64,000 nucleotides of DNA from Corallococcus sp. AS-1-6. Its GTDB lineage: Bacteria > Myxococcota > Myxococcia > Myxococcales > Myxococcaceae. Shown here one piece after another: positions 1 through 64,000 of this stretch (its first letter is position 1; every line of letters begins with the position of its first letter). The DNA lies in NCBI RefSeq assembly GCF_020037015.1, contig NZ_JAIQDE010000002.1, positions 124,001-188,000 on the forward strand, in the 5' to 3' direction. The notes below the pieces were generated by a model. The model saw only the letters and a program-made list of their open reading frames with translations, did not search any database and had not been told where the DNA came from. The position numbers were made by a program, and so were the translations under genes.

Positions 1-3000
1 CACCGGCAGGGGCCGCAGCTCGCCGTCGCTGAACGCGCCCGTCTTCGCGACCACGCGGAAGGCCACCGGCCCCACCCGCGCGAGCGTGGTGATGGGGAAG
101 CGCAGGTGCGTGCCCTTCCCCGCCGCCACCGTGAAGGCCTGAGAGGCCGTCTTCACGCCGAAGTCCGCGAGCAGGCTCTTCTGCGTGTCCGGATCCACGA
201 TGTCGAGCGTGAGCTGGCCCTGCTGCGGCTGGGTCCCCGCGTTGTTCACCACGACCTCCAGCTCCGCGCGGTCGCCCTCGCGCAGGAAGCGCGGCAGGTA
301 GGGGCGCACCATCAGCTCCTTCACGCTGCGGGTGGCGCGCTGCGTGGAGCCCCCGCGCAGATCCCGCGTGAGCGCGTGCACCCAGACGTCCCACGCCGTC
401 ACCGAGTCCGGCACCGTGAACTCCAGCACCGCGGCCCCGTCCGGCCCGGTGAGCAGTTGCGGAATCCAGAACGCCGTCTCCGCGAAGTTCGAGCGCAGCG
501 GCTCCTCCGACCCTTCCCCCGGCTCCGGTGCGCCGGGCGCCCCCTTGATGATCTGGATGATCTCACGCCGCTTCTGCTCCAGCACCCGGCCCTCCTTCGG
601 CGCGGAGGCCATGGACGGCGCGGGCGCGGGCGGAGGAGGTGGCGGCGCGGCGTCCGCCTCCGGCTGGATGCCTCCGGGCTTCGCGGCCGTGGCGCGCATG
701 CGGCGGCCCACTCCGCCGTAGTAGTTGCGGTAGCCCGGACCGCCCAGCCCGTAGCCCTCCCCGAACCTCAGCGTGTCGGCGCTGAGGTCCGGCGCGTCGG
801 GTCCGTCCCGGACCAGATCGTCGGAGAGCCAGTCCGCGCCGAAGACACCACCGGACGCCCGGATGTCCACGTAGACGGTCTGCTGCGGATACAACTGCGC
901 CACCTGCGGCGGCGTGTGCGGGCCGAAGACGTTCAGCGACTGATCGTACATGTACGCGAGCAGCTCCGCGGCCCCCGCCTCCAGCTTCGCGCCCTGGGGC
1001 CCCTTCACCGTCACGCGGAAGGTCTCCTTCGCGCCGGGCCGCAGCGTGTCCCGGAACGTGGCGAACTCCAGGCTCAGCTCCTTGTCGTCGAAGGGCACGG
1101 CCACCGTCTGCTGGAAGCTCAGCGACTGCCAGTCGCGCACCATCGTGAGCACCACCGTGAAGCCGCCGCGCAGGGACTCCGTCACCGGCAGCTCCACCAC
1201 CGCGCGCCCCTGCCCCGCCGTCAACTGGCGGTGCTCGACGCGCTGGCGCCCCTGGTACACGTCCAGCATCAGCGGCTGGCCCTCGAAGCCGGAGGCCACC
1301 ATCAGCCGGGCCACCTCGCCCACGCGCACGGAGGCGCGCTCCGCCGCCAGCACCGCGGGCAGCCCCGCCGGAGCCCGGGCTCCCGCCACCACGAAGTCCC
1401 GCTGCGCGGTGGCCTTCTGACCAAACGGATCCGTCGTCTCGTAGCGCAGGCGGTACGCCCCCGCGCGCAGCGCTGGCAGCTTCACGGTGGCCACCCCGTC
1501 CGCGCCATGCGTCACCGCCGCCTGCGCCACCTCCGCGCCGTCGTCCCAGCGCTGCAGCGTCTGCTCCACGTCGTAGCTCGTGTCCCAGCGCGCCTTGAGC
1601 GAATCCCCCGGCGTGGGGGAGGTCTCCTTGAGCGACTGCGCGTCCGCGTCCAGGGGCTTGGGCCTGTCCACCGGGACCTCCGACGGCATCAGCGGCCGGC
1701 CCGGAGCCTTCAGGGCGATGAGCCGCCAGCGGCCCGGTCCGGCCTGCGGCGCGCCATCCAGGTTCGAGCGGACGAGCCGCACCTCCGACGGGAAGTCCTC
1801 GCGGACGAAGCCCACGTCGGAGTCCACGCGGCCCTCCACCGACACGAAGCCCAGGCGGAAGGCGCGGGTCGCGGAGCGCGTCTCACCGCCCTCGTCCGTC
1901 AAGTCCGCCTCCACGCGGTAGCGCCACGACATGCCCTGCGCCTTCGCGAGCCGCTCGTCCGCCTCCGGGGTGAACGCCACGGTGAAGCCGCCGTCCTCCC
2001 CCACCGTGGCCGTCCCGGAGGCCACCAGGTCCGTGGTGGCCGGGATGCGCTCCCAGAACCACCAGCGCGGCAGCACCGGCTCGCGCGACACGCGCCACTT
2101 CACCGCGCCGCGCGTCACCGGCAGGCCGAAGTAGTAGCGGGCCTCGCCCTTGAACGTCGCGCGCCGGTTGAGCCGCAGGGCCTCCGGCGCGTCCTTCAGC
2201 GTCACCTCGAAGGTGGGCCGCTTGTACTCCTCCACTCGCACGTTCGCGTAGCCGTTGGGGCGGGTGCGCACCGTCCACTGGCCCAGCGGCCGCCCCGAGG
2301 GGATGTCGAACTCACCCGCCACCGACCCGAACGTGTTGGTGCGGGCCTCGCGCTTGGACACCTCCTGGCCGTTGGGGTCCACGAGCGTCACCGTCACCGG
2401 CGAGTCCGGCAGGACGCGGTAGCGCTTCGACGCCACCTCCGGACGGTAGGCCACCACCTTCCACAGCAGCTTCTGCATGGGACGGTAGACGGCGCGGTCC
2501 GTGTAGATGAGCGTCTGGTCATCCAGGGACGGCTCATGGGCGGAGGACAGGTACATCGACCCCGGGACCACCATCACGCCCTTGCCCCGGCCCACCACCA
2601 ACTGCATGTCCTCGTAGCGGTTGGCGTCCGAGCCCGTGACCAGCAGGTCGCCGTTCGCGTCCGTGCGGCGGCTGGTGACCCCGAAGCGGCGGGTGCGGTA
2701 GTCCGACGTCACCAGCCGCACCTCCACGTTCGCGGCGCCCGCCCCCGTGGCCCCGTCCACCACGTGGACCTCCGCCTGGTTGGGGTTCGCCTTGCGCACC
2801 GTCACCGCCCAGGGCGACACGGACATCGGCAGGGAGAGGATCCGGCTGTTCTTCTTCGAGAAGTCCTCGCGCGTGGACAGGGCGATGACGTACGCGCCCG
2901 GCTTGAGCGCGGGCGGGGTCACGAACGTCTGGTGCCGCTGGAAGTCCGGCGTGGGCGGCAGCGCCGTGCTCCACGCGGCGTCCGGCTTGCGCGACGCCAC

Positions 3001-4254
3001 CATGCGCAGCATCTCCGCGGTGGAGGGGAACAGCGACAGGTCCTCGTCGGGCTTCGCGAGCCGCGCCTCCACGTCCAGCGCGTACGCCCGGAAGTACACC
3101 GTGCCCACGTTGCGGTGGCCCACCAGGATGGAGCGCTTGCCCGGCCCGTCCACCTGCATCCCGGTCGCGTACAGCTCCGGCGCCTCCAGGCTCCCCACCA
3201 GCGCCGCGCACTGCATGCCGCCCACCGACTTCGGCCACGCCTCCGCGCCGGCCTTCGCCAGGGCATGCGCGGTGATGGCGCGGCCCGCCTGCTGCTCCAG
3301 CGCCGCCAGTTCGAACTGCCCCTTGGACCACCACGGCACGTCCCGGAAGCCCTTCAGGTGCGCGGCCAGGTGCTCACGGATGCGCCGCTTGTCCGCGGCC
3401 TCGGTGAACGACACCTCCATCGCCGCGTAGCGCCGCAGCCGCGCCTCCAGCGCCGCCTCGCGCCGGCCCGCCGCCAGGTGCCACGCCTCCAGGTCCCCCA
3501 GCACCGCCGCCACCTTCAGCAGCGGATGCACGGACGGGTCCTTCAGCTCCACCTTCGGCGTGCCCTCCAGCAGCGCGCCCAGGTCCAGCCGGTACACGCC
3601 CTGCTCCTGCTCCGGGCGCCACAGGTCCGTGTCGTCCAGCGAGTCCACCCACAGGTACGTCACCGCGTCGCGCACCGTGGAGCGGATGCCGTCCGGATAC
3701 GTGTTGGGCTGGATGTACTCGGACAGCCCCTTCACGGGCTCCGTGCCGAACTTCTGCCGCGACTCCCAGACGGCGGCGTACGTGCGCTGGATCTCCGCTG
3801 AAAGCTGATCCTTCGTCCACGCCTTCAGGTCCACCGGCCCGGAGGACACCACCTGCTCGCGCTGGCCAATCTCATAGCTGTACGACTGCTGGTAGTTCGC
3901 GAGCACCGCCGCGTAGAACAGGTGGAGCGTGGCCTGCTGCCGCAGCCCCTCCGGCCAGGGCTGTTCACGCAGGAAGCGCACCGCCGTCTCATAGCCATGC
4001 AGCCGCGTGCGCAGTTGCACCGTGCGCACCAGCGCGCGCGTCCACTCGTCGGCGTCACCCTGGGCCTTCGCCGCGGCGAGCCGGGCCTCGGCCCCCTGCG
4101 CGGCGGACTCCACCTTGTCGTCCTCGACGAGCGCGTCGATGGCCTTCCACGTCGGGGGCCCCTTCGCGGGGGCGGCCACGGACACGGAGGACAGCGCGAG
4201 GGACAGCAGACACAGGACGACGGCGGCGGGACGCGAGCGTGGTGGAGAAGCCAT
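1..4254 (-). CDS. alpha-2-macroglobulin family protein (C-terminus beyond window)
   Basis: The frame is open from an ATG at 4254 to the window edge (1418 residues seen, no stop). Residues 1-28 look like a Sec signal peptide ending VSVAAPA, with no clear lipobox. The TDRAVYRPMQK segment and VEEYKRPTFEV (about residue 675) are typical of bacterial A2M macroglobulin repeats. RSNFAETAFWIPQLL, then PDSVTAWDVWVHAL near residue 1280 and LMVRPYLPRFLREGD, match the A2M domain that precedes the thioester domain. The thioester region itself lies beyond the window, so a CxEQ motif cannot be checked. Family members are periplasmic or surface protease traps. Unlike the enterobacterial arrangement no pbpC is adjacent here; rlmE lies 51 bp upstream on the same strand. 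Confidence 0.88.
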   Translation of the reverse strand, partial: MASPPRSRPAAVVLCLLSLALSSVSVAAPAKGPPTWKAIDALVEDDKVESAAQGAEARLAAAKAQGDADEWTRALVRTVQLRTRLHGYETAVRFLREQPWPEGLRQQATLHLFYAAVLANYQQSYSYEIGQREQVVSSGPVDLKAWTKDQLSAEIQRTYAAVWESRQKFGTEPVKGLSEYIQPNTYPDGIRSTVRDAVTYLWVDSLDDTDLWRPEQEQGVYRLDLGALLEGTPKVELKDPSVHPLLKVAAVLGDLEAWHLAAGRREAALEARLRRYAAMEVSFTEAADKRRIREHLAAHLKGFRDVPWWSKGQFELAALEQQAGRAITAHALAKAGAEAWPKSVGGMQCAALVGSLEAPELYATGMQVDGPGKRSILVGHRNVGTVYFRAYALDVEARLAKPDEDLSLFPSTAEMLRMVASRKPDAAWSTALPPTPDFQRHQTFVTPPALKPGAYVIALSTREDFSKKNSRILSLPMSVSPWAVTVRKANPNQAEVHVVDGATGAGAANVEVRLVTSDYRTRRFGVTSRRTDANGDLLVTGSDANRYEDMQLVVGRGKGVMVVPGSMYLSSAHEPSLDDQTLIYTDRAVYRPMQKLLWKVVAYRPEVASKRYRVLPDSPVTVTLVDPNGQEVSKREARTNTFGSVAGEFDIPSGRPLGQWTVRTRPNGYANVRVEEYKRPTFEVTLKDAPEALRLNRRATFKGEARYYFGLPVTRGAVKWRVSREPVLPRWWFWERIPATTDLVASGTATVGEDGGFTVAFTPEADERLAKAQGMSWRYRVEADLTDEGGETRSATRAFRLGFVSVEGRVDSDVGFVREDFPSEVRLVRSNLDGAPQAGPGRWRLIALKAPGRPLMPSEVPVDRPKPLDADAQSLKETSPTPGDSLKARWDTSYDVEQTLQRWDDGAEVAQAAVTHGADGVATVKLPALRAGAYRLRYETTDPFGQKATAQRDFVVAGARAPAGLPAVLAAERASVRVGEVARLMVASGFEGQPLMLDVYQGRQRVEHRQLTAGQGRAVVELPVTESLRGGFTVVLTMVRDWQSLSFQQTVAVPFDDKELSLEFATFRDTLRPGAKETFRVTVKGPQGAKLEAGAAELLAYMYDQSLNVFGPHTPPQVAQLYPQQTVYVDIRASGGVFGADWLSDDLVRDGPDAPDLSADTLRFGEGYGLGGPGYRNYYGGVGRRMRATAAKPGGIQPEADAAPPPPPPAPAPSMASAPKEGRVLEQKRREIIQIIKGAPGAPEPGEGSEEPLRSNFAETAFWIPQLLTGPDGAAVLEFTVPDSVTAWDVWVHALTRDLRGGSTQRATRSVKELMVRPYLPRFLREGDRAELEVVVNNAGTQPQQGQLTLDIVDPDTQKSLLADFGVKTASQAFTVAAGKGTHLRFPITTLARVGPVAFRVVAKTGAFSDGELRPLPV

Positions 4255-4305
4255 AGGGGCGGCACTCTAGACGCCGCCCGCGTCCCTGGCGTTCCCTTCG
4301 CTGTT

Positions 4306-4926
4306 TCAGGACGCCGCTGGCGCCGGAGCCCGGCGCCGCAGCCCCACCACGTAGACCTCCATGCTGGCGCCGCGCGTGGCCTCCGGACGGACGATCTTCA
4401 CCTCCTCGAAGTGCTGGCGCACCTCGTCACGGAAGGCCTCGAAGTCGCCGCCCATGAAGACCTTGGCCACGAACGTGCCGCCGGGCCTGCCGCGCGTGGC
4501 GGCCACCTCCAGCGCCTTGCCCGCGAGCCGCAGGCTGCGCGCCTCGTCCGTGCCCTTGATGCCGGACGTCTTGGGCGCCATGTCGGAGATGACCGCGTCG
4601 AAGGGACCGTCGTACATCGCGGCCAGCTTCGCGTCGAAGTCGTCCGCGAGCACGTCCAGCACCGCCGTCGTCACCCACTTCTGGGTGAACGGCCGGATGG
4701 CGACGATGTCCACGCCGATGACGCGCCCATTCATCCCCACCGCGTCCGCCAATATCTGGAGGAACCCGCCCGGCGCCGCGCCCAGATCCAGCACCGCCGC
4801 GCCCTTCTTCACGGACCCGGGGAAGCGCTTGAGGATCTCATCAACCTTGAACGCGGAACGCGCTCGCAGTCCCTCTTGCTTGGCTTTCTGGAAATAGTGG
4901 TCTTTAGGACGGTAGGGCTTGCCCAT
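4306..4926 (-). CDS. rlmE: 23S rRNA (uridine-2'-O-)-methyltransferase RlmE/FtsJ
   Basis: This 206-residue protein is an SAM-dependent methyltransferase expected to modify the A-loop uridine of 23S rRNA (U2552 in E. coli). The SAM-binding motif DLGAAPGGF lies at residues 47-55. The family's catalytic K-D-K-E tetrad is readable as K27, D115 (SDMAP), K155 (VAKVF) and E190 (MEVYVV), with the spacing of E. coli RrmJ. I chose the ATG at 4926 because AGGGACGG lies just upstream and MGKPYRPKDHYFQKAK matches the family start; an in-frame ATG seven codons earlier is less likely. A short Ala/Pro-rich tail ends the protein. The E. coli ftsH partner is not adjacent. Confidence 0.95.
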   Translation of the reverse strand: MGKPYRPKDHYFQKAKQEGLRARSAFKVDEILKRFPGSVKKGAAVLDLGAAPGGFLQILADAVGMNGRVIGVDIVAIRPFTQKWVTTAVLDVLADDFDAKLAAMYDGPFDAVISDMAPKTSGIKGTDEARSLRLAGKALEVAATRGRPGGTFVAKVFMGGDFEAFRDEVRQHFEEVKIVRPEATRGASMEVYVVGLRRRAPAPAAS

Positions 4927-5028
4927 GTCAGAAGCCGTCCCTAGCATCCGCTACTGTCTTCGGAAAGCCGGAGCAGTCGCGGCCTGTCGGCTGGCCGCGC
5001 CCACGGACTTCGCCGGAGGGTTGGTGGC

Positions 5029-5436
5029 ATGGGCACCCGGAGCGTGACAGCGGCCTTGTGCATCTCCCTGCTCTTCGCGGGTGGGGCGGCGTTCTGCTAC
5101 GCACGCGCCGAGGCCCTGCAGGCGGAGGGGCGCTGGCTGATGGCCCGGGGCAGCGCCCAGGCCTCCGACTTCGCCCAGAAGCTGGACGGCAGCTCCGTGG
5201 ACGCCCAGTTGAAGACCTTCAAGGAGCGCCGTGGGGTGATGGAGCAGGCCCACCGCTGGCAGCGCGGCATGCTGCTGGGCATCATGGCCGCCGTCCTGTC
5301 CGCCCTGTCCGCCTACGTCCTCTTCCTCCTCAAGCGGCTGGATGATCAGCTCCTGGACGCCACCGGCGAGCTGCGCCGGCCCCAGGAGGCCTCCTCCCTG
5401 CCCGCCCCGGCGTTCGCGCCCAGCGTCCAGCGTTAG
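5029..5436 (+). CDS. small two-helix membrane protein, unknown function
   Basis: A 135-residue protein with an N-terminal hydrophobic helix (residues 7-27, possibly an uncleaved signal), a charged middle that could form a coiled coil, and a second strong transmembrane helix (about residues 81-103, MLLGIMAAVLSALSAYVLFLL). A Pro/Ala-rich tail follows. GGAGGG precedes the ATG at a good distance. It lies divergently from rlmE and about 50 bp before the small Cys-rich gene on the same strand. I recognise no family. Third-position GC is high, consistent with a real gene; the antisense frame over it is a shadow. Confidence 0.6.
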   Translation: MGTRSVTAALCISLLFAGGAAFCYARAEALQAEGRWLMARGSAQASDFAQKLDGSSVDAQLKTFKERRGVMEQAHRWQRGMLLGIMAAVLSALSAYVLFLLKRLDDQLLDATGELRRPQEASSLPAPAFAPSVQR

Positions 5437-5487
5437 CCGGGACTCTGGCAGGATGCCCTCCGTCACCGTCTGACGGGGAGGACCGCC

Positions 5488-5775
5488 ATGCCCGGCTGCG
5501 CGCACTGCGGACGCACGCTCGACATCATCGCCAACCAGGTGGGCCGCCGCGACACGTGTCCCGGCTGCGAGGAGGACCTGCGCTCGTGCCGCAACTGCCG
5601 GCACTTCGACGAGTCCGTGGCCAAGGCCTGCAAGGAGCCCTTCGCGGAGGTGCCCCGCGACAAGGACGAGGCCAACTTCTGCGAGCTCTTCCAGTTGGGC
5701 GAAGGCGGCCTGCACCCGAAGGACTCCCGCGACGCGATGCTCAGCGCCACGGAGGCCCTCTTCGGCAGGAAGTAG
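5488..5775 (+). CDS. small Cys-rich (zinc-ribbon-like) protein, unknown function
   Basis: This 95-residue protein has CAHCGRT near the N-terminus, CPGCEEDLRSCRNCRHFDES in the middle, and further Cys in AKACKEPF and NFCELF. The two CxxC pairs about 20 residues apart suggest a zinc ribbon; the second half resembles the small Cys-patch proteins with a CRNCRHF...C...C arrangement. GGGGAGGA precedes the ATG. The stop codon abuts that of the convergent acyl-CoA dehydrogenase with no intervening base. Function is unknown; metal binding is inferred from cysteine spacing alone. Confidence 0.68.
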   Translation: MPGCAHCGRTLDIIANQVGRRDTCPGCEEDLRSCRNCRHFDESVAKACKEPFAEVPRDKDEANFCELFQLGEGGLHPKDSRDAMLSATEALFGRK

Positions 5776-6915
5776 CTAGAAGCCGTACAGCTTGGAGATG
5801 ATCTCCTTCATCACCTCGGACGTGCCGCCACCGATGGTGATGAGCCGCACGTCGCGCCACATGCGCGCGATGGGCGTCTCCTCGATGTAGCCCATGCCGC
5901 CGAAGAACTGCTGGCAGTCGTAGGCCACGCGCTGGGCCAGGTCTCCGGCGAACAGCTTCGCCATGGAGATCTCCTTCACCGGGTTCTCCTTCCGGTCGTA
6001 GAGGTCCACCGCGTAGTAGTTGAGCCGCCGCGCCGCCTCCACCGCCGTCAGGTGCTCCACGAACTTGTGGCGCCACACCTGGAACTTGATGAGCGGCCGG
6101 CCGAACGCCTCGCGCTCGTTGCCGTACTGGAGCGCGTCCTCCAGCATCCGGTCCATGCCGCCCACCGTGGTGATGGCGCCCACCAGGCGCTCACCCTGGA
6201 AGTTGGTCATGATGTGGTAGAAGCCCGCGTTCTCCTCGCCCAGCACGTAGCGCGCGGGGATGCGGCAGTCCTCGAAGTAGAGGATGGCCGTGTCCGAGGA
6301 CAGGTTTCCAATCTTGTCCAGCTTCTTGGAGACGCCGAACCCCTTCACGTCCGTGGGGAACGTCACCAGCGAGATGCCGCCGTAGCCCTGCTCCCCCGTG
6401 CGCACCGCCAGCGTGATGAAGTCCGCGCGCGTGCCGTTGGTGATCCACATCTTGGAGCCGTTGATGACGTAGTCGTCGCCGTCCCGGCGCGCCGTCGTCT
6501 TGATGCTCGCCACGTCGGAGCCGCACCCCGGCTCGCTCACGCCCAGCGCCGCGATGCGCTCGCCCTTGAGCGCGGGCTCCAGGAACTCGCGCTTCTGCTC
6601 GTCCGTGCCGATTTCGTTGATGATGGGCGTGGCCATCTGGCTCTGCACCAGCAGCGCCATGTTCACGCCCGCGTTGCGGCTGCGCGACAGCTCCTCCGCG
6701 AACGCCGTCACGTACCAGTAGTCCAGGCCGCTGCCGCCGAACTTCGGGTCGTGGTTGATGCCCAAAAAGCCCAGCTCGCCGCACTTCTTGAACAGCTCCT
6801 TCGGGAAGATGCCCGCCCGGTCCCACTCCAGACCGTAGGGCGCCATCTCCTTCTCCACGAAGGCGCGCACCGACCTGCGAAACGCTTCGTGGTCCTCGGT
6901 GAACGGGTTGAGCAT
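5776..6915 (-). CDS. acyl-CoA dehydrogenase
   Basis: A 379-residue flavoprotein of normal length for the acyl-CoA dehydrogenase family, oxidising acyl-CoA to trans-2-enoyl-CoA in beta-oxidation or branched-chain amino acid breakdown. Visible family signatures are [18 protein letters not shown] (FAD/substrate region), the [12 protein letters not shown] strand and the C-terminal [17 protein letters not shown]. The C-terminal position of the MCAD catalytic base reads [10 protein letters not shown], lacking the Glu of YEGT. The base is therefore probably the Glu in NFQGERL, as in the LCAD/isovaleryl-CoA subgroup. GAGGA precedes the ATG. It is transcribed alone, divergent from the RND efflux operon. 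Confidence 0.93.
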
Positions 6916-7117
6916 CGCGAGTCCTCGGGGGTTGTCCCGCTGTGGGTTGATTCGCGAGTCAATAACAGGCCCCCGGCGTCAGCCACAAGCGACGCGCCCC
7001 GTCCCCACCCCGCCCGGCGCCCGCCTTCCTGGTGACGCAGCGCGCCGGCACCGGTGTTGTGAAGAAGTCTGAAGCTCGGCAGGGCAAGCAGCCAACCCCG
7101 CAGGATGACTGGGGAGT

Positions 7118-7142
7118 GGATAGTCCGCACTCCGGAGTATCC
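7118..7142. promoter_or_regulatory. inverted repeat, candidate operator of the RND efflux operon
   Basis: GGATAGTCCG, five bases, then CGGAGTATCC: 10-bp arms matching at 9 of 10 positions. The repeat ends two bases before the -35 hexamer of the operon promoter. The operon encodes its own MarR regulator, so this is the natural candidate binding site, but nothing in the sequence proves which protein binds it. Confidence 0.5.
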
Positions 7143-7144
7143 TC

Positions 7145-7172
7145 TTGACAGATAATCGAGCGTCGGTAATTT
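7145..7172 (+). promoter_or_regulatory. sigma-70-type promoter for the RND efflux operon
   Basis: TTGACA (7145-7150), a 16-bp spacer and TAATTT (7167-7172). The -35 is a perfect consensus hexamer and the -10 lies in an AT-rich patch that is unusual in this genome. The predicted start near 7179 leaves a leader of about 70 bases. The rest of the 332-bp gap 6916-7247 shows only the inverted repeat and the CAGGAG ribosome binding site. Confidence 0.6.
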
Positions 7173-7247
7173 CTAGCCCACAAAGAATTAGCCGGAGCAG
7201 GTGCCAGGGCGGGTGTCCCGCCGGCGACCCGGCAGGAGTTCGGACGC

Positions 7248-8348
7248 GTGAATCAGCGAATCTTGGCTGCCGTGGTGGCCGTGGCGGTGTCGACGGCGGG
7301 GTGCTCGAAGGCGGGCGCGGAGAAGGCGCAGCTTCCGGCGCAGCAGGAAGGCTCCAACGCGCTGGGCGTCAAGGCCATCACCCCGGCCACGGAGCTGGAG
7401 CAGAACGTGACGCGCGTGACGGGGCAGGTCCGCTCCAAGCAGGAGGCCGTCCTGGGTCCCCAGGCGACGGGCACGCTCGCGAAGGTGAACGTCCGGGTGG
7501 GCGACAAGGTGAAGAAGGGCGACGTGCTGGCGCAGTTGGACACGTCCAACGTGGCCATCGCGGTGGACCAGGCGAAGGCGGCCAAGGACATGGCGGAGGC
7601 CGCGCTGCAGTTGGCCACCAGCAACCTGGAGCGCACCCGCAAGGTCGCCGAGTCCGGCGGCGTGGCGGCCAACGCGCTGGAGCAGGTGGAGATTGGCCAG
7701 AAGCAGGCCGCGGCCCAGGCGGCCCAGGCGGGCGCGGCCTACCGGCTGGCGCTGGAGAACCTGCGCGACCACAACATCGTGGCGCCCTTCAACGGCATCA
7801 TCACCGCGCGCAACAAGAACGTGGGTGACTCCGTGGCGATGACGCCCTCCACGCCGGTGTTCTCCATCGTGGACACGGACGGGCTGGAGATCCGGATGAT
7901 GGTGCCGGAGTCCGTCATCGACAACGTGACGCCGGGCACCGTGACGCCGGGCACCGTGAACCCCAGCGGCATGCGCTTCGAGGCGAAGGTGGCCAACGTG
8001 GGCGCCGTCATCGACGCGCAGAGCCGCACCGTGGAGGTGCTGGCGGACGTGACGGGCAAGACGGACCACCCGCTGCGCCCCGGCGCGCTGGTGGAGATGG
8101 ACTTCTCCAAGGCCGCGGGTGACGCGGGCAACGGCCTGTTCCTGCCGGCGCAGGCCGTGAGCAGCAAGGGCCAGGACGGCTTCGTGTGGGTGGTGCAGGA
8201 CGGCACCGTGCGCAAGCGCGACGTGCGCGTGCAGCGCGTGCTGCCGGGCTACGTGAAGGTGCTGCAGGGCCTGACGGCGGAGGAGCGCGTGCTCGCCGAC
8301 GCCTCGCTGGACGTCAAGGAGGGGACCGCCGTGCGCGTCGCGCAGTAG
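7248..8348 (+). CDS. RND efflux periplasmic adaptor (membrane fusion lipoprotein)
   Basis: A 366-residue HlyD/AcrA-type adaptor linking an inner-membrane RND pump to an outer-membrane channel. The signal peptide ends in STAGC, a plausible lipobox, so the protein is probably an inner-membrane-anchored lipoprotein. The biotinyl-lipoyl half motifs flank a helical hairpin (LGPQATGTLAKVNVRVGDKVKKGD and NIVAPFNGIITARNKNVGDSV). Beta-barrel and membrane-proximal domains follow. The GTG start at 7248 is chosen because CAGGAG lies at the right distance. It is the first gene of a three-gene operon with permease and MarR regulator. No TolC-like gene is present, so the outer-membrane partner must be encoded elsewhere. 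Confidence 0.93.
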   Translation: MNQRILAAVVAVAVSTAGCSKAGAEKAQLPAQQEGSNALGVKAITPATELEQNVTRVTGQVRSKQEAVLGPQATGTLAKVNVRVGDKVKKGDVLAQLDTSNVAIAVDQAKAAKDMAEAALQLATSNLERTRKVAESGGVAANALEQVEIGQKQAAAQAAQAGAAYRLALENLRDHNIVAPFNGIITARNKNVGDSVAMTPSTPVFSIVDTDGLEIRMMVPESVIDNVTPGTVTPGTVNPSGMRFEAKVANVGAVIDAQSRTVEVLADVTGKTDHPLRPGALVEMDFSKAAGDAGNGLFLPAQAVSSKGQDGFVWVVQDGTVRKRDVRVQRVLPGYVKVLQGLTAEERVLADASLDVKEGTAVRVAQ

Positions 8349-8386
8349 CGGTCCCTGCCCTCCCCTCTTCTTTCCTGGGTACCTGA

Positions 8387-11535
<3,149 letters not shown>

Positions 11536-11536
<1 letters not shown>

Positions 11537-12099
11537 TGCGCCGCCCCACCTCCATCATGCCGCCCTCGGAGCCGGACGCGCGCTCCGAGGGGAAGGACGA
11601 AGCCGCCGACGAGAAGGCCATGATGGAGCGCCTGCTCCAGGAGGGGGACCAGTCCACGCCGGACTCGCGCCGCTTCATGGGGCTCATCCGGGAGCTGGCC
11701 CACTTCCGCTCCCTGAGGGACCCGCTGGCGAGCCTCTGCGACGACATGCGGCTGACCCCCACCCAGGTGCACGCGCTGGGGTGGCTGGGCATGGACGGCC
11801 CCACCCAGGTCGGGGTGCTGGCCCAGCGCATCGGCATCACCAAGAAGACCATCACCGGCGTGGTGGACCGCCTGGAGGACATGGGCATGGTGGAGCGCGG
11901 CCGGGACGCGGAGGACCGCCGCGCCGTCACCGCGAAGCTCACCGACCGGGGCTGTGAAATCTACAAGGTCATCCAGTTGATGACGGACGCGGGCATCCGC
12001 CGGTTGATGGGCCTGCTTCCCGAGGAGGACCGCGAGGCGCTGTTCGGCATCATCGAGCGGATGCTCGCCCGCATGAAGGCCAGCGCCCCGCCGCGCTGA
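11536..12099 (+). CDS. MarR family transcriptional regulator
   Basis: A 187-residue winged-helix protein. After a charged leader of about 60 residues, the helix-turn-helix and wing are seen in LTPTQVHALGWLG, QVGVLAQRIGITKKTITGVVDRLEDMGMV and RGRDAEDRRAVTAKLTDRG. The ATG overlaps the permease stop by one base (TGATG), indicating translational coupling. A MarR gene at the end of the efflux operon suggests autoregulation; the inverted repeat at 7118-7142 is the obvious candidate site. The inducing ligand is unknown. The N-terminal extension before the first dimerisation helix is longer than in E. coli MarR (about 144 residues). Confidence 0.92.
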
Positions 12100-12151
12100 G
12101 GACGTCTCCCAGGTGCGTGGACGGGCGCGGGCTGCGACACTGCCCGCGCCC

Positions 12152-13255
12152 ATGCTCCCCTCCTTCGTGGCCCTGCTCGGGCTCGGCCTGAGCGCCGCGC
12201 CCCCGCCCTCCCCTCCTTCCGCGCCCGCGGTGCTCCATACGCAGTGCCGCGCGCACGCGGCGGATCCCTCCAGGCCCTGGGCGCTCGCGCACGGCATGGA
12301 CCTGGACGGGAAGGCGTTCCGCGCGCGGGACGGCCGCCCGGCCTCGGACGCCATCGTCGCGGGGTTCCTGCGCCGCGACGCCCCGGACGCGGGGGGCGCG
12401 GCCCGCTACTTCTTCGACGCCTTCACCCCGGACGGCACGCCCGTGGAGCCCCACCCGGCGCTCCAGGTGAAGACGTTCCTGCTCGCGGGCTACCCGCGCT
12501 CGCAGGCGTTCCCCGCCGCGTGGGGAAAGGTGACGCTGCGGGAGCTGGTGGCGTCGCTCCAGCACGACTTCCGCCCCGCGCTCGCCACTTCGCCGGACGG
12601 AGCGTGGGCGCTGGACGCGCTGTCCCACGTGCTGGAGCCCGGGGGCGCGTTCGTCAACGGCGCGGGTGAGACGGTGCGCATGGACGCGGTGATGGACGCC
12701 GCGCTCGCCACGCTGGAGTCCGCGAACGCGGAGCTGAGGCGGGGCATGAAGGCGGGCCTCCCCCAGGTGCCCAAGAACAAGCAGGGCATCTACGCGCACC
12801 CGTGTGGCGGGCTCCACTTCTTCCAGGCCGTCGCGGGCTGGGCGCGCTTCCCCGCCGTGCGCAAGGCCTGGGGCGCGCGGCTGGACGCGCAGGTGGACGT
12901 GCTGGTGTACCGGCAGGGCTCGGAGGCGAAGCAGTACGAGGCCGCCCTCACCGCCGCGCCCGCGTACCGCGTCCCGGTGCTGGTGCAGATGGTGAAGTTC
13001 CACGGCCACTTCCTGGAGGCGCTGGGGCGCTACCGGGACGAGACGGGCTGGAAGCCCACGCCCGCGCAGGCCCGGGCGGTGGCGGAGGCGAAGGCCGCGC
13101 TGGAGCACGCCACGCTGAGGCTGGAGGCCACGGGCGCCTTCCGCGACACGGAGGCGCTGGCCAGGACGCAGCCCCAGCTCGCCCTGGACCTGGTGGGCGA
13201 TGCGTGCCACGCGGCGCGCGGGTGGGACCTGTGGGCCTCCACGAAGGCCCGTTGA
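12152..13255 (+). CDS. secreted protein of unknown function
   Basis: About 367 residues. The start at 12152 (MLPSFVALLGLGLSAAPPP) gives a convincing Sec signal peptide, whereas the longer frame from 12113 adds an Arg-rich leader. The mature part is mostly helical, with two notable conserved-looking stretches, GIYAHPCGGLHFFQAVAGWARFP and VLVQMVKFHGHFLEALGRYRDETGW. Both are rich in His and aromatic residues and could be an active or ligand site. A C-terminal Cys (VGDACHAARGWDLW) may pair with the Cys near the N-terminus. I recognise no family. The stop lies within an inverted repeat shared with the convergent acyl-AMP ligase gene. Confidence 0.7.
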   Translation: MLPSFVALLGLGLSAAPPPSPPSAPAVLHTQCRAHAADPSRPWALAHGMDLDGKAFRARDGRPASDAIVAGFLRRDAPDAGGAARYFFDAFTPDGTPVEPHPALQVKTFLLAGYPRSQAFPAAWGKVTLRELVASLQHDFRPALATSPDGAWALDALSHVLEPGGAFVNGAGETVRMDAVMDAALATLESANAELRRGMKAGLPQVPKNKQGIYAHPCGGLHFFQAVAGWARFPAVRKAWGARLDAQVDVLVYRQGSEAKQYEAALTAAPAYRVPVLVQMVKFHGHFLEALGRYRDETGWKPTPAQARAVAEAKAALEHATLRLEATGAFRDTEALARTQPQLALDLVGDACHAARGWDLWASTKAR

Positions 13256-13264
13256 GCCCCGGGC

Positions 13265-15016
13265 TCAGGGCCCGTCCTGACGCCGGCCCCCCGGCTTGAG
13301 CCGCTGGAGGCCCGCGGTGAGCGCCGCCTTCCCGGAGGCCATCCACCGCCGGCCCCGCTGCCGCGCGACCATCACGGAGCCCAGCACGAGCCGCTGCGCG
13401 CGCATCTGGAGCAGGTCCGCCCTCAGCTCCATGGGCGTCACGGTGCGGATGCGGCCCTGCTCGTAGGCCTCCGTGATGGCGCGGCGCTGGAGCTTGCCGC
13501 TGCTCGTCTTCTGGAGCTGGCCGTAGCGGATGAAGAGGACGTCCTCCTGCGCGAGCGTCACGCCCACCGTCTCCAGCACCGACTGACAGACCTGCTTGCG
13601 GCTGGCCTCCAGGCGCTCCAGCGCGGACGGGTGGTTCACCTCCGCCAGCACCACGAGGCGCCCCTTCACCTGGATGACGGCGGTGCGCCCCGGGCGGATG
13701 AAGGCCAGCCGCTCCACGGCCTGCTCGAAGTCCGCGGAGAAGAAGCTCTGGCCGTTCACCTTGATGCGGTCGTTGATGCGCCCGGTGATGAAGAGCTCGC
13801 CCTCCTTCTGGAAGCCCAGGTCGCCCGTGGCGTAGAAGCCGTCCTCGCCGCGCAGGGGCCGGTCATCCAGGAAGTACGACGGCGCCAGGCTGCCGCCGCG
13901 CAGCTCGATTTCGCCCATCTCGCCCTCGCCGCACGGCCGGCCGTCCTCGGCGCGCAGCCGCACCTCGAACTCCGTCAGCGGGCGGCCCACGGAGATGGCC
14001 GGCTGGCCGTTGGGCGCGGTGATGACGCGCACCGTCTGGCGCGGCGGCACGCTCGCGACCATCAGCACCGTCTCCGCCATGCCGTAGCAGGGCATGAACA
14101 CGTCGCGCCGCAGGCCGCACGGGGCGAGGATCTCCAGGAACTGCTCCAGGTTGGGGATGTTGATGGGCTCGCTGCCCAGGTAGATGCTCTGCACGCGCGA
14201 CAGGTCCAGCCGCTTCAAATCTTCCGCGTCCGCCGACTTGAGCGACTTGAGCGCGTAGTCGATGGCGAAGTTGGGGATGACGGAGCCCATCACCTTCTCG
14301 GAGGAGATGAGCTCCAGCCAGCCCAGCGGGTCCATCAGGAACGACGCGGGCTGGGACAGCAGCAGGTCATTGCCCACCGTGATGCAGGTGAGCAGCCCGC
14401 CGATGAGCCCCATGTCGTGGTAGAGCGGCAGCCAGCTCGTCACCCGGTCCTCGGCCGTGCGGCCGTCGTGCCGGATGATCATCCGCAGGTTCGCGGCCAG
14501 GTTCTCGTGGGTGATGGGCACGCCCTTGGGGAACGACGTGGACCCCGACGAGAACTGCACGAACGCCAGCTCCTCCGGCGCCACCTCGCGCAGCTTCGCT
14601 CCCGGACGCTTCGCGCCCGCGGGCGGCGGCGGCAGGCGCTCCAGGGGCAGCTCCAGGCCGGCCAGGCTGGGCACGTCCAGCACGAGCTGCGCGCCGTAGC
14701 GCTCGCGGATGCGCCCGAGGAACTCCCGGTAGGGCCCCTTCGGCGTGCTCAGGATGTACGGCTTCACGGACAGGGGCACCGCGCCCAGCTCCATCAGCGC
14801 CAGGAAGGCGAAGATGACGGACGAGGAGGTCTCGAAGGGCAGCACCACGCGCGTGCCCGGCGCCACGCCGCGCGCGCGGAAGTGCTCCGCCGCCCCGGCC
14901 ACCCGGGAGGCGAACTCCCGGTAGGGCACGAACTCCGGCGGCCCGACGAAGTCGTCGTAGAGAAACAGGCCGCGCCGCGGGTCCACCGCCTCCAACCGCT
15001 GGATGATGTCGAGCAT
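13265..15016 (-). CDS. fatty-acyl-AMP ligase (AMP-dependent synthetase family)
   Basis: A 583-residue adenylate-forming enzyme. Core motifs are FVQFSSGSTSFPKGVPITHEN (P-loop), SWLPLYHDMGLIGG (the hallmark of fatty-acyl-AMP ligases and related acyl-ACP loaders), CYGMAETVL (motif A5), ATGDLGF, GRINDRIKVNGQ and the C-terminal lysine motif KTSSGKLQR. The LPLYHDMGL signature argues for loading onto an ACP rather than CoA. The ATG at 15016 is preceded by GGAGGGGAGG; the longer frame to 15082 overlaps the previous gene and is rejected. It is the last gene of the six-gene lipid operon that carries its own ACP and phosphopantetheinyl transferase. A basic C-terminal tail of about 30 residues follows the AMP-binding C-domain. 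Confidence 0.9.
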   Translation of the reverse strand: MLDIIQRLEAVDPRRGLFLYDDFVGPPEFVPYREFASRVAGAAEHFRARGVAPGTRVVLPFETSSSVIFAFLALMELGAVPLSVKPYILSTPKGPYREFLGRIRERYGAQLVLDVPSLAGLELPLERLPPPPAGAKRPGAKLREVAPEELAFVQFSSGSTSFPKGVPITHENLAANLRMIIRHDGRTAEDRVTSWLPLYHDMGLIGGLLTCITVGNDLLLSQPASFLMDPLGWLELISSEKVMGSVIPNFAIDYALKSLKSADAEDLKRLDLSRVQSIYLGSEPINIPNLEQFLEILAPCGLRRDVFMPCYGMAETVLMVASVPPRQTVRVITAPNGQPAISVGRPLTEFEVRLRAEDGRPCGEGEMGEIELRGGSLAPSYFLDDRPLRGEDGFYATGDLGFQKEGELFITGRINDRIKVNGQSFFSADFEQAVERLAFIRPGRTAVIQVKGRLVVLAEVNHPSALERLEASRKQVCQSVLETVGVTLAQEDVLFIRYGQLQKTSSGKLQRRAITEAYEQGRIRTVTPMELRADLLQMRAQRLVLGSVMVARQRGRRWMASGKAALTAGLQRLKPGGRRQDGP

Positions 15017-15041
15017 GTGAAAAGCCTCCCCTCCGGGTTCT

Positions 15042-15959
15042 TCAGTGCGCGGGCGCCACCTGGCGCATCCACGCGAGCACACGGGGCAGCACCTCCGCGC
15101 GGGCGCGCTCTCCGCGCACCACGTCGAAGTGGCCCGCGTCCCAGCTCAGCCCCTGCGCGCGCCCCAGCACGGCCAGCTCCTTGCGGGTGCCGCCCAGGTG
15201 GGCCACCAGCTTCTCCACGCGCATCGGTGACGCATGGAACAGGTCCGCCGCGCCCACGCCCGCGAACACCGGCAGCGTCACGTCGCGCAGCGCGCTCCAG
15301 TAGTTCGTCGCGCCGTCCGCGCTGCGGAACGCGCCCGTGGGCGCCCAGTCCGTGAACTGCCGCATCACGCCCGCCGGTTCGTCCCAGGGCCCCTGCTTCA
15401 GCGCCTTCGCCGGGAAGCGCCCCAGCAGCCCCGCCAGCGCGGCCGAGAAGCCCAGTTGGAAGCGCTTCTTGAACCCGCCGTCGCTGTAGTCGTTCACCGC
15501 CGAGGACAGCGTGCACACGCCAGACACCGCGGCCTGGAGCGAGGGGTCCACCCCCAGGGCCGCCAGCGCCGCGTAGCCCGCCATGCTGTGGGCCAGCAGG
15601 AACAGCGGCCCGGTGTGCCGCGCGCGCACGGCCCGCACCAGGTCCGGGATGTCGTGGCGCACGTACGTGTCGAAGCTCCAGTCGTACGCGCGCTTCGCGG
15701 GCCAGCGGCTCTTGCCGTGCCCGCGCAGGGACGCGACGTAGGCCACGCAGCCCGCGTCCACGAACGTGCGCGCGGCCCCGTCACCCTGCGCGCCCAGGAA
15801 GAAGCGGCCGTCGGAGAACAGCCCCGGCACGAAGAGCACGCCGGGCGCGGAGTCCCGTGTCCCGGACAGGCGCGCCTCCACGACGTGCAGCGCGTGCTCC
15901 TGGGACGTGGGCACCCAGAACTCCAGGGACGCGAGCTCCGGCTTCGCGTTCGTGCTCAT
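15042..15959 (-). CDS. alpha/beta hydrolase
   Basis: A 305-residue alpha/beta-hydrolase-fold protein. The nucleophile elbow is AHSMAG (near residue 110), the oxyanion-side HGxx equivalent reads VPGLFSDGRFF, and the acid and His are probably D in GAADLFHAS and H in WDAGHFDVV, completing a Ser-Asp-His triad. The ATG at 15959 overlaps the stop of the upstream thioesterase gene by four bases (ATGA). No signal peptide is seen, so it is probably cytoplasmic. In this operon it may hydrolyse or transfer the acyl product; an esterase or acyltransferase role cannot be distinguished from sequence. Confidence 0.85.
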   Translation of the reverse strand: MSTNAKPELASLEFWVPTSQEHALHVVEARLSGTRDSAPGVLFVPGLFSDGRFFLGAQGDGAARTFVDAGCVAYVASLRGHGKSRWPAKRAYDWSFDTYVRHDIPDLVRAVRARHTGPLFLLAHSMAGYAALAALGVDPSLQAAVSGVCTLSSAVNDYSDGGFKKRFQLGFSAALAGLLGRFPAKALKQGPWDEPAGVMRQFTDWAPTGAFRSADGATNYWSALRDVTLPVFAGVGAADLFHASPMRVEKLVAHLGGTRKELAVLGRAQGLSWDAGHFDVVRGERARAEVLPRVLAWMRQVAPAH

Positions 15960-16402
15960 GGGCGCGGATCCTCCACGGGGGCCGCCGGGGCGCGCGCGGC
16001 GGCCAGGAACTGCTGCAGCGACGCGAGCGACCGCTCCCGCGCGTCCAGGAAGGCCACGCTCACCAGCGCCTCCACCGCCACCGGCCCGTCCGCCGCCAGG
16101 AACACGCGCTGCCGGAAGCGCGCGCGGTAGTTGAGGCCGTCCTCCTCCAGCTCGTCCGCCGCGGGTGACTCCAGCTCCGTGTGCACCACCACGTCGCCCG
16201 GGGGAATCTCGCGGCGGTAGTCCACCTCCACGCGCGACACCACGGCCACCACCGTCCCCCCGCGCGTCAGCCCCTGCCGCTCCAGCCAGGCCCAACGGCC
16301 GGCCTCCAGGTACTCCAGCGTGGTGGCGTTGTTCACGTGCCCCAGGGTGTCCAGGTCGTTGGGGCGCACGCGCAGCGTCAGGGACGACTCTTCGAAGTGC
16401 AC
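15956..16402 (-). CDS. acyl thioesterase (4HBT/YbgC-like hot-dog fold)
   Basis: A 148-residue hot-dog-fold protein. VRPNDLDTLGHVNNATTLEYLEAGR carries the catalytic Asp and the HVNN...YLE pattern of the FadM/YbgC-type thioesterases. VEVDYRREIPPGDVVVHTELE is the usual central strand pair. Such enzymes hydrolyse acyl-CoA or acyl-ACP. It starts 40 bp after the AcpS gene and its stop overlaps the ATG of the alpha/beta hydrolase, so it is within the operon. Its likely role here is release of the finished acyl chain from the dedicated ACP (inference). Confidence 0.87.
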   Translation of the reverse strand: MHFEESSLTLRVRPNDLDTLGHVNNATTLEYLEAGRWAWLERQGLTRGGTVVAVVSRVEVDYRREIPPGDVVVHTELESPAADELEEDGLNYRARFRQRVFLAADGPVAVEALVSVAFLDARERSLASLQQFLAAARAPAAPVEDPRP

Positions 16403-16441
16403 GGGGGGATGTCCTTCTGGCTGCCGGGGGGGACAGCGACT

Positions 16442-16807
16442 TCAGGGAGACGGAGCGCGCGTCACGATGACCACCGTCGAGACGAACCCTCCGCTATGTG
16501 ACAGCGAGACAGCGACCTGCAGGGCCTCGCGCGCCAGGTGCGCCGCGAGCGTGCCGTGAAACCGGAAGCGCGGCGCGTGCCGGGCGTCGTGGACGAGCTC
16601 CGCGTCCGTCCAGAACCAGCCGGCGACCGCGGGCAGCGCCTTGAAGAGGGCCTCCTTCGCGCTGAAGCCCGCCGCCAGGCTCTGCAGCGGATCCGCCGCG
16701 CGCTCGAAGTGGGCGAGCTCCGCGGCGGTGAAGAAGACGTCCGGCTCCCGCAGGGCCCGCGCGGCCTCCAGCTCCGAGATGGCCTGGAGGTCGTGGCCCA
16801 GGCCCAT
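16442..16807 (-). CDS. acpS: holo-[acyl-carrier-protein] synthase, AcpS type
   Basis: A 121-residue 4'-phosphopantetheinyl transferase. The Mg-binding Asp is D6 in GLGHDLQAI, and the second motif FSAKEALFKAL holds E52 and K56, matching the WxxKEAxxKA signature of AcpS. The ATG shares its A with the TGA of the desaturase gene (TGATG), so the two are translationally coupled. Housekeeping acpS usually lies beside pdxJ, rnc or era. Its position here, within an operon containing an ACP, suggests a dedicated copy that activates that carrier by attaching phosphopantetheine to its serine. Confidence 0.88.
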   Translation of the reverse strand: MGLGHDLQAISELEAARALREPDVFFTAAELAHFERAADPLQSLAAGFSAKEALFKALPAVAGWFWTDAELVHDARHAPRFRFHGTLAAHLAREALQVAVSLSHSGGFVSTVVIVTRAPSP

Positions 16808-17766
16808 CAGCACCCGACGAGGTCCATCCAGGTGTCCTCCACCTCCTCGCGCGACGCCACCGTGATGCCGGTGATGCGCTTGAGGGCGTGGAAGATGAGC
16901 TGCTCCTTCTTGCGCAGCGCGTCCGGCGCGTAGAAGCCCTCGCGGTGCTCCAACTGATCCCACCAGTTGACGTGGGTGTCGCGGCTCTCCACGCGCTCGC
17001 GCTTGCTGCCGTGCACCTCGCCGCCGTCGCGCAGGAACAGGTGCGCCACCGCGAACGCCTCCTTGGCCTTGTAGGCGCCGCTGTCCACCAGCGCCTTGGC
17101 GAAGGCGATGAAGTAGTTCATGTGCTGCACTTCGTCCGCGGCCACCTGCTTGAACAGCGCGCGCAGGCCCGGGTCCTGGACCCTCTGCGAGCACTGGCCG
17201 TAGTCCACCGCCGCCACCACCTCGGAGATGGCCAGCAGCGTGAGCGTGCGCAGCATGTCGTCGTCGGGGAAGACCTTGCGGAACTCGATGAAGGTGGCGT
17301 CGCTGACGGGCTCCAGCTTCAGCACCGAGGACAGGCGGTTGAACGCCGTCTCGTGGTGCGCCTCCTCCTCGTTCCAGTAGCGGCTCCACGTGCCGCACGC
17401 CTGCATGATGGCGGCGACGGTGGGGTTCTTCTCCTGCCACCGGCGGCACTCTCCGTCCGCCAGCCGCTCCAGCCGGTCCGCGCCCGGCTTCGTCGTCAGC
17501 TCCGCCCGCCCCGCGTTCCACACCAGGTGCCGGTCGGCTTCACCCACCTGTGTGGAGTCCACGTGGGAGAGCATCTCCACCACGCTCCAGCGCCGCGACT
17601 CGTGCAGGCGCTGCTGCTCCCAGGTGACGTCCACCAGCGACATGCCCCGCTGGGTGAGCGCTTCGTACAGCTCCGCCAGGATGGCCGGGCGGCCTTCGCC
17701 CGGAGGAGCCTTGGAGGGGACGCCAGTCGCTTCTTCGTGTTCGAGGCTGCGCGCCAGGACGCTCAT
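16807..17766 (-). CDS. soluble acyl-ACP desaturase (ferritin-like di-iron protein)
   Basis: A 319-residue ferritin-like protein. The paired iron ligands are clear: EEAHH (E135, H138), matching EENRH, and AADEVQH (E212, H215), matching AADEKRH of plant stearoyl-ACP desaturases. A further helix Glu lies in AISEVVAA (E182). This spacing and the AADE motif favour the acyl-ACP desaturase branch over ribonucleotide reductase R2 or AurF-type N-oxygenases, though oxygenase or hydroxylase chemistry is possible. The start overlaps the stop of the ACP gene by four bases. The expected substrate is an acyl chain on the neighbouring ACP; it needs an electron donor that is not encoded here. Confidence 0.82.
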   Translation of the reverse strand: MSVLARSLEHEEATGVPSKAPPGEGRPAILAELYEALTQRGMSLVDVTWEQQRLHESRRWSVVEMLSHVDSTQVGEADRHLVWNAGRAELTTKPGADRLERLADGECRRWQEKNPTVAAIMQACGTWSRYWNEEEAHHETAFNRLSSVLKLEPVSDATFIEFRKVFPDDDMLRTLTLLAISEVVAAVDYGQCSQRVQDPGLRALFKQVAADEVQHMNYFIAFAKALVDSGAYKAKEAFAVAHLFLRDGGEVHGSKRERVESRDTHVNWWDQLEHREGFYAPDALRKKEQLIFHALKRITGITVASREEVEDTWMDLVGC

Positions 17767-18059
17767 GCCGACTTCCGCTCCGGGTCCGTGACTTCACCCA
17801 TGAAGACCGCCAGGACCTGCGACACCGGTGTATCCAGGGACAGTGCCGGCAGGCGGACCCGCAGTCCAAAATCCTTGCGCAGCCCGTTGGACGTGCGGGC
17901 AAAGGCCTCCATCAGGTCCACGCTGTTGGTCATGCGCTCGGAGCGCGTGATCAGCGCCGCGAGCGAGAGATCCTCGGCGAACAACTCCTCCTCCGTGAGA
18001 CCCACGTTTTCTGCGAACTTCCGGCGGATGTATGACTCGAGCTCCTGCGCGTCGGGCAC
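17763..18059 (-). CDS. acyl carrier protein of the lipid operon
   Basis: With a GTG start at 18059 the protein has 98 residues, the usual ACP size. The carrier motif reads TNSVDLMEAF, with S46 as the phosphopantetheine site (DSL in canonical ACPs, so the Asp is replaced by Asn). GGAAGGAAGG precedes the GTG. A longer frame beginning TTG at 18143 is rejected because that TTG is part of a TTGACA promoter hexamer. The stop overlaps the desaturase ATG (ATGA). It is the first gene of the operon ACP, desaturase, AcpS, thioesterase, hydrolase, acyl-AMP ligase. The tail after the fourth helix is short and charged. Confidence 0.83.
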   Translation of the reverse strand: MPDAQELESYIRRKFAENVGLTEEELFAEDLSLAALITRSERMTNSVDLMEAFARTSNGLRKDFGLRVRLPALSLDTPVSQVLAVFMGEVTDPERKSA

Positions 18060-18115
18060 GGGGGACCTTCCTTCCCAGGGCTTGAAAGTCGATTTTCCAG
18101 TCAGAAAACAGGAAA

Positions 18116-18143
18116 GATCTAACTGTGGCCCCGGAGCTGTCAA
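18116..18143 (-). promoter_or_regulatory. candidate promoter of the ACP/desaturase operon
   Basis: On the minus strand TTGACA (18143-18138) is followed after 16 bases by TAGATC (18121-18116). The -35 is perfect and the -10 is weak but lies in the only AT-rich patch between the CaiB-type gene and the ACP gene. The leader to the GTG at 18059 would be about 50 bases. Confidence 0.45.
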
Positions 18144-18207
18144 TCAGCAACGGGTCACTTTGGATCCGCGTGCGAACCCGCCCTCCTGGGTTCGTTTCAC
18201 GCGTTGT

Positions 18208-19386
18208 TCATGCAAGCAGGCGCGAGATTTCCTCGGCCGTGAAACCCGCGTCTTCCAGGATGACGCGTGAGTGTTGTCCCAGCGTGGGCGGTGGACGCAG
18301 TGCGACGTCGCCCATGCGCAGCGGCGTGAGCAGGTGTGTCACGCGGATGCCGCGCTGCGCATCGTCCGCGTCCACGAAGAGGCCGCGCGCGCGCAACTGC
18401 GGATCCGCGAGCACCTCGTCGCCCTCCGCCACCGGCTCCACGCAGAACTCCGGGCCGGAGAGCTGCTCACGCCAGTGCGCCAGGGGCTGGCTCGCGAGGA
18501 TGCGGGCGAGCTCCGCCTTCACGCGCGCGCCGTCCTCGCCCCCTGAGTACGCGTCATCCAGCAGCTCCGGGCGGCCCAGCTTCGCGCAGAGTGCGCCGAA
18601 GAACTTGGGCTCCAGCGCGCCCACCGCGAGCCAGCGGTCGTCCGCGGTGCGGTACAGGCCATAGCTGGGGTAGCCGCCGTTGAGCGGCTCGCTCCCTCGC
18701 TGGAGCGGCGTGCCCTCCTGCCCCATGAACAGGCGCGAGGCCAGGTGCAGGTGGAGGAAGGCCAGCGCGCCGTCCGTCATGGACACGTCCACGAAGCGGC
18801 CCACGCCGGTGCGCTGGCGCTCGTGCAGCGCGGCCAGGATGCCCACCAGCGCGAAGAGGCTGCCCCCGCCGATGTCCGCCATCTGCACGCCCGGGAACGC
18901 GGGCGCGCCGCCGGCTTCGCCGCCGTAGCCCAGCAGGCCCGCGCGGGCCACGTAGTTGAGGTCGTGCCCCGCCTTGAGCCGGTCCGGCCCCGTCTGGCCG
19001 TAGCCGGAGATGGCGCAGTAGATGAGCCGCGGGTTCTTCTGGCGCAGCACCGCCTCGCCCACGCCCAGCTTGTCCATGACGCCGGGGCGGAAGCTCTCCA
19101 CCAGCACGTCGTAGTGGGCCACGAGGCGCAGGAGCGCGTCACGCCCCTCGGGCGTCTTGAGGTTCAGCGCGAGCGAGCGCTTGTTGCGGTGCAGCCCGTA
19201 GTAGAGCGCGCCCTCTCCGTCGCGGTGCGGCGGCATGTGGCGGGTGGCGTCCCCCACGTCCGGGTCCTCCACCGTGTCCACGGTGGCGCCCAGGTCCGCG
19301 AGCACCAGCGTCGCGTACGGGCCGGGCAGCAGGCGTGACAGGTCCAGCACCCGCAGGCCCGCGAGGGGGGCAGACGGCTCAGGCAT
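18208..19386 (-). CDS. CaiB/BaiF family CoA transferase (possible alpha-methylacyl-CoA racemase)
   Basis: A 392-residue family III CoA-transferase. The start at 19386 (MPEPSAPLAGLRVLDLSRLLPGP) fits the conserved family N-terminus, with GGAG upstream. The catalytic Asp is in GVQMADIGGGSLFALVG, and DVLVESFRPGVMDKLG, ISGYGQTGP and NKRSLALNLKTPEGR are family signatures. Members either exchange CoA between acids or, without transfer, epimerise 2-methylacyl-CoA. The racemase subgroup (AMACR) is about this length and shares the NKRSLALNLK segment, so racemase activity is plausible. The SCP2 gene lies upstream on the same strand, separated by a strong hairpin. Confidence 0.9.
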   Translation of the reverse strand: MPEPSAPLAGLRVLDLSRLLPGPYATLVLADLGATVDTVEDPDVGDATRHMPPHRDGEGALYYGLHRNKRSLALNLKTPEGRDALLRLVAHYDVLVESFRPGVMDKLGVGEAVLRQKNPRLIYCAISGYGQTGPDRLKAGHDLNYVARAGLLGYGGEAGGAPAFPGVQMADIGGGSLFALVGILAALHERQRTGVGRFVDVSMTDGALAFLHLHLASRLFMGQEGTPLQRGSEPLNGGYPSYGLYRTADDRWLAVGALEPKFFGALCAKLGRPELLDDAYSGGEDGARVKAELARILASQPLAHWREQLSGPEFCVEPVAEGDEVLADPQLRARGLFVDADDAQRGIRVTHLLTPLRMGDVALRPPPTLGQHSRVILEDAGFTAEEISRLLA

Positions 19387-19423
19387 GAAAACGGGGCTCC
19401 AGGGGGGAGGTGGAGACATGCAG

Positions 19424-19455
19424 ACGGCGCGTCCCCGCCAGGGGTGACGCGCCGT
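19424..19455 (-). terminator. strong hairpin between SCP2 and CaiB-type genes
   Basis: ACGGCGCGTC and GACGCGCCGT form a perfect 10-bp stem with a 12-base loop, 25 bp after the SCP2 stop. There is no U-tract, so it could be an imperfect terminator or an mRNA-processing or stabilising structure. Confidence 0.45.
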
Positions 19456-19479
19456 CGGTACGACACGAGACTCAGAGGC

Positions 19480-19809
19480 TCAGGCCAGCAGCTTCGCCAG
19501 CTTCATGGCGAGGCCCATGTCCATCGGCTTGAACTTGAGCTTGCCCTGCATGGCGGCCATCTGCGGGTTCAGCTTGCCCTCGCGGATCTTCACGAAGTCG
19601 TCGTTGCTGACGGTGACCGTCATCTTCGACGCGCCGTTGAGACCCTCGGACACCCAGCCGTCCGGCTTGGTGGTGTCCAGCGTCCACTTGCCGCCGCCCT
19701 CACCGGAGACGTCGAAGTGGATGATGGCGTTGATGTCCTTCGCCAGCTCCGGCTTCGCCTGAAGCTTCTCGGGAATCTGCGTCTCGATGATGTCCTTCGC
19801 GCTCGCCAT
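19480..19809 (-). CDS. SCP2 sterol-binding domain protein
   Basis: A 109-residue single-domain SCP2 protein, which binds lipids or acyl-CoA in a hydrophobic tunnel. The family pattern is visible in AIIHFDVSGEGGGKWTLDT, ASKMTVTVSNDDFVKIREGKLNPQMAAMQGKLKFKPMDMGLAMKLAKLL. AAAGGAGCG precedes the ATG at 19809; an upstream in-frame start at 19884 has no ribosome binding site and is rejected. Free-standing SCP2 proteins are thought to shuttle lipids, which fits the neighbouring CoA transferase and acyl-CoA synthetase. Confidence 0.92.
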   Translation of the reverse strand: MASAKDIIETQIPEKLQAKPELAKDINAIIHFDVSGEGGGKWTLDTTKPDGWVSEGLNGASKMTVTVSNDDFVKIREGKLNPQMAAMQGKLKFKPMDMGLAMKLAKLLA

Positions 19810-19905
19810 GACTCGCTCCTTTTTAGCGTTGATTGGTGAATCAAGCCTGCGCGGACCGTAGTGGCGCGCCACGGCCCCGGTCAAGCACGGCCACGGGGGG
19901 CGTGC

Positions 19906-20421
19906 TCAGACGCGCGACGTGTCCGCCGAGGGGCCGAGGGACTGTCGCACCATCGACAGCAGGTCGTTGAGCTCGAAGGGCTTGGCCAGGTGGCCCATGG
20001 CGCCGATGTCCTTCGCCTTGCTGCCGACGTTGCGGTCCGCGCTGAGGACGATGATGGGGATGCCCGCGAAGGCCGGCTTCTGGCGCATGCGCTGGGCGAA
20101 CTCCCAGCCGTCCATCACCGGCATCATCAGGTCCAGGAGGATGAGGTGCGGAGGGTCCGGTTCCAGGCGCTCCAGGGCCTCCTTGCCGTTGCGGGCACGG
20201 CGGATCTCGAAGCCCTCGGCCTCCAGGATCTCCGAGAGCGCTTCAAGGATGTCGGGATCGTCGTCCACGACGAGCACCACGGGTGCATCAGCATGCTGTG
20301 CGTTGAGCGAGGTCAGAGGTGTCTCCTCGATGCCGCTACCGGAGGTCGATCTTCCACCATCACTGGCCCCCCGGGTGCAAGAAATCAAGGGGCCCGCGGA
20401 CGGAGCCGGAGCCCGTTGCAA
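19906..20421 (-). CDS. single-domain response regulator (receiver only)
   Basis: A CheY-like receiver with no output domain. The acidic pocket is VVDDDPDI, the phosphorylation site D97 in LLDLMMPVMDGWEF, the switch residue S in IIVLSADRN and the Lys in LAKPF. The first 45 residues are not conserved-looking, so the true start may lie downstream of 20421; no strong ribosome binding site marks it. It is divergent from the histidine kinase at 20479, sharing a short promoter region. The two are probably functionally linked, although the kinase has a degenerate ATP-binding domain. Confidence 0.88.
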   Translation of the reverse strand: MQRAPAPSAGPLISCTRGASDGGRSTSGSGIEETPLTSLNAQHADAPVVLVVDDDPDILEALSEILEAEGFEIRRARNGKEALERLEPDPPHLILLDLMMPVMDGWEFAQRMRQKPAFAGIPIIVLSADRNVGSKAKDIGAMGHLAKPFELNDLLSMVRQSLGPSADTSRV

Positions 20422-20478
20422 AACCGACAGTCACTGCCCACCCTTCCGTTGATTCGAGGCACGGCCAGGGAGGCCCGC

Positions 20479-21537
20479 GTGACGTGGATGGGGGAGACGC
20501 CTGGAGGCAACGAAGCCGCGCCGGGGCTCGCGCTGCTGCCGCGGCAGGGGACACCCCGCCTGCTCGGCCCCCTGCTCCTGGACTACCTGGGGCTGGAGGC
20601 CCTGCCCCCCGCGCCCGCCGCGACGGGCATCGACGGGCTGATGGCCGCCGCGGGCTTCCGCCGCAAGGACGGCGAGCGCAACCTGTGGGAGCGCCAGGAG
20701 CGCATCCTGCTGGTGGGCGAGGAGCCGCTGGAGGACGGCGGGCGCCTGGTCTGGGCGCTGCCGGTGCCCTGGAGCCTGGAGCAGGGTTCACCCCAGGTGT
20801 CCCAGGCTTCACCGCCGGGCGAGCGCGTGGCGGACCGCGTGCGCTTCCTGTCGCTCGCGTCGCACGACCTGCGCGGGTCGCTGGCCAACATCCGCTCGTA
20901 CGCGGCCCTGCTGCTCAACGGGCGCATCCCGCTGGAGCCCAAGGCGCAGCGCGGGCTGGAGACCATCCTGCGCAACGCGGACCGGGCGCTCTCCTTCGCC
21001 CAGGACTTCTTCGACTCCAGCCGCGCGGACCTGGGCGCGCTCGCGTGTGAGCGGGAGCGGCAGCCGCTGCTGCCCATCCTGGATGCCGCGGTGGAGCGCA
21101 CGCGCGCCGCGGCGTCCGCCGCCAACGTGGGGCTGGTGCTGGACGCGCTGCCGGAGCTGCCCGACGTGACGGTGGACGCGGGCCGCATCCAGCACGCGGT
21201 GGAGGCCTTCGTGCACCACCTGCTGGCGCGCGCGCAGCCGGGCGAGGCGCTCCACGTGCGCGCCGAGCGCCTGGGGCCCCAGGTGCGGGTGGAGGTGCGC
21301 CGCGAGGGCGCGGCCGTTCCGGAAGAGGACATCGACGCTGTCTTCCAGTGCGAGGCGCGGGCCTTCCGCGAGCGAAAGCTGGAGGATCCGCTGCGCGTCT
21401 TCCTGGCCCGGCAGGAGGTGGAGGCCCATGGTGGCCAGGTGGGTGGCCGGGTGGACGCGGGCGGCACCACCCTCTTCCTCACGCTGCCCTTATCGCTGCC
21501 AGAGGAACTCGGGCAGCCAGCGGGCTGGCAGGCATGA
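20479..21537 (+). CDS. histidine kinase-like protein with degenerate ATPase domain
   Basis: 352 residues from a GTG with CAGGGAGG upstream. Residues 1-115 have no recognised domain; no transmembrane helix is seen, so it is probably cytoplasmic. The HisKA helix is good: FLSLASHDLRGSLANIRSYAALL with H129. The ATPase half is poor. Where the N-box should carry Asn it reads GRIQHAVEAFVHHLLARA, and the DxGxG box is replaced by REGAAVPEEDIDAVFQ. The end RQEVEAHGGQVGGRVDAGGTTLFLTLPL keeps the G2-type topology. It may be a pseudokinase, a phosphatase or a dimerisation scaffold for the divergent receiver protein. Confidence 0.8.
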   Translation: MTWMGETPGGNEAAPGLALLPRQGTPRLLGPLLLDYLGLEALPPAPAATGIDGLMAAAGFRRKDGERNLWERQERILLVGEEPLEDGGRLVWALPVPWSLEQGSPQVSQASPPGERVADRVRFLSLASHDLRGSLANIRSYAALLLNGRIPLEPKAQRGLETILRNADRALSFAQDFFDSSRADLGALACERERQPLLPILDAAVERTRAAASAANVGLVLDALPELPDVTVDAGRIQHAVEAFVHHLLARAQPGEALHVRAERLGPQVRVEVRREGAAVPEEDIDAVFQCEARAFRERKLEDPLRVFLARQEVEAHGGQVGGRVDAGGTTLFLTLPLSLPEELGQPAGWQA

Positions 21538-21615
21538 GCCCCGGCCGCTGGAGTTGCTAGCGCGACCCACCTCCCACCGGTATGCTCCCCCGCGCATTTC
21601 GTGAGGAGCGAAGCC

Positions 21616-21852
21616 ATGGGATTGAAGCTTCCTGAGATTCTTCTGATTTTCGCGGCGCTGCTGCTGCTGTTCGGCGGCTCGCGGTTGCCGCAGCTCGGCT
21701 CGTCCCTGGGCAGCGCGCTCCGCAACTTCAAGCGCGGCTTCTCCAGCGACGAGGACAAGGACGACGCTTCCGAGAAGAAGCCCGGCACGCTGTCCGCGTC
21801 CACCACCGTGGACAAGGACGTCGCCGCGAAGTCGCCCAGCTCCCACGCCTGA
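21616..21852 (+). CDS. tatA: twin-arginine translocase subunit TatA/TatE
   Basis: A 78-residue protein with the TatA layout: short N-terminal transmembrane helix (LPEILLIFAALLLLFGGSRLPQLG), hinge, amphipathic helix (SSLGSALRNFKRGF) and acidic/Lys-rich tail. The FGGSRLP hinge resembles FGxxKLP of TatA. GAGGAGCG precedes the ATG at 21616. Tat exports folded proteins across the inner membrane. tatB and tatC are not adjacent, so this is either an orphan tatA or a second copy. Confidence 0.92.
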   Translation: MGLKLPEILLIFAALLLLFGGSRLPQLGSSLGSALRNFKRGFSSDEDKDDASEKKPGTLSASTTVDKDVAAKSPSSHA

Positions 21853-21925
21853 GTAGCGGGTCCGTCCGGGTGGGCCCGGGAAGGCCCCGCCCCTGACGTC
21901 ACAACATCCCTGAACGTTCACCCGT

Positions 21926-21970
21926 GACGCCCGTACCCTGCTCGCTCGCAAGCGGCCAGGGACGGGCGTC
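21926..21970. terminator. long hairpin between convergent tatA and acyl-CoA synthetase
   Basis: GACGCCCGT-A-CCCTG pairs with CAGGG-ACGGGCGTC, a 14-bp stem with one bulged base. It lies between the two convergent stops and is followed on the plus strand by GGGCTTTGG. It probably acts as a bidirectional terminator although no clean U-tract is present. Confidence 0.55.
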
Positions 21971-21983
21971 GGGCTTTGGTGCG

Positions 21984-23852
21984 TCAGTCCATGACCTTGG
22001 CGCCTTCGTACATGGCGTCGATGGTCTTGATGTACTTCTGGCTGGCGACCTTGCGCTTCACCTTGAGGGTGGGCGTGAGCTCACCGGTCTCCTGCGTGAA
22101 GTCCGCGTCCATCACCGCGATCTTCTTGATGCTGGAGTACGGGGGGATCTCCGCGTTCACCTTCTTGATGATCTCCTCGACGGCCACCTTGATCTCCGGC
22201 CGCTGGGAGTTCTGCGCGTAGGTGCCCACCGCGATGCCCTTCTCCTCCAGCAGCTTGCGCGCCGGCTCCTCGGAGACGGTGATCAGCGCCACGAGGAACG
22301 GGCGCTTGTCGCCGTACACCATGGCCTGGCTGATGAGCGGGAAGGTCTTGAGCGTGTTCTCGATGTTCTGCGGCGCCACGTTCTTGCCGCCCGCGGTGAC
22401 GATGATGTCCTTCTTGCGGTCGGTGATGCGCAGGTAGTTGTCGGAGTCCACCTCGCCGATGTCGCCGGTGTGGAACCAGCCGTCCGGCTCCAGCACCTCC
22501 GCGGTGGCGGCGGGGTTCTTGTAGTAGCCCTTCATCACGCAGGGGCCACGCACCAGGATCTCACCGTCCGCGGCGATCTTGATCTCCGTGCCCGGGACCG
22601 GCGGGCCCACGGTGCCGATCTTGATCTTCTCCACCCGGTTGGCGTTGCACGGAGCGCTCGTCTCCGTGAGGCCGTAGCCCTCCAGGACCTTGAGCTCCAG
22701 CAGGTCGAAGAAGTAGGCGATCTTCCGGGACAGCGGCGCGCCGCCGGAGATGAAGATGCGCATGTTGCCGCCCAGCTTCTCGTCGAGCGTCTTTCGCACC
22801 TTGGAGAACACGAGCTTCTTCGCCAGGCTGAACATCAGCGTGTCGTACTCGCGCCCCTGGCCCTTGGCCTCGGCGTACTCGTCGAAGAGGCCGAAGGCCC
22901 ACTTGAAGAGCTTGCCCTTCACGCCGGGCGCGGCGGAGCCGTTGGCCACGACGTTGTTGTAGACCTTCTCGAACACGCGCGGCACTGACGGCAGCACCGT
23001 GGGGCGCGTCTCCGCCAGGTTCGCGAGCAGCTTGTCCACCGACTCCGCGATGATCAGCCGGAAGCCCATGGACAGCCACGCGGCCTTCACCACCTGGGCG
23101 AACACGTGCGCCAGGGGCAGGAACAGCATGACGGAGTCCTCCGGCTTCATCATGCCCATGGCCTGGGTGGCCTTCGCTTCATAGGCCCAGTTGCCGTGGG
23201 TGAGGATGACGCCCTTGGGGTCGCCCGTGGTGCCGGAGGTGTAGACGAGCAGGTTCGTGTCGTCCGACTTCACCTGCGCCACGCGCTCGGCGAACGCGGA
23301 CTCGGCGGCCTGGGGCTGCCCCTTGCCGGAGGCCACCATGTCCGCGAGCGACATCTCCTTGTCGCCGGAGACCGGGCCCTCGAAGACGACGATCTTCTGC
23401 AGCGAGGGGATGTCCCCCAGCTTGGAGCGCACGCGCGACAGGCGGCCCGCCTGCTTGGCGTCCTTCTCGTCGTTGTCGACGAGCAGCAGCTTCGTCTCCG
23501 AGTGGTTCAGGACGTAGCGGCACTCATCCGGCGTGTTGGAGCCATAGATGGGCACCGTGATGGCCTGGGCCGCGCTGATGGCCAGGTCCGCGATGATCCA
23601 CTGCAAGCTGGTGTTGGCGAAGATGGCGACCCGGTCCCCGGGCTGGACGCCCTGGGCGATGAGGCCCGCCGCCTGCGCCTTCACGTCCTCCAGCACCTGC
23701 GCGAACGTGACGTCCTGCCAGCGCCCGTCCTTCTTGTGCGTCACGCCTACCTTGGAGGCGTTCTGGGCCCGCTGAACGAGCAACTGGACGAGGTTCTGCT
23801 CCTGCGTCCCGCCCGCCGCGGGAGCCGTCGTGACCTGACTCTCTGCCCTCAC
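21984..23852 (-). CDS. long-chain acyl-CoA synthetase (AMP-forming)
   Basis: 622 residues, full length for the FadD/ACSL-like family that activates fatty acids with ATP and CoA at the membrane. Motifs are LLVYTSGTTGDPKGVILTHGN (P-loop), FISGGAPLSRKIA, GYGLTETSAPCNANR, GWFHTGDIGEVDSDNYLRITDRKKDIIVTAGGKNVAPQNIE. The GTG at 23852 overlaps the TGA of the upstream TPR gene (GTGA), and GGAG lies just before it. It belongs to the eukaryote-like long-chain subgroup (KDIIVTAGGKNVAPQNIE) rather than the operon-type acyl-AMP ligase at 13265. Confidence 0.95.
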   Translation of the reverse strand: MRAESQVTTAPAAGGTQEQNLVQLLVQRAQNASKVGVTHKKDGRWQDVTFAQVLEDVKAQAAGLIAQGVQPGDRVAIFANTSLQWIIADLAISAAQAITVPIYGSNTPDECRYVLNHSETKLLLVDNDEKDAKQAGRLSRVRSKLGDIPSLQKIVVFEGPVSGDKEMSLADMVASGKGQPQAAESAFAERVAQVKSDDTNLLVYTSGTTGDPKGVILTHGNWAYEAKATQAMGMMKPEDSVMLFLPLAHVFAQVVKAAWLSMGFRLIIAESVDKLLANLAETRPTVLPSVPRVFEKVYNNVVANGSAAPGVKGKLFKWAFGLFDEYAEAKGQGREYDTLMFSLAKKLVFSKVRKTLDEKLGGNMRIFISGGAPLSRKIAYFFDLLELKVLEGYGLTETSAPCNANRVEKIKIGTVGPPVPGTEIKIAADGEILVRGPCVMKGYYKNPAATAEVLEPDGWFHTGDIGEVDSDNYLRITDRKKDIIVTAGGKNVAPQNIENTLKTFPLISQAMVYGDKRPFLVALITVSEEPARKLLEEKGIAVGTYAQNSQRPEIKVAVEEIIKKVNAEIPPYSSIKKIAVMDADFTQETGELTPTLKVKRKVASQKYIKTIDAMYEGAKVMD

Positions 23853-24589
23853 TTGAGCTCCTCCTGGATGTCGGCATCCACCTTCTTGGCCCACTGCTGC
23901 ACGCGCTGCCCCTCCGCGGGGTTGTACGCGGTGCTTCCCTGCTTGACCTTCTCGATGGCCGCGCTCGCCTCCTTCGCCTTGCCGTCCTTCAGCAACGTCT
24001 CGGCCAGGTAGTAGTGCGCGCGCAGCGACTGCGGAAACTTGGCGATGGCCTTCTGGTAGTACTCGGCGGACTTGCCCAGGTCCCGCTTGGGCCAGGGCAA
24101 CTCATAGAAATAACGCCCCTTCACGACCCAGGGACCGCCGTACTCGTACGTGGCGTCGAGCTTCAGCGCGGTGTCCAGGCGCTCGTTGAACTTGCCCTCC
24201 AGCCCGTCGCCCAGCGCCTTCATGATGCCCACGGCCTGCGAGTAGGAGCCGATGCCACAAGCGGCGAAGTAGTACCCCTCCACGCGCGCCGGCTGGAGCT
24301 TCGCCGCCTTGTCGCCGGCCTCCCAGGTCTGCTTGCCCAGGACCATCTTCAGCTTCTTCTCCGTGGCGCCGTCCGCCTGCCACTGGAGGATGCGGGCCTT
24401 GCGCCACGCCAGGTCGAAGTCGTCCGGCGCGGCCTTGAGCGCCTCGGACACCTGCGTGTCCAGCGCCTTGACGGACTCGGCCTCATTGCGCTTCGCGTAC
24501 AACGCGTCGAGTTGGTCGAGCAGCGCGGGATCCGCGGCGTGTGCCGGGACGGCCCAAAGCACCCAAAGGGCAAGCAATTTCAAGCGCAT
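23849..24589 (-). CDS. periplasmic TPR protein resembling TRAP-transporter component TatT
   Basis: 246 residues with a clean signal peptide (MRLKLLALWVLWAVPAHA). The mature protein is all-helical. The GYYFAACGIGSYSQAVGIMKALGDGLEGKFNERLDTALKLD and YYQKAIAKFPQSLRAHYYLAETLLKDGK stretches are TPR-like and resemble the trimeric T-component family associated with TRAP-type uptake. No TRAP permease is nearby. It is translationally coupled to the acyl-CoA synthetase downstream, suggesting a role in fatty-acid or lipid handling in the periplasm (inference). Confidence 0.75.
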   Translation of the reverse strand: MRLKLLALWVLWAVPAHAADPALLDQLDALYAKRNEAESVKALDTQVSEALKAAPDDFDLAWRKARILQWQADGATEKKLKMVLGKQTWEAGDKAAKLQPARVEGYYFAACGIGSYSQAVGIMKALGDGLEGKFNERLDTALKLDATYEYGGPWVVKGRYFYELPWPKRDLGKSAEYYQKAIAKFPQSLRAHYYLAETLLKDGKAKEASAAIEKVKQGSTAYNPAEGQRVQQWAKKVDADIQEELK

Positions 24590-24650
24590 CGAAAAGCCTT
24601 AGCATGCACGCTCGCCTACCATCAACCGAACGCGCCAGACGCAGCGCGGC

Positions 24651-24700
24651 AAAAAAGAAGACGGGACCGGCAAGGTGCGAACACCCCGCCAGGTCCCGTC
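24651..24700 (-). terminator. rho-independent terminator of the sigma factor gene
   Basis: On the minus strand GACGGGACC (24700-24692) pairs with GGTCCCGTC (24668-24660) and is followed at once by TTCTTTTTT (24659-24651). It starts about 35 bp after the stop of the sigma-factor gene. This is the best intrinsic terminator in the window. Confidence 0.88.
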
Positions 24701-24735
24701 AGCGATGCGACAGAAGCTGCTTGCGCCCGTCCGCT

Positions 24736-25476
24736 TCAGGCCGCGTCGGCCGTGGCGGTGTGCTCCTCGTTCTCGTTGAAGGCGATGAGGTAGCGCTCCA
24801 GGAAGTTCTTCGTCTTCAGCTCCACCTGGCGCACGCGCTCGCGCGACACGCCCCAGCGCTGGCCCAGCTCCTCCAGCGTCAGCGGCTTGTCCTGCGTGAG
24901 GCGCTCCTGGAGGATGTCCCAGCCCAGGTCGCCAATGCGCTTGCGCACCTTGGCCAGCGCGTCCTGGATTTCGGTGTCCTGCTCGCGGGAGAGGAACGAC
25001 TCCTGCGGGGAGGGACCGCCGTCCTCCAGCCGGTCGAGGAAGGTCGTCTCGCCCTCCTCGTCGATGGTCGCGTCCAGCGAGAAGTCCACCATGCTGCCGC
25101 GCTCCGCCTCGCCGCCGCGCACCTGGCTGCGATTGTCCTTCAGGTAGCGGGTGATGTAGGCGCGGATCCACCACACGGCATAGGTGGCGAAGCGCACGTT
25201 CTTCTTCGGGTCGAAGTGCTCGATGGCCTTCATGAGGCCGACGTTGCCTTCCTGGATGAGGTCGTCCAGGCGGGCCCCGCGGTTGGCGAACTTCTTCGCC
25301 ACGGCGACCACGAAAGCGAGGTTGGAGCTGGCGAGCGTCTGTCGGGCGCTCTCGTCACCCTTGCGGGCCTGGCGGGCCAGCTCGTACTCCTGCTCACGCG
25401 TGAGCTGCTGGTGCCCGCCCAGGTGACGCAGGTAATGCGAAAGGCCCTCTGCCGCGTACTTCGTCGAGTTGGCCAT
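24736..25476 (-). CDS. RpoH-like alternative sigma factor
   Basis: A 246-residue sigma-70-family factor lacking region 1.1. Region 1.2 begins LSHYLRHLGGHQQLTREQEYELARQA. Region 2 is intact (NLAFVVAVAKKF, LDDLIQEGNVGLMKAIEHFDPKKNVRFATYAVWWIRAYITRYL), and region 4 has LTLEELGQRWGVSRERVRQVELKTKNFLERYL. The segment after region 2.4, where true RpoH carries QRKLFFNLRK, instead reads SQVRGGEAERGSM, so the classical RpoH box is missing. AAGGACGGG precedes the ATG at 25476. M. xanthus has several RpoH-like factors used in stress and development; which one this corresponds to cannot be decided here. It is monocistronic with a strong terminator. Confidence 0.88.
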   Translation of the reverse strand: MANSTKYAAEGLSHYLRHLGGHQQLTREQEYELARQARKGDESARQTLASSNLAFVVAVAKKFANRGARLDDLIQEGNVGLMKAIEHFDPKKNVRFATYAVWWIRAYITRYLKDNRSQVRGGEAERGSMVDFSLDATIDEEGETTFLDRLEDGGPSPQESFLSREQDTEIQDALAKVRKRIGDLGWDILQERLTQDKPLTLEELGQRWGVSRERVRQVELKTKNFLERYLIAFNENEEHTATADAA

Positions 25477-25706
25477 GATTTCCCGTCCTTCCGTTCGTAA
25501 CTGCCGGACGCGATGAATCCCCCGACGAACCGCGTCCACCTGTCACTAGGACGCGCAACGGCGGAAAGGGTTTCTCATTCCTTCCAAGAAGGGCATTTCC
25601 CCCTCTTACCCTTGTCAAAAGCCCATCACGCGCTCGCACTTCCGGGCCCTTGGAGGCGCGCGACGCGACGGGTGGGACAGCACCTACGTTTCCGGTCACG
25701 AAGTCT

Positions 25707-27134
25707 TCAACGCTTGAGCGCGGGGAAGATTTTCTCGGGATTGAGCAGGCCTGATGGATCGAAAAAGGCCTTCAGGCGCCGCTGCAGCTCCAGCAGCGCG
25801 GGCGCCTGCTCCAGCGCCAGATATTCCCGCTTCGCGTGCCCCACTCCGTGCTCGCCGGTGATGGTGCCGCCCAGCTCCACGGTGAGCATCAACATGCGGC
25901 GCAGCGCCTCATCGACGAGGGGGCGCTGGCTGGGACGTTCGTACAGGATGTTGGCGTGCAGGTTGCCGTCGCCCGCGTGGCCGTAGGTGGCCACGGTGAG
26001 CCCCAGCTCCTCGCCCATCTTCTTCAGCCGCTCGATGATCTCGGGAATTTTCGAGCGGGGGACCACGATGTCCTCGGAGATCTTCGCCGGCTTGAGCGCG
26101 CGCAGCGCTGGCGAGATCACCCGCCGCGCCGCCCACAGCTTCTCGCGCTGGCTGTCGTCCTGGGCCACCAGGGTCTGGGTGGCCCCGTGGCGCTCGCAGA
26201 GGTCCCCCAACAGTTGGAGCTCCGCGAGCACGCCCTCGGAGGTGTTGCCGTCGACCTCGGCGATGAGGGCCGCGCCCGCGCCCGGGGGGAACTGGAAGCT
26301 GCCCCGGTGCACGATGGCCTGGACGGCGACCTCGTCGATGAGCTCCAGGCAGCGCGGCAGCAGGCCCGCGGCGAGCACCGCGGAGACGCCCTTCGCCGCG
26401 TCCAGCACGGACGGGAACACCACCAGCGCGGTCATCACCTGACGCGGCAATGGAATGAGTTGCACCGTGATTTCGGTGGCCACGCCGAGCGTGCCCTCGG
26501 AGCCCACGAAGAGGCCCACCAGGTCGTAGCCGGCCACGCCCTTGATGGTGCGCCGGCCCACGCGCAGCACCTCGCCGTCCGGCATCACCCACTCCAGACC
26601 GATGACGTAGTCGCGCGTGACGCCGTACTTCAGGGCGCGCGGGCCGCCGGCGTTCTCCGCCACGTTGCCGCCCAGCGTGCAGAACTCCCAGGAGTTCGGA
26701 TCCGGCGGGTAGAAGAGCCCTTGCGCCTCCACCGCCTTCATCAGGTCGCCCGTCACCACGCCGGGCTCCACCACCGCGGTGAGGTCCTCGCGGGAGATGG
26801 AGCGGATGCGGTTCATGCGCTCCAGGCTCACCGCCATGCCGCCCTTGAGGGGCAGCGAGCCGCCGCTCTTGCCGCTGCGCGCGCCGCAGGGGGTGAAAGG
26901 CACGCCGTGCGCCTGGCACGCCTTGAAGATGGCGGACACCTGCGCGGTGGACTCCGGCAGGAGGACGGCGTCCGGCCGGTAGACGCCGCTGTCGGACTCG
27001 TCGCGCGCGTAGGCGTCGAGCGTGGCCTCGTCGCGCTTCACCTGGCCCTGGGAGAGCACGTCCGCCAGGGCCTCCAGCACCTTCGCCACGCGCTCGGGCG
27101 CCACCCGCTCGAAGGTCTGGGCGGCGGGGTTCAT
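25707..27134 (-). CDS. FAD-linked 2-hydroxyacid oxidase/dehydrogenase, GlcD family
   Basis: 475 residues with the vanillyl-alcohol-oxidase fold. The PCMH-type FAD-binding half shows PCGARSGKSGGSLPLKGGMAVSLERMNRI and EFCTLGGNVAENAGGPRALKYGVTRDYV. The C-terminal FAD-oxidase half shows TVATYGHAGDGNLHANI and GGTITGEHGVGHAKREYL with the metal/substrate His residues. Family members oxidise glycolate, D-lactate or D-2-hydroxyglutarate. The ATG at 27134 overlaps the stop of the FolE-like gene (ATGA), so the two are coupled. No GlcE or GlcF subunit follows, favouring a single-subunit D-lactate-type dehydrogenase. Confidence 0.9.
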   Translation of the reverse strand: MNPAAQTFERVAPERVAKVLEALADVLSQGQVKRDEATLDAYARDESDSGVYRPDAVLLPESTAQVSAIFKACQAHGVPFTPCGARSGKSGGSLPLKGGMAVSLERMNRIRSISREDLTAVVEPGVVTGDLMKAVEAQGLFYPPDPNSWEFCTLGGNVAENAGGPRALKYGVTRDYVIGLEWVMPDGEVLRVGRRTIKGVAGYDLVGLFVGSEGTLGVATEITVQLIPLPRQVMTALVVFPSVLDAAKGVSAVLAAGLLPRCLELIDEVAVQAIVHRGSFQFPPGAGAALIAEVDGNTSEGVLAELQLLGDLCERHGATQTLVAQDDSQREKLWAARRVISPALRALKPAKISEDIVVPRSKIPEIIERLKKMGEELGLTVATYGHAGDGNLHANILYERPSQRPLVDEALRRMLMLTVELGGTITGEHGVGHAKREYLALEQAPALLELQRRLKAFFDPSGLLNPEKIFPALKR

Positions 27135-27781
27135 CGGCCTGTCCCCGGACGGGCGCCCAGGCGGGCCCACAGCTCGCGGCGCAGGGGGCCGTCGCGGCGC
27201 AGGCGCCCTTCATAGGCCTCCGCGTGGGTGACGGCGTCGCGCTGGTGGTCGGCCCTCAGCCGCAGGCACGCCTGCTCCGCCTCCAGGATGCAGGCGGTGG
27301 CGGGGCTGCCGAGCACGCGGGCGAGCGAGCGCGCCACCTGCCGGGCCAGGTCCTCCTGGAGGATGAGCCGGTGGGCGAAGAGGTCCACCAGCGCGCCGAT
27401 GCGCCCGAAGCCCACCACGCGCGAACCCGGCACGTAGGCCACGTGGGCGCGGCCGGTGAAGGGCAGGAGGTGGTGCGGGCACATGGAGTGGAAGCGCAGG
27501 TCCGTCACCACGACCAGCTCGCCGGAGGAGTCCGAGGGCGCGGGGTAGGTCTTCCCGAGCGCCTCCTCCGGGGTGCGGCCGTAGCCGTCGAGGAAGCCGT
27601 TCGCCCACACGTCGGCCACGCGCGTGGGCGTGTCCACCAGGTTCACGTCCTGGAGGTCGAGCCCCGCGGCGGTGAGGAAGTCGCGGACCGCCCGGGCCAT
27701 GGCGACGGGGTCGGGGCGCACGGCGCGAGGGGCCGGGGCCTTGGCGGCGGGGGCGCGGCGACGGGAACGGGAGGAAGGCAC
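27131..27781 (-). CDS. folE: GTP cyclohydrolase I homologue with altered active site
   Basis: 216 residues from a GTG at 27781 (AGGAG upstream at a long distance), or 189 from an ATG at 27700. The GCYH-I fold is clear: VADVWANGFLDGYGRTPEEAL, FHSMCPHHLLPFTGRAHVAYVP and VVGFGRIGALVDLFAHRLILQEDL. Zinc ligands C and H of CPHH and the second Cys (EQAC) are kept. However, the catalytic His of HxC (H179 in E. coli) is Gln here, the CEHH Glu is Pro, and the RG after it is RA. GTP ring opening and closure may therefore be impaired or changed. It may supply something other than dihydroneopterin triphosphate, and a canonical FolE may exist elsewhere. It overlaps the GlcD-type gene. Confidence 0.82.
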   Translation of the reverse strand: MPSSRSRRRAPAAKAPAPRAVRPDPVAMARAVRDFLTAAGLDLQDVNLVDTPTRVADVWANGFLDGYGRTPEEALGKTYPAPSDSSGELVVVTDLRFHSMCPHHLLPFTGRAHVAYVPGSRVVGFGRIGALVDLFAHRLILQEDLARQVARSLARVLGSPATACILEAEQACLRLRADHQRDAVTHAEAYEGRLRRDGPLRRELWARLGARPGTGR

Positions 27782-27983
27782 GGGCGGCGCGACTCCTGGC
27801 GCGATGGGGCGTGGCGGTGGTCCACCCAACCTAACCGATGCGGCCAGGAGGGACGTCCGGAATGAAAACAACGTTCCCTGGTCATCGTGTCGTGGCGGGG
27901 CTCGCCCGCGGCGTTGAATCGCCGCACCGCTCCATCCGTCCGTGCCCGGGAGCACCGGGAGACGGATGGATGCTCTGCCTGCC

Positions 27984-28012
27984 TTGACACTCCCGGGGGC
28001 CGACAGTAAGCC
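27984..28012 (+). promoter_or_regulatory. weak candidate promoter of the metal-uptake operon
   Basis: TTGACA (27984-27989), 17 bases, then TAAGCC (28007-28012). The -35 is perfect, the -10 poor, and the leader to the ATG at 28028 would be under 10 bases. The site is plausible only if the message is nearly leaderless or the first gene starts downstream. Confidence 0.25.
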
Positions 28013-28027
28013 AGCCGGGACCCTCAG

Positions 28028-28447
28028 ATGCTCTCGCGCGCCCACACCCTTGCCCGCCTCACCGCGATGCTGCTCGTCGCGCTCTGGGGTGCCCAGCCGC
28101 TGGGTCTGGCGCTGCACGTGGAGCAGCACGCGCACCGGTTCTGTCCGCAGCACCAGACGTTTGAGGAAGACGCGCGGCGCGCGAACCCCGCGCTGTCCCG
28201 CTTCTCCGAGCGCGCGCCCGTCGTCGCCTCCGTCCCGCCCGCCGTGGCGGACGCGACGGGCCTCAACCACGAGACGTGCCCGCTGCTCACGGCCGCCCCG
28301 CAGGTGGGGGCCCTCGCGGGCTCGGACGTCCCCGCCGCTTCGGCGTGCGTGGAGAGCAACCACCCGGCCACCGCGCCGCCCCGCTCCTTCGCGCCGCTCG
28401 CCGTCCTCGACACCGCGCCCAAGGCCTCGCCTCCGACGCACGCGTAG
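28028..28447 (+). CDS. small secreted/membrane His- and Cys-rich protein
   Basis: 139 residues. An N-terminal hydrophobic segment (LTAMLLVALWGAQPLGLAL) is either a signal peptide or a membrane anchor. It is followed by HVEQHAHRFCPQHQ, a later NHETCPLL and CVESNH, giving several potential metal ligands. The C-terminus ends LDTAPKASPPTHA, close to the end of the protein at 37580-38026 (LRLAPKSSPPRA); the two share hydrophobic start, His/Cys cluster and tail and look like distant paralogues. The layout recalls DUF2946-type proteins that accompany metal-transport genes. It precedes the metal ABC operon by about 100 bp and probably belongs to it. The ribosome binding site is weak. Confidence 0.65.
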   Translation: MLSRAHTLARLTAMLLVALWGAQPLGLALHVEQHAHRFCPQHQTFEEDARRANPALSRFSERAPVVASVPPAVADATGLNHETCPLLTAAPQVGALAGSDVPAASACVESNHPATAPPRSFAPLAVLDTAPKASPPTHA

Positions 28448-28550
28448 TCCCGCGTGTCGTGTCCGTGAAGCAGGTCATCAGGTCGACAGCTCGTCGTGGG
28501 GCGCGCACGCGCGTGCTCCACGGCCGGCCGGTTCCGAGGAGCAAACATCC

Positions 28551-29888
28551 GTGTCCCCCCTTCCGCGCAGGAATCCCCGCGCCCTCGCCGTCGTGCTCGC
28601 CGCGCAGTTGTCCGCGAGCGCCACGTGGGCCCAGCAGTCCCCACCCGCAACCGAGTCCCCGCCCGCTTCTGAGGACACTCCGGCGCTGAGCCCGGAGGAG
28701 ATGGAGGAGATTGAGAAGGCGCTGGGCACGGACACGAGCACGCGCGCGCGTCCGTCCGGCGACACGTCCCCGGCGTCGCCCACCGCGACGAACGACTCCG
28801 GCGTGACGCCGCTGAAGCTGCCCAACGCCATCTCCGGTGGCACCAACTTCCTCAACCTGAGCTTCATCCTGGACATGGCCCTGGCGGCCTTCTCCAACAA
28901 GGAGCCCCTGCAGGGCGGCGCGCACGACCCGACGAAGAACGGCTTCAACCTCCAGCAGTTGGAGCTGTCCATCGGCTCCGTGGTGGACCCGTACTTCCGC
29001 TTCGACAGCAACCTCGTCTTCAGCCAGTTCGGCGTGGAGATTGAAGAGGCGTACGTCACCACGTTGGACCTGCCCGCCAACCTCCAGGTGCGCGCGGGCC
29101 AGTTCCTCACCCGCTTCGGGCGGATCAACGCCACGCACCCGCACGCGTGGGACTTCGTGGATCAGCCCTTCATCATGAGCCGCTACTTCGGCGCGGAGGG
29201 CAACCGCGGCCTGGGCGTGGAGGGCTCGTGGCTCACGCCGCTGCCCTGGTACGTGGAGGTGATTGGCAGCGCCACCGACGCGACGGGCGAGGCCACCGCG
29301 CGCAGCTTCTTCGGCGCCGCCGCCGAGCGCGTGCTGTCCCCGCTGGACTTCCAGCTCACCGGCGCGGTGAAGCAGTTCTTCCCCCTGTCGGACGACCTGT
29401 CGCTGCTCTGGGGCCTGTCCGCCGCCACGGGCCCCAACGCCACGGGCTACCGCAACCACACCAGCATCTACGGCACGGACGTGTACCTGAAGTTCCGGCC
29501 CATCACGTCCCAGAGTTCGCAGCAACTGGTGCTCCAGGCGGAGGTGCTCTACCGCCGCAGGCAGGTGCCGGACGACGTGCTGTCCGACTGGGGCGGCTAC
29601 GCGCAGACGGTGTGGCGCTTCTCCAACCGCTGGGCCACGGGCCTGCGCTACGAGTTCGGCTCGGCCGCGAAGACGCTGGAGGGCCGCGTGGCGAATGATC
29701 CGCTCGACCCCGAGTGGACTTCCGACCGCCAGCGCATCACCGCGTCGGTGACGTTCTGGCCCACGGAGTTCTCCCGCCTGCGCCTGCAGGCCGCCACGGA
29801 CCGCGTGGGCTGGCGCGAGTCGCCGGACTACTCGGCCTTCCTCGCCCTTGAAGTCGTGACCGGCGCCCACGGTGCCCATGCGTTCTGA
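28551..29888 (+). CDS. outer-membrane beta-barrel (porin-like) protein of the metal operon
   Basis: 445 residues from a GTG with CCGAGGAGC upstream. A signal peptide ends around SATWAQQ. A Ser/Pro/Thr-rich linker with an acidic helix (SPEEMEEIEKALG) precedes a barrel of alternating strands, e.g. LELSIGSVVDPYFRFDSNLVFSQFGVEIEEAYVT and LQVRAGQFLTRFGRINATHPHAWDFVD. The protein ends in Phe (GAHGAHAF), the usual signal for BAM assembly, next to two His. The barrel resembles phosphate-selective porin-like or outer-membrane carrier proteins rather than TonB receptors: no plug or TonB box is seen. Its place 22 bp before the metal-binding protein suggests outer-membrane passage of the metal. Confidence 0.75.
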   Translation: MSPLPRRNPRALAVVLAAQLSASATWAQQSPPATESPPASEDTPALSPEEMEEIEKALGTDTSTRARPSGDTSPASPTATNDSGVTPLKLPNAISGGTNFLNLSFILDMALAAFSNKEPLQGGAHDPTKNGFNLQQLELSIGSVVDPYFRFDSNLVFSQFGVEIEEAYVTTLDLPANLQVRAGQFLTRFGRINATHPHAWDFVDQPFIMSRYFGAEGNRGLGVEGSWLTPLPWYVEVIGSATDATGEATARSFFGAAAERVLSPLDFQLTGAVKQFFPLSDDLSLLWGLSAATGPNATGYRNHTSIYGTDVYLKFRPITSQSSQQLVLQAEVLYRRRQVPDDVLSDWGGYAQTVWRFSNRWATGLRYEFGSAAKTLEGRVANDPLDPEWTSDRQRITASVTFWPTEFSRLRLQAATDRVGWRESPDYSAFLALEVVTGAHGAHAF

Positions 29889-29910
29889 CCCCTTCTTCCG
29901 GAGCCCTTCC

Positions 29911-30834
29911 ATGCGTTCCCTTCGCCTGTTCGCGGCCCTGTGCGCCGCCGTCGTCAGCCTCACCGCCGTCCCCGCTCGCGCGGACCTGAAGGTCGTCGCC
30001 ACCCTCCCGGACCTGGCCGCGCTGGCCAGGGCCGTGGGCGGGGACAAGGTGGACGTCACCGCGCTCGCGCTGCCCACGCAGGACCCGCACTTCGTGGACG
30101 CCAAGCCGAACCTGGCGCTCGCGCTCAACCGCGCGGACCTGCTCATCGCCGCGGGACTGGACCTGGAGATCGGCTGGCTGCCCACGCTCCAGTTGGGCGC
30201 GCGCAACAGCCGCATCCAGTCCGGCAACCCGGGCTACCTGGACGCGTCGCGGTTCGTGAGCCTCCAGGAGGTCCCCGCCGGGCAGGTGGACCGCAGCCAG
30301 GGCGACGTGCACCCCGGCGGCAACCCGCACTACCTCTATGATCCGCGGCAGGCCCTCAAGGTGGCGGCGGCCATCGAAGCGCGCATGTCGCAGTTGGATG
30401 CGAAGAACGCCGCGGCCTACAAGGCCAACCTCGCGAAGTTCACGCAGGAGCTGCAGGCGGCGCAGGCGGGCTGGGAGAAGCGGCTCGCGGGGTTCAAGGG
30501 CGTGCCCGTCATCGCGTACCACCGCACGACGGCGTACCTGCAGGACTGGCTGGGCTTCAAGACCATCGCCTTCCTGGAGCCAAAGCCGGGCATCCCGCCG
30601 AACCCGTCCCATGTCGCGCAGGTGCTGGGGCAGGGCAAGGCCAACAAGGTGAAGCTGGTGCTCAAGGAGGACTACTACCCGGACAACATCGCGAAGCTCG
30701 TGGCGTCGAAGATCCCCGCCGCGCTCGTCACGTTGCCGGGCGGCACCGACTTCCGCTCCGGCCAGACGTACGTGCAGCGCCTGGAGCTGATGGTGGGCCG
30801 GCTGGAGCAGGGCCTCGCCGGGAAGGGGGAATGA
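29911..30834 (+). CDS. metal ABC transporter substrate-binding protein (ZnuA/TroA family)
   Basis: 307 residues from the ATG at 29911 (CGGAGC upstream). The signal peptide is MRSLRLFAALCAAVVSLTAVPARA. Cluster A-I metal ligands are visible as H in QDPHFVDAKP, H in GGNPHYLYDPRQ, H in IAYHRTTAYL and an acidic residue near the end. The backbone helix typical of the family is VAAAIEARMSQLDAKNAAAYKANLAKF. The family binds Zn or Mn in the periplasm. The long His-rich loop of many ZnuA proteins is absent. It is four bases upstream of the lipoprotein gene, and the ATPase and permease follow. Confidence 0.92.
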   Translation: MRSLRLFAALCAAVVSLTAVPARADLKVVATLPDLAALARAVGGDKVDVTALALPTQDPHFVDAKPNLALALNRADLLIAAGLDLEIGWLPTLQLGARNSRIQSGNPGYLDASRFVSLQEVPAGQVDRSQGDVHPGGNPHYLYDPRQALKVAAAIEARMSQLDAKNAAAYKANLAKFTQELQAAQAGWEKRLAGFKGVPVIAYHRTTAYLQDWLGFKTIAFLEPKPGIPPNPSHVAQVLGQGKANKVKLVLKEDYYPDNIAKLVASKIPAALVTLPGGTDFRSGQTYVQRLELMVGRLEQGLAGKGE

Positions 30835-30838
30835 CGCC

Positions 30839-31699
30839 ATGAAGCGCTTTCCCATCAAGGCGTGGTTGCTTCCCGTCGCGCTCGTGTCCGGGTGCGCGTT
30901 CGACGCGGGCGAGGGCTTCGCGGTGCTGGAGCCCTCCGTCCAGGCCGCGTACACGCCGGTGTCCGGCCGCGACGCGGGCGACGGCTACCAGGCGCTCGCG
31001 TCCGACTTCCAGTTGCGCATGGACACCGGCGCGGTGAGCCTGGGCAGCATCGACCTGCTGGCCAGCTCCGGGGGCGGAGGCAGCACGACGTTCGACCCGT
31101 CCTCTCCGCCGCCGGGCTACTCGCTGTGCCACAACGGGCACTGCCACAGCGACTCCGGGGCGCTCGTGGACTACGAGGACATCCAGGCGGAGCTGGGCGG
31201 CGGTGGCAGCACCACCGTCACCGTGGCCAACCTGCCGGTGGACGCGGAGCTGGACCTGCTGGCGCCCGCGGCCCGCGGCCTCACCTGCGAGCCCGCCTGC
31301 GCGCTGGGCAAGACGACGCTGTCCCGGGGGCGCTGGGCCGTCACGGGCCTGCGGATGACGGGCAGCGTGCGGGATGGCCGCGTGCCGGCGCGCTTCGCGG
31401 GCGCCCTGCCCTTCCGCTTCACCGCGACGGTGACGGGCGCGGAGGCCACGCCGGTGGCGGTGCTCACCGGCGACCTGGACGTGCCGTCCGACCGGGAGAA
31501 CGCGCCGCGCGTCGAGCTGGGCCTGAAGCTGGAAGTGACGCCGGCCCTCTTCGACGCGGTGGACTGGTCCGCCGCGAAGCCGGGCACCGACGGCGTGGTG
31601 GACCTGGACGCGCCCGAGAACGCGGCGGTGCGCGCCGCGCTCCTGGAGAAGGTGGCGGCGCTGAGCCCCACCGCGGAGGTGAGCCGTGGCGCACGGTGA
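30839..31699 (+). CDS. metal-operon lipoprotein with CHNGHCH motif
   Basis: 286 residues. LLPVALVSGCAFDAGEG carries a good lipobox with Cys19, so it is a lipoprotein. After about 90 residues comes GYSLCHNGHCHSDSG, a compact His/Cys cluster flanked by two Gly/Ser-rich linkers (SSGGGGSTT, LGGGGSTT). A second Cys pair follows in LTCEPACALGKTTL, then an Ig-like beta-rich C-terminal half. Its place between the substrate-binding protein and the ATPase, with a 14-bp overlap into the latter, suggests it captures or hands over the metal. I know no named family for it, and this role is inferred from position and ligands. Confidence 0.82.
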   Translation: MKRFPIKAWLLPVALVSGCAFDAGEGFAVLEPSVQAAYTPVSGRDAGDGYQALASDFQLRMDTGAVSLGSIDLLASSGGGGSTTFDPSSPPPGYSLCHNGHCHSDSGALVDYEDIQAELGGGGSTTVTVANLPVDAELDLLAPAARGLTCEPACALGKTTLSRGRWAVTGLRMTGSVRDGRVPARFAGALPFRFTATVTGAEATPVAVLTGDLDVPSDRENAPRVELGLKLEVTPALFDAVDWSAAKPGTDGVVDLDAPENAAVRAALLEKVAALSPTAEVSRGAR

Positions 31700-32504
31700 G
31701 CACGAGACGGAGCTGGACCGGGGCCACCGCGCCGCGGTGCCGGAGCCTGGCGAGCCGCTGCTCAAGTGCGAGCAGTTGGTCATCGGCTACGGGGGCAAGG
31801 ACATCCTGCCGCCCATGGACCTGGTGGTGCGCCGCCACCAGTTCGTGGCGGTGGTGGGCCGCAACGGCTCCGGCAAGAGCACCTGGTTCAAGACGCTCCT
31901 GGGGCTGATTCCCCCGGTGTCCGGCCGCATCACCCTGGGCGCGCCGCACATCCGCAGCGCGTACGTGCCGCAGATGTCCGCCATCGACTCGCTGCTGCCC
32001 GTGCACACGCGGGAGCTCACCAGTTGGGGACGGCTGTCCGGGTGGAACTTCCTGCGGCCCTTCCCCAGCAAGACGGACCGGCAGAAGGTGGAGGCGGCGC
32101 TCGACACCGCGGGCGCGCGCGGCATCGCGAAGCGGCCCTTCCGCGACCTGTCCGGCGGCGAGAAGCAGCGCGCGCTGCTGGCGCGGGTCATCGCCACCGA
32201 GGCGGACGTGGTGCTGCTGGATGAGCCCACCGCCGCGATGGACGCGGTGGCGGAGAAGCAGACGATGCTGCGGCTGTGCGCGCTCGCGCATGACCGGGGC
32301 CTGGGCGTGGTGGTGGTGAGCCACGACCTGTCCGTCGCCGCCGAGCACGCCGACGTCATCCTCTTCGTGGACCGCGAGCACCGCTGCTTCGTCATGGGCG
32401 ATGCGCGCACCGTGTTCTGTCACCCCGCCTTCCGCCGCCAGTACGGCGACGACTACTGCCACAGCGCGCCCCAGGGACCCCACCGTGGAAACAACCCTGC
32501 TTGA
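31686..32504 (+). CDS. metal ABC transporter ATP-binding protein (ZnuC-like)
   Basis: 272 residues from a GTG at 31686 inside the end of the lipoprotein gene. Walker A is GRNGSGKST, the Q-loop region VPQMSAIDSLLPV, the signature LSGGEKQRALLAR, Walker B VVLLDEPTAAMD and the switch His VVVSHDLS. The helical domain WGRLSGWNFLRPF is typical of Zn/Mn importer ATPases. An N-terminal extension of about 28 residues (AHGEHETELDRGHRA) contains three His. It energises import through the permease gene, which overlaps it by 20 bp. Confidence 0.93.
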   Translation: MAHGEHETELDRGHRAAVPEPGEPLLKCEQLVIGYGGKDILPPMDLVVRRHQFVAVVGRNGSGKSTWFKTLLGLIPPVSGRITLGAPHIRSAYVPQMSAIDSLLPVHTRELTSWGRLSGWNFLRPFPSKTDRQKVEAALDTAGARGIAKRPFRDLSGGEKQRALLARVIATEADVVLLDEPTAAMDAVAEKQTMLRLCALAHDRGLGVVVVSHDLSVAAEHADVILFVDREHRCFVMGDARTVFCHPAFRRQYGDDYCHSAPQGPHRGNNPA

Positions 32505-33357
32505 GCCCTCGAAGTGGGAACAGTTCCAGGCGGGCTGGGAGCTGTTCCGCGACCCCATCCTCTGCGCGCTCATCGCCGGGTGCGTGCTGGGCTTCCTCAG
32601 CGTCTACGTGGTGCTGCGGCGCATGGTGTTCGTCAGCGCGGCGGTGACGAACACCGCGGGCCTGGGCGTGGCGCTGGCCTTCTTCGCGGAGATCCACCTG
32701 GGCGTGCACGTGGATCCGCTGGTGGGCGCGGTGGTGCTGTCCGTCGCGGCCACGCTGCTGCTGATGATTGAACCCGCGCGGCTGCGGCTGTCGCGGGAGA
32801 GCCTGCTGGGGTGCGCGTTCGCCTTCGCGGGCGGCGCGGCCATCCTGGTGGGCGACCGCATCGCGCAGGAGGCGCACGACATCCAGGGCATCCTCTTCGG
32901 CACCGCGGTGCTGGTGACGCCGGATCAACTCCAGGCGGTGGCGGTGGCCGGCGCGGTGCTGATGGTGCTGCACCTGTGGTGGTTCCGGGGCATCGCCTTC
33001 GTCAGCTTCGACCGCATCGGCGCCACCGTGCAGGGGCTGCCGGTGAAGCTGCTGGACACGGTGTTGATGGTGTCCATCGGCATCATGGTGGGCGTGTGCG
33101 CGCGGGCCCTGGGCGCCCTGCCCGTCTTCGCGTTCTCCACGCTGTCGGCCATCGCCGCGCTGGTGCTGGACCTGCGGCTGCCGTGGACCTTCTTCACGGC
33201 GACCGTGCTGGGCGGCATCGCGGGCGCGGGCGGATACCTGTTCGCGTACTTCTACGACTTCCCGGTGGGCGGCTCTCAAACCGTCCTGTCCGGGGTGCTG
33301 GTGCTGATGATGATGCTCGTGCGCCTGGTGCGCGTGCCCTTCAAGCGCCGGGCGTGA
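32485..33357 (+). CDS. metal ABC transporter permease (ZnuB family)
   Basis: 290 residues from a GTG at 32485, overlapping the ATPase gene by 20 bp. It has eight or nine hydrophobic helices. Family signatures are GCVLGFLSVYVVLRRMVFVSAAVTNTAGLGVALAFF (substrate-entry helix), RLSRESLLGCAFAFAGGAAIL and the C-terminal GGIAGAGGYLFAYFYDFPVGGSQTVLSGVLVLMMML. The SAAVTNTAGLG motif corresponds to SDAISHAVLPG of MntB/ZnuB, with the His replaced by Asn. It is the last gene of the metal-uptake operon and is convergent with the isochorismatase-fold gene. Confidence 0.92.
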   Translation: METTLLEPSKWEQFQAGWELFRDPILCALIAGCVLGFLSVYVVLRRMVFVSAAVTNTAGLGVALAFFAEIHLGVHVDPLVGAVVLSVAATLLLMIEPARLRLSRESLLGCAFAFAGGAAILVGDRIAQEAHDIQGILFGTAVLVTPDQLQAVAVAGAVLMVLHLWWFRGIAFVSFDRIGATVQGLPVKLLDTVLMVSIGIMVGVCARALGALPVFAFSTLSAIAALVLDLRLPWTFFTATVLGGIAGAGGYLFAYFYDFPVGGSQTVLSGVLVLMMMLVRLVRVPFKRRA

Positions 33358-33383
33358 GCGGGAGGCCGCCGTCGTCCCTGGCT

Positions 33384-33932
33384 TCAGCGGACGGCGGCGG
33401 ACACCTTCTTGAACTCGGGCGTGCCCGCGCGGCCCAGCATGTCGAACAGGGCCGACTCCACGGTGAGGATGCGCGCGCCCGCGTCGCGGCACAGCTCCAG
33501 GCCCACGCGGCGGTCCTCCTCCGAGCGCGACAGCACCGCGTCCGCGAGCAGGCACGGCTCCCGGCCGCTGTCCGCCAGGTCGCGCGCCGTCTGGAAGACG
33601 CAGATGTGCGTCTCCATGCCGGTGATGAGCACCTGCTTGCGGTCCCCCAGCACGGAGAGCACGTCCGGCGTGGCGGCGGAGAACTCCAGCTTCTCCAGCG
33701 GCTTGAACTCCCCCAGGCGCAGCTTGAGCAGCGAGTGCGTGCGGCCCAGCCCCTGCGGGTACTGCTCCGTGACGATGACGGGCAGGCCCAGGGCCCGCGC
33801 CCCCTCCACGGCGGCGCCCGTGCGCGCGAGCATGCGGTCCAGGGCGTCGCGGTCCATCGCGGCGCACAGGCGCTCCTGGATGTCGACGACGAGCAGCGCG
33901 GCCTGCTCGGGCTTCAGGCGGAACGACGGCAT
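33384..33932 (-). CDS. isochorismatase-family cysteine hydrolase
   Basis: 182 residues, about the size of the YcaC/nicotinamidase-like hydrolases. The catalytic triad is readable as D17 (VVDIQERL), K81 (LEKLEFSA) and C111 (GMETHICVFQTARDL), with the cis-peptide ETHICV motif. The family hydrolyses amides, isochorismate or related substrates; lack of the extra metal-site His residues makes a true nicotinamidase less likely. It stands alone between the convergent metal operon and the TPR gene. A 9-bp hairpin (33365-33373 with 33390-33398) overlaps its stop and may end both transcripts. Confidence 0.9.
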   Translation of the reverse strand: MPSFRLKPEQAALLVVDIQERLCAAMDRDALDRMLARTGAAVEGARALGLPVIVTEQYPQGLGRTHSLLKLRLGEFKPLEKLEFSAATPDVLSVLGDRKQVLITGMETHICVFQTARDLADSGREPCLLADAVLSRSEEDRRVGLELCRDAGARILTVESALFDMLGRAGTPEFKKVSAAVR

Positions 33933-34004
33933 GGGGCGGCTCCTTGGAGGATGTCCCTAGTGACGCGAAGGCCGCGCCTGCGTCAAGCGCGGCGGCGCGC
34001 GGGC

Positions 34005-35747
34005 TCAGGCGCCGTGAACGGTCCAGGGCGCTTCACCGCCCCGGGGGACGGGCGCGGTGTCCACCGAGGCCGCGTCCGGCACCCGGCGGAGTGCGGTACG
34101 GCCCCGGTGGCCCCGGGCCGCGAAGCCCCGGGCGCGTTGCAGGCCCGGCAGGTGCGGATCCGCGTCGCGCCACAGGTCCAGCACCACGGCGAAGTCGTGC
34201 GCCGCCTCGGACATGCACTCGCAGGCGACGTGGGCCTCCGCGACCAGCAGCATGCAGTGGCCGCAGCCGGGCCGCTCCCCTGCCCGCTCCAGCGCCAGCT
34301 CCAGGGCCTTCTCCTCGCGGCCGGAGCGCAGGCGGATGCGGGCCAGCGTCTCCCGGGGCGGCCGGCAGAAGAGCGCGGGGCCCACGGGGCGCAGGCGGCG
34401 CTCCAGGCGCAGCGCCCGCGTGAGCGCGGCCTCCGCCCGGCCGGAGTCTCCGCGGCGCGCATCCAGCGTGCCTCGCAGTTCCTGCGCCGCGACCTCCACC
34501 GTGCGCGCCACGTCGCGGGCACACAGGGCGCGGCCCTCGGAGCGCGGCGCTTCCGCCAGGGTGAGGACCAGCGCGTCCAGGGCGCCGCACGCGCGCTCCA
34601 CGTCGCCCAGCCGTCCCGTCTCCAGGGCACAGACGCCCTTCGCGTACAGGCGCACGGCGTCGCGCAGCCCGGCCTCCGCGACGGTGGCGGCGTCTCCCAG
34701 CTCCATGGGGACCTCCGCGGCCGCCCGGCTGAAGCCGAAGCGCAGGTGCGCGGCGACGAGCGTGGTGGCGGCGAAGAGCACCGCCTGCGGCTGGCCTCCT
34801 GAAGCCTCCACGCGCTGCCGCAGCTTGCGCGCCCAGGCCTGCGCGCCCCGGTACTGCCCCACCTCCACGCAGCCTTCGCTGAGCAGGCGCAGGGCGGTGT
34901 CCGCGCTCGGCGCCACGTCCAGGGGCAGCGACTCGCGCGCGAGGTACGCGTCGTCCGCCGTCACCGCGGCCTCCAGGACGCGGTTCGCGTCCACTGCCTT
35001 GCCCACGCGCAGCAGCAGGCGTCCGGCGGCGAGCAGCGCGGGGCTCCCCGAGGGCACGAGCGACGGGAGCAACTCCGCGCTCTCCAACGCCGTCTCCGGC
35101 CGGGCGCTGGGCAGCCACGCCTGCACCCAGGCCACGTGCACGCCCGCGTGAGCCGGGTGCGTGCGCAGCAGGTCGCGCAGGAGGAACTGCGCGTAGGGCT
35201 GTCCCTGCCCGGGGCGCCCGTCGGATTCGTACCCGTCCAGCAGGAAGCCCGCGAGCAGCAGGCGCGGCTCGGGCTCCTGGGGGTAGCGGTCGATGAGGCA
35301 CTCCATCTCCCGCACGAAGGCATGTCTGCCATTGGCGGGCCCCTTGTCCGCGAGCAGGCTGGCCGCGACGACCAGCCGCTGCTCCAGGTCGGTGGTGCCC
35401 TCCGCCAGGGTCAGCGCCTTGCGGATGGCCTCCGCGCGGTCCGCCGTGAAGCGCTGCCCCACGCCCCGGGCGAGCGCGAGCCCCCACCACGCAATGGCGA
35501 GGGACGGGTCCTTCCGCGCGGCCTCCGCGAAGGCGCGCCGGGCCTCCAGCGCCCAGCCCAGGTGCAGCAGGCGCAGTCCCTGATCGAAGTACGCCTGCGC
35601 CAGGGGGACCTGCGTCGTCACCTGGAGGTGCGCGTCTCCCAGCCCGTCCAGGAGCGGCGGCGTGGGAAGGGCTTCGTCCGGCAGGTCCTCCCACGCGACG
35701 TGGGAGTGGACCGACGGGGCATCGGCTCGGAACAGACGTGCCAGCAT
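34005..35747 (-). CDS. cytoplasmic TPR-repeat protein with C-terminal Cys cluster
   Basis: 580 residues, mostly helical with TPR-like repeats. A convincing unit is AQAYFDQGLRLLHLGWALEARRAFAEAARKDPSLAIAWWGLALARG (about residues 50-95), the pattern of tetratricopeptide proteins with an AxxxFDQGLRLLH start. No signal peptide. Near the end PGCGHCMLLVAEAHVACECMSEAAHDF carries CxxC and CxC, potential metal or redox ligands. It lies 21 bp after the gene at 35769-36368 and in the same direction as three genes of unknown function. Function unknown; TPR proteins usually mediate protein contacts. Confidence 0.78.
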   Translation of the reverse strand: MLARLFRADAPSVHSHVAWEDLPDEALPTPPLLDGLGDAHLQVTTQVPLAQAYFDQGLRLLHLGWALEARRAFAEAARKDPSLAIAWWGLALARGVGQRFTADRAEAIRKALTLAEGTTDLEQRLVVAASLLADKGPANGRHAFVREMECLIDRYPQEPEPRLLLAGFLLDGYESDGRPGQGQPYAQFLLRDLLRTHPAHAGVHVAWVQAWLPSARPETALESAELLPSLVPSGSPALLAAGRLLLRVGKAVDANRVLEAAVTADDAYLARESLPLDVAPSADTALRLLSEGCVEVGQYRGAQAWARKLRQRVEASGGQPQAVLFAATTLVAAHLRFGFSRAAAEVPMELGDAATVAEAGLRDAVRLYAKGVCALETGRLGDVERACGALDALVLTLAEAPRSEGRALCARDVARTVEVAAQELRGTLDARRGDSGRAEAALTRALRLERRLRPVGPALFCRPPRETLARIRLRSGREEKALELALERAGERPGCGHCMLLVAEAHVACECMSEAAHDFAVVLDLWRDADPHLPGLQRARGFAARGHRGRTALRRVPDAASVDTAPVPRGGEAPWTVHGA

Positions 35748-35768
35748 GGTGTCCTCCTCACGCTCCGG

Positions 35769-36368
35769 TCATCGGAGCGACAGCGTGTTGACGGAGGCGT
35801 CGGTCGCGCGCACGCGCACGGCCAGCCTCCTCCAGGCGGTGGCCAGCTCCTCGGCCGGGATGGGGGACGCCTTGCGCCGCGCCGCCAGGCACTCGCGCCG
35901 CCAGGCCAGGCCCACGTCGCGGGCCACCCACGCCTCGTACTCCGCGAGCCAGTCCGCCAGCCGCGCGAGCCCCGCCCGCGCCGCCCTGCGCTCCGGCCCG
36001 GTGGCCGCGTCGCGCCGGACGCCCACGTCCTCCACCCGGAAGGCCGGGCCGCGCGCGTCCTCCACCCACCGGGGCACGAAGCCGTCGCGCGGCACGAAGA
36101 TGGCGGCGCCGCAGGACTCGCACAGCGCGCCGAAGCCCCACAGCGTGAGGCGCCCCCCGTCCAGGAGCCGCCCCTGGTACGCGCTCTGTCCCTCCACGCC
36201 CGGCGGACGCGCCTCACGCACCAGCCCGTGCCGCAGCAGCACGTTGCCGTCCGGGCAACGCACGTCCTGGCCCAGGCACCACATGGCCACGTCGAACAGA
36301 CGGTCGCCGTCGCGGCGCACGTCGCAGGGAAGCAGGGAACCGGCACTGCCACAAGAGACCTTGGACAT
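35769..36368 (-). CDS. unknown protein with zinc-ribbon-like Cys pairs
   Basis: 199 residues. Cys are clustered: MSKVSCGSAGSLLPC at the N-terminus, MWCLGQDVRCPDGNVLLRHGLV, then FGALCESCGAAIFVPRDGF. The CESC pair with upstream CLGQDVRC could bind zinc. A long helical C-terminal part rich in Arg, Ala and Trp follows (AWVARDVGLAWRRECLAARR). No signal peptide or family is recognised. It sits 18 bp after the basic small protein gene and 21 bp before the TPR gene, so the three are likely an operon. The overlapping frame 35758-36141 is a shadow. Confidence 0.68.
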   Translation of the reverse strand: MSKVSCGSAGSLLPCDVRRDGDRLFDVAMWCLGQDVRCPDGNVLLRHGLVREARPPGVEGQSAYQGRLLDGGRLTLWGFGALCESCGAAIFVPRDGFVPRWVEDARGPAFRVEDVGVRRDAATGPERRAARAGLARLADWLAEYEAWVARDVGLAWRRECLAARRKASPIPAEELATAWRRLAVRVRATDASVNTLSLR

Positions 36369-36386
36369 GGGGCGCCTCCGGGGCCG

Positions 36387-36770
36387 CTACGAAGCGGCCT
36401 TCTTCACGGTGGGACCCACGCGCGCGGGCACGTCGCCGAAGAGCGCCTTCGCGTCCACGGCCGTGGCGCCCGCCTTGGTGAGCAGCGCGTTGACGGCGCG
36501 CACCAGCTTGGAGCGCACGCGCGGGGACAGCGGCTTGTCCTCGCGCGCGGCATTGAGCTGATGCTCGCTCAGACCCCGGCCGCTGCGCGGCTTGCCCAGG
36601 CCCAGCTCCGCGTACGGCTTCTGCTGCTGCTCCTTGTCGCGGCGGCGCGTGGAGCGCTTGCGCTTCAGGACGCGGTCCTCCTCCGTGTGCGCCTCAAGCT
36701 GGCGCGAGCGGCGCAGCAACACCGCGGGGGAGATCTTCTGACTGTCGAGGAACTGCTGGAAGGTACCCAT
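36387..36770 (-). CDS. small basic protein of unknown function
   Basis: 127 residues. It begins MGTFQQFLDSQKISPAVLLRRSRQLEAH, followed by a strongly basic stretch RVLKRKRSTRRRDKEQQQKPYAELG and a helical C-terminal domain SPRVRSKLVRAVNALLTKAGA. The charge suggests binding to nucleic acid or ribosome, but no named domain is recognised. A purine-rich GGAG-like site precedes the ATG. It is the first gene of a probable three-gene unit with the Cys-pair protein and TPR protein. The upstream lipoprotein gene ends only 29 bp before it. Confidence 0.7.
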   Translation of the reverse strand: MGTFQQFLDSQKISPAVLLRRSRQLEAHTEEDRVLKRKRSTRRRDKEQQQKPYAELGLGKPRSGRGLSEHQLNAAREDKPLSPRVRSKLVRAVNALLTKAGATAVDAKALFGDVPARVGPTVKKAAS

Positions 36771-36799
36771 GGGGAACTCCTGAGACGGGAAAGAGGTGG

Positions 36800-37291
36800 C
36801 TAGTGGTCGTGGTCGTGCTCGCCCGACTCCTCGATGACGAGCGACACCGAGGACAGGGTCGAGGGGCCGAAGGTGAGCGTGTGCGTGCCCACGGTGAGCG
36901 GCACGACGTAGCGGCCCTGGATGTCCGTGCAGAGCGAGGAGCTGGTGGCGCTCTCCTCGAACTCCACCGTCGCGCCGCTGCCGTTGGTGACCTTCACCGG
37001 CACCGTGGCGCTCGTGTAGAGGACGTAGTCCGTGGCCTCGGAGACGGCGAAGGACACCGCGCCGCCCTTGCCTCCGGCGACGTCCACCAGGGCGATGTCG
37101 TAGCGCGTGTGGTCGTTGCTCACGGCCGGGCCCGTGCCGCTGACGGCGGCGGTGACGGCGACGGCGGGGCCCTTCTGCAGGTGCTCACAGCCCTCCTCGT
37201 CGACGTGGGCCTCCTCTTCGTCGTTACCCCCGCAGCCGGCGGCGAGGAGGGCGGTGGACAGCAGCAGGGCGGACAGAAGCTTCTTCTTCAT
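36800..37291 (-). CDS. lipoprotein with His-rich tail (HDHDH), possible metal binder
   Basis: 163 residues from the ATG at 37291. MKKKLLSALLLSTALLAAGCGGNDEEE is a textbook lipoprotein signal with Cys20. The mature N-terminus has HVDEEGCEHLQ, and the C-terminus ends SGEHDHDH. In between is a beta-sandwich-like domain rich in Val and Thr (YVVPLTVGTHTLTFGPSTLSSVSLVIEES) with one Cys that could pair with that of EGCEH. His and acidic clusters at both ends suggest Zn, Cu or Ni binding. It lies in the same neighbourhood as the metal-uptake operon. The longer frame to 37537 is an artefact. Confidence 0.83.
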   Translation of the reverse strand: MKKKLLSALLLSTALLAAGCGGNDEEEAHVDEEGCEHLQKGPAVAVTAAVSGTGPAVSNDHTRYDIALVDVAGGKGGAVSFAVSEATDYVLYTSATVPVKVTNGSGATVEFEESATSSSLCTDIQGRYVVPLTVGTHTLTFGPSTLSSVSLVIEESGEHDHDH

Positions 37292-37579
37292 GTTGGGGAC
37301 TCCAGGGACACGGGGGGACTGCGGGAACTCCAGCCGCGCGGGCCGCACGCGCACCGCCCCGAAAGCAGGAGCGACCGCGAAGGACCGGAGCGGGACTGGA
37401 AGGAGGGACCGCCGCACGAAGCGCGCATCCGTGCGCGTGGCCGGAGGCTCCATGCGCGCGCGGCGGATCCGTTCAGCGAACGGGGACGCGCGAACCCTGG
37501 ACCTGGACTCCGGTGACCACGGCGCACCCCGGCCCACGAAGACACGGGGGGCCAGGACGGCGGGCGACGGCGGCGGAGA

Positions 37580-38026
37580 CTAGGCGCGCGGCGGCGACGA
37601 CTTGGGCGCGAGCCTCAACAGCGCGACGGGCGCCGCGTGGAAGCGGAACACCGCCAGCGCCGGACTGGAGCGCGTGGAGACCGCGGCCATGACGGGCGCG
37701 GACCCGGCCGGAGGCGGTGCCTCGCGGCGCAGGAAGGCGTGGTGGCAGTGGGCCTCACCGCCGTGGGGCGTGGCCTTCGACACCGGCGCCCGGGCCACGC
37801 GCGCGTCGTCGAAGGAGAGCGCCTCCTCCAACGGGCCGTCGTGGGAAGACGCCTCGCTCACGTGCATCACGTCCCCGTGCTCCAGGCACGTGGTGTGCTG
37901 CACGAGCGCGAAGTGGAGCACGCTGCCCACATACACCAGCACGCACACGAGCACCCACGGCAGCGCCAACAGGCGCGGCAGGGAGCGGCTCGTGCTGGGC
38001 TGGCGTCGGAGGCGGCTCACGTCCAC
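37580..38026 (-). CDS. small membrane-anchored His/Cys-rich protein, paralogue-like to 28028-28447
   Basis: 148 residues from a GTG at 38026. A basic leader and one transmembrane segment (LLALPWVLVCVLVYVGSVLHFAL) are followed by LVQHTTCLEHGDVMHVSEASSH and GGEAHCHHAFLRRE, rich in possible metal ligands. The end LLRLAPKSSPPRA matches that of the protein at 28028-28447 (APKASPPTHA). A 19-bp inverted repeat lies just upstream. The 288 bp between it and the next gene (37292-37579) hold only a small hairpin, CCGTTC-AGC-GAACGG at 37469-37483. Function unknown; a role in metal sensing, binding or export is inferred. Confidence 0.65.
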   Translation of the reverse strand: MDVSRLRRQPSTSRSLPRLLALPWVLVCVLVYVGSVLHFALVQHTTCLEHGDVMHVSEASSHDGPLEEALSFDDARVARAPVSKATPHGGEAHCHHAFLRREAPPPAGSAPVMAAVSTRSSPALAVFRFHAAPVALLRLAPKSSPPRA

Positions 38027-38036
38027 TCGGTCTCGA

Positions 38037-38055
38037 AAAGCAACTGAGTTGTTTT
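38037..38055. promoter_or_regulatory. 19-bp inverted repeat upstream of the His/Cys-rich gene
   Basis: AAAGCAACT-G-AGTTGTTTT: two 9-bp arms around one central base, 8 of 9 pairs matching. It stands out as AT-rich in a very GC-rich region and lies 11-29 bp before the GTG at 38026. The 9-1-9 geometry is that of Fur-family (Fur, Zur, PerR) operators, though the sequence does not match a textbook box. Confidence 0.5.
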
Positions 38056-38187
38056 AAGCGACCTCCCCGCCCGGTGCAAGCCGGGACGCCCTGGCCCCGG
38101 GCCGGAGGGCGAGGTGGCGGACACGGAGCGCCGCGGCGGGCCCGCGGGTTGTGGACCCACGAGCCCCTGGGGTCGTAGGTTCCGCGC

Positions 38188-39657
38188 GTGCACGAGCTCA
38201 TGGATGTCCTGCGCAGGCAGGCACACTATTTCGGACCGGAGCTGGCGAAGACCGCCTACCAGCGCGGCCTCGCGGTGACGAAGCTGGATGGCAGCACCCA
38301 GCCCATCCCCATCACCGCCACGCCGGTCATCCTGGACGCGGAGGAGATCAAGCGCCGCTCGCTCCTGTCCGCGAAGCTGGCCTCCGCCACGATGAAGATG
38401 ACGCGCGCCATCCTCGGCGGCCCGGACGCGGAGCTGCTGTTGGGCGCGCTGTCGCCGCTGGAGCGCCGCCTGGCGCTGGCCACCTGGGAGGCCAGCCGCA
38501 AGCTCGCCACCACGCGCGTGGACTACTTCGTGTCCGGAGGCCGGCCCTGGGCGCTGGAGGTGAACGCCACCATCCCGGCCATGCAGGGCTATTCGGACAT
38601 CGCGGCGCGCACCTTCATCGAAGTGGTGGCGCGGCACCTGCGCTATCCGGAGAAGGCCATCCCCGCGCTGCTCACGCTCAACGGCAACAACGCGCTGGCG
38701 CTCTACCGCTCGCTGCTGGACGGCTACGCGGCCGAACGCAACGGCCAGATGCCGGACACGGTGGCGCTGTTGTGCCGCAAGAACGACGCGCAGATCACGG
38801 AGCTGCGCTGGCTGTGCGAGCGCTTCCGCGAGTTCGGCGCGGACGCGGACATCGTGCACCCGGAGGACGTGTCCGGCGAAGACGCCTTCACGGTGAACGG
38901 AAAGAAGTACGACCTCGTCTATCGCCACCTCTTCGTGCGCCGGCTGGAGCAGAACCCCGCCCCCTGGGTGGAGGACTTTCTCTCCGTCGTCCCGGGCAGG
39001 AAGGCCGTGTTCCTCAACCCGCCCGCGTCGCAGGTGGAGGTGAAGACGACGTTCGCGCTCCTGTCGCAGGCGGTGACGGACGAGGCGCTCGCGCGGACCG
39101 CGGGCCTCGCGCCGGAGGAGCTGGAGGCGGTGCGCGAGTCGGTGCCGTGGACGCGCCCCTTCCGCCACGGGCCCGGCGTGGGTCCGGACGGCGCGAAGGT
39201 GGACGACATCGTGGCCCGCGTGGCCCGGGAGCCCGCGAGGTTCGTGCTCAAGCGCGCGTGGGACTACGGCGGCAAGGCCGTCTTCCTCGGCCGCTCCGTG
39301 GGCACCCTGCCCTACGAGGAGCGCGTCAAGGGCGCCTACGGCGAATCCAAGACGTGGGAGGCGCTGTGCGAGCGCGCCGCGACGGACACGCAGGGCGGCG
39401 GCTTCGTGGTGCAGGAGGTGGTGGACACGCAGCCGGAGGAGCACCTGCTCTGCGGCACGAACCAGGTGCTGCCCACGTCCTTCTTCGTGGATTACTCGGC
39501 GTATGCGTCTGTTGGGCTCGCGAAGCAGCCCGCGTGGGGCGGGGTGTGCCGTGGGTCCATGTCGGAGATCGTCAACATCGTGGGTGGCGGTGGCGTGCTG
39601 CCCCTCATCACGACGGAAGTCGCTTCGAAGCTTTTGCTGGCCTGGAAGGCCCTTTAA
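38188..39657 (+). CDS. ATP-grasp-like protein (circularly permuted/glutathionylspermidine-synthase-like)
   Basis: 489 residues from a GTG. The strand pair PWALEVNATIPAMQGYSDIAARTF and the later RFVLKRAWDYGGKAVFLGRSVGTL look like ATP-grasp nucleotide and metal-binding elements in a permuted order. The middle section TVALLCRKNDAQITELRWLCERFREFGADADIVHPEDV resembles the Rossmann-like part of glutathionylspermidine-synthase-type enzymes. C-terminal VVQEVVDTQPEE and GVCRGSMSEIVNIVGGGGVLPL complete the fold. Such enzymes form an amide bond with ATP; substrates are unknown. It is divergent from the His/Cys gene and 74 bp before the BI-1 family gene. Confidence 0.72.
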   Translation: MHELMDVLRRQAHYFGPELAKTAYQRGLAVTKLDGSTQPIPITATPVILDAEEIKRRSLLSAKLASATMKMTRAILGGPDAELLLGALSPLERRLALATWEASRKLATTRVDYFVSGGRPWALEVNATIPAMQGYSDIAARTFIEVVARHLRYPEKAIPALLTLNGNNALALYRSLLDGYAAERNGQMPDTVALLCRKNDAQITELRWLCERFREFGADADIVHPEDVSGEDAFTVNGKKYDLVYRHLFVRRLEQNPAPWVEDFLSVVPGRKAVFLNPPASQVEVKTTFALLSQAVTDEALARTAGLAPEELEAVRESVPWTRPFRHGPGVGPDGAKVDDIVARVAREPARFVLKRAWDYGGKAVFLGRSVGTLPYEERVKGAYGESKTWEALCERAATDTQGGGFVVQEVVDTQPEEHLLCGTNQVLPTSFFVDYSAYASVGLAKQPAWGGVCRGSMSEIVNIVGGGGVLPLITTEVASKLLLAWKAL

Positions 39658-39731
39658 GGCGTCCTCCAGGGGTCATCGTTAGAGAAGGGCTGGGACTGAA
39701 GCGGTCCCCGGCCCGAAAGGAAAAGAAACAC

Positions 39732-40448
39732 ATGGCGTGGGAATCTTCAGGTGGCTGGCAGGGCGGGCAGGCAGGCTCGGTGGACGACGTCCTGGTGCAG
39801 GAGTCGCAGCGCGCGTTCATGTCGCGCGTGCACGGCTGGATGTTCGCGGGCCTGGCGCTCACCGGCGTGATGGCGATGGTGACGCTGGCCAATGAGACGC
39901 TGCTCCGCATGGCGGTGCAGAACCGGATGGCGCTGTTCCTGGTGCAGCTCGGCGTGGTGTTCGGCCTGTCCATCCTGGCGCCCCGGCTGTCCGGCCCGGT
40001 GGCCGCGGTGATGTTCGCGGGCTACGCGGCGCTCACCGGCGTGACGATGTCGGTCATCTTCCTCATCTACACGGCCGGCTCCATCGGCCAGGTGTTCTTC
40101 ATCACCGCCGCGACCTACGGCGCGATGGCCGTCTACGGCACCGTCACGAAGAAGGACCTGAGCAGTTGGGGCACGTTCCTCTTCATGGGGCTCATCGGCA
40201 TCGTCATCGCCGGCCTGGTGAACATGTTCGTCAAGAGCAGCGCCGTGTCGTTCGTGACGGCCTGCGCGGGCGTGCTCGTGTTCGCGGGCCTCACCGCCTA
40301 TGACGTGCAGAAGCTGCGCGACTACCACGCGGGCACGGGCTTCAAGAGCGCGACCGCGGTGAGCATCGTGGGCGCGCTCACCCTCTACCTGGACTTCATC
40401 AACCTGTTCCTGTCGCTGCTGCGCCTGCTGGGCAACCGCCGCGACTAG
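39732..40448 (+). CDS. Bax inhibitor-1/YccA family membrane protein
   Basis: 238 residues with seven hydrophobic helices after a hydrophilic leader of about 35 residues. Family signatures are QRAFMSRVHGWMFAGLALTGV, GYAALTGVTMSVIFLIYTAGSIGQVFFITAATYGAMAVYGTVTKKDL and the C-terminal GLTAYDVQKLRDYH...ALTLYLDFINLFLSLLRLLG, including the two Asp implicated in pH-sensitive calcium leak in this family. AAAGGAAAAG precedes the ATG at 39732. Bacterial members are inner-membrane proteins, some linked to FtsH quality control. It is convergent with the ferredoxin gene. Confidence 0.95.
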   Translation: MAWESSGGWQGGQAGSVDDVLVQESQRAFMSRVHGWMFAGLALTGVMAMVTLANETLLRMAVQNRMALFLVQLGVVFGLSILAPRLSGPVAAVMFAGYAALTGVTMSVIFLIYTAGSIGQVFFITAATYGAMAVYGTVTKKDLSSWGTFLFMGLIGIVIAGLVNMFVKSSAVSFVTACAGVLVFAGLTAYDVQKLRDYHAGTGFKSATAVSIVGALTLYLDFINLFLSLLRLLGNRRD

Positions 40449-40502
40449 TCCCAGGGTTCAACGCGGTTCCCCAAGGGCGGGGCGCGAGGCGGGAGACCGC
40501 CT

Positions 40503-40838
40503 TCAGCGCTCCGCCTTCTTGTTGAAGGGCATCAGCAGCCGCTCCACGGGGCGGCCCTGCACCAGGTGCTCCTCCACGATGGTGGGCACGTCCTCCACCT
40601 TCACGCCGCCGTACCAGGTGCCCTCCGGGTAGACGACCACGGAGACGCCGAAGGCGCACGTGTCCACGCAGCCCGCCGCGTTGGCGCGCATGCTGCGCTT
40701 GAGCCCGCGCTTGTCGAGCTCCTCCTTGAAGGCGGCCCGCACCTCCTCGCCTCCCTTGGTGGCGCAGCACCCCTTGGGGTGGCCGTCCGGACGGCGGTTG
40801 GTGCAGACGAAGACGTGACGTTCGAAGGGAGGCGGCAT
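40503..40838 (-). CDS. thioredoxin-fold [2Fe-2S] ferredoxin
   Basis: 111 residues. The cluster ligands are readable as C12 (VFVCTN), C24 (PKGCCATKGG), C57 and C61 (NAAGCVDTCAFG), the spacing of Aquifex Fd4-type ferredoxins and NuoE-like domains. VVVYPEGTWYGGVKVEDVPTIVEEHL is the conserved second half. These proteins carry single electrons; the partner is unknown. One idea is that it serves a di-iron or radical enzyme such as the acyl-ACP desaturase, but no linkage is visible. It is monocistronic and divergent from nrdJ across a 581-bp gap. Confidence 0.92.
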   Translation of the reverse strand: MPPPFERHVFVCTNRRPDGHPKGCCATKGGEEVRAAFKEELDKRGLKRSMRANAAGCVDTCAFGVSVVVYPEGTWYGGVKVEDVPTIVEEHLVQGRPVERLLMPFNKKAER

Positions 40839-40964
40839 GGTTCGCCTCCTAACGCGGCCGGGCGTCGAAATCGATGCCCCCGTTCAGCAGGCGACCGTCC
40901 AGGCCCGCCCCACCCGGCCCCTTTGTCGCGGGGGCGCTGGGGCCCTCCTACGCTCGGCGCACGG

Positions 40965-41027
40965 ACTGACAGCAAACATCCGTCAGTGATCACGAGCGCT
41001 TGGACAGGCGCCCTTCCCTTCCTGTCC
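40965..41027 (+). other. two stem-loops in the long region upstream of nrdJ
   Basis: ACTGAC/GTCAGT (40965-40970 with 40982-40987) and GGACAGG/CCTGTCC (41002-41008 with 41021-41027), the second followed by GATTTTG, terminator-like on the plus strand. A perfect 14-bp palindrome ATGGCCATGGCCAT follows at 41036-41049. The 581-bp gap 40839-41419 contains these, the two NrdR-like boxes and the GGAGG site; I see no gene in it. Attenuation of nrdJ is possible but unproven. Confidence 0.35.
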
Positions 41028-41134
41028 GATTTTGCATGGCCATGGCCATACATTGCCAGCCACGGCAGCCGTTGCCACTGGGGCCGGGGTTATTAGATCA
41101 GCCTTGGACGCAGATCAGAGCACCTCGGAATGCC

Positions 41135-41180
41135 TACCAAATGAAGTGTGTAAGAGGCGCCCTGACACTAGGTATAGGGG
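41135..41180 (+). promoter_or_regulatory. two NrdR-box-like sites upstream of nrdJ
   Basis: CTACCAAATGAAGTGT (41135-41150) and ACACTAGGTATAGGGG (41165-41180) each fit the NrdR consensus acaCwAtATaTwGtgt at about 10 or 11 of 16 positions, including the conserved C, A, T and G core. Starts are 30 bp apart, near the three-helical-turn spacing of known paired NrdR boxes. They lie about 240 bp before the nrdJ ATG, in a strip that is AT-rich for this genome. Confidence 0.55.
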
Positions 41181-41419
41181 AGCAGGGGATGTTGACGGAC
41201 CCCCCCAGCGATCATATGGATCCGCCCGCCCGGCGGGTGGGCAGTCAGGCCCGGGCCCGGATTCCAGCGGGGGGCCCGCTGGCTTCTGCCCGTCCCGGAC
41301 CATCCCAACGCGGCTGTCCCCGTGCCTGGAAGTGATCATCGGATCCCCTGGGATCTCGCGGCGTTGGCGATTTTGCAAACTTTGCATCAGCACTCTCAGT
41401 GAATCTGGAGGCGGGCGTC

Positions 41420-44224
41420 ATGGAGAAGGAACTGAGTGGGAAGCCGGTGGTGGGAGGCAAGGAGTCGCGGCGCGGTGGCCGTGCGAAGGGCAAGGCGGCG
41501 ACGGCCTCCACGGGGCTGACGGTGGAGCGCTTCTTCACGACGCCCGGGGTGGATCCGGCGGACGAGCTGGCGTGGGAGTACCGCAGCGCGAGCATCAAGG
41601 GCGAGGACGGCAAGGTCGTCTTCGATCAGAAGGACATCGAGGTCCCCAAGTCCTGGTCGATGCTGGCGACGAACGTCGTGGCGTCGAAGTACTTCCGGGG
41701 CACGCCCGGCACGCCCGAGCGTGAGACGAGCGTGCGCAAGCTGGTGGCGCGCGTGGTGGACACCCTCACCCGCTGGGGTGAGCAGGGGCACTACTTCGCG
41801 TCGGCGGTGGACCGCGAGGCGTTCCACGCGGAGCTGACGCACCTGCTGCTGCGCCAGAAGGCGGCGTTCAACTCGCCCGTCTGGTTCAACGTGGGCGTGG
41901 AGGAGCACCCGCAGTGTTCGGCGTGCTTCATCAACAGCGTGGACGACAACATGGAGTCCATCCTGGGGCTGGCGCGCACGGAAGGGATGCTCTTCAAGTA
42001 CGGCAGCGGCACGGGCTCCAACCTGTCCTCCATCCGCGGCAGCAAGGAGCTGCTGGCGGGCGGCGGCACGGCGTCCGGCCCGGTGTCGTTCATGCGCGGC
42101 TTCGACGCGTTCGCGGGCGTCATCAAGAGCGGCGGCAAGACGCGGCGCGCGGCGAAGATGGTCATCCTCAACGCCGAGCACCCGGACATCCTCGAGTTCA
42201 TCCGCTGCAAGTCGAACGAGGAGAAGAAGGCCTGGGCGCTGATTGAGGCGGGCTACGACCCGTCCTTCAACGGCGAGGCCTACGGGTCGGTGTTCTTCCA
42301 GAACTCCAACAACTCCGTGCGCGTCACCGACGACTTCATGAAGGCGGTGGTGAACGACGGCCCGTGGCAGACGCGCGCGGTGCGCGACGGCCAGGTGATG
42401 GAGACCTACAAGGCCCGTGAGCTGTTCCGCGAGATCGCGGAGGCGGCGCACCTGTGCGGTGACCCGGGCCTCCAGTACGACACCACGGTGAACGCGTGGC
42501 ACACGTGCTCCGGCACGGCGCGCATCAACGCGTCCAACCCCTGCTCCGAGTACATGTTCCTGGATGACTCGGCCTGCAACCTGGCGTCGCTGAACCTGAT
42601 GCACTTCCGCACGCTGGAGGGTGGCTTCGACGTGGCCGCCTTCAAGCACGCGGTGGACGTGGTGCTGCTGGCGCAGGAGATCATCGTCGGCTTCAGCCGC
42701 TACCCCACCGAGCGCATCGCGAAGAACAGCCACGACTACCGTCCGCTGGGCCTGGGCTATGCGAACCTGGGCGCGCTGCTGATGGCGTCCGGCCTGCCGT
42801 ACGACTCCCCTGCCGGCCGCAACCTGGCGGGGGCGATCACGTCGCTCATGTGCGGCGAGGCGTACGCGATGAGCGCGCGCATCGCGGAGCGGCAGGGCGC
42901 GTTCGCGGGCTACGGAAACAACGCGGAGCCCATGCTCGGCGTCATCCGCAAGCACCGCAAGGCGGCGTACCAGTTGCCGGTGGTGGGGGTCAGCGAGGAG
43001 CTGCACGCGGCGCAGAAGGAGGCGTGGGACGACGCGCTGGCGCGCGGCACGGAGCACGGCTACCGCAACAGCCAGGTGACGGTGCTGGCGCCCACGGGGA
43101 CCATCGGCTTCATGATGGACTGCGACACCACGGGCATCGAGCCGGACATCGCGCTCATCAAGTACAAGAAGCTGGTGGGCGGCGGCATGCTGAAGATCGT
43201 CAACCAGACGGTGCCGCTGGCGCTGGAGAAGCTGGGCTACCCGCAGACGCAGGCGCAGGACATCATCGCGTACCTGGACAAGCACGACACCATCGAGGGC
43301 GCTCCGCACCTGAAGCCGGAGCACCTGCCGGTGTTCGACTGCGCGTTCAAGCCGTCCAAGGGCCAGCGCAGCATCCACTGGATGGGCCACATCGAGATGA
43401 TGGCCGCGGCGCAGCCGTTCCTCTCCGGCGCCATCTCCAAGACGGTGAACCTGCCGAACGACGCCACGGTGGAGGACATCGAGAAGGCGTACATCGAGGC
43501 GTGGCGCAGCGGCCTGAAGGCCGTCGCCGTGTACCGCGACGGGTGCAAGCGCACGCAGCCGCTCAACACGTCGCAGGACAAGGCCCCGGAGGCGAAGCGC
43601 GTGGTGGCGGAGCCCGCCCCCGCCGTGACTCCCGAGCCCAAGGCGCTGCGCCGCCGGCTGCCGGACGAGCGGCAGTCCATCACGCACAAGTTCTCCATCG
43701 GCGGCCACGAGGGCTACCTGACGGTGGGCATGTACGAGGACGGCAAGCCGGGCGAGCTCTTCGTCGTCATGGCGAAGGAGGGCTCGGTGGTGAGCGGCCT
43801 GATGGACAGCTTCGCGACCAGCGTGTCGCTGGCGCTCCAGTACGGCGTGCCGCTCCAGGTGCTGGCGGACAAGTTCTGCCACACCCGCTACGAGCCGAGC
43901 GGCTTCACGGGCAACCCGGCCATCCCCATCGCCAAGTCCATCACGGACTACATCTTCCGGTGGCTGTCGCTGAAGTTCCTGCCCACGGAGCCCTGCGCGG
44001 ACGACGTGGAGGTGACGCCGGTGGAGGAGGCCCGTCCGGAGCCGATGACGCAGGCGGCGGTGCCGGCCCAGGTGGGGACGCTGCAGTTGTCCGCGATGAA
44101 CTCGCGCAGCACGTACCTGAACCAGGCGGACGCCCCGCCCTGCCACCAGTGCGGCGCCATCACCGTGCGCAGCGGCGCCTGCTACAAGTGCACGAACTGC
44201 GGCACGACGACGGGGTGCAGTTGA
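41420..44224 (+). CDS. nrdJ: adenosylcobalamin-dependent ribonucleotide reductase (class II)
   Basis: 934 residues; reduces ribonucleotides to deoxyribonucleotides using a B12-derived thiyl radical, without oxygen or a small subunit. Family signatures are FNSPVWFNVGVEEHPQCSACFINSVDDNMESIL, YGSGTGSNLSSIRGSKELL, NASNPCSEYMFLDDSACNLASLNLM (active-site NxCxE) and LAPTGTIGFMMDCDTTGIEPD. The C-terminus carries CHQCG...CYKCTNCG, the redox-active cysteine tail. GGAGG precedes the ATG at 41420; the GTG at 41399 is rejected. No intein is seen. It is monocistronic, with NrdR-like boxes upstream and a hairpin terminator downstream. Confidence 0.97.
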   Translation: MEKELSGKPVVGGKESRRGGRAKGKAATASTGLTVERFFTTPGVDPADELAWEYRSASIKGEDGKVVFDQKDIEVPKSWSMLATNVVASKYFRGTPGTPERETSVRKLVARVVDTLTRWGEQGHYFASAVDREAFHAELTHLLLRQKAAFNSPVWFNVGVEEHPQCSACFINSVDDNMESILGLARTEGMLFKYGSGTGSNLSSIRGSKELLAGGGTASGPVSFMRGFDAFAGVIKSGGKTRRAAKMVILNAEHPDILEFIRCKSNEEKKAWALIEAGYDPSFNGEAYGSVFFQNSNNSVRVTDDFMKAVVNDGPWQTRAVRDGQVMETYKARELFREIAEAAHLCGDPGLQYDTTVNAWHTCSGTARINASNPCSEYMFLDDSACNLASLNLMHFRTLEGGFDVAAFKHAVDVVLLAQEIIVGFSRYPTERIAKNSHDYRPLGLGYANLGALLMASGLPYDSPAGRNLAGAITSLMCGEAYAMSARIAERQGAFAGYGNNAEPMLGVIRKHRKAAYQLPVVGVSEELHAAQKEAWDDALARGTEHGYRNSQVTVLAPTGTIGFMMDCDTTGIEPDIALIKYKKLVGGGMLKIVNQTVPLALEKLGYPQTQAQDIIAYLDKHDTIEGAPHLKPEHLPVFDCAFKPSKGQRSIHWMGHIEMMAAAQPFLSGAISKTVNLPNDATVEDIEKAYIEAWRSGLKAVAVYRDGCKRTQPLNTSQDKAPEAKRVVAEPAPAVTPEPKALRRRLPDERQSITHKFSIGGHEGYLTVGMYEDGKPGELFVVMAKEGSVVSGLMDSFATSVSLALQYGVPLQVLADKFCHTRYEPSGFTGNPAIPIAKSITDYIFRWLSLKFLPTEPCADDVEVTPVEEARPEPMTQAAVPAQVGTLQLSAMNSRSTYLNQADAPPCHQCGAITVRSGACYKCTNCGTTTGCS

Positions 44225-44246
44225 AGCGCGGCCGTGAGGTGACGTG

Positions 44247-44281
44247 AAAAAGGGCTCCGGGGCTTTTCGGCTCCGGAGCCC
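44247..44281. terminator. bidirectional terminator between nrdJ and the GspE-N/GAF gene
   Basis: GGGCTCCGG (44252-44260) and CCGGAGCCC (44273-44281) form a 9-bp stem. On the minus strand it is followed by a run of five T (complement of AAAAA at 44247-44251), so it is a proper terminator for the minus-strand gene and probably serves nrdJ too. Confidence 0.75.
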
Positions 44282-44307
44282 TTCGCGTTTCAGGGGCCCT
44301 TCGTGCT

Positions 44308-47300
44308 TCAGGGGAACCGGTGGAGGCGGGTGCAGATCTCCACGGCCCGGTCCGCGATGCGGCCCAGTTCCTCCAGCAGGGCGACCTCCAGGGGCGCGGG
44401 TCCGTGCTCGGCGACGAAGAAGGCCACGGGCTGGCCTCGCGAGTGCAGCGGGAAGACGAGCAGGTGGGACTCGGACTCGCCGCAGAGCGCGGAGAAGATG
44501 GCCTCGTCCTGGGGGACCTGCGGGGCGCTGAAGACGCTGGGGCTGGGACCGTTGAGCGCGGAGGTGAAGAGGGACGGCGTGTCCAGGTCCACCTTGAGGG
44601 CGGTGACCTCCGGACGGTCACTGCCCGGGCCCCAGGCACGGCCCACGCGCGCGAGCCCGAAGCTGTCCCCCAGGAGGAACGCCCGGCGGAAGCGGCCCGC
44701 GCTGTAGGCCAGCAGCACCTTGCCGACCATGCCCTGCGAGTCCGCGGTGTCGAGCGCGGAGAGGACCTGTTCGGCGGTGACGGCGGGACCGTCCACCGGA
44801 GTGTCGGTGGACGCGCTGGCGGCGGCGAGCAGGGCCTGGGCGGGGTCGACCTGCGCGGCGGCCTGCGGCTGCCACGGCTGCTGCATGAACTCCCACGCGG
44901 AGGCCAGGGCCACGCCGTCCTCGGAGACCGCGGGCGCGGCGGCGGGGACGTCCAGGTCCACGACGCGGTCCGCCCAGGTGGTCTCCGCGCTGTGGCCCAC
45001 GGCGCCCTCCCCTTCCCCACCGCCGTGCCAGCCCACGAACTCCCACGTGGAGGCGAGCTGCATGGGCTCCTCGGTGGAGATGGGCAGGTCGTCGAGAGAG
45101 ATGGGGGTCCGGTCGCGGACGGGCGCCGGGGGCGCGACCACGAGGCGCGGCTTCGGCAGGGCCACGGGCTCCTCGGAGCTGGGGGATTCCGCCTGCGGGG
45201 CCGAGGGTTCGGGCGAGGGGGATGCTTCCGAGGGAGAGACGAGGGCGACGTCGAACTCCGGGGGGACTTCGGCCTTGTGCTCCTCGGAGGGCGCGGAGCT
45301 CACGGCGTCGGACTTCGGTGCGGCGGCGACCTGCCAGGACTCGGCTTCCGGGGAAGCGGAGGGCTTCGGCGAGTCTCCCGCCAGGCTGAATTCGAGCGCG
45401 TCTGCTTCGGCGTCCTGTGCGGCGGGGGCGGCAATGATAGACGCTTCCGGTGCCTCCGCATCACGTGAAGGCTCCGTGGAGACGGGCTCCGCCTTCGAGG
45501 CTTCGATGGCGACCGGCGCTTCCAGAGCGGCCTTGAGCTCCGTCGCATCCAACAGCCCGCCATCCTTCGGCGCGTCAGCGGCGGCGACGGGTTCCCGCGC
45601 GCCAACCGAGGCTGCGTCGAGCGCGGCATCCAAGACAGTTTCCGCCTGGGGAATGGGCTGGGCCCCCTGAGGCGCGGCGGACATCACGTCCTCGACGTCG
45701 AGGATGTCCGCGGCTTCGGCGGCCGGGGCCTCATGCGGCGCAGCGGAAACCACGTCTTCCACATCGAGAATGTCCGCGGCTTCGGCAGCCGGGGCCTCGT
45801 GCGGCTCCACGGACATCACGTCGTCGACGTCCGCGGCTTCGGCGGCCGGGACTTCGTGCGGCTTCGCGGAGATCACGTTGTCGACGTCGAGGACGTTCGC
45901 GGCTTCGGCGGCCGGGGCCTCATGCGGCTTCGCGGAGATCACGTCGTCGACGTCGAGGACGTCCCCGGCTTCGGCGGCTGGGGCCTCATGCGGCTTCGCG
46001 GAGATCACGTCGTCGACGTCGAGGACGTCCCCGGCTTCGGCGGCTGGGGCCTCGTGCGGCTCCGCGGACATCATGTCGTCGACGTCGAGGACATCCGCGA
46101 CGGGCGTTTCCGCGGAGACGGCTTCCACGTCTTCGAAGATGTCGTCGTCGGAGAGGTCATCCCCGGTCAGGACCGCAGCGGGCTCTGGCGCCTTCTCGGG
46201 GGCGGCTGCGGCAGGTGCGGCGTCGAGCGGCTCGGCAGCCGGACTGACGTCGGCGTCGACGAAAAGCTCGGCGTCCAATACCAGCTCGGACAACGACGAA
46301 CTGGTGGTGTCGGCCTTCGCCTTCAACGGCGCATCCGCGACATCCGACGCCACCGGCTTCGCGGAAGAGGCATCCGCGAATGCATCCCCCCACTCGCCTC
46401 CGAGGTCCGGCACCGAGTCACTGGCTGCCGGGGCATCCACGACGATGGCTCGGTTCACTCCGGATGGACGCCGAGCCGCTGGAGACTGCGATCCGGTGGA
46501 AGACAGGTCCACGCCAGGAGTTGAGGCACCCGCCACGTCCCGGGCAATCCCTGCCAGCGCAGCATCCGCTGGGGAAGCCTCAGCCGTTTGCACGTTGTCC
46601 GGAGCGAGGCCGACTGTGGCACTCGCGGCCCCAGACACGCCTTGAGGCGCGATGGCCGGCACGGTGCCTTGAGAGGCATTCGCGGCCCCAGACGAACCTT
46701 GAGGCGCGATGGACGGCACGGGGCCTTGAGAAGCATTCGCGGTCCCAGACAGACCTTGCGCCACTACGGGCGGCGCGCTCGCGGGGGCAGCATTCGGCAG
46801 GCCAGCCATCCCTGGAGCCGTTGAGGACGACAGGCTTCCGGGCGGCACAGGTGTAGCGCCCTGGGACACCGCGACCGGGGTCCCCGACGGAGGCACGGCG
46901 GCAGGCCCCGGAGCACCTGGACGAGCCACCGGAGCGCCGGGAGGCGGCATGGCGGCCCCCGGTGCGCCAGCGGCAATCGCAGGCACGGCCCCCGATGGAG
47001 GCCCTTGCCGCGGAGGCGCACCCGGAGGAAGCGGCTGGCCACCCGCGCCGACAGGACGTCCCTGCATGGCGTTCGGCGGCACGGCGACCGGAGGTCCCAT
47101 CGGGCGCGCACCCGGAGGAGCTCCGACGCCGGGAACCCCAGGCGCGGTCGGAGGCCGCTGTCCCGGAGGAACAGGCCCCGCGCCGCCTGGAGTCATCATC
47201 ACCGGAGCGGACGTACCCGGAGGGGGCCTAGGCGCCGCTCCCGGAGGCATGCCCGGAACTCCTGGTGGAGGCCCGGCCCGAACCATGCCCGGAGGCATCG

Positions 47301-48561
47301 GTGCGCCCGGAGGCCCCACCGGTCGCGGTGCCTGTGCACCTGGAGCGGCGGGACGCATGCCCGGAGGCGGAGTCTTCTGCACGACGGGGATCCCCGTCCC
47401 AGAAGGCCGAACCGCCGGAGGCACGGGACCAGCTCGCCCGAGCATCCCGGGAGGCTGCGCTCCCGGCGGAGGCGCCGCACGCGGAGGCATTCCGGCTCCA
47501 GGAGGAAGCCCTCCCGAAGCCAACGGTGCGGCACCCGGCGGAACCGCCCCAGCCGCCATTCCCATCGGCGCAGCCCCCGGCGGAACCGCCCCAGCCGCCA
47601 TTCCCACCGGCGCGGCCCCCGGCGGAACCGCCCCAGCCGCCACACCCATCGGCGTGCCCCCAGCCGAAGGCACTCCCGGGGCCATCGCCACCGGCCCACC
47701 GGCCGGCATCCCCGGAGCCGCGGACGGAAGCCCGCCCGCCGCCCCCTGCCGGGACACCATCCCCGGAGGCTGGGGCGCCAGCCGAGGCGGCGCAACCGGT
47801 GGACTCCCAGGCCGGGCCATCTCGATGACCGGCGGAGCACGCACCGGCTCGCCCATCACGATGTCCGGGAGCTCCTCGCCGACGATGGCCGCGTCCGCGA
47901 TGTCCGCGTCGGACTCCTGATCCTCCGAGTCATCACTGAGGAACTGTCCCGGCGCGAGCCCGCCGAACATCCCCGCGACCTCCGGCTCCGCGCGCACGGG
48001 CGCGGGCGGAGGCGGCATGGCCGGCGGCGGCACGACCACCGGCGCCGCCATGGACACCGGCGCCACCGCCGCCACGGACATCGAGCGGCGCGCGGGCAAC
48101 GGAATGGCCGGCTTCAACGGGCGCGTCGGCCGGTCGATGCCGTAGCGCAGGTTCAGGTAGTGGAACAGCCGCAGCTCCGGCACCACGTACGGGACGATGC
48201 GCATCCCCGTGATGAACCCGAGCGCATCCGTGGTCTGCAGGTCCAGCGGGTTGGTCAGCGCGACCTTCAGCCGCCGGCCCTCCACCGCGAGCGGGAACGC
48301 CTGGTGCTTCTCCGCCTGGTCCGCCGTGAGCAGCTTCAGCGTCGCCTCGGTGACGGCGTCGAAGTCCGCCTCCATCGCGACGGGCAGCCGGGACAGCTCC
48401 CCCAGCACCATGCCCACCGTCTCGATGTCCAGGAACCCCAGCTCCACCAGCCGGGAGCCCAACCGGCCTCCGTGCACGAGCTGCGCGCTCATGCCCTGGT
48501 CGAGCTGCGCCTGCGTCAGGAGGCCCTTGCGGACCAGCGTCAATCCCAGCTTGTCGCCCAT
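44308..48561 (-). CDS. very large GspE-N (MshEN) domain protein with disordered linker and GAF-like C-terminus
   Basis: 1417 residues. Residues 1-145 match the GspE/PilB N-terminal domain (GLTLVRKGLLTQAQLDQGM, LGSRLVELGFLD, ALTNPLDLQTTDALGFITGMRIVPYVV), which in some proteins binds c-di-GMP. No secretion ATPase domain follows. Instead there are about 1000 residues of Pro/Ala/Gly-rich and acidic sequence with three repeat families. The C-terminal 200 residues look GAF-like (LVFPLHSRGQPVAFFVAEHGPAPLEVALLEELGRIADRAVEICTRL). Two copies of a short motif (LASTWEF and LASAWEF) precede it. Myxobacteria have several GspE-N chimeras of unknown role, perhaps signalling hubs. The ATG at 48561 fits the domain start. 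Confidence 0.82.
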   Translation of the reverse strand: MGDKLGLTLVRKGLLTQAQLDQGMSAQLVHGGRLGSRLVELGFLDIETVGMVLGELSRLPVAMEADFDAVTEATLKLLTADQAEKHQAFPLAVEGRRLKVALTNPLDLQTTDALGFITGMRIVPYVVPELRLFHYLNLRYGIDRPTRPLKPAIPLPARRSMSVAAVAPVSMAAPVVVPPPAMPPPPAPVRAEPEVAGMFGGLAPGQFLSDDSEDQESDADIADAAIVGEELPDIVMGEPVRAPPVIEMARPGSPPVAPPRLAPQPPGMVSRQGAAGGLPSAAPGMPAGGPVAMAPGVPSAGGTPMGVAAGAVPPGAAPVGMAAGAVPPGAAPMGMAAGAVPPGAAPLASGGLPPGAGMPPRAAPPPGAQPPGMLGRAGPVPPAVRPSGTGIPVVQKTPPPGMRPAAPGAQAPRPVGPPGAPMPPGMVRAGPPPGVPGMPPGAAPRPPPGTSAPVMMTPGGAGPVPPGQRPPTAPGVPGVGAPPGARPMGPPVAVPPNAMQGRPVGAGGQPLPPGAPPRQGPPSGAVPAIAAGAPGAAMPPPGAPVARPGAPGPAAVPPSGTPVAVSQGATPVPPGSLSSSTAPGMAGLPNAAPASAPPVVAQGLSGTANASQGPVPSIAPQGSSGAANASQGTVPAIAPQGVSGAASATVGLAPDNVQTAEASPADAALAGIARDVAGASTPGVDLSSTGSQSPAARRPSGVNRAIVVDAPAASDSVPDLGGEWGDAFADASSAKPVASDVADAPLKAKADTTSSSLSELVLDAELFVDADVSPAAEPLDAAPAAAAPEKAPEPAAVLTGDDLSDDDIFEDVEAVSAETPVADVLDVDDMMSAEPHEAPAAEAGDVLDVDDVISAKPHEAPAAEAGDVLDVDDVISAKPHEAPAAEAANVLDVDNVISAKPHEVPAAEAADVDDVMSVEPHEAPAAEAADILDVEDVVSAAPHEAPAAEAADILDVEDVMSAAPQGAQPIPQAETVLDAALDAASVGAREPVAAADAPKDGGLLDATELKAALEAPVAIEASKAEPVSTEPSRDAEAPEASIIAAPAAQDAEADALEFSLAGDSPKPSASPEAESWQVAAAPKSDAVSSAPSEEHKAEVPPEFDVALVSPSEASPSPEPSAPQAESPSSEEPVALPKPRLVVAPPAPVRDRTPISLDDLPISTEEPMQLASTWEFVGWHGGGEGEGAVGHSAETTWADRVVDLDVPAAAPAVSEDGVALASAWEFMQQPWQPQAAAQVDPAQALLAAASASTDTPVDGPAVTAEQVLSALDTADSQGMVGKVLLAYSAGRFRRAFLLGDSFGLARVGRAWGPGSDRPEVTALKVDLDTPSLFTSALNGPSPSVFSAPQVPQDEAIFSALCGESESHLLVFPLHSRGQPVAFFVAEHGPAPLEVALLEELGRIADRAVEICTRLHRFP
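45706..46092. repeat. tandem repeat, 66-bp unit, about six copies
   Basis: Five 66-bp units and one of 57 bp lie in frame within the GspE-N/GAF gene, encoding VLDVDDVISAKPHEAPAAEAGD-like 22-residue units. A degenerate further copy extends to about 45661. Two adjacent units (45895-46026) are nearly identical, indicating recent duplication. The encoded repeat is acidic with a hydrophobic DVDDV core, like a short linear binding motif presented several times. Confidence 0.88.
46630..46755. repeat. 57-bp repeat, two copies plus a partial
   Basis: In the GspE-N/GAF gene, GCGATGG-type segments recur at 57-bp spacing (e.g. CTTGAGGCGC at 46641 and 46698). They encode 19-residue units of the type GSSGAANASQGTVPAIAPQ. 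A third, diverged copy follows. Confidence 0.7.
47537..47661. repeat. 42-bp tandem repeat, three copies
   Basis: Units start at 47537, 47579 and 47621 with GGCGGAACCGCCCCAGCCGC and encode GAVPPGAAPxGMAA, 14 residues each, in the proline-rich linker of the GspE-N/GAF protein. The first two units are almost identical. Confidence 0.85.
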
Positions 48562-48601
48562 GTCGGCCCGCAGTCTAGACGGCTTCGCGGTGCCAATGAG
48601 A

Positions 48602-48630
48602 GGGTGCGCACGAATACGACCTGCGCACCC
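48602..48630 (-). terminator. hairpin between the sugar transferase and GspE-N/GAF genes
   Basis: GGGTGCGCA (48602-48610) and TGCGCACCC (48622-48630) form a perfect 9-bp stem with an 11-base loop, 31 bp after the sugar transferase stop. No U-tract follows, so termination is probable rather than certain. Confidence 0.45.
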
Positions 48631-48660
48631 GTCCTGCCTGCCTGGCCGGTGGCGCCCGGC

Positions 48661-50055
48661 TCAGTACGCGTTCTTCGACAGGAAGCCGCCCAGCGCGGTG
48701 CGCAGGAGGATCTTCAGGTCCATCAGGAGCGACCAGTTCTCGATGTAGTACAGGTCGTACTCGATGCGCTTCTGGATGGACGTCTGGCCGCGCAGGCCGT
48801 TGATCTGCGCCCAGCCGGTGATGCCCGCCTTCACCTTGTGGCGCAGGTGGTAGCGCGGAATCTGGCGCTTGAACTCCTCGATGAAGACGGGCCGCTCCGG
48901 GCGCGGGCCCACGAGGCTCATGTCGCCCCGGAGCACGTTGAAGAACTGGGGCAGCTCATCCAGCGAGTACTTGCGCAGGAACGTCCCCACCGGCGTGCGG
49001 CGAGCGTCCACCGCGCTGGCCATGGTGGCGCCCTGGGCCTCCGCGTCCACACGCATGGTGCGGAACTTGAGGATGTGGAAGGTCCGCCCGTCCATGCCCA
49101 TCCGCTCCTGGCGGTAGAGGATGGGGCCCTTGCTGCTGAGGCGCACCAGCAGCGCGGTGAGCACCATCAGCGGCGCGCTCACGGCGATGGCCACCAGCGA
49201 GAAGAGCACGTCGAACACGCGCTTGGCCACGCGGCTCCAGCCGTCCATGGGGTCGCCCTGGAGGCTGATGATGGGCAGGCCGCCGAACTCCTCCAGGCCG
49301 CCGTACAGGGTGATGTACTGGTACAGGTCCGGCACCACCTTGACGTCCACGGTGCGCAGCGCCAGTTGCTCCATCAGCGGCTTCACCCGCGCCTGGTCCT
49401 CCAGCGGCACGGCGATGATGACCTGATCCACCGGGTGGGCATCCAGGTAGGCCTCCACCTCGCCCACGTGCCCCACCACGCGCACGCCGCCCACCCACTG
49501 GCCGACCTTCTCCTCCTTCAGCGACAGGACGCCCGTCACGCGGAAGCCCAGCTCGCGGTGGCTCTCCACCGTCTCGATGGTGCGCAGCCCCAGCTCCTCC
49601 TCGCCGATGACGAGGATGGACTTGAGGTTGTAGCCGCGCCGGCGCACCTCGCTGAGCAGGTGGCGCATGACCATGCGCGACAGCGCGATGAGCGTGAAGG
49701 CGTAGACGACGAAGATGGCCAGCGTGAGGCGCGAGTAGCGCTCGCGGATGAAGTACGTCACCGCCACCAGCACGAGCGTCGCGGTGATGGTGGCCTTGAA
49801 GAGCTCGAACAGCTCCCCCATGTGCGAGCGCGCGCGGTTGGTCGCGTACAGCCGCGCCCGCTGGAACGTCATCGGGAAGATGACCAGCACCATCACCAGG
49901 GAGACGAACGTCTCGGCCGGGGGCGGGATGCCCTCGGTGATGGGGAACACGCCGCTGAAGCGGGTGAAGTACGCGAGCACGAACGCCACCGCGAGCATCC
50001 CCGCGTCGGCGGCGACCTTGATGGACGTGTAGAAGCGCTGCAGGCGACCGAACAC
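48661..50055 (-). CDS. polyisoprenyl-phosphate hexose-1-phosphate transferase (WbaP/EpsZ-like)
   Basis: 464 residues from a GTG at 50055 with AGGAG upstream (an in-frame GTG at 50109 lacks one). Four N-terminal membrane helices, a Rossmann-like middle domain (SILVIGEEELGLRTIETVESHRELGF) and a C-terminal sugar transferase domain are seen. The last begins KRVFDVLFSLVAIAVSAPLM and holds RQERMGMDGRTFHILKFRTM, SLDELPQFFNVLRGDMSLVGPRPERP and GITGWAQINGLRGQT. It starts polysaccharide assembly by moving a sugar phosphate onto undecaprenyl phosphate. M. xanthus EpsZ, the EPS initiator, has this layout. Two glycosyltransferases follow at 50274-52546. Confidence 0.92.
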   Translation of the reverse strand: MFGRLQRFYTSIKVAADAGMLAVAFVLAYFTRFSGVFPITEGIPPPAETFVSLVMVLVIFPMTFQRARLYATNRARSHMGELFELFKATITATLVLVAVTYFIRERYSRLTLAIFVVYAFTLIALSRMVMRHLLSEVRRRGYNLKSILVIGEEELGLRTIETVESHRELGFRVTGVLSLKEEKVGQWVGGVRVVGHVGEVEAYLDAHPVDQVIIAVPLEDQARVKPLMEQLALRTVDVKVVPDLYQYITLYGGLEEFGGLPIISLQGDPMDGWSRVAKRVFDVLFSLVAIAVSAPLMVLTALLVRLSSKGPILYRQERMGMDGRTFHILKFRTMRVDAEAQGATMASAVDARRTPVGTFLRKYSLDELPQFFNVLRGDMSLVGPRPERPVFIEEFKRQIPRYHLRHKVKAGITGWAQINGLRGQTSIQKRIEYDLYYIENWSLLMDLKILLRTALGGFLSKNAY

Positions 50056-50273
50056 CGCGATGACTCCTGATGGGGGACGAGGACCGTCCGTCGGATGCAA
50101 GACACGCACCCTGGGCCCCGGGAGCCCTCAAGCCCCCAGGCGCCTCCCCCGGCGCGGCGTCCTACCACGGGTTTTTCCGTGAAACCAAGGGGTTGCACCG
50201 CAGGGCAGCGGACACCCTCCGACACGCCTGGCAGGCAGGCCTCGGGAAACTGGGGACGGCGCGGACAGCGCTG

Positions 50274-51404
50274 TCACACCGCTGGGGAGGACGGGGGCAG
50301 GCGCAGCAGGGCCTCGACCTCCGCCTGGATGGCCTGCTGGAAGCGGGCGCGGCTGAAGCGCTCGGCCTGGGCGCGGGCGTCCTCCGGGCGGAAGGACGGC
50401 TCCCAGGCGTCGAACTGGCGCACGGCGGCGGCGAGGGACGCGGGGGTCTGCTCCGGGAAGAAGAGGCCCGTCTTCGAGGTGACGGTCTCCAGGGCGCCGC
50501 CCTTGCCGAAGGCGATGACGGGGCGGCCGGTGGCCTGGGCCTCCAGGGGGGTGATGCCGAAGTCCTCCTCGGGGGTGAAGAGGAGCGCGCGGGCGTCGCG
50601 GTAGAGGGCGGGGAGCGCGCTGTCCGGCACGTTGCCGAGGAACCGGATGTGGGGCGGGAGCGGCCCGGAGGTGAGGCGCGAGGCCTCCTGCCCGGTGCCC
50701 ACGACCCACAGCGGGGTGTCCAGGGTGCGGAAGGCCTCCAGGGCGACGTCCAGGCGCTTGTAGGGGGCGAAGGCGCCGAGCCACAGAAAGTAGCCGCCCT
50801 GCCCTCCCCCTTCGAGCGGCACCTGGGTGAAGCGCTCGAGCTCCACGGGAGGCGGGACGACAGAGGCGTCGCGGTCCCAGAAGCGGCGGATCTTCCCGGC
50901 GATGTGGCGGGAGTTGGCGACGATGCGGTCCACGCGCTGGGTGGAGGTGCGGTCCCAGTGCTGGAGGTAGGGGCGCACGGCGAGGGCGGCGGCGCGCACG
51001 GGGAGGCGGGCGCGTCCGGGGCCGAAGTACTCGTCGAACAGGTCCCACATGTACCGCATGGGCGCGTGGACGTAGCTCAGGTGGGGCACGCCGGCAGGCG
51101 CGTGGATGCCCTTGGCGACGCAGTGGCTGGAGGACAGGACGAGGTCGTAGTCGCCGGTGATGCGCAGGGCTTCGATGGCGCGGGGGAACAGCGGCAGGAA
51201 GTGCCGGTAACGCGAGTGGATGCCGGGGATGTGCTGGAGGAACGACGTGGTGATGCGCCGGTCCTCGATGCGCGGGGACTGGCTGCCCGGCTGGTGGATG
51301 AGGGTGTAGAGGTCCGCGGAGGGGAACAACTCGCAGAGGGCGTCGAGGACGCGTTCTCCGCCGCGGTGGGTGACGAGCCAGTCGTGGACGAGGGCGACCT
51401 TCAC
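50274..51404 (-). CDS. glycosyltransferase family 4
   Basis: 376 residues from a GTG at 51404 with GGGAGGG-like purines less clear upstream. The GT-B fold is seen in VKVALVHDWLVTHRGGERVL and LSSSHCVAKGIHAPAGVPHLSYVHAPMRYMWDL. The C-terminal sugar-nucleotide site is FGNVP-like (RFLGNVPDSALPALYRDARALLFTPEEDFGITPLEAQATGRPVIAFG), with the E-x7-E motif of GT4 enzymes. The SYVHAPMRYMWDLFDEY stretch is typical of mannosyltransferases such as WcaI/WbaZ-like, but the sugar is not certain. It is divergent from the second GT4 gene. The 218 bp between it and the sugar transferase gene contain only a small CACGG/CCGTG hairpin. Confidence 0.9.
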   Translation of the reverse strand: MKVALVHDWLVTHRGGERVLDALCELFPSADLYTLIHQPGSQSPRIEDRRITTSFLQHIPGIHSRYRHFLPLFPRAIEALRITGDYDLVLSSSHCVAKGIHAPAGVPHLSYVHAPMRYMWDLFDEYFGPGRARLPVRAAALAVRPYLQHWDRTSTQRVDRIVANSRHIAGKIRRFWDRDASVVPPPVELERFTQVPLEGGGQGGYFLWLGAFAPYKRLDVALEAFRTLDTPLWVVGTGQEASRLTSGPLPPHIRFLGNVPDSALPALYRDARALLFTPEEDFGITPLEAQATGRPVIAFGKGGALETVTSKTGLFFPEQTPASLAAAVRQFDAWEPSFRPEDARAQAERFSRARFQQAIQAEVEALLRLPPSSPAV

Positions 51405-51469
51405 GGGAGGGCCTTCTAGCACTGGCGCGGCGGTGCGGGGGCGAGCCAGCGTGTGGTAGGCCAGGGAGC

Positions 51470-52546
51470 GTGCCTTCTGTCCTGCTCGACTTGAGAATGG
51501 TGCGCGGTCAGCTCCACGGCATCGCGAGGTACGCGCTGGAGCTGGCGCGCCGGCTGCCCGCTCTGGCCCCGGACCTGGAGTTCTCCGCGCTGGTGCCGGC
51601 GAAGGGCCTGCCAGACGACCTGGGCGAGCTGACGCCAAGGATTCCGCTGCACCGCTCCAGGGCCGGCTACCTGTCCCCGACAGAGCAGCCGCTGCTGGCG
51701 TATGAGCTGACGAAGCTGAAGCCGGACCTGTTCCACGCGACGTCGTTCTCGTTGCCGCTGTTCTGGCCGGGAAGGTTGGTGGCCACGTTGCATGACGCGA
51801 ACCACCTGGCGCTGGCGGACCAGTACACGCCGGTGCAGGCCATCTATTACAAGGCCGTGGTGGGCCCGCGGGCGCGGCTGGCGACTGCTCTCATTACCGT
51901 GTCTGACTTCTCCCGTGAGGAGCTGGGGAAGTACCTGAAGATGTCGCCGTACCGGTTCCAGGTGATCCACAACGGCGTGGATTCGCGGTTCGAGCCGCCT
52001 ACTGCGAGTGCGGCGAAGGCGTTCCGGGAGCGGCACGAGTTGCCGGAGCGGTACATCGCGGTGGTGGGCAACGCGAAGCCGTTCAAGAACCTGGCGATGC
52101 TGGGCAAGTTCGCGCCGGACCTGCCGGTGCCGCTGGTGCTACTCGCGGGCAAGGGTGCGGTGGCGCACGAGACGGGGCTCCACGAGAACGTCATCGATCT
52201 GGAGCAACTGCCCGAGTCGGAGATGCCGTTGTTCTACGGCGCCGCCACGGCGCTGCTTTTGCCGTCGAAGTACGAAGGCTTTGGACTGCCTGCACTTGAA
52301 GCCATGGCGTCCGGATGCCCGGTAATCGCGGCAGACACATCAGCGTTGCCAGAAGTTGTAGGTGGTGCTGCGATACGACTAGCGCCTGACGACTCAAATT
52401 TATGGCGGGAGGCTACTCTACGAATTCTGAGGGATGGTAATCTCCGCCAAGAACTAAAGGACCTAGGCAGGCAGCGCGCAGCACGTTTCAACTGGGAGGC
52501 CTGCTCTCTACAAACGCTAGGAGTATTTAGACGCGCCCTTCGATAG
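51470..52546 (+). CDS. glycosyltransferase family 4 with a compositional break
   Basis: 358 residues from a GTG. GT4 features are LFHATSFSLPLFWPGRLVATLHDANHL, ITVSDFSREELGKYLKMSPYRFQVIHNGVDSRF and SKYEGFGLPALEAMASGCPVIAADTSALPEVVGGAA, with E-x7-E. The first three quarters use high-GC codons. From about 52310 the codons change to ATA, CTA, TTA, CGA and AAT, and the end reads like low-GC DNA into the ParA gene. The protein is nevertheless complete and ends at the normal place for the family. The C-terminus may have been replaced by recombination with incoming DNA. Confidence 0.88.
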   Translation: MPSVLLDLRMVRGQLHGIARYALELARRLPALAPDLEFSALVPAKGLPDDLGELTPRIPLHRSRAGYLSPTEQPLLAYELTKLKPDLFHATSFSLPLFWPGRLVATLHDANHLALADQYTPVQAIYYKAVVGPRARLATALITVSDFSREELGKYLKMSPYRFQVIHNGVDSRFEPPTASAAKAFRERHELPERYIAVVGNAKPFKNLAMLGKFAPDLPVPLVLLAGKGAVAHETGLHENVIDLEQLPESEMPLFYGAATALLLPSKYEGFGLPALEAMASGCPVIAADTSALPEVVGGAAIRLAPDDSNLWREATLRILRDGNLRQELKDLGRQRAARFNWEACSLQTLGVFRRALR

Positions 52547-52605
52547 CTCCGACTCCATGGCCACAGAAACAAGCCAAATCAACCAAAAAAACACAGCCCC
52601 TCACT

Positions 52606-53727
52606 ATGAAAACCTCAAAATCAAAATCACCAACCCCGAAAATCATCTCCATCTTCAACAACAAGGGAGGAGTCGGGAAGTCCACGATCTGCTGGAATCT
52701 TGCGGACGCCCTTGGACAAGAGGGGAAGAAAGTCCTGCTGATTGATTTCGATCCGCAGTGCAATCTCTCAATAGCAATGCTTGGCGAAACAACCTTCGTC
52801 AAAACACTACCAACTCAAAACGCCCCCTACGGAACGACCATCCGTTCATTCCTGCAGCGATTCTTGCAAAACACTGGTGGCGAATCAATTTCCCTACACA
52901 AGGGACCACATACAAGCAAAAACGTTCACCTCATAGCTGGCGACTTCTGGCTAAACGTCTACGCAGACTCCCTCAATGTCGGTGCCGACCTGCTAACTGG
53001 CACAGGACTAACCAGATACGTAGCCTTGCGACGAATTGTGGCCAAAGCGACCGAGGCAGCAAAGACCGATTTCGACTACGTCCTTGTTGACCTACCCCCT
53101 TCGTTCGGCGCTCTCGTTCGAGCATCATTCTACTCTTCAGACTACTACATCGTCCCGTGCACCTCGGACAACTTTAGCGTTTATTGCGTGGGACTAATTG
53201 GACAGATGGTGCCAGCATTTGTGGGTGACTGGCAAATAGGCTTGAATAGGTTCAAGGCGACCAATCCACATTTCCACGACTTTGACACGCTAGGAAAGCC
53301 AGTTTTCGCAGGCTGGGTGTTCAATGGTTTTGACACCGCTCGGCGACGGAGAACCAAGGAAGAAATCAACATTGGATTGCCGACTGGCGACAAGCAAATG
53401 GTCCAAGCAGACCGGACCATGCATGATCGTGTCGCCACCGCAATCCGAGATGACCTTGTCGGCTCACTGACCAAGAACATTCAGGGATTCAATCCAATAG
53501 CACAAAGCGTTCCCGATAATTACCGAATCGGAGACACCGAAGATGCAAATGTCCTGATTCAAAACAGCCTCTGGCTAAACGTCCCAATTGGCAGGCTTGA
53601 CAAATTCGAACAGGTCGTAAGCCTGCAAGACAGAAGAAGTTGGGCCGCAAATCAAGTGGAGCAGATCGCCTTGCTCCGCAGCAAATTCGCCGAGATGGCG
53701 GCGCACGTCATAAGCGTCTGCGCATAA
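52606..53727 (+). CDS. orphan ParA/MinD-type ATPase in a low-GC patch
   Basis: 373 residues. The deviant Walker A is FNNKGGVGKST (signature K20, catalytic K25), followed by LLIDFDPQCNLS (switch I/A') and YVLVDLPPSFGALV (Walker B). This is the ParA family used for plasmid or protein partition, and also found in SMC-like, defence and BcsQ-type systems. It is longer than chromosomal ParA (about 250-290) because of an insert and a C-terminal extension. No ParB, parS or toxin gene is adjacent. Codon use is clearly AT-rich compared with every neighbour. The ATG has no strong ribosome binding site; the overlapping frame from 52557 is a shadow. Likely horizontally acquired. Confidence 0.85.
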   Translation: MKTSKSKSPTPKIISIFNNKGGVGKSTICWNLADALGQEGKKVLLIDFDPQCNLSIAMLGETTFVKTLPTQNAPYGTTIRSFLQRFLQNTGGESISLHKGPHTSKNVHLIAGDFWLNVYADSLNVGADLLTGTGLTRYVALRRIVAKATEAAKTDFDYVLVDLPPSFGALVRASFYSSDYYIVPCTSDNFSVYCVGLIGQMVPAFVGDWQIGLNRFKATNPHFHDFDTLGKPVFAGWVFNGFDTARRRRTKEEINIGLPTGDKQMVQADRTMHDRVATAIRDDLVGSLTKNIQGFNPIAQSVPDNYRIGDTEDANVLIQNSLWLNVPIGRLDKFEQVVSLQDRRSWAANQVEQIALLRSKFAEMAAHVISVCA

Positions 53728-54061
53728 GCCGTCTACTCCAGGATGCGGTTGGCGTGGTCACGGAGTCTGACGTCCATGGGGGACAAGCAATAGACTCTCC
53801 CAAGAAGCCGCAGTAGGCCATCATCCGAGCCTTCCATAAGAGGGCTCGGCATACAGGCAGACTCCGCACCTGTTTAACATTGGATAGGCAACGATCAGCC
53901 AGGTTCTGCGGATGTATCGAGAGAACGGAGGAGTAATCCTCCCACCCCGCGGAGACAGCAACTGACAGCGAAACTCAAGCATCTTGCCATTTATATTAAA
54001 CAGGATCGCCTCGGCGGAAATCAGGCTTAGATCTCCGGCACGCAAAACCTTCTGTTCCTCA
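53728..54061. other. low-GC intergenic stretch after the ParA gene
   Basis: 334 bp without a convincing gene. It holds a 7-bp hairpin, CCGAGCC/GGCTCGG at 53825-53831 and 53843-53849, which may end the ParA transcript though it lacks a U-tract, and an AT-rich TTTATATTAAA stretch (about 53990-54000) that could contain the patatin promoter. Composition is still below the genome average. Confidence 0.4.
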
Positions 54062-56329
54062 ATGCCTCGCGCTCTCGCATTCATGCTGTTCCTCGCCACT
54101 TCGAACGTGAGCGCCCAGCTCCTGGACTCGTCCCAATTTGCATCCCCGAAGGCAGTGTCGCTCACCGTGAGTGGAGGCGTATCCCTGGGGACGTATGAGG
54201 CGGGGTTCCTGTATTACTCGGGGACATCGTCACAGGGAGAGCGCGCCGTGGACCTGCGGCTCGTAACGGGCGCCTCAGCGGGGAGCCTTAACGCGTTGCT
54301 GGCAGTCATGGCGACCTGTGGCGTGGATGCCACCACGCCGGCCCAATCGCTGTTCTGGGACATCTGGGTTCCCATCGGGTTCAACGACCTGTTCATCCCG
54401 ACATCGACGACCCCGCTCGGTGTCTTCTCCCGGGAGGCGCTGGAACGCCGCGCCTCCCATATTGAACAGGCCTGGAATCGAGGCCTGGATCGCTCATGCG
54501 ACATGGTGCTCGGAGTTTCAACGACGCGTCTTTCGCCTCGTGCCCTTCAGGCCGCGAACGGGCGGCTCGACCTTCCCAGGCTTGAAGAGAAGTTCGCCAT
54601 TCGCATCCAGGGACGTGGGCAGGGACGAACTCCTCGCGCAACCAATTACACCACTCGCGAGGGCCGGCGCTTGGAGTTGCTGCTCGAAACAGACGAGCAG
54701 GGAGAAATCCCCTTCGCGAACCTGCGCGAATTGCTGCTCGCGTCCATGTCCTTCCCCATCGCGTTCCCGCCCCAGCCTCTACGAACCTGCGCACCAAAAG
54801 CTTCCGCGAAGCCTGGGGTCTGCCTGCCTTCGGAGGCGAGGCGCGAGCTGTTCATCGATGGTGGCGTCTTCGACAACACGCCCCTGCGTCTGGCCGTGGG
54901 GCTCGCCCGTGATGGTCTTCGCGAAACCACGGGCGGCAAGCTGGAGTGGCGTCCGATTCCACAGCCCGACACGCGCACGACGCCTCCCGGTATCGCGTTC
55001 GCCTTCATCGACCCGGACGCGACGGAGTACCCCATCGCGACTCCTCAGGAGGGCATCAGGCCCGTCTCGCTACCGGGGACACTCGCGGAGCTCCTTGCGG
55101 CCTTCGTGGACACGGCACGTTCCAAGGAACTGGCCATGCTGCTGGAGGAGGAGCCGGAAATCGCCAAACGCCTCACCCTCCCCCGCCGACACTTTCCCGC
55201 GGCCGGTGCGCCCCTCTTCGCGTTCCTGGGCTTCTTCGAAAAGAGCTTCCGTGTCTTCGACTTCTACCTGGGCATGTATGACGCCCGGCGGATGATGGAT
55301 GACGCGTTCCGGGAAGGCCGGACGAAGACAGAGCGGCCCCAAGCTGCGGCGATGGATGGCATTGGAGGATGGCAGCCCTTCGCCTGCCTGAGCGCCGTCT
55401 ATGACTCCCTGCCGAGCGCGGAGCAGGCGTGCCAAGGCGAAGCGCTGGCAGATTTCCGGGCGCTGCTACAGATGTCCCTGGACCAGCTCTACGACGCATG
55501 CAGCAAGTCCGCCGGCACCGTGCCACCGGGCACCTGGCGCAATGCGCACTGTGACCGCGCCATCGCGGGCCAGGCTCCGCCCCATGTCCCGGGTCTCCAG
55601 CTCAATGAATGGCCGGACTGGAAGCAGAGCAAGGACGAGTCGGAGTTGGCGTATTCGATGCGACTGCTCGGGGCGTATGACTTCGGGTTCCAGGACCTGG
55701 GCGTCCCGAAGGGGCAAGGGGATCAGGCTGTCCTCCGCATCCGCCATGCGCTCGGGACTGCCGCCCACCGGCTCGCGGCGGTGCAACCCGCCGCGGACAA
55801 GCCCACGGTCCGGTTCGCCAGCAAGCTCGCGGTGGACAGCATCAGCTACGAGCCCCAGCGCATGTCGCTGCACATCACGATGGGCCCCACCGCGAGCGAG
55901 GTCGGCCTGAGCGTCGGAGCCTCCGAGATGCCGCTGTCCTCCGGGCTCCGGTTCGCGGGTGTGCTTGGCTTCCGTGGGCTTGAGGATGTCCTGTCCTCTG
56001 GCAACAGCGGCGATCCGTTTGGCGTGGCGCTGACGGGAGGGCTCGAGTTCCAGCCCCGCTCAGGACAAACCTTCCTCTCACAGAGCCGCTTGGCCCTTCG
56101 CGCGGGATGGTTGTTCAGCTCGAATGACCATTACGGCACGAGCAACTGCCCGGCGGGAGGCGCCAGCTACGTGACCGCATGCTCACGGCCGGTGGTCCAG
56201 GGGCTCGTGGGCATCACCTTCCTGGAGTTCCTCCGTGCCCAACTGGTCGGCGAGTGGTACCCGAGCACAGAGGGCCGGAAGTCGCTCTGGTCCGTGGCTC
56301 CGGGCATCGGATTGGAGCTGGGACTTTAA
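54062..56329 (+). CDS. secreted patatin-like phospholipase with probable C-terminal beta-barrel part
   Basis: 755 residues with the ATG at 54062 (MPRALAFMLFLATSNVSA, a signal peptide). Patatin features are the oxyanion loop SGGVSLGTYEAG (38-46), nucleophile GASAG with S72, and DGG (D266). So both members of the Ser-Asp dyad are present. Residues 350-600 are mixed helical with Cys. The last 150 residues alternate like beta strands (FAGVLGFRGLEDV, PFGVALTGGLEFQPRSG, LALRAGWLFSS, GIGLELGL). This suggests a self-anchored outer-membrane lipase related in idea to type Vd proteins, but with a smaller barrel. No ribosome binding site is clear. GC is lower than average. Confidence 0.82.
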   Translation: MPRALAFMLFLATSNVSAQLLDSSQFASPKAVSLTVSGGVSLGTYEAGFLYYSGTSSQGERAVDLRLVTGASAGSLNALLAVMATCGVDATTPAQSLFWDIWVPIGFNDLFIPTSTTPLGVFSREALERRASHIEQAWNRGLDRSCDMVLGVSTTRLSPRALQAANGRLDLPRLEEKFAIRIQGRGQGRTPRATNYTTREGRRLELLLETDEQGEIPFANLRELLLASMSFPIAFPPQPLRTCAPKASAKPGVCLPSEARRELFIDGGVFDNTPLRLAVGLARDGLRETTGGKLEWRPIPQPDTRTTPPGIAFAFIDPDATEYPIATPQEGIRPVSLPGTLAELLAAFVDTARSKELAMLLEEEPEIAKRLTLPRRHFPAAGAPLFAFLGFFEKSFRVFDFYLGMYDARRMMDDAFREGRTKTERPQAAAMDGIGGWQPFACLSAVYDSLPSAEQACQGEALADFRALLQMSLDQLYDACSKSAGTVPPGTWRNAHCDRAIAGQAPPHVPGLQLNEWPDWKQSKDESELAYSMRLLGAYDFGFQDLGVPKGQGDQAVLRIRHALGTAAHRLAAVQPAADKPTVRFASKLAVDSISYEPQRMSLHITMGPTASEVGLSVGASEMPLSSGLRFAGVLGFRGLEDVLSSGNSGDPFGVALTGGLEFQPRSGQTFLSQSRLALRAGWLFSSNDHYGTSNCPAGGASYVTACSRPVVQGLVGITFLEFLRAQLVGEWYPSTEGRKSLWSVAPGIGLELGL

Positions 56330-56340
56330 AGACTGTCGGT

Positions 56341-57525
56341 TCAGCAGTGCGCCGGGAGCGTGACGCTCACGCGGGCCTCGCGGCGCGCCAGCAACAAGAC
56401 CAGGATGAGGCCTGCTCCCGCCATCGCCGCCCCGGCCAGAGCCACGGCCGGATAGCCGAGGTCGAGGCCAATCACCGCCCCACCGAGGGCCGCGCCCATG
56501 GCGTTACCCAGGTTGAAGGCCCCGATGTTCATGGCCGAAGCCAGGTTCGGCGCGTCGCTGGCGGCGGTCATCACCCGCATCTGCAGCGGTGGCACCAGCG
56601 CGAAGCTCGCCACGCCCCAGAGGAAGATCACCGCGGCGGCGGGCACCTGCCACGGCATGATCCCAGCGAAGACCACCAGCAGCATGGCGAGGCCCGCCAG
56701 GGTGACAATCAAGGTCCGGTCCACCGACCTGTCGGCGAAGCGGCCCCCCAGCCAGTTGCCGAGCGTCAGTCCCAGTCCATAGGTCACCAGCATGGCGGTG
56801 ACGAAACCGGCCGAGGCCCGGGTCTGCTCCTTCAGGATTGGAGCGATGTAGGTGAAGACGGTGAACATGGCGCTGGAGCCGATGACCGTCAGGGCCAGGG
56901 CGGACAGGACAGGGCCGCGCCGGAGCACCGCCAGTTCGGCCTTCATCGCACCGCTGTCGGACGAGCGCTCGACCTGGCCGTGAGGCAGGGTCAAGCGCAG
57001 CGCGATCATCGCCAGGGCGCCCAGACCCGCGATGCCCCAGAAGGAGGCGCGCCAGCCCAGGCTCTCCCCGGCCCATGCTGCCAGGGGAACGCCGGTGATG
57101 TTGGCGACCGTCAGGCCCATGAACATGGCCGCGACAGCGCCGGCCCGTCTGTTGGGCGCGACCACGCTGGCCGCGACGATGGAGCCCACCCCGAAGAAGG
57201 CGCCGTGGTTGAACGACGTCACCACCCGGGCCGCCATCAGGGTCCAGTACTCCGGCGCGAGCGCGGACAGCAGATTGCCCAGGGTGAAGATGCCCATCAG
57301 GCCGACCAGCAGGGTCCGGCGCGGCACCCGGCCGGTCGTCAAGGTCATCACCGGCGCGCCGACCAGGACCCCGAAGGCGTAGGCGCTGACCAACAGGCCC
57401 GCCGCCGGAATGGAGACGCCGAGGTCCGTGGCGATCACAGGCAGCATGCCCATGGGCGCGAACTCCGTGACGCCGATGCCGAAAGCGCCGACCGCCAGAG
57501 CAAGAAGAGGAGCATTGGGCTTCAT
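56341..57525 (-). CDS. MFS transporter (DHA1, AraJ/YdhP-like exporter)
   Basis: 394 residues, 12 predicted helices. The ATG at 57525 (MKPNAPLLALAVGAFGIGVTEFAPMGMLPVIA) follows AGAAAGG; the longer frame to 57657 is rejected. The motif YAFGVLVGAPVMTLTTGRVPRRTLL is the MFS motif A equivalent, and FNHGAFFGVGSIVAASVV and GASAMNIGAFNLGNAMGAALGG fit the DHA1 subgroup of arabinose/drug exporters. The gene is divergent from the LysR regulator across 122 bp, the classic arrangement for a LysR-controlled exporter. Substrate unknown. Confidence 0.93.
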   Translation of the reverse strand: MKPNAPLLALAVGAFGIGVTEFAPMGMLPVIATDLGVSIPAAGLLVSAYAFGVLVGAPVMTLTTGRVPRRTLLVGLMGIFTLGNLLSALAPEYWTLMAARVVTSFNHGAFFGVGSIVAASVVAPNRRAGAVAAMFMGLTVANITGVPLAAWAGESLGWRASFWGIAGLGALAMIALRLTLPHGQVERSSDSGAMKAELAVLRRGPVLSALALTVIGSSAMFTVFTYIAPILKEQTRASAGFVTAMLVTYGLGLTLGNWLGGRFADRSVDRTLIVTLAGLAMLLVVFAGIMPWQVPAAAVIFLWGVASFALVPPLQMRVMTAASDAPNLASAMNIGAFNLGNAMGAALGGAVIGLDLGYPAVALAGAAMAGAGLILVLLLARREARVSVTLPAHC

Positions 57526-57624
57526 CCGCGGGAACCTTTCTCTCCCCCGCGGCGACGGTGCGCGACGGGGTGCGTTGTTCTGTGCGCGCAAAGATGGCTG
57601 GGAGGCCGCACGCGCGTTAGAGCC

Positions 57625-57637
57625 CTTGAAAGCCAAG
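57625..57637. promoter_or_regulatory. LysR-type box candidate (CTTG-N5-CAAG)
   Basis: A 13-bp dyad CTTGAAAGCCAAG lies 10 bp before the LysR ATG in the divergent promoter region. It has the TxxG/C-type symmetry of LysR boxes, with autoregulation of the LysR gene the natural reading. Confidence 0.35.
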
Positions 57638-57647
57638 GATTCTTGAG

Positions 57648-58556
57648 ATGAACGCAAAGGTGCAGCCGGGCGGCGCGGATCGGGCGCATGAGATGGCCGT
57701 CTTCTCGGCCGTGGTGGCGACCGGTAGCTTCTCGGCGGCCGGGCGTGAGCTGGACCTGAGCCCGTCAGCGGTCAGCCGGACCCTCGACCGCATTGAGGCA
57801 CGGCTGGGGGTACGCCTGATGCTGCGCACGACCCGGGCCCTGACCCTGACGCCCGAGGGACACGCCTATCTGCGCGCGGCGCGGCGCATCCTGGCGGAGC
57901 TGGACGACGCGGAGCAGGCCATCGCGGATCTGGGCGCGCCGCGCGGGCGGCTGAGGGTGAGCGCCGCCCAGTCTCATGGGCGCCTGTGCGTGGTGCCTCT
58001 GCTGGGCGACTTCACGGCGCGATACCCACACATCCTGGTGGACATCAACCTGACAGACAGGGTGGTCGACATCGCGGCGGGTGAGACGGACGTCGCCATC
58101 CGCTTCGGCCCGCTCGCGGACAGCGGTTTGACCGCGCGCAAGCTTGGCGAGAGTCCGCGTGTGATCGTGGCATCACCCGACTACCTGGCCCGGCGCGGGA
58201 CACCGAGGGTTCCAGAAGACCTGCATCACCATAACTGCCTGAACTTCAATTTTCGTCGGGCCGAAGCGGTCTGGCCCTTCGTGCGCGACGGGCACGAATA
58301 CAGTCTGTCCGTGAAGGGCTGCATCGAAGCCAATAACGGAGAGACCCTGGGCCAACTGGCCGCGGCCGGCGTGGGGGTGACGCGGGTGGGCGCATTCAGC
58401 GTCGCGGAAGAGCTCCGCTCGGGCCGCCTGGTTCCGCTGCTGGAGCAATACAATCCAGGCGACGTGGAGAACATTCACGCCGTCTTTGTCGGCGGCGCCA
58501 ACCTGCCCGCGCGCGTCAGGGTGTTCGTCGACTACCTGGCCGAAGCCCTGCGCTGA
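57648..58556 (+). CDS. LysR family transcriptional regulator
   Basis: 302 residues. The N-terminal winged helix is MAVFSAVVATGSFSAAGRELDLSPSAVSRTLDRIEARLGVRLMLRTTRALTLTPEG. The rest is a periplasmic-binding-like effector domain (GRLRVSAAQSHGRLCVVPLLGDFTARYPHILVDINLTDRVVDIAAGETDVAIRFG). AAGGA precedes the ATG. It is divergent from the MFS exporter gene, which it probably controls. The gene is followed by 200 bp with no feature I can support. Confidence 0.94.
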   Translation: MNAKVQPGGADRAHEMAVFSAVVATGSFSAAGRELDLSPSAVSRTLDRIEARLGVRLMLRTTRALTLTPEGHAYLRAARRILAELDDAEQAIADLGAPRGRLRVSAAQSHGRLCVVPLLGDFTARYPHILVDINLTDRVVDIAAGETDVAIRFGPLADSGLTARKLGESPRVIVASPDYLARRGTPRVPEDLHHHNCLNFNFRRAEAVWPFVRDGHEYSLSVKGCIEANNGETLGQLAAAGVGVTRVGAFSVAEELRSGRLVPLLEQYNPGDVENIHAVFVGGANLPARVRVFVDYLAEALR

Positions 58557-58753
58557 CGCCTCAGCGTGGAGCTTGGATGCTGATGGGGCCTCGCGAAGCT
58601 CCAGGTCTCCGTATGAGTTCGACGAACGGCACCATCGCCATCGGAGACCAGACCAACGACGCGAACGTCGACGGTGTTGTGCGGATCAAGTCGGTCGAGA
58701 AGCGCTGCCAGTGAGTCTCACTTCTATCCTCATGGATTGGCATGGGGACAGAT

Positions 58754-59620
58754 TCACGTGTGGGCCATGATCGGGAACCGGTGGGCCTCGGGTGAGAGCC
58801 GGAGGTTCCGCACGAACAGGTCGGCCTCCATGTCCTCACCGGCCTCCACGGCACCGGGCCAGTACCGCTCCGGAGTGAAGCCGAAGCGGATGGTCCGGAT
58901 GGGCCGGTCAATCAGGCGGGGGATCCAGGCTCGCAGGTCGAAGGGCTCGCGGGCGAAGACGTCGTCGAGGTACAGCGTCTCGCCTTCGACTCCCGCGAAC
59001 GCCCAGGCGTCCGTTCCCAACTGACGCAGGGGCCTCGCGAAGCCATTGGCCACGGGCCAGCTCGCCACCGTCGCGTAGCCCCGCGCACCGAAGCGCTCCG
59101 TGGAAGGCAGTCCCTCGCTGGAAAGCCTGGCGAGTCCAGCGCGCACGGCCGCGTCCTCCAGTGACAGCGTGGGCGCGGGTGGGCCTTCAGGCGCGGCTTC
59201 GTGGCTGGCGGCGAACAGCGTCTGCATCTGGGGCTGGAACCCGAAGCGCGGATAGAACTGGCGCACCTTGGGGTTGGCGAAGAGCAGCACGGGTACATCC
59301 CCGCACGCATCCAGCGCTGCGTTCATGACCACCCGTGCCAGTCCCCTCCCACGATGCGACGGCAGGCAGCCCACGGCCCCGAACTGGTAGGCCGTCACCT
59401 CGCGCCCTTCCAGCACCAGACGCATCCGCATCACGGAGGCATTGGCCACCACGCGGCCGGCCTCCAGCAGCGAGAACGCGCGATAGGCGTCGTTCCACTC
59501 ACCCCATGTGCGCCAACGACGGAAGTCCGCGCGGCGGAACACCTGGGGCACGTAGTCACAGAACAGCTCCTGCAACCCGGTATCGAACTGCCCGATCTCC
59601 GTGACCGCGACGGATTCCAT
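58754..59620 (-). CDS. GNAT family N-acetyltransferase (Eis-like)
   Basis: 288 residues. The acetyl-CoA motif is LPSHRGRGLARVVMNAAL, with the preceding strand YQFGAVGCLP. LFANPKVRQFYPRFGFQPQMQ is the conserved YxxxGF region. The C-terminal half has no catalytic signature and may be a second, SCP2/Eis-like domain. GTG and ATG starts are adjacent; ATG at 59620 is taken. Such enzymes acetylate small amines, aminoglycosides or protein N-termini. It lies 27 bp from the O-antigen-ligase-type gene on the same strand. Confidence 0.85.
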   Translation of the reverse strand: MESVAVTEIGQFDTGLQELFCDYVPQVFRRADFRRWRTWGEWNDAYRAFSLLEAGRVVANASVMRMRLVLEGREVTAYQFGAVGCLPSHRGRGLARVVMNAALDACGDVPVLLFANPKVRQFYPRFGFQPQMQTLFAASHEAAPEGPPAPTLSLEDAAVRAGLARLSSEGLPSTERFGARGYATVASWPVANGFARPLRQLGTDAWAFAGVEGETLYLDDVFAREPFDLRAWIPRLIDRPIRTIRFGFTPERYWPGAVEAGEDMEADLFVRNLRLSPEAHRFPIMAHT

Positions 59621-59647
59621 CACACGCCCCCCCGTCAGCTTGAATGC

Positions 59648-60919
59648 TCAATCAGGTTCATGCCGCAGCGGCGTACTGAACGCGCACAGCCCCAGTCCCC
59701 AGACAAACATGAACGACAGGTGCACGCTGGGGTGGAACGGCAGGTAGTGCACCAGGGCCAGGACGTGGAAGCCCACGAAGGACAACAACGCTCCCGTGGC
59801 TGGAATCGAACCCGCCCGGTGCCTTCGCACCAGCGCCTTCGCCAGCAGGAAGTGCATCGTCGCCAGCAGCACCAGTCCCACGAGCCCTGTCTCCGCCCAC
59901 GTCGTCAGCCAGAGGTTGTGGGAGTCCGTAGCCAAGAGGTCCGTGATGCCCGTCTCCGCCTGCGTCGCCAGGGCCGCGGATTTGTGATTGCCGAAGCCCA
60001 CGCCCACCCAGGGGTGCTCCCGCACCAGCCTCCAGCCCACGGACATCGCCAGCGAGCGCTCTCCGCTCCCGAAGAGGTTGTCCACCGCCTTGCCGAACCG
60101 CTCCCTCCACGCGGGCGTCAGCAGCACCAGGGCCACCAGCGCCACCGCCACGCCCAGCCCGGCCTTCCTCGCCGTGCCCCGCAGCAACAGCAGCAGCGCC
60201 AGCACGCACACGCCCAGCGCCGCTCCCAGCGCCGCTCTCGCGAACGCGCCGTAGATGGAGAGCAGCAGCCCCAGCACCATCACTCCGGCCAGCACCCGCC
60301 GCCGCGTCACCTTCGAGCGGCCCATCACCGCCAGCGCCGGGCCCAGCACCGCGATGGCCCCGTGCGCGAACCGCAGCCGGTGGAAGAAGAAGCCCCCCGC
60401 CGCGTACCTCGGGTTCTCCTCCGTCCCGAAGTTCTCGTGCAGGCGCGCCAGGTTCAGCTTCGTGAACTTCGGCGGCTCCCAGGGCCATGGCACCCGGTGC
60501 TGGAAGAAGCCCAGCGCCGCCGCCAACAGCCAGCCTCCCGCGACGAGGCTCCCCAGCATCAGCCACGGGACTCCCAACGTCCCGATGCACGCGACCGCGG
60601 CTCCCGCCACCGTGTCCAGCGCCTGGCCGTACCTCGCGCCTCGGGGCCACTTCGTCGCGGCTCCCGTCAGCAGCGCCACCGCCGGGGACAGGAGCTGCCA
60701 GACGCTCAGGGCGACGCTCGCCAGCACGAACGCCCTGACGTCCTTCTCCAAGCGCAGCCGCTTCGTTGCCGCCAGCGCCAGGGCCAGCGCCGTGGCCAGG
60801 ATGGCTCCGGCCTGGAGCACCGCCTCCGCCAGCACCAGCCCCACCGCGTAGAGCCCCAACACCGCGGCGACCGCCGTCCTCCAGCGCCCTGACTCGACCG
60901 TCTTCGTTTCCGTGCCCAT
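59648..60919 (-). CDS. O-antigen ligase/polymerase family membrane protein (WaaL/Wzy-like)
   Basis: 423 residues from the ATG at 60919, with 10-12 hydrophobic helices and one large periplasmic loop. The Wzy_C motif is DSHNLWLTTWAETGLVGL with the HN...E...G pattern, preceded by VGWRLVREHPWVGVGFGNHKSA, the family's conserved GxGxxN block. Members join or polymerise polysaccharide on lipid carriers in the inner membrane. This fits the sugar transferase and GT4 genes at 48661-52546, although several unrelated genes lie between. The frame extending to 61021 has no ribosome binding site. Confidence 0.87.
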   Translation of the reverse strand: MGTETKTVESGRWRTAVAAVLGLYAVGLVLAEAVLQAGAILATALALALAATKRLRLEKDVRAFVLASVALSVWQLLSPAVALLTGAATKWPRGARYGQALDTVAGAAVACIGTLGVPWLMLGSLVAGGWLLAAALGFFQHRVPWPWEPPKFTKLNLARLHENFGTEENPRYAAGGFFFHRLRFAHGAIAVLGPALAVMGRSKVTRRRVLAGVMVLGLLLSIYGAFARAALGAALGVCVLALLLLLRGTARKAGLGVAVALVALVLLTPAWRERFGKAVDNLFGSGERSLAMSVGWRLVREHPWVGVGFGNHKSAALATQAETGITDLLATDSHNLWLTTWAETGLVGLVLLATMHFLLAKALVRRHRAGSIPATGALLSFVGFHVLALVHYLPFHPSVHLSFMFVWGLGLCAFSTPLRHEPD

Positions 60920-61099
60920 GCCGTGCGCCTCGAACCCGCGAGGCCGCTGGACCCTAACCCACCTCGTGCTGCCCTGCCCTGACCGACTGGCCCCGGAATC
61001 TCCGGCGAGGGGCCCCGTCATCCCTTTTCACGCGCTTGACGTTGGCGCTCCGGACGGGCACGCGTTACCCAGGGTCCTTTCCCGGGTCCCTCTTCCGAC

Positions 61100-62569
61100 A
61101 TGCGCACCACCCATCGACCGTTCACCACCCTGGCTCTGGCGCTGTGCCTCTTCGTGGCCGCGCTGGAGATGACCGTCGTCTCCACCGCCATGCCCACGGT
61201 GGTCAGCGACCTGGGCGGCATCCAGCACTACGCGTGGGTCTTCACCGCGTACATGCTGTCCTCCACCATCACCGTCCCCATCTACGGGAAGCTCGCCGAC
61301 CTCTACGGCCGCAAGCCCATCATCCTCTTCGGCTCCACCCTGTTCCTGCTGTCGTCCCTGGCGTGCGGGTTCTCCACGTCCATGAACATGCTCATCGCGT
61401 TCCGCGTGCTCCAGGGACTGGGCGCCGGCGCCATGCAGCCCATCGCGCTCACCATCATCGGGGACATCTACACGCTGGAGCAGCGCGGGAAGGTCCAGGG
61501 CGCGTTCAGCGCCGTGTGGGGCATCGCCGGACTCGCGGGCCCCCTCACCGGCGGCCTCATCGTGAAGTACCTCACGTGGCACTGGATCTTCTTCATCAAC
61601 ATCCCCATCGGCATCGCGTCCATGGTGCTGCTCGTCCTGTTCTTCCACGAGCAGCTCCAGCGCAAGGAGCGCGCACGGCTCGACTACGCGGGCGCGGCGC
61701 TGCTGTCCTCGGGCGTCGTGGCGCTGCTGTTCGGGGTGCAGGGCTCCGGGGCGACGCTGCTCGCCCTCCCCGTCGCCGCGCTGCTCCTCACCGCGTTCGT
61801 GTTCGTGGAGCTGCGCGCCGCCGAGCCCATCATCCCGATGAGCATCTTCAAGATCCCCACCATCGCCATCTCCAACCTGGCCGGCGCCCTCTTCTCCGCC
61901 GCCCAGTTCGGCGCGACCACCTATGTGCCCCTGTACGTGCAGGGCGTGCTCGGCGGTTCGGCCACCATGGCGGGCGGGATGATCACCCCCATGATTGTCG
62001 GCTGGCCGCTCGCGAGCCTCATCGGCGGCAAGGTGATGGTGCGCACGGGCTTCCGTCCGCTCATCGTCGGTGGGTTGGGTCTGGCCTCCATCGGGACCGT
62101 GCTCATGGCGCTGCTGCTCAAGCCGGGCGCCTCCATGCTGGTACCGCAGATCGCCATGGGCCTGTTCGGCATTGGCCTGGGCTTCGCGGCCATGGCCACG
62201 ATGGTCGCCGTGCAGACGACCGTGGGCTGGGAGCTGCGCGGCGTGGCCACCGCGAGCAGCATGTTCTTCCGCACCATCGGCGGCTCGCTGGGCGTGGGCG
62301 TGATGGGCGGCGTGCTGGTGTCGCAGCTCATGAAGGACCCCAACGTCCCCGTCAGCGCCGCCACGGAGCTGCTCGGCCCCGAGCACGGGCGCGGCCTGGC
62401 TCCCGCCATCCTGGAGACGCTTGGCGGCGCGCTGAACACCGGCCTGTCCATCAACTTCTGGATCATGTGCTCGGCGATGCTCGCCGCGTTCACCGCGGGC
62501 CTGTTCTTCCCCAAGGTGAAGCGCGCCACCACTCCGGTGAACATGTCCGACGTCACCGCCTCCCACTGA
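61100..62569 (+). CDS. MFS drug exporter of the DHA2 (14-helix, EmrB/QacA) type
   Basis: 489 residues with 14 predicted helices. FVAALEMTVVSTAMPTVVSDLGG is the DHA2 motif around helix 1 with the acidic pair, PIYGKLADLYGRKPIILFG is MFS motif A, and GLGAGAMQPIALTIIGDIYTLEQRGKVQGAFSAVWGIAGLAGPLTGGLI carries motif C. It is divergent from the O-antigen-ligase-type gene. Substrates are probably lipophilic drugs or siderophores. The ribosome binding site is weak. Confidence 0.95.
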   Translation: MRTTHRPFTTLALALCLFVAALEMTVVSTAMPTVVSDLGGIQHYAWVFTAYMLSSTITVPIYGKLADLYGRKPIILFGSTLFLLSSLACGFSTSMNMLIAFRVLQGLGAGAMQPIALTIIGDIYTLEQRGKVQGAFSAVWGIAGLAGPLTGGLIVKYLTWHWIFFINIPIGIASMVLLVLFFHEQLQRKERARLDYAGAALLSSGVVALLFGVQGSGATLLALPVAALLLTAFVFVELRAAEPIIPMSIFKIPTIAISNLAGALFSAAQFGATTYVPLYVQGVLGGSATMAGGMITPMIVGWPLASLIGGKVMVRTGFRPLIVGGLGLASIGTVLMALLLKPGASMLVPQIAMGLFGIGLGFAAMATMVAVQTTVGWELRGVATASSMFFRTIGGSLGVGVMGGVLVSQLMKDPNVPVSAATELLGPEHGRGLAPAILETLGGALNTGLSINFWIMCSAMLAAFTAGLFFPKVKRATTPVNMSDVTASH

Positions 62570-62571
62570 CC

Positions 62572-62609
62572 GCCGGGTTCCAGGAGGTGGGGCCCTCCTG
62601 GAAGCCGGC
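62572..62609. terminator. long hairpin between convergent DHA2 and ELWxxDGT genes
   Basis: GCCGGGTTCCAGGAGG (62572-62587) and CCTCCTGGAAGCCGGC (62594-62609) form a 16-bp stem with one mismatch and a 6-base loop. It lies directly between the two convergent stops and should block readthrough both ways, although no U-tract is present. Confidence 0.65.
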
Positions 62610-62635
62610 GGCACGCCTCACGTTCACCGGCCTTG

Positions 62636-64000
62636 TCACTCCGCGCTTGCGCTCAGCGGCGTGCACATCACGTTGGCGGGCACGGACCACAGCGCGTCCC
62701 CGTGGACGCCGGAGTACCCCCGGAAGAAGATGGTGTTGCCCACGCGGGTGAACTCCTCGGGGGTGTTGGCTCCCGGGCTGGTGGTGGTGACGCGGCCCGT
62801 GCCCGCGGGCGTGCCGTTGGTGACCTGGGGCAGCAGGCCCATGTCACCATCGCCCGAGCTGAAGAGCAGCGTGCCGGCGCCCGTGTCGAACAGGGGCGAG
62901 CTGCGCACATCCGACGTGGTGAGCCGCACGCTGAGCTGCCGCGTCCCTCCCGCCGTGCCGTTCGTCACCCACAGGCTGACCTGTCGAGCCGCGGGCCCTG
63001 GCGAGCTGATCGCCTCGGAGAAGTAGAGCTTCCCGCCCGCCTCCTGCGAATCCTGGATGTAGGGCTCGATGGAGGGCTGGCCCTCGAAGGGGTTGGGCAG
63101 CGTCGTCACCGTCGCCTTCCCGTCCCCTGTCAGCAACAGGCGGGACAGCTTCAAGTGCTCGTTGTCCGCGGTGCGCCCGGCCACGACGACGTACGGCCCC
63201 ACCGAGCCCAGCAACGTCACCGGATTGCCGAAGGTGTCCAGGCGAACCGTGCCCGCCGCCGTGCCGTCCGTCCGCCACACCTCCGTCCCGGAGGTGTCCT
63301 CCAAGGTGAACAGCCCCAGGCCCGTGTAGCTCAGCCGCGCCGACGTCACGGGCGGCTGGCCCGCGTCCAGACGCTTGACGACGCGGGTCCCCACCGCGGT
63401 GCCGTCCGTCCGCCACAGCCGCGTACCGTGGACCGCGTCCTGGAGGAAGAACAGCAGCGCGCCATGCGTCCGCACCGTGGGATAGGCCATGGACTCCTCC
63501 GGTCCGAAGGAGACCACCCGGAAGGTCCCCGCCGTCGTCCCGTTCGAGCGCCACAGCTCCATCCCGCTCGCCGTCGTGCGGAAGAAGCTCAGCGCGCCGC
63601 CCAGGGAGTTGAAGTTCGACAGGGAGGAGCTCTCGATGCCCGGCGTGATGTCCTTCACCAGCCGCGTGCCCGCCGCCGTCCCGTCCGTCACCCACAGCTC
63701 CCTGCCGACCACCGGGTCGTTCATCGTGAAGAAGAGGCGCGCGCCTACGGCGGTGAAGGAGGCGAACTCGCGGAAGGTCAGCCCGTCGGAGGGGAGCTCC
63801 ACGAACGGCACGGTGCCCGCGGGGGTGCCGTTACTGCGCCACAGGGCCGCCGGCCCCTGGTAGGGATCCGCGGAGAAGAACAGCGTGCCCTGCACGTTCG
63901 TCAGCCCCGTCGGGATCGGCCGGAACGGTGAAGGCAGCGGCGCGTCCGGGGGGAGGATGTCCTTCACCTTGGTGGCCGCCAGCGCGGGCGTGCAGGCCTG
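62636..64000 (-). CDS. ELWxxDGT-repeat secreted protein (N-terminus beyond window)
   Basis: At least 454 residues are visible, open to the right edge (ACTPALAATKVKDILPPD just inside it). Units of about 50-60 residues end in ALWRSNGTPAGT, ELWVTDGTAAGT, ELWRSNGTTAGT, RLWRTDGTAVGT, EVWRTDGTAAGT, SLWVTNGTAGGT and QVTNGTPAGT, the hallmark of a beta-propeller-like repeat family common in myxobacteria. LFFSADPYQGP and LFFTMND strands alternate with it. Members are exported, probably surface-bound. The visible start at 63967 is only an internal GTG; the real start, probably with a signal peptide, is outside. Confidence 0.92.
   Translation of the reverse strand, partial: QACTPALAATKVKDILPPDAPLPSPFRPIPTGLTNVQGTLFFSADPYQGPAALWRSNGTPAGTVPFVELPSDGLTFREFASFTAVGARLFFTMNDPVVGRELWVTDGTAAGTRLVKDITPGIESSSLSNFNSLGGALSFFRTTASGMELWRSNGTTAGTFRVVSFGPEESMAYPTVRTHGALLFFLQDAVHGTRLWRTDGTAVGTRVVKRLDAGQPPVTSARLSYTGLGLFTLEDTSGTEVWRTDGTAAGTVRLDTFGNPVTLLGSVGPYVVVAGRTADNEHLKLSRLLLTGDGKATVTTLPNPFEGQPSIEPYIQDSQEAGGKLYFSEAISSPGPAARQVSLWVTNGTAGGTRQLSVRLTTSDVRSSPLFDTGAGTLLFSSGDGDMGLLPQVTNGTPAGTGRVTTTSPGANTPEEFTRVGNTIFFRGYSGVHGDALWSVPANVMCTPLSASAE

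Follow-up and report, generated by a model that had tools for sequence, protein, structure and literature searches.

A putative mobile acyl-oxidation cassette with a profile-cryptic carrier protein and a ferritin-like di-iron oxidase in Corallococcus and other bacteria

Can a short run of bacterial genes load a free fatty acid onto a carrier protein of its own, oxidise it there and release it again? The question is raised by a minus-strand operon of Corallococcus sp. AS-1-6, located at positions 13265-18059 of the window, i.e., the whole stretch of 64,000 nucleotides that was analysed. The host genus is a soil predator bacterium. All six genes lie on the minus strand in the order claimed in an earlier note on this DNA, ACP-DES-AcpS-TE-ABH-FAAL, and AcpS, TE, ABH and the ligase have Pfam matches. 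The features of the operon and of its surroundings are as follows.

18208..19419, minus strand: left flank, CoA-transferase family III gene (PF02515), outside the cassette
18116..18143, minus strand: promoter-like element, TTGACA (18143-18138), 16 nt, TAGATC (18121-18116)
17763..18059, minus strand: ACP, putative private acyl carrier protein, 98 aa; GTG start at 18059, invariant NS(V/I)DLME, putative phosphopantetheine Ser46
16807..17766, minus strand: DES, putative ferritin-like di-iron oxidase distantly related to soluble acyl-ACP desaturases, 319 aa
16442..16807, minus strand: AcpS-type 4'-phosphopantetheinyl transferase, 121 aa; PF01648, 41.5 bits (cut-off 25)
15956..16402, minus strand: TE, hot-dog (4HBT) thioesterase, 148 aa; PF13279, 60.9 bits (cut-off 25.5)
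15042..15959, minus strand: ABH, alpha/beta hydrolase, 305 aa; PF12146, 43.2 bits (cut-off 27) in a scan begun at residue 9
13265..15016, minus strand: FAAL, fatty acyl-AMP ligase, 583 aa; PF00501 and PF23024 above cut-off
12113..13255, plus strand: right flank, 380 aa protein with no match in Pfam or NCBIfam, outside the cassette

The overlapping starts and stops described previously are present in the window, with ATGA at ACP/DES and TE/ABH and TGATG at DES/AcpS, and they recur in the same-genus loci measured, where the 4-base overlaps were found in 8/8 and the DES/AcpS overlap is 1 base in 7/8 (7 bases in L056, owing to start choice). The ACP start, which the note had placed at 18143, was wrong: the TTG found there begins at the first base of the conserved TTGACA of the promoter-like element, and the same-genus ACP orthologues begin at the position of the GTG at 18059. 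In an alignment of 13 of the 14 available same-genus sequences (L031 was left out), TTGACAGC together with TAG is identical in all 13, and TTGACAGC is absent from the empty sites that four genomes have in place of the cassette (see below). A generic promoter scan reported nothing at the operon start, although the alignment reveals this conserved element.

The putative ACP is cryptic to profile searches. The window protein has no Pfam match at E 0.001, none of 23 family members matches the PP-binding profile even at E ≤ 1, and the sequence found no match in Pfam PP-binding, among PDB sequences or by hhalign against the PP-binding ACP of L157. The motif NS(V/I)DLME is present in 29/29 aligned rows, its serine (Ser46) being invariant, and in the AlphaFold model (pLDDT 88.7) Ser46 is the first residue of helix 46-64. 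Foldseek gave no match for this model at E ≤ 0.001; the best PDB structure alignments are mostly to carrier proteins, with modest Z values of 6-8, and entries holding a carrier protein fill nearly the whole list. The predicted fold thus appears to resemble that of carrier proteins, and a conserved serine at the start of a long helix beside an adjoining AcpS gene is the arrangement expected of one, the modification itself being a prediction. The protein is therefore a putative ACP, identified by family-wide conservation and predicted fold.

The second gene product was called an acyl-ACP desaturase in the note, a designation of which the di-iron oxidase part is supported and the desaturase part is less certain. 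Judged by sequence, the window DES is a distant relative and not a member of the soluble acyl-ACP desaturases, because its score against FA_desaturase_2 (PF03405; E 0.0012, 18.2 bits) does not reach the cut-off of 22.7; it has no Pfam match at E 0.001. Among the family members, 24/26 match PF03405 at E ≤ 0.01, and two cyanobacterial relatives attain the cut-off (25.2 and, with neighbouring pieces, 22.9). All six residues of the putative ligand pattern E..ExxH..E..ExxH are present in the window, and E89, E135xxH138 and E182 are kept in 26/26 members and E212xxH215 in 25/26 (L086 has a deletion). We take these six residues to be di-iron ligands by analogy; five of them align with like residues of DesA2, the best PDB sequence match of the DES profile (E 5.8e-5), and E89 falls outside that alignment. 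The DES is thus a putative ferritin-like di-iron oxidase on the grounds of family-wide conservation and predicted fold. As regards the host genome, no other PF03405 match was found at E ≤ 0.01, and there are 13 matches to the membrane-desaturase family (PF00487, presumably equivalent to IPR005804), which has no match in the cassette DES.

Which reaction such an oxidase would catalyse is less evident from its fold. The di-iron enzyme of the same cassette might instead hydroxylate its substrate, cleave a C-C bond to give an alkane or alkene, act as an N-oxygenase or form an acetylenic bond, since the structural scores lie close together: the Z value of 16.6 to the ivy acyl-ACP desaturase is tied with that to R2lox (16.5), and the deformylating protein 60 of Kitasatospora (15.6) and the azoxy synthase VlmB (15.5) follow closely, cADO being lower (14.0). 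Moreover, the Rubrerythrin profile matches 17/26 members with a best E-value better than that of FA_desaturase_2, and AurF, too, is matched, under its cut-off, by an outlying DES-ACP-FAAL relative. In Foldseek, plant acyl-ACP desaturase chains occupy ranks 1-16, with a best E of 2.2e-3 and none at E ≤ 0.001. Against a different chemistry speak DesA2 as the best solved relative by sequence profile, the two cyanobacterial members that attain the PF03405 cut-off, and the partnering with an ACP, which best suits acyl-ACP desaturases. On balance, desaturation is the likeliest chemistry of the DES, and another di-iron reaction is unlikely, with a chance that deserves to be kept in mind.

For the remaining enzymes the assignments are more direct. 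The AcpS motifs GHD and KEAxFK are intact in all 22 aligned rows, so that the inactive transferase which the note had named as an argument against its proposal was not found, and two further PF01648 matches occur elsewhere in the host genome. The idea of a dedicated AcpS and ACP holds for the window, where the private ACP is accompanied by an AcpS of its own, but loci without the transferase gene occur in Frankia (three), Streptomyces (one) and Myxococcaceae (several copies), so that this gene is not essential to the kit. The nucleophile motif LAHSM of ABH is present in 12/12 aligned rows. By sequence comparison, the ligase appears closer to FAALs than to CoA ligases, its best PDB relatives, including 3pbk ("Fatty Acyl-Adenylate Ligase"), scoring 190-198 bits and the CoA ligase FadD-1 (3g7s) 82.5 bits. 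The PDB names among these relatives are mixed, 7r7e being entered as "Polyketide synthase" and some FAAL entries as "Acyl-CoA synthase"; we take all of these to be FAALs.

Conservation of gene order outside close relatives, a test set beforehand in the note, was found across four phyla. The core occurs in the same order in Myxococcaceae, Streptomyces, Frankia, Catellatospora and cyanobacteria, and on plasmids of Nostoc and Xenorhabdus, order and strand being kept in Myxococcota, Actinomycetota and Cyanobacteriota and on the Xenorhabdus plasmid. Among the genomes of 84,980 species, 36 loci were recovered, in which the detected genes are one-stranded in 36/36 and, leaving out FAAL matches below 40% identity, in the same order in 35/36, the exception being L086 with FAAL first; for this reason the arrangement is not due to chance. 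A second Streptomyces subfamily, with a DES identity of 35-38%, has ACP-DES-AcpS-TE-FAAL in 5/5 loci. TE is present in 35/36 loci and ABH in 17/36, so that of the complete tailoring unit of six genes proposed in the note a self-contained tailoring set remains, with ABH as an optional accessory. The view of a tailoring unit without a ketosynthase is supported as well, none being found among the scanned neighbours common to the loci. The cassette is rare, occurring in at least 3/388 cyanobacterial and, above 570 bits, at least 3/392 Streptomyces genomes, both counts being lower bounds with up to five candidates scored per genome. Type A and type B oxidases of the DES tree each accompany an ACP type of their own, tandem copies included; the ACP-DES pair is doubled in some myxobacteria, with one DES in the window and two in a Hyalangium locus, and one MAG has a lone ACP-DES pair with the other cassette genes not nearby. 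A dN/dS below 1 supports function, though no particular one.

Presence or absence of the cassette in the genomes compared is, as far as sequence can tell, all-or-none. Four genomes, two Corallococcus and two related ones (L117-L120), have a clean empty site in which the CoA-transferase gene adjoins the 12113-13255 gene, so that the cassette is gained or lost whole. A functional tie to the genes that flank the cassette in myxobacteria (CoA transferase, two-component genes, RND pump) was considered and rejected, because the flanking genes stay together without the cassette in these four genomes. The right-flank gene has different neighbours in two further cassette-free genomes (G063, G072; L121, L122), and hence no empty site is shown there. 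Plasmid copies number 3 among 72,556 plasmid records, on two Nostoc plasmids, both typed conjugative, and one of Xenorhabdus, and in all three the ACP is annotated as "hypothetical protein"; a search for phage carriage gave no match.

The surroundings also bear on the fate of the oxidised chain. It would be passed as acyl-ACP to an NRPS, acyltransferase or ligase of another pathway, with the thioesterase merely editing misloaded chains, if neighbours such as the following were its partners: five actinobacterial copies have in common an extra block of an AMP ligase, a ThiS-like protein and an acyl-CoA dehydrogenase, transposase genes lie between the Xenorhabdus copy and its neighbours, which are a 6.1-kb AMP-binding gene, a deformylase and a methyltransferase, and Streptomyces subfamily 2 lies beside an aminotransferase, an FMN dehydrogenase and an AMP ligase. 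However, among the long ORFs of the eleven loci listed, no partner gene conserved across phyla was found, and a redox partner, transporter or regulator common to all loci was likewise missing; the myxobacterial flanks persist without the cassette, and the near-constant TE is what a releasing step would predict. Such a hand-over is therefore rather improbable. That the genes form an ordinary fatty-acid housekeeping operon, a reading suggested by how widespread most of their enzyme classes are, is very improbable indeed and was discarded in view of the rarity of the cassette, its clean absence from relatives, its carriage on plasmids and the separate matches to the AcpS and membrane-desaturase families in other parts of the genome.

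We consider it fairly probable that the locus is a mobile, self-contained acyl-oxidation cassette, best read as a closed system that takes in a free fatty acid and gives out an oxidised one and that would work, by analogy, like jamABC and the polyyne clusters with other protein families. The parts with their order and conservation, the all-or-none presence, the pairing of ACP and oxidase and the carriage on plasmids are read from sequence, and from them we infer all catalytic steps, the product and the specificity for the ACP. The private ACP would be armed by AcpS or by a transferase of the host; FAAL would adenylate a free fatty acid and then load it onto this ACP; DES, specific for its partner ACP, would oxidise the acyl chain, the likeliest reaction being the introduction of a double bond with O2 and with electrons that the host provides; and the thioesterase would free the product, the optional ABH providing the substrate or processing the product. 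A role of the product as a lipid signal is speculation. More tentatively, the cassette may be a second, independently assembled counterpart of jamABC, mobile across four phyla on chromosomes and plasmids (two of them typed conjugative), in which a cryptic ACP works with a separate family of ferritin-like oxidases and which makes an unseen fatty acid (an alkene, diene, alkyne or other oxidised chain) for competition or symbiosis.

If the preferred reading of a closed acyl-oxidation cassette is true, a portable lipid-oxidising kit has gone overlooked, because its ACP escapes the carrier profiles and its oxidase lies at or under the desaturase cut-off. Alongside membrane desaturases and CylC halogenases, it would be a further di-metal route by which fatty acids loaded by a FAAL undergo C-H activation. 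The cassette is a small, testable enzyme set, and the NS(V/I)DLME ACP together with the DES family offers a signature for gene-cluster finders. No description of it was found in the open literature searched, a scope that leaves out subscription journals and preprints.

Among known systems, the soluble acyl-ACP desaturases (castor and ivy stearoyl-ACP desaturase, Mycobacterium DesA2) share with the cassette DES the ferritin-like fold and the E..ExxH..E..ExxH pattern, but the DES differs in its 10-19% identity to them in structural alignments, its score under the cut-off in the window and its fixed ACP and FAAL partners. Clusters of the CylC dimetal-carboxylate halogenases likewise place a dimetal enzyme beside FAAL and ACP in cyanobacteria, but, as described, the CylC type I PKS clusters have a downstream PKS and the cassette has none (PMC8406957). 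AFC-BC11 combines a FAAL with putative acyl-ACP desaturases, yet is, as described, a different cluster (PMC12186527). A further likeness is to the alkyne cassette jamABC and the polyyne clusters (cepacin, caryoynencin, protegencin), which are reported to combine FAAL, a desaturase and ACP in several phyla, the polyyne clusters including a thioesterase as well (PMC8406139; PMC9579380). The cassette differs in having a ferritin-like oxidase in place of the membrane desaturase, usually a single oxidase where polyyne clusters have a rubredoxin and two further desaturases, its own AcpS and an ACP unmatched by the PP-binding profile. A survey that, as described there, found the desaturase via IPR005804 and the ACP via IPR009081 (PMC8406139) is of a type that should therefore miss the cassette, which resembles these clusters in its parts and differs from them in its protein families.

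The six-gene operon proposed in the earlier note is real. It sits on contig C22 of a genome of 9.5 Mb (G000), and the finding is larger than first described.

18059 to 13265, minus strand: cassette operon, encoding a probable acyl carrier protein (ACP), a predicted ferritin-like oxidase (DES), AcpS, a thioesterase (TE), an alpha/beta hydrolase (ABH) and a ligase (FAAL)

The ACP starts at the GTG at 18059, the position used in same-genus orthologues; that note put the start at the TTG at 18143, where the TTGACA of a promoter-like element begins. Within this element TTGACAGC shows no difference among the 13 aligned same-genus sequences (14 in all, locus L031 standing outside the alignment), and neither does a TAG 16 bases beyond it. 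Between the window and six relatives each of the six genes has a dN/dS under 1 (0.06-0.50, by a simple method and under strong codon bias).

AcpS, TE, ABH and ligase each score above the curated Pfam cut-off. The ligase is closest, at 190-198 bits, to entries read as fatty acyl-AMP ligases, a naming that for some of them is our assumption, with the FadD-1 CoA ligase at 82.5 bits; fatty acyl-AMP ligases load ACPs. Bearing on independence from housekeeping enzymes, the window genome holds two further PF01648 matches besides the cassette AcpS, no second PF03405 match at E<=0.01, and 13 matches to membrane desaturases, among them at least two that could be pieces of a single gene.

For the remaining two proteins, ACP and DES, neither Pfam (E 0.001) nor NCBIfam (E 0.01) gave a family match. 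Pfam PP-binding was matched by 0 of 23 ACP members, a PDB sequence search with the ACP gave no match, and Foldseek on its AlphaFold model (pLDDT 88.7) returned nothing at E 0.001. The model aligns mostly with carrier proteins, at Z 6-8, modest scores for a small helical protein. All 29 ACP rows chosen for alignment carry the motif NS(V/I)DLME, whose serine is the first residue of a long helix in the model, as in known ACPs; the adjoining AcpS supports a carrier-protein role.

At a looser limit the window DES reaches 18.2 bits with FA_desaturase_2 and 19.2 bits with Rubrerythrin, both under cut-off, and among 26 members, the window included, these families are matched at E<=0.01 by 24 and 17, respectively. 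E89, E135xxH138 and E182 are invariant in the alignment of these members, and 25 of them keep E212xxH215; the other one, the metagenome-assembled copy L086, is deleted at this place. The best solved relative of the DES profile is DesA2 of Mycobacterium (E 5.8e-5), with like residues at five of the six conserved positions (E89, E135, H138, E182, E212, H215). With the AlphaFold model (pLDDT 86.7), the top 16 Foldseek matches are plant acyl-ACP desaturase chains (best E 2.2e-3, none at E 0.001), and in VIA-align the ivy (Z 16.6) and castor (16.4) acyl-ACP desaturases tie with R2-like oxidases (16.5), Kitasatospora protein 60 (15.6) and VlmB (15.5) following closely. Plant acyl-ACP desaturases use ferredoxin. 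A di-iron oxidase is thus a well-supported prediction, and a strict desaturase is not.

The best pointer to an oxidase acting on its own ACP is the pairing of the two. Hyalangium and the myxobacterial genome G076 carry the order ACP-DES-ACP-DES; the two ACPs of Hyalangium are 58% identical to each other, and each tandem ACP resembles the ACP found elsewhere with its own oxidase type (type A 80% to L036, type B 82% to L087). In one metagenome-assembled genome (MAG; L067, L087) an ACP-DES pair stands in a stretch that holds none of the other cassette genes, and a second contig bears a five-gene cassette. Such matching is an indication that the oxidase probably acts on its own ACP. Pairwise distances of ACP, DES, AcpS, TE and FAAL also correlate (Spearman 0.75-0.91 over 210-300 pairs from up to 25 chosen loci, shared ancestry uncontrolled).

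Among 96 Myxococcaceae genomes the cassette was matched in 28, strongly in 24 (14/16 in the window's genus, 7/7 in genus g16, 2/2 in g18, 1/1 in g15) and weakly in four, two of these among the 27 genomes of g41. All six genes are present in 13 of the 14 strong copies of the window's genus, the window among them; the exception, G013, is without ABH, and its FAAL (L035:5871-8801) misses the expected stop, so that the frame extends to 976 codons, antisense to the gene that follows. The site was compared in six genomes that lack the cassette. Both flank genes adjoin, 23-118 bases apart, in G012 and G014 (window's genus) and in G088 and G091 (g41), with neither the cassette nor its promoter element between them; the right-flank gene of G063 and G072 stands beside other neighbours. 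G030 has two copies, one at the common site and one elsewhere. The right-flank 380-aa protein (12113-13255) has no Pfam or NCBIfam match; a search of 13 Myxococcaceae genomes detected it in every one. Elsewhere in the window, GC falls to 0.54 at 52001-54000 (other 2-kb steps, 0.65-0.77), at a ParA/AAA_31-like gene (52606-53727) ahead of a patatin-like gene.

A scan across the genomes of 84,980 species matched 75 stretches; 39 of these encode relatives and fall into 36 loci, carried by Myxococcaceae, Hyalangium, Streptomyces, Saccharothrix ST-888, Frankia, Catellatospora, Nostoc and other cyanobacteria and one deltaproteobacterial MAG. When the window proteins were used as tblastn queries, DES was present in 36 of these loci, TE in 35, ACP and FAAL in 34 each, AcpS in 31 and ABH in 17, counts that leave out FAAL matches below 40% identity; in some of the loci a contig end or a frame break interrupts the cassette. 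The detected genes are all on one strand, in the six-gene order in 15 loci and in a five-gene order without ABH in 12; in L086 FAAL comes first. Matches are rare: within the cyanobacterial class at least 3 of 388 genomes had one, and at least 9 of 392 in the genus of Streptomyces sp. NBS 14/10, three over 570 bits, five at 219-234 bits and one at 52 bits. The five middle loci (L152-L156) carry a second DES subfamily, 35-38% identical to the window DES, again in the order ACP-DES-AcpS-TE-FAAL, with NSIDL ACPs in the four read (L155 outside the count). Next to the core on L152, Pfam finds an MDMPI_N protein, an aminotransferase, an alpha/beta hydrolase, an FMN dehydrogenase, an AMP ligase and a second PPTase. 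Five actinobacterial copies (L062, L063, L064, L066, L070) share an extra adjacent block, by Pfam on L064 an acyl-CoA dehydrogenase-like protein, a familyless 278-aa protein, a ThiS-like 88-aa protein ending in GG, an AMP ligase and an MFS transporter, possibly for sulfur incorporation. A third, distant arrangement (L157:7133-10528), shared in part by L039, has in a row a ferritin-like protein (FA_desaturase_2 above cut-off, AurF below), a PP-binding ACP and a FAAL.

The oxidase was found in 3 of 72,556 plasmid records, two from Nostoc, typed conjugative, and one from Xenorhabdus, typed non-mobilizable; phage records gave no oxidase match. The two Nostoc copies are annotated as hypothetical protein (the ACP), acyl-ACP desaturase, holo-ACP synthase, acyl-CoA thioesterase and AMP-binding protein, and the Xenorhabdus copy has ACP, DES, TE, ABH and FAAL, with an unannotated weak AcpS match (E 2.5e-5), perhaps a decayed gene, in the expected place (L159:9900-10157). 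Three Nostoc loci (L160:5936-8124, L161:5545-8079, L074:5002-7516) have a site-specific integrase and two hypothetical genes just upstream. Phyla form blocks in a tree of the oxidase (46 rows, built by a quick method with SH-aLRT, several branches weak), with actinobacteria apart and the cyanobacteria and MAG nested beside the myxobacterial types, which suggests few transfers between phyla, followed by local descent and loss. As read from sequence, the operon is a mobile cassette, gained or lost whole, that pairs a cryptic ACP with its oxidase and is predicted to oxidise acyl chains to a putative product.

The same logic is seen in the jamABC alkyne cassette (FAAL, desaturase and ACP) and in the polyyne core with a thioesterase (PMC8406139, PMC9579380). 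The desaturase and ACP signatures of those systems (IPR005804, IPR009081) differ from those of the window cassette, which thus falls outside the jamABC/polyyne group by these signatures, and the working analogy with it stands.
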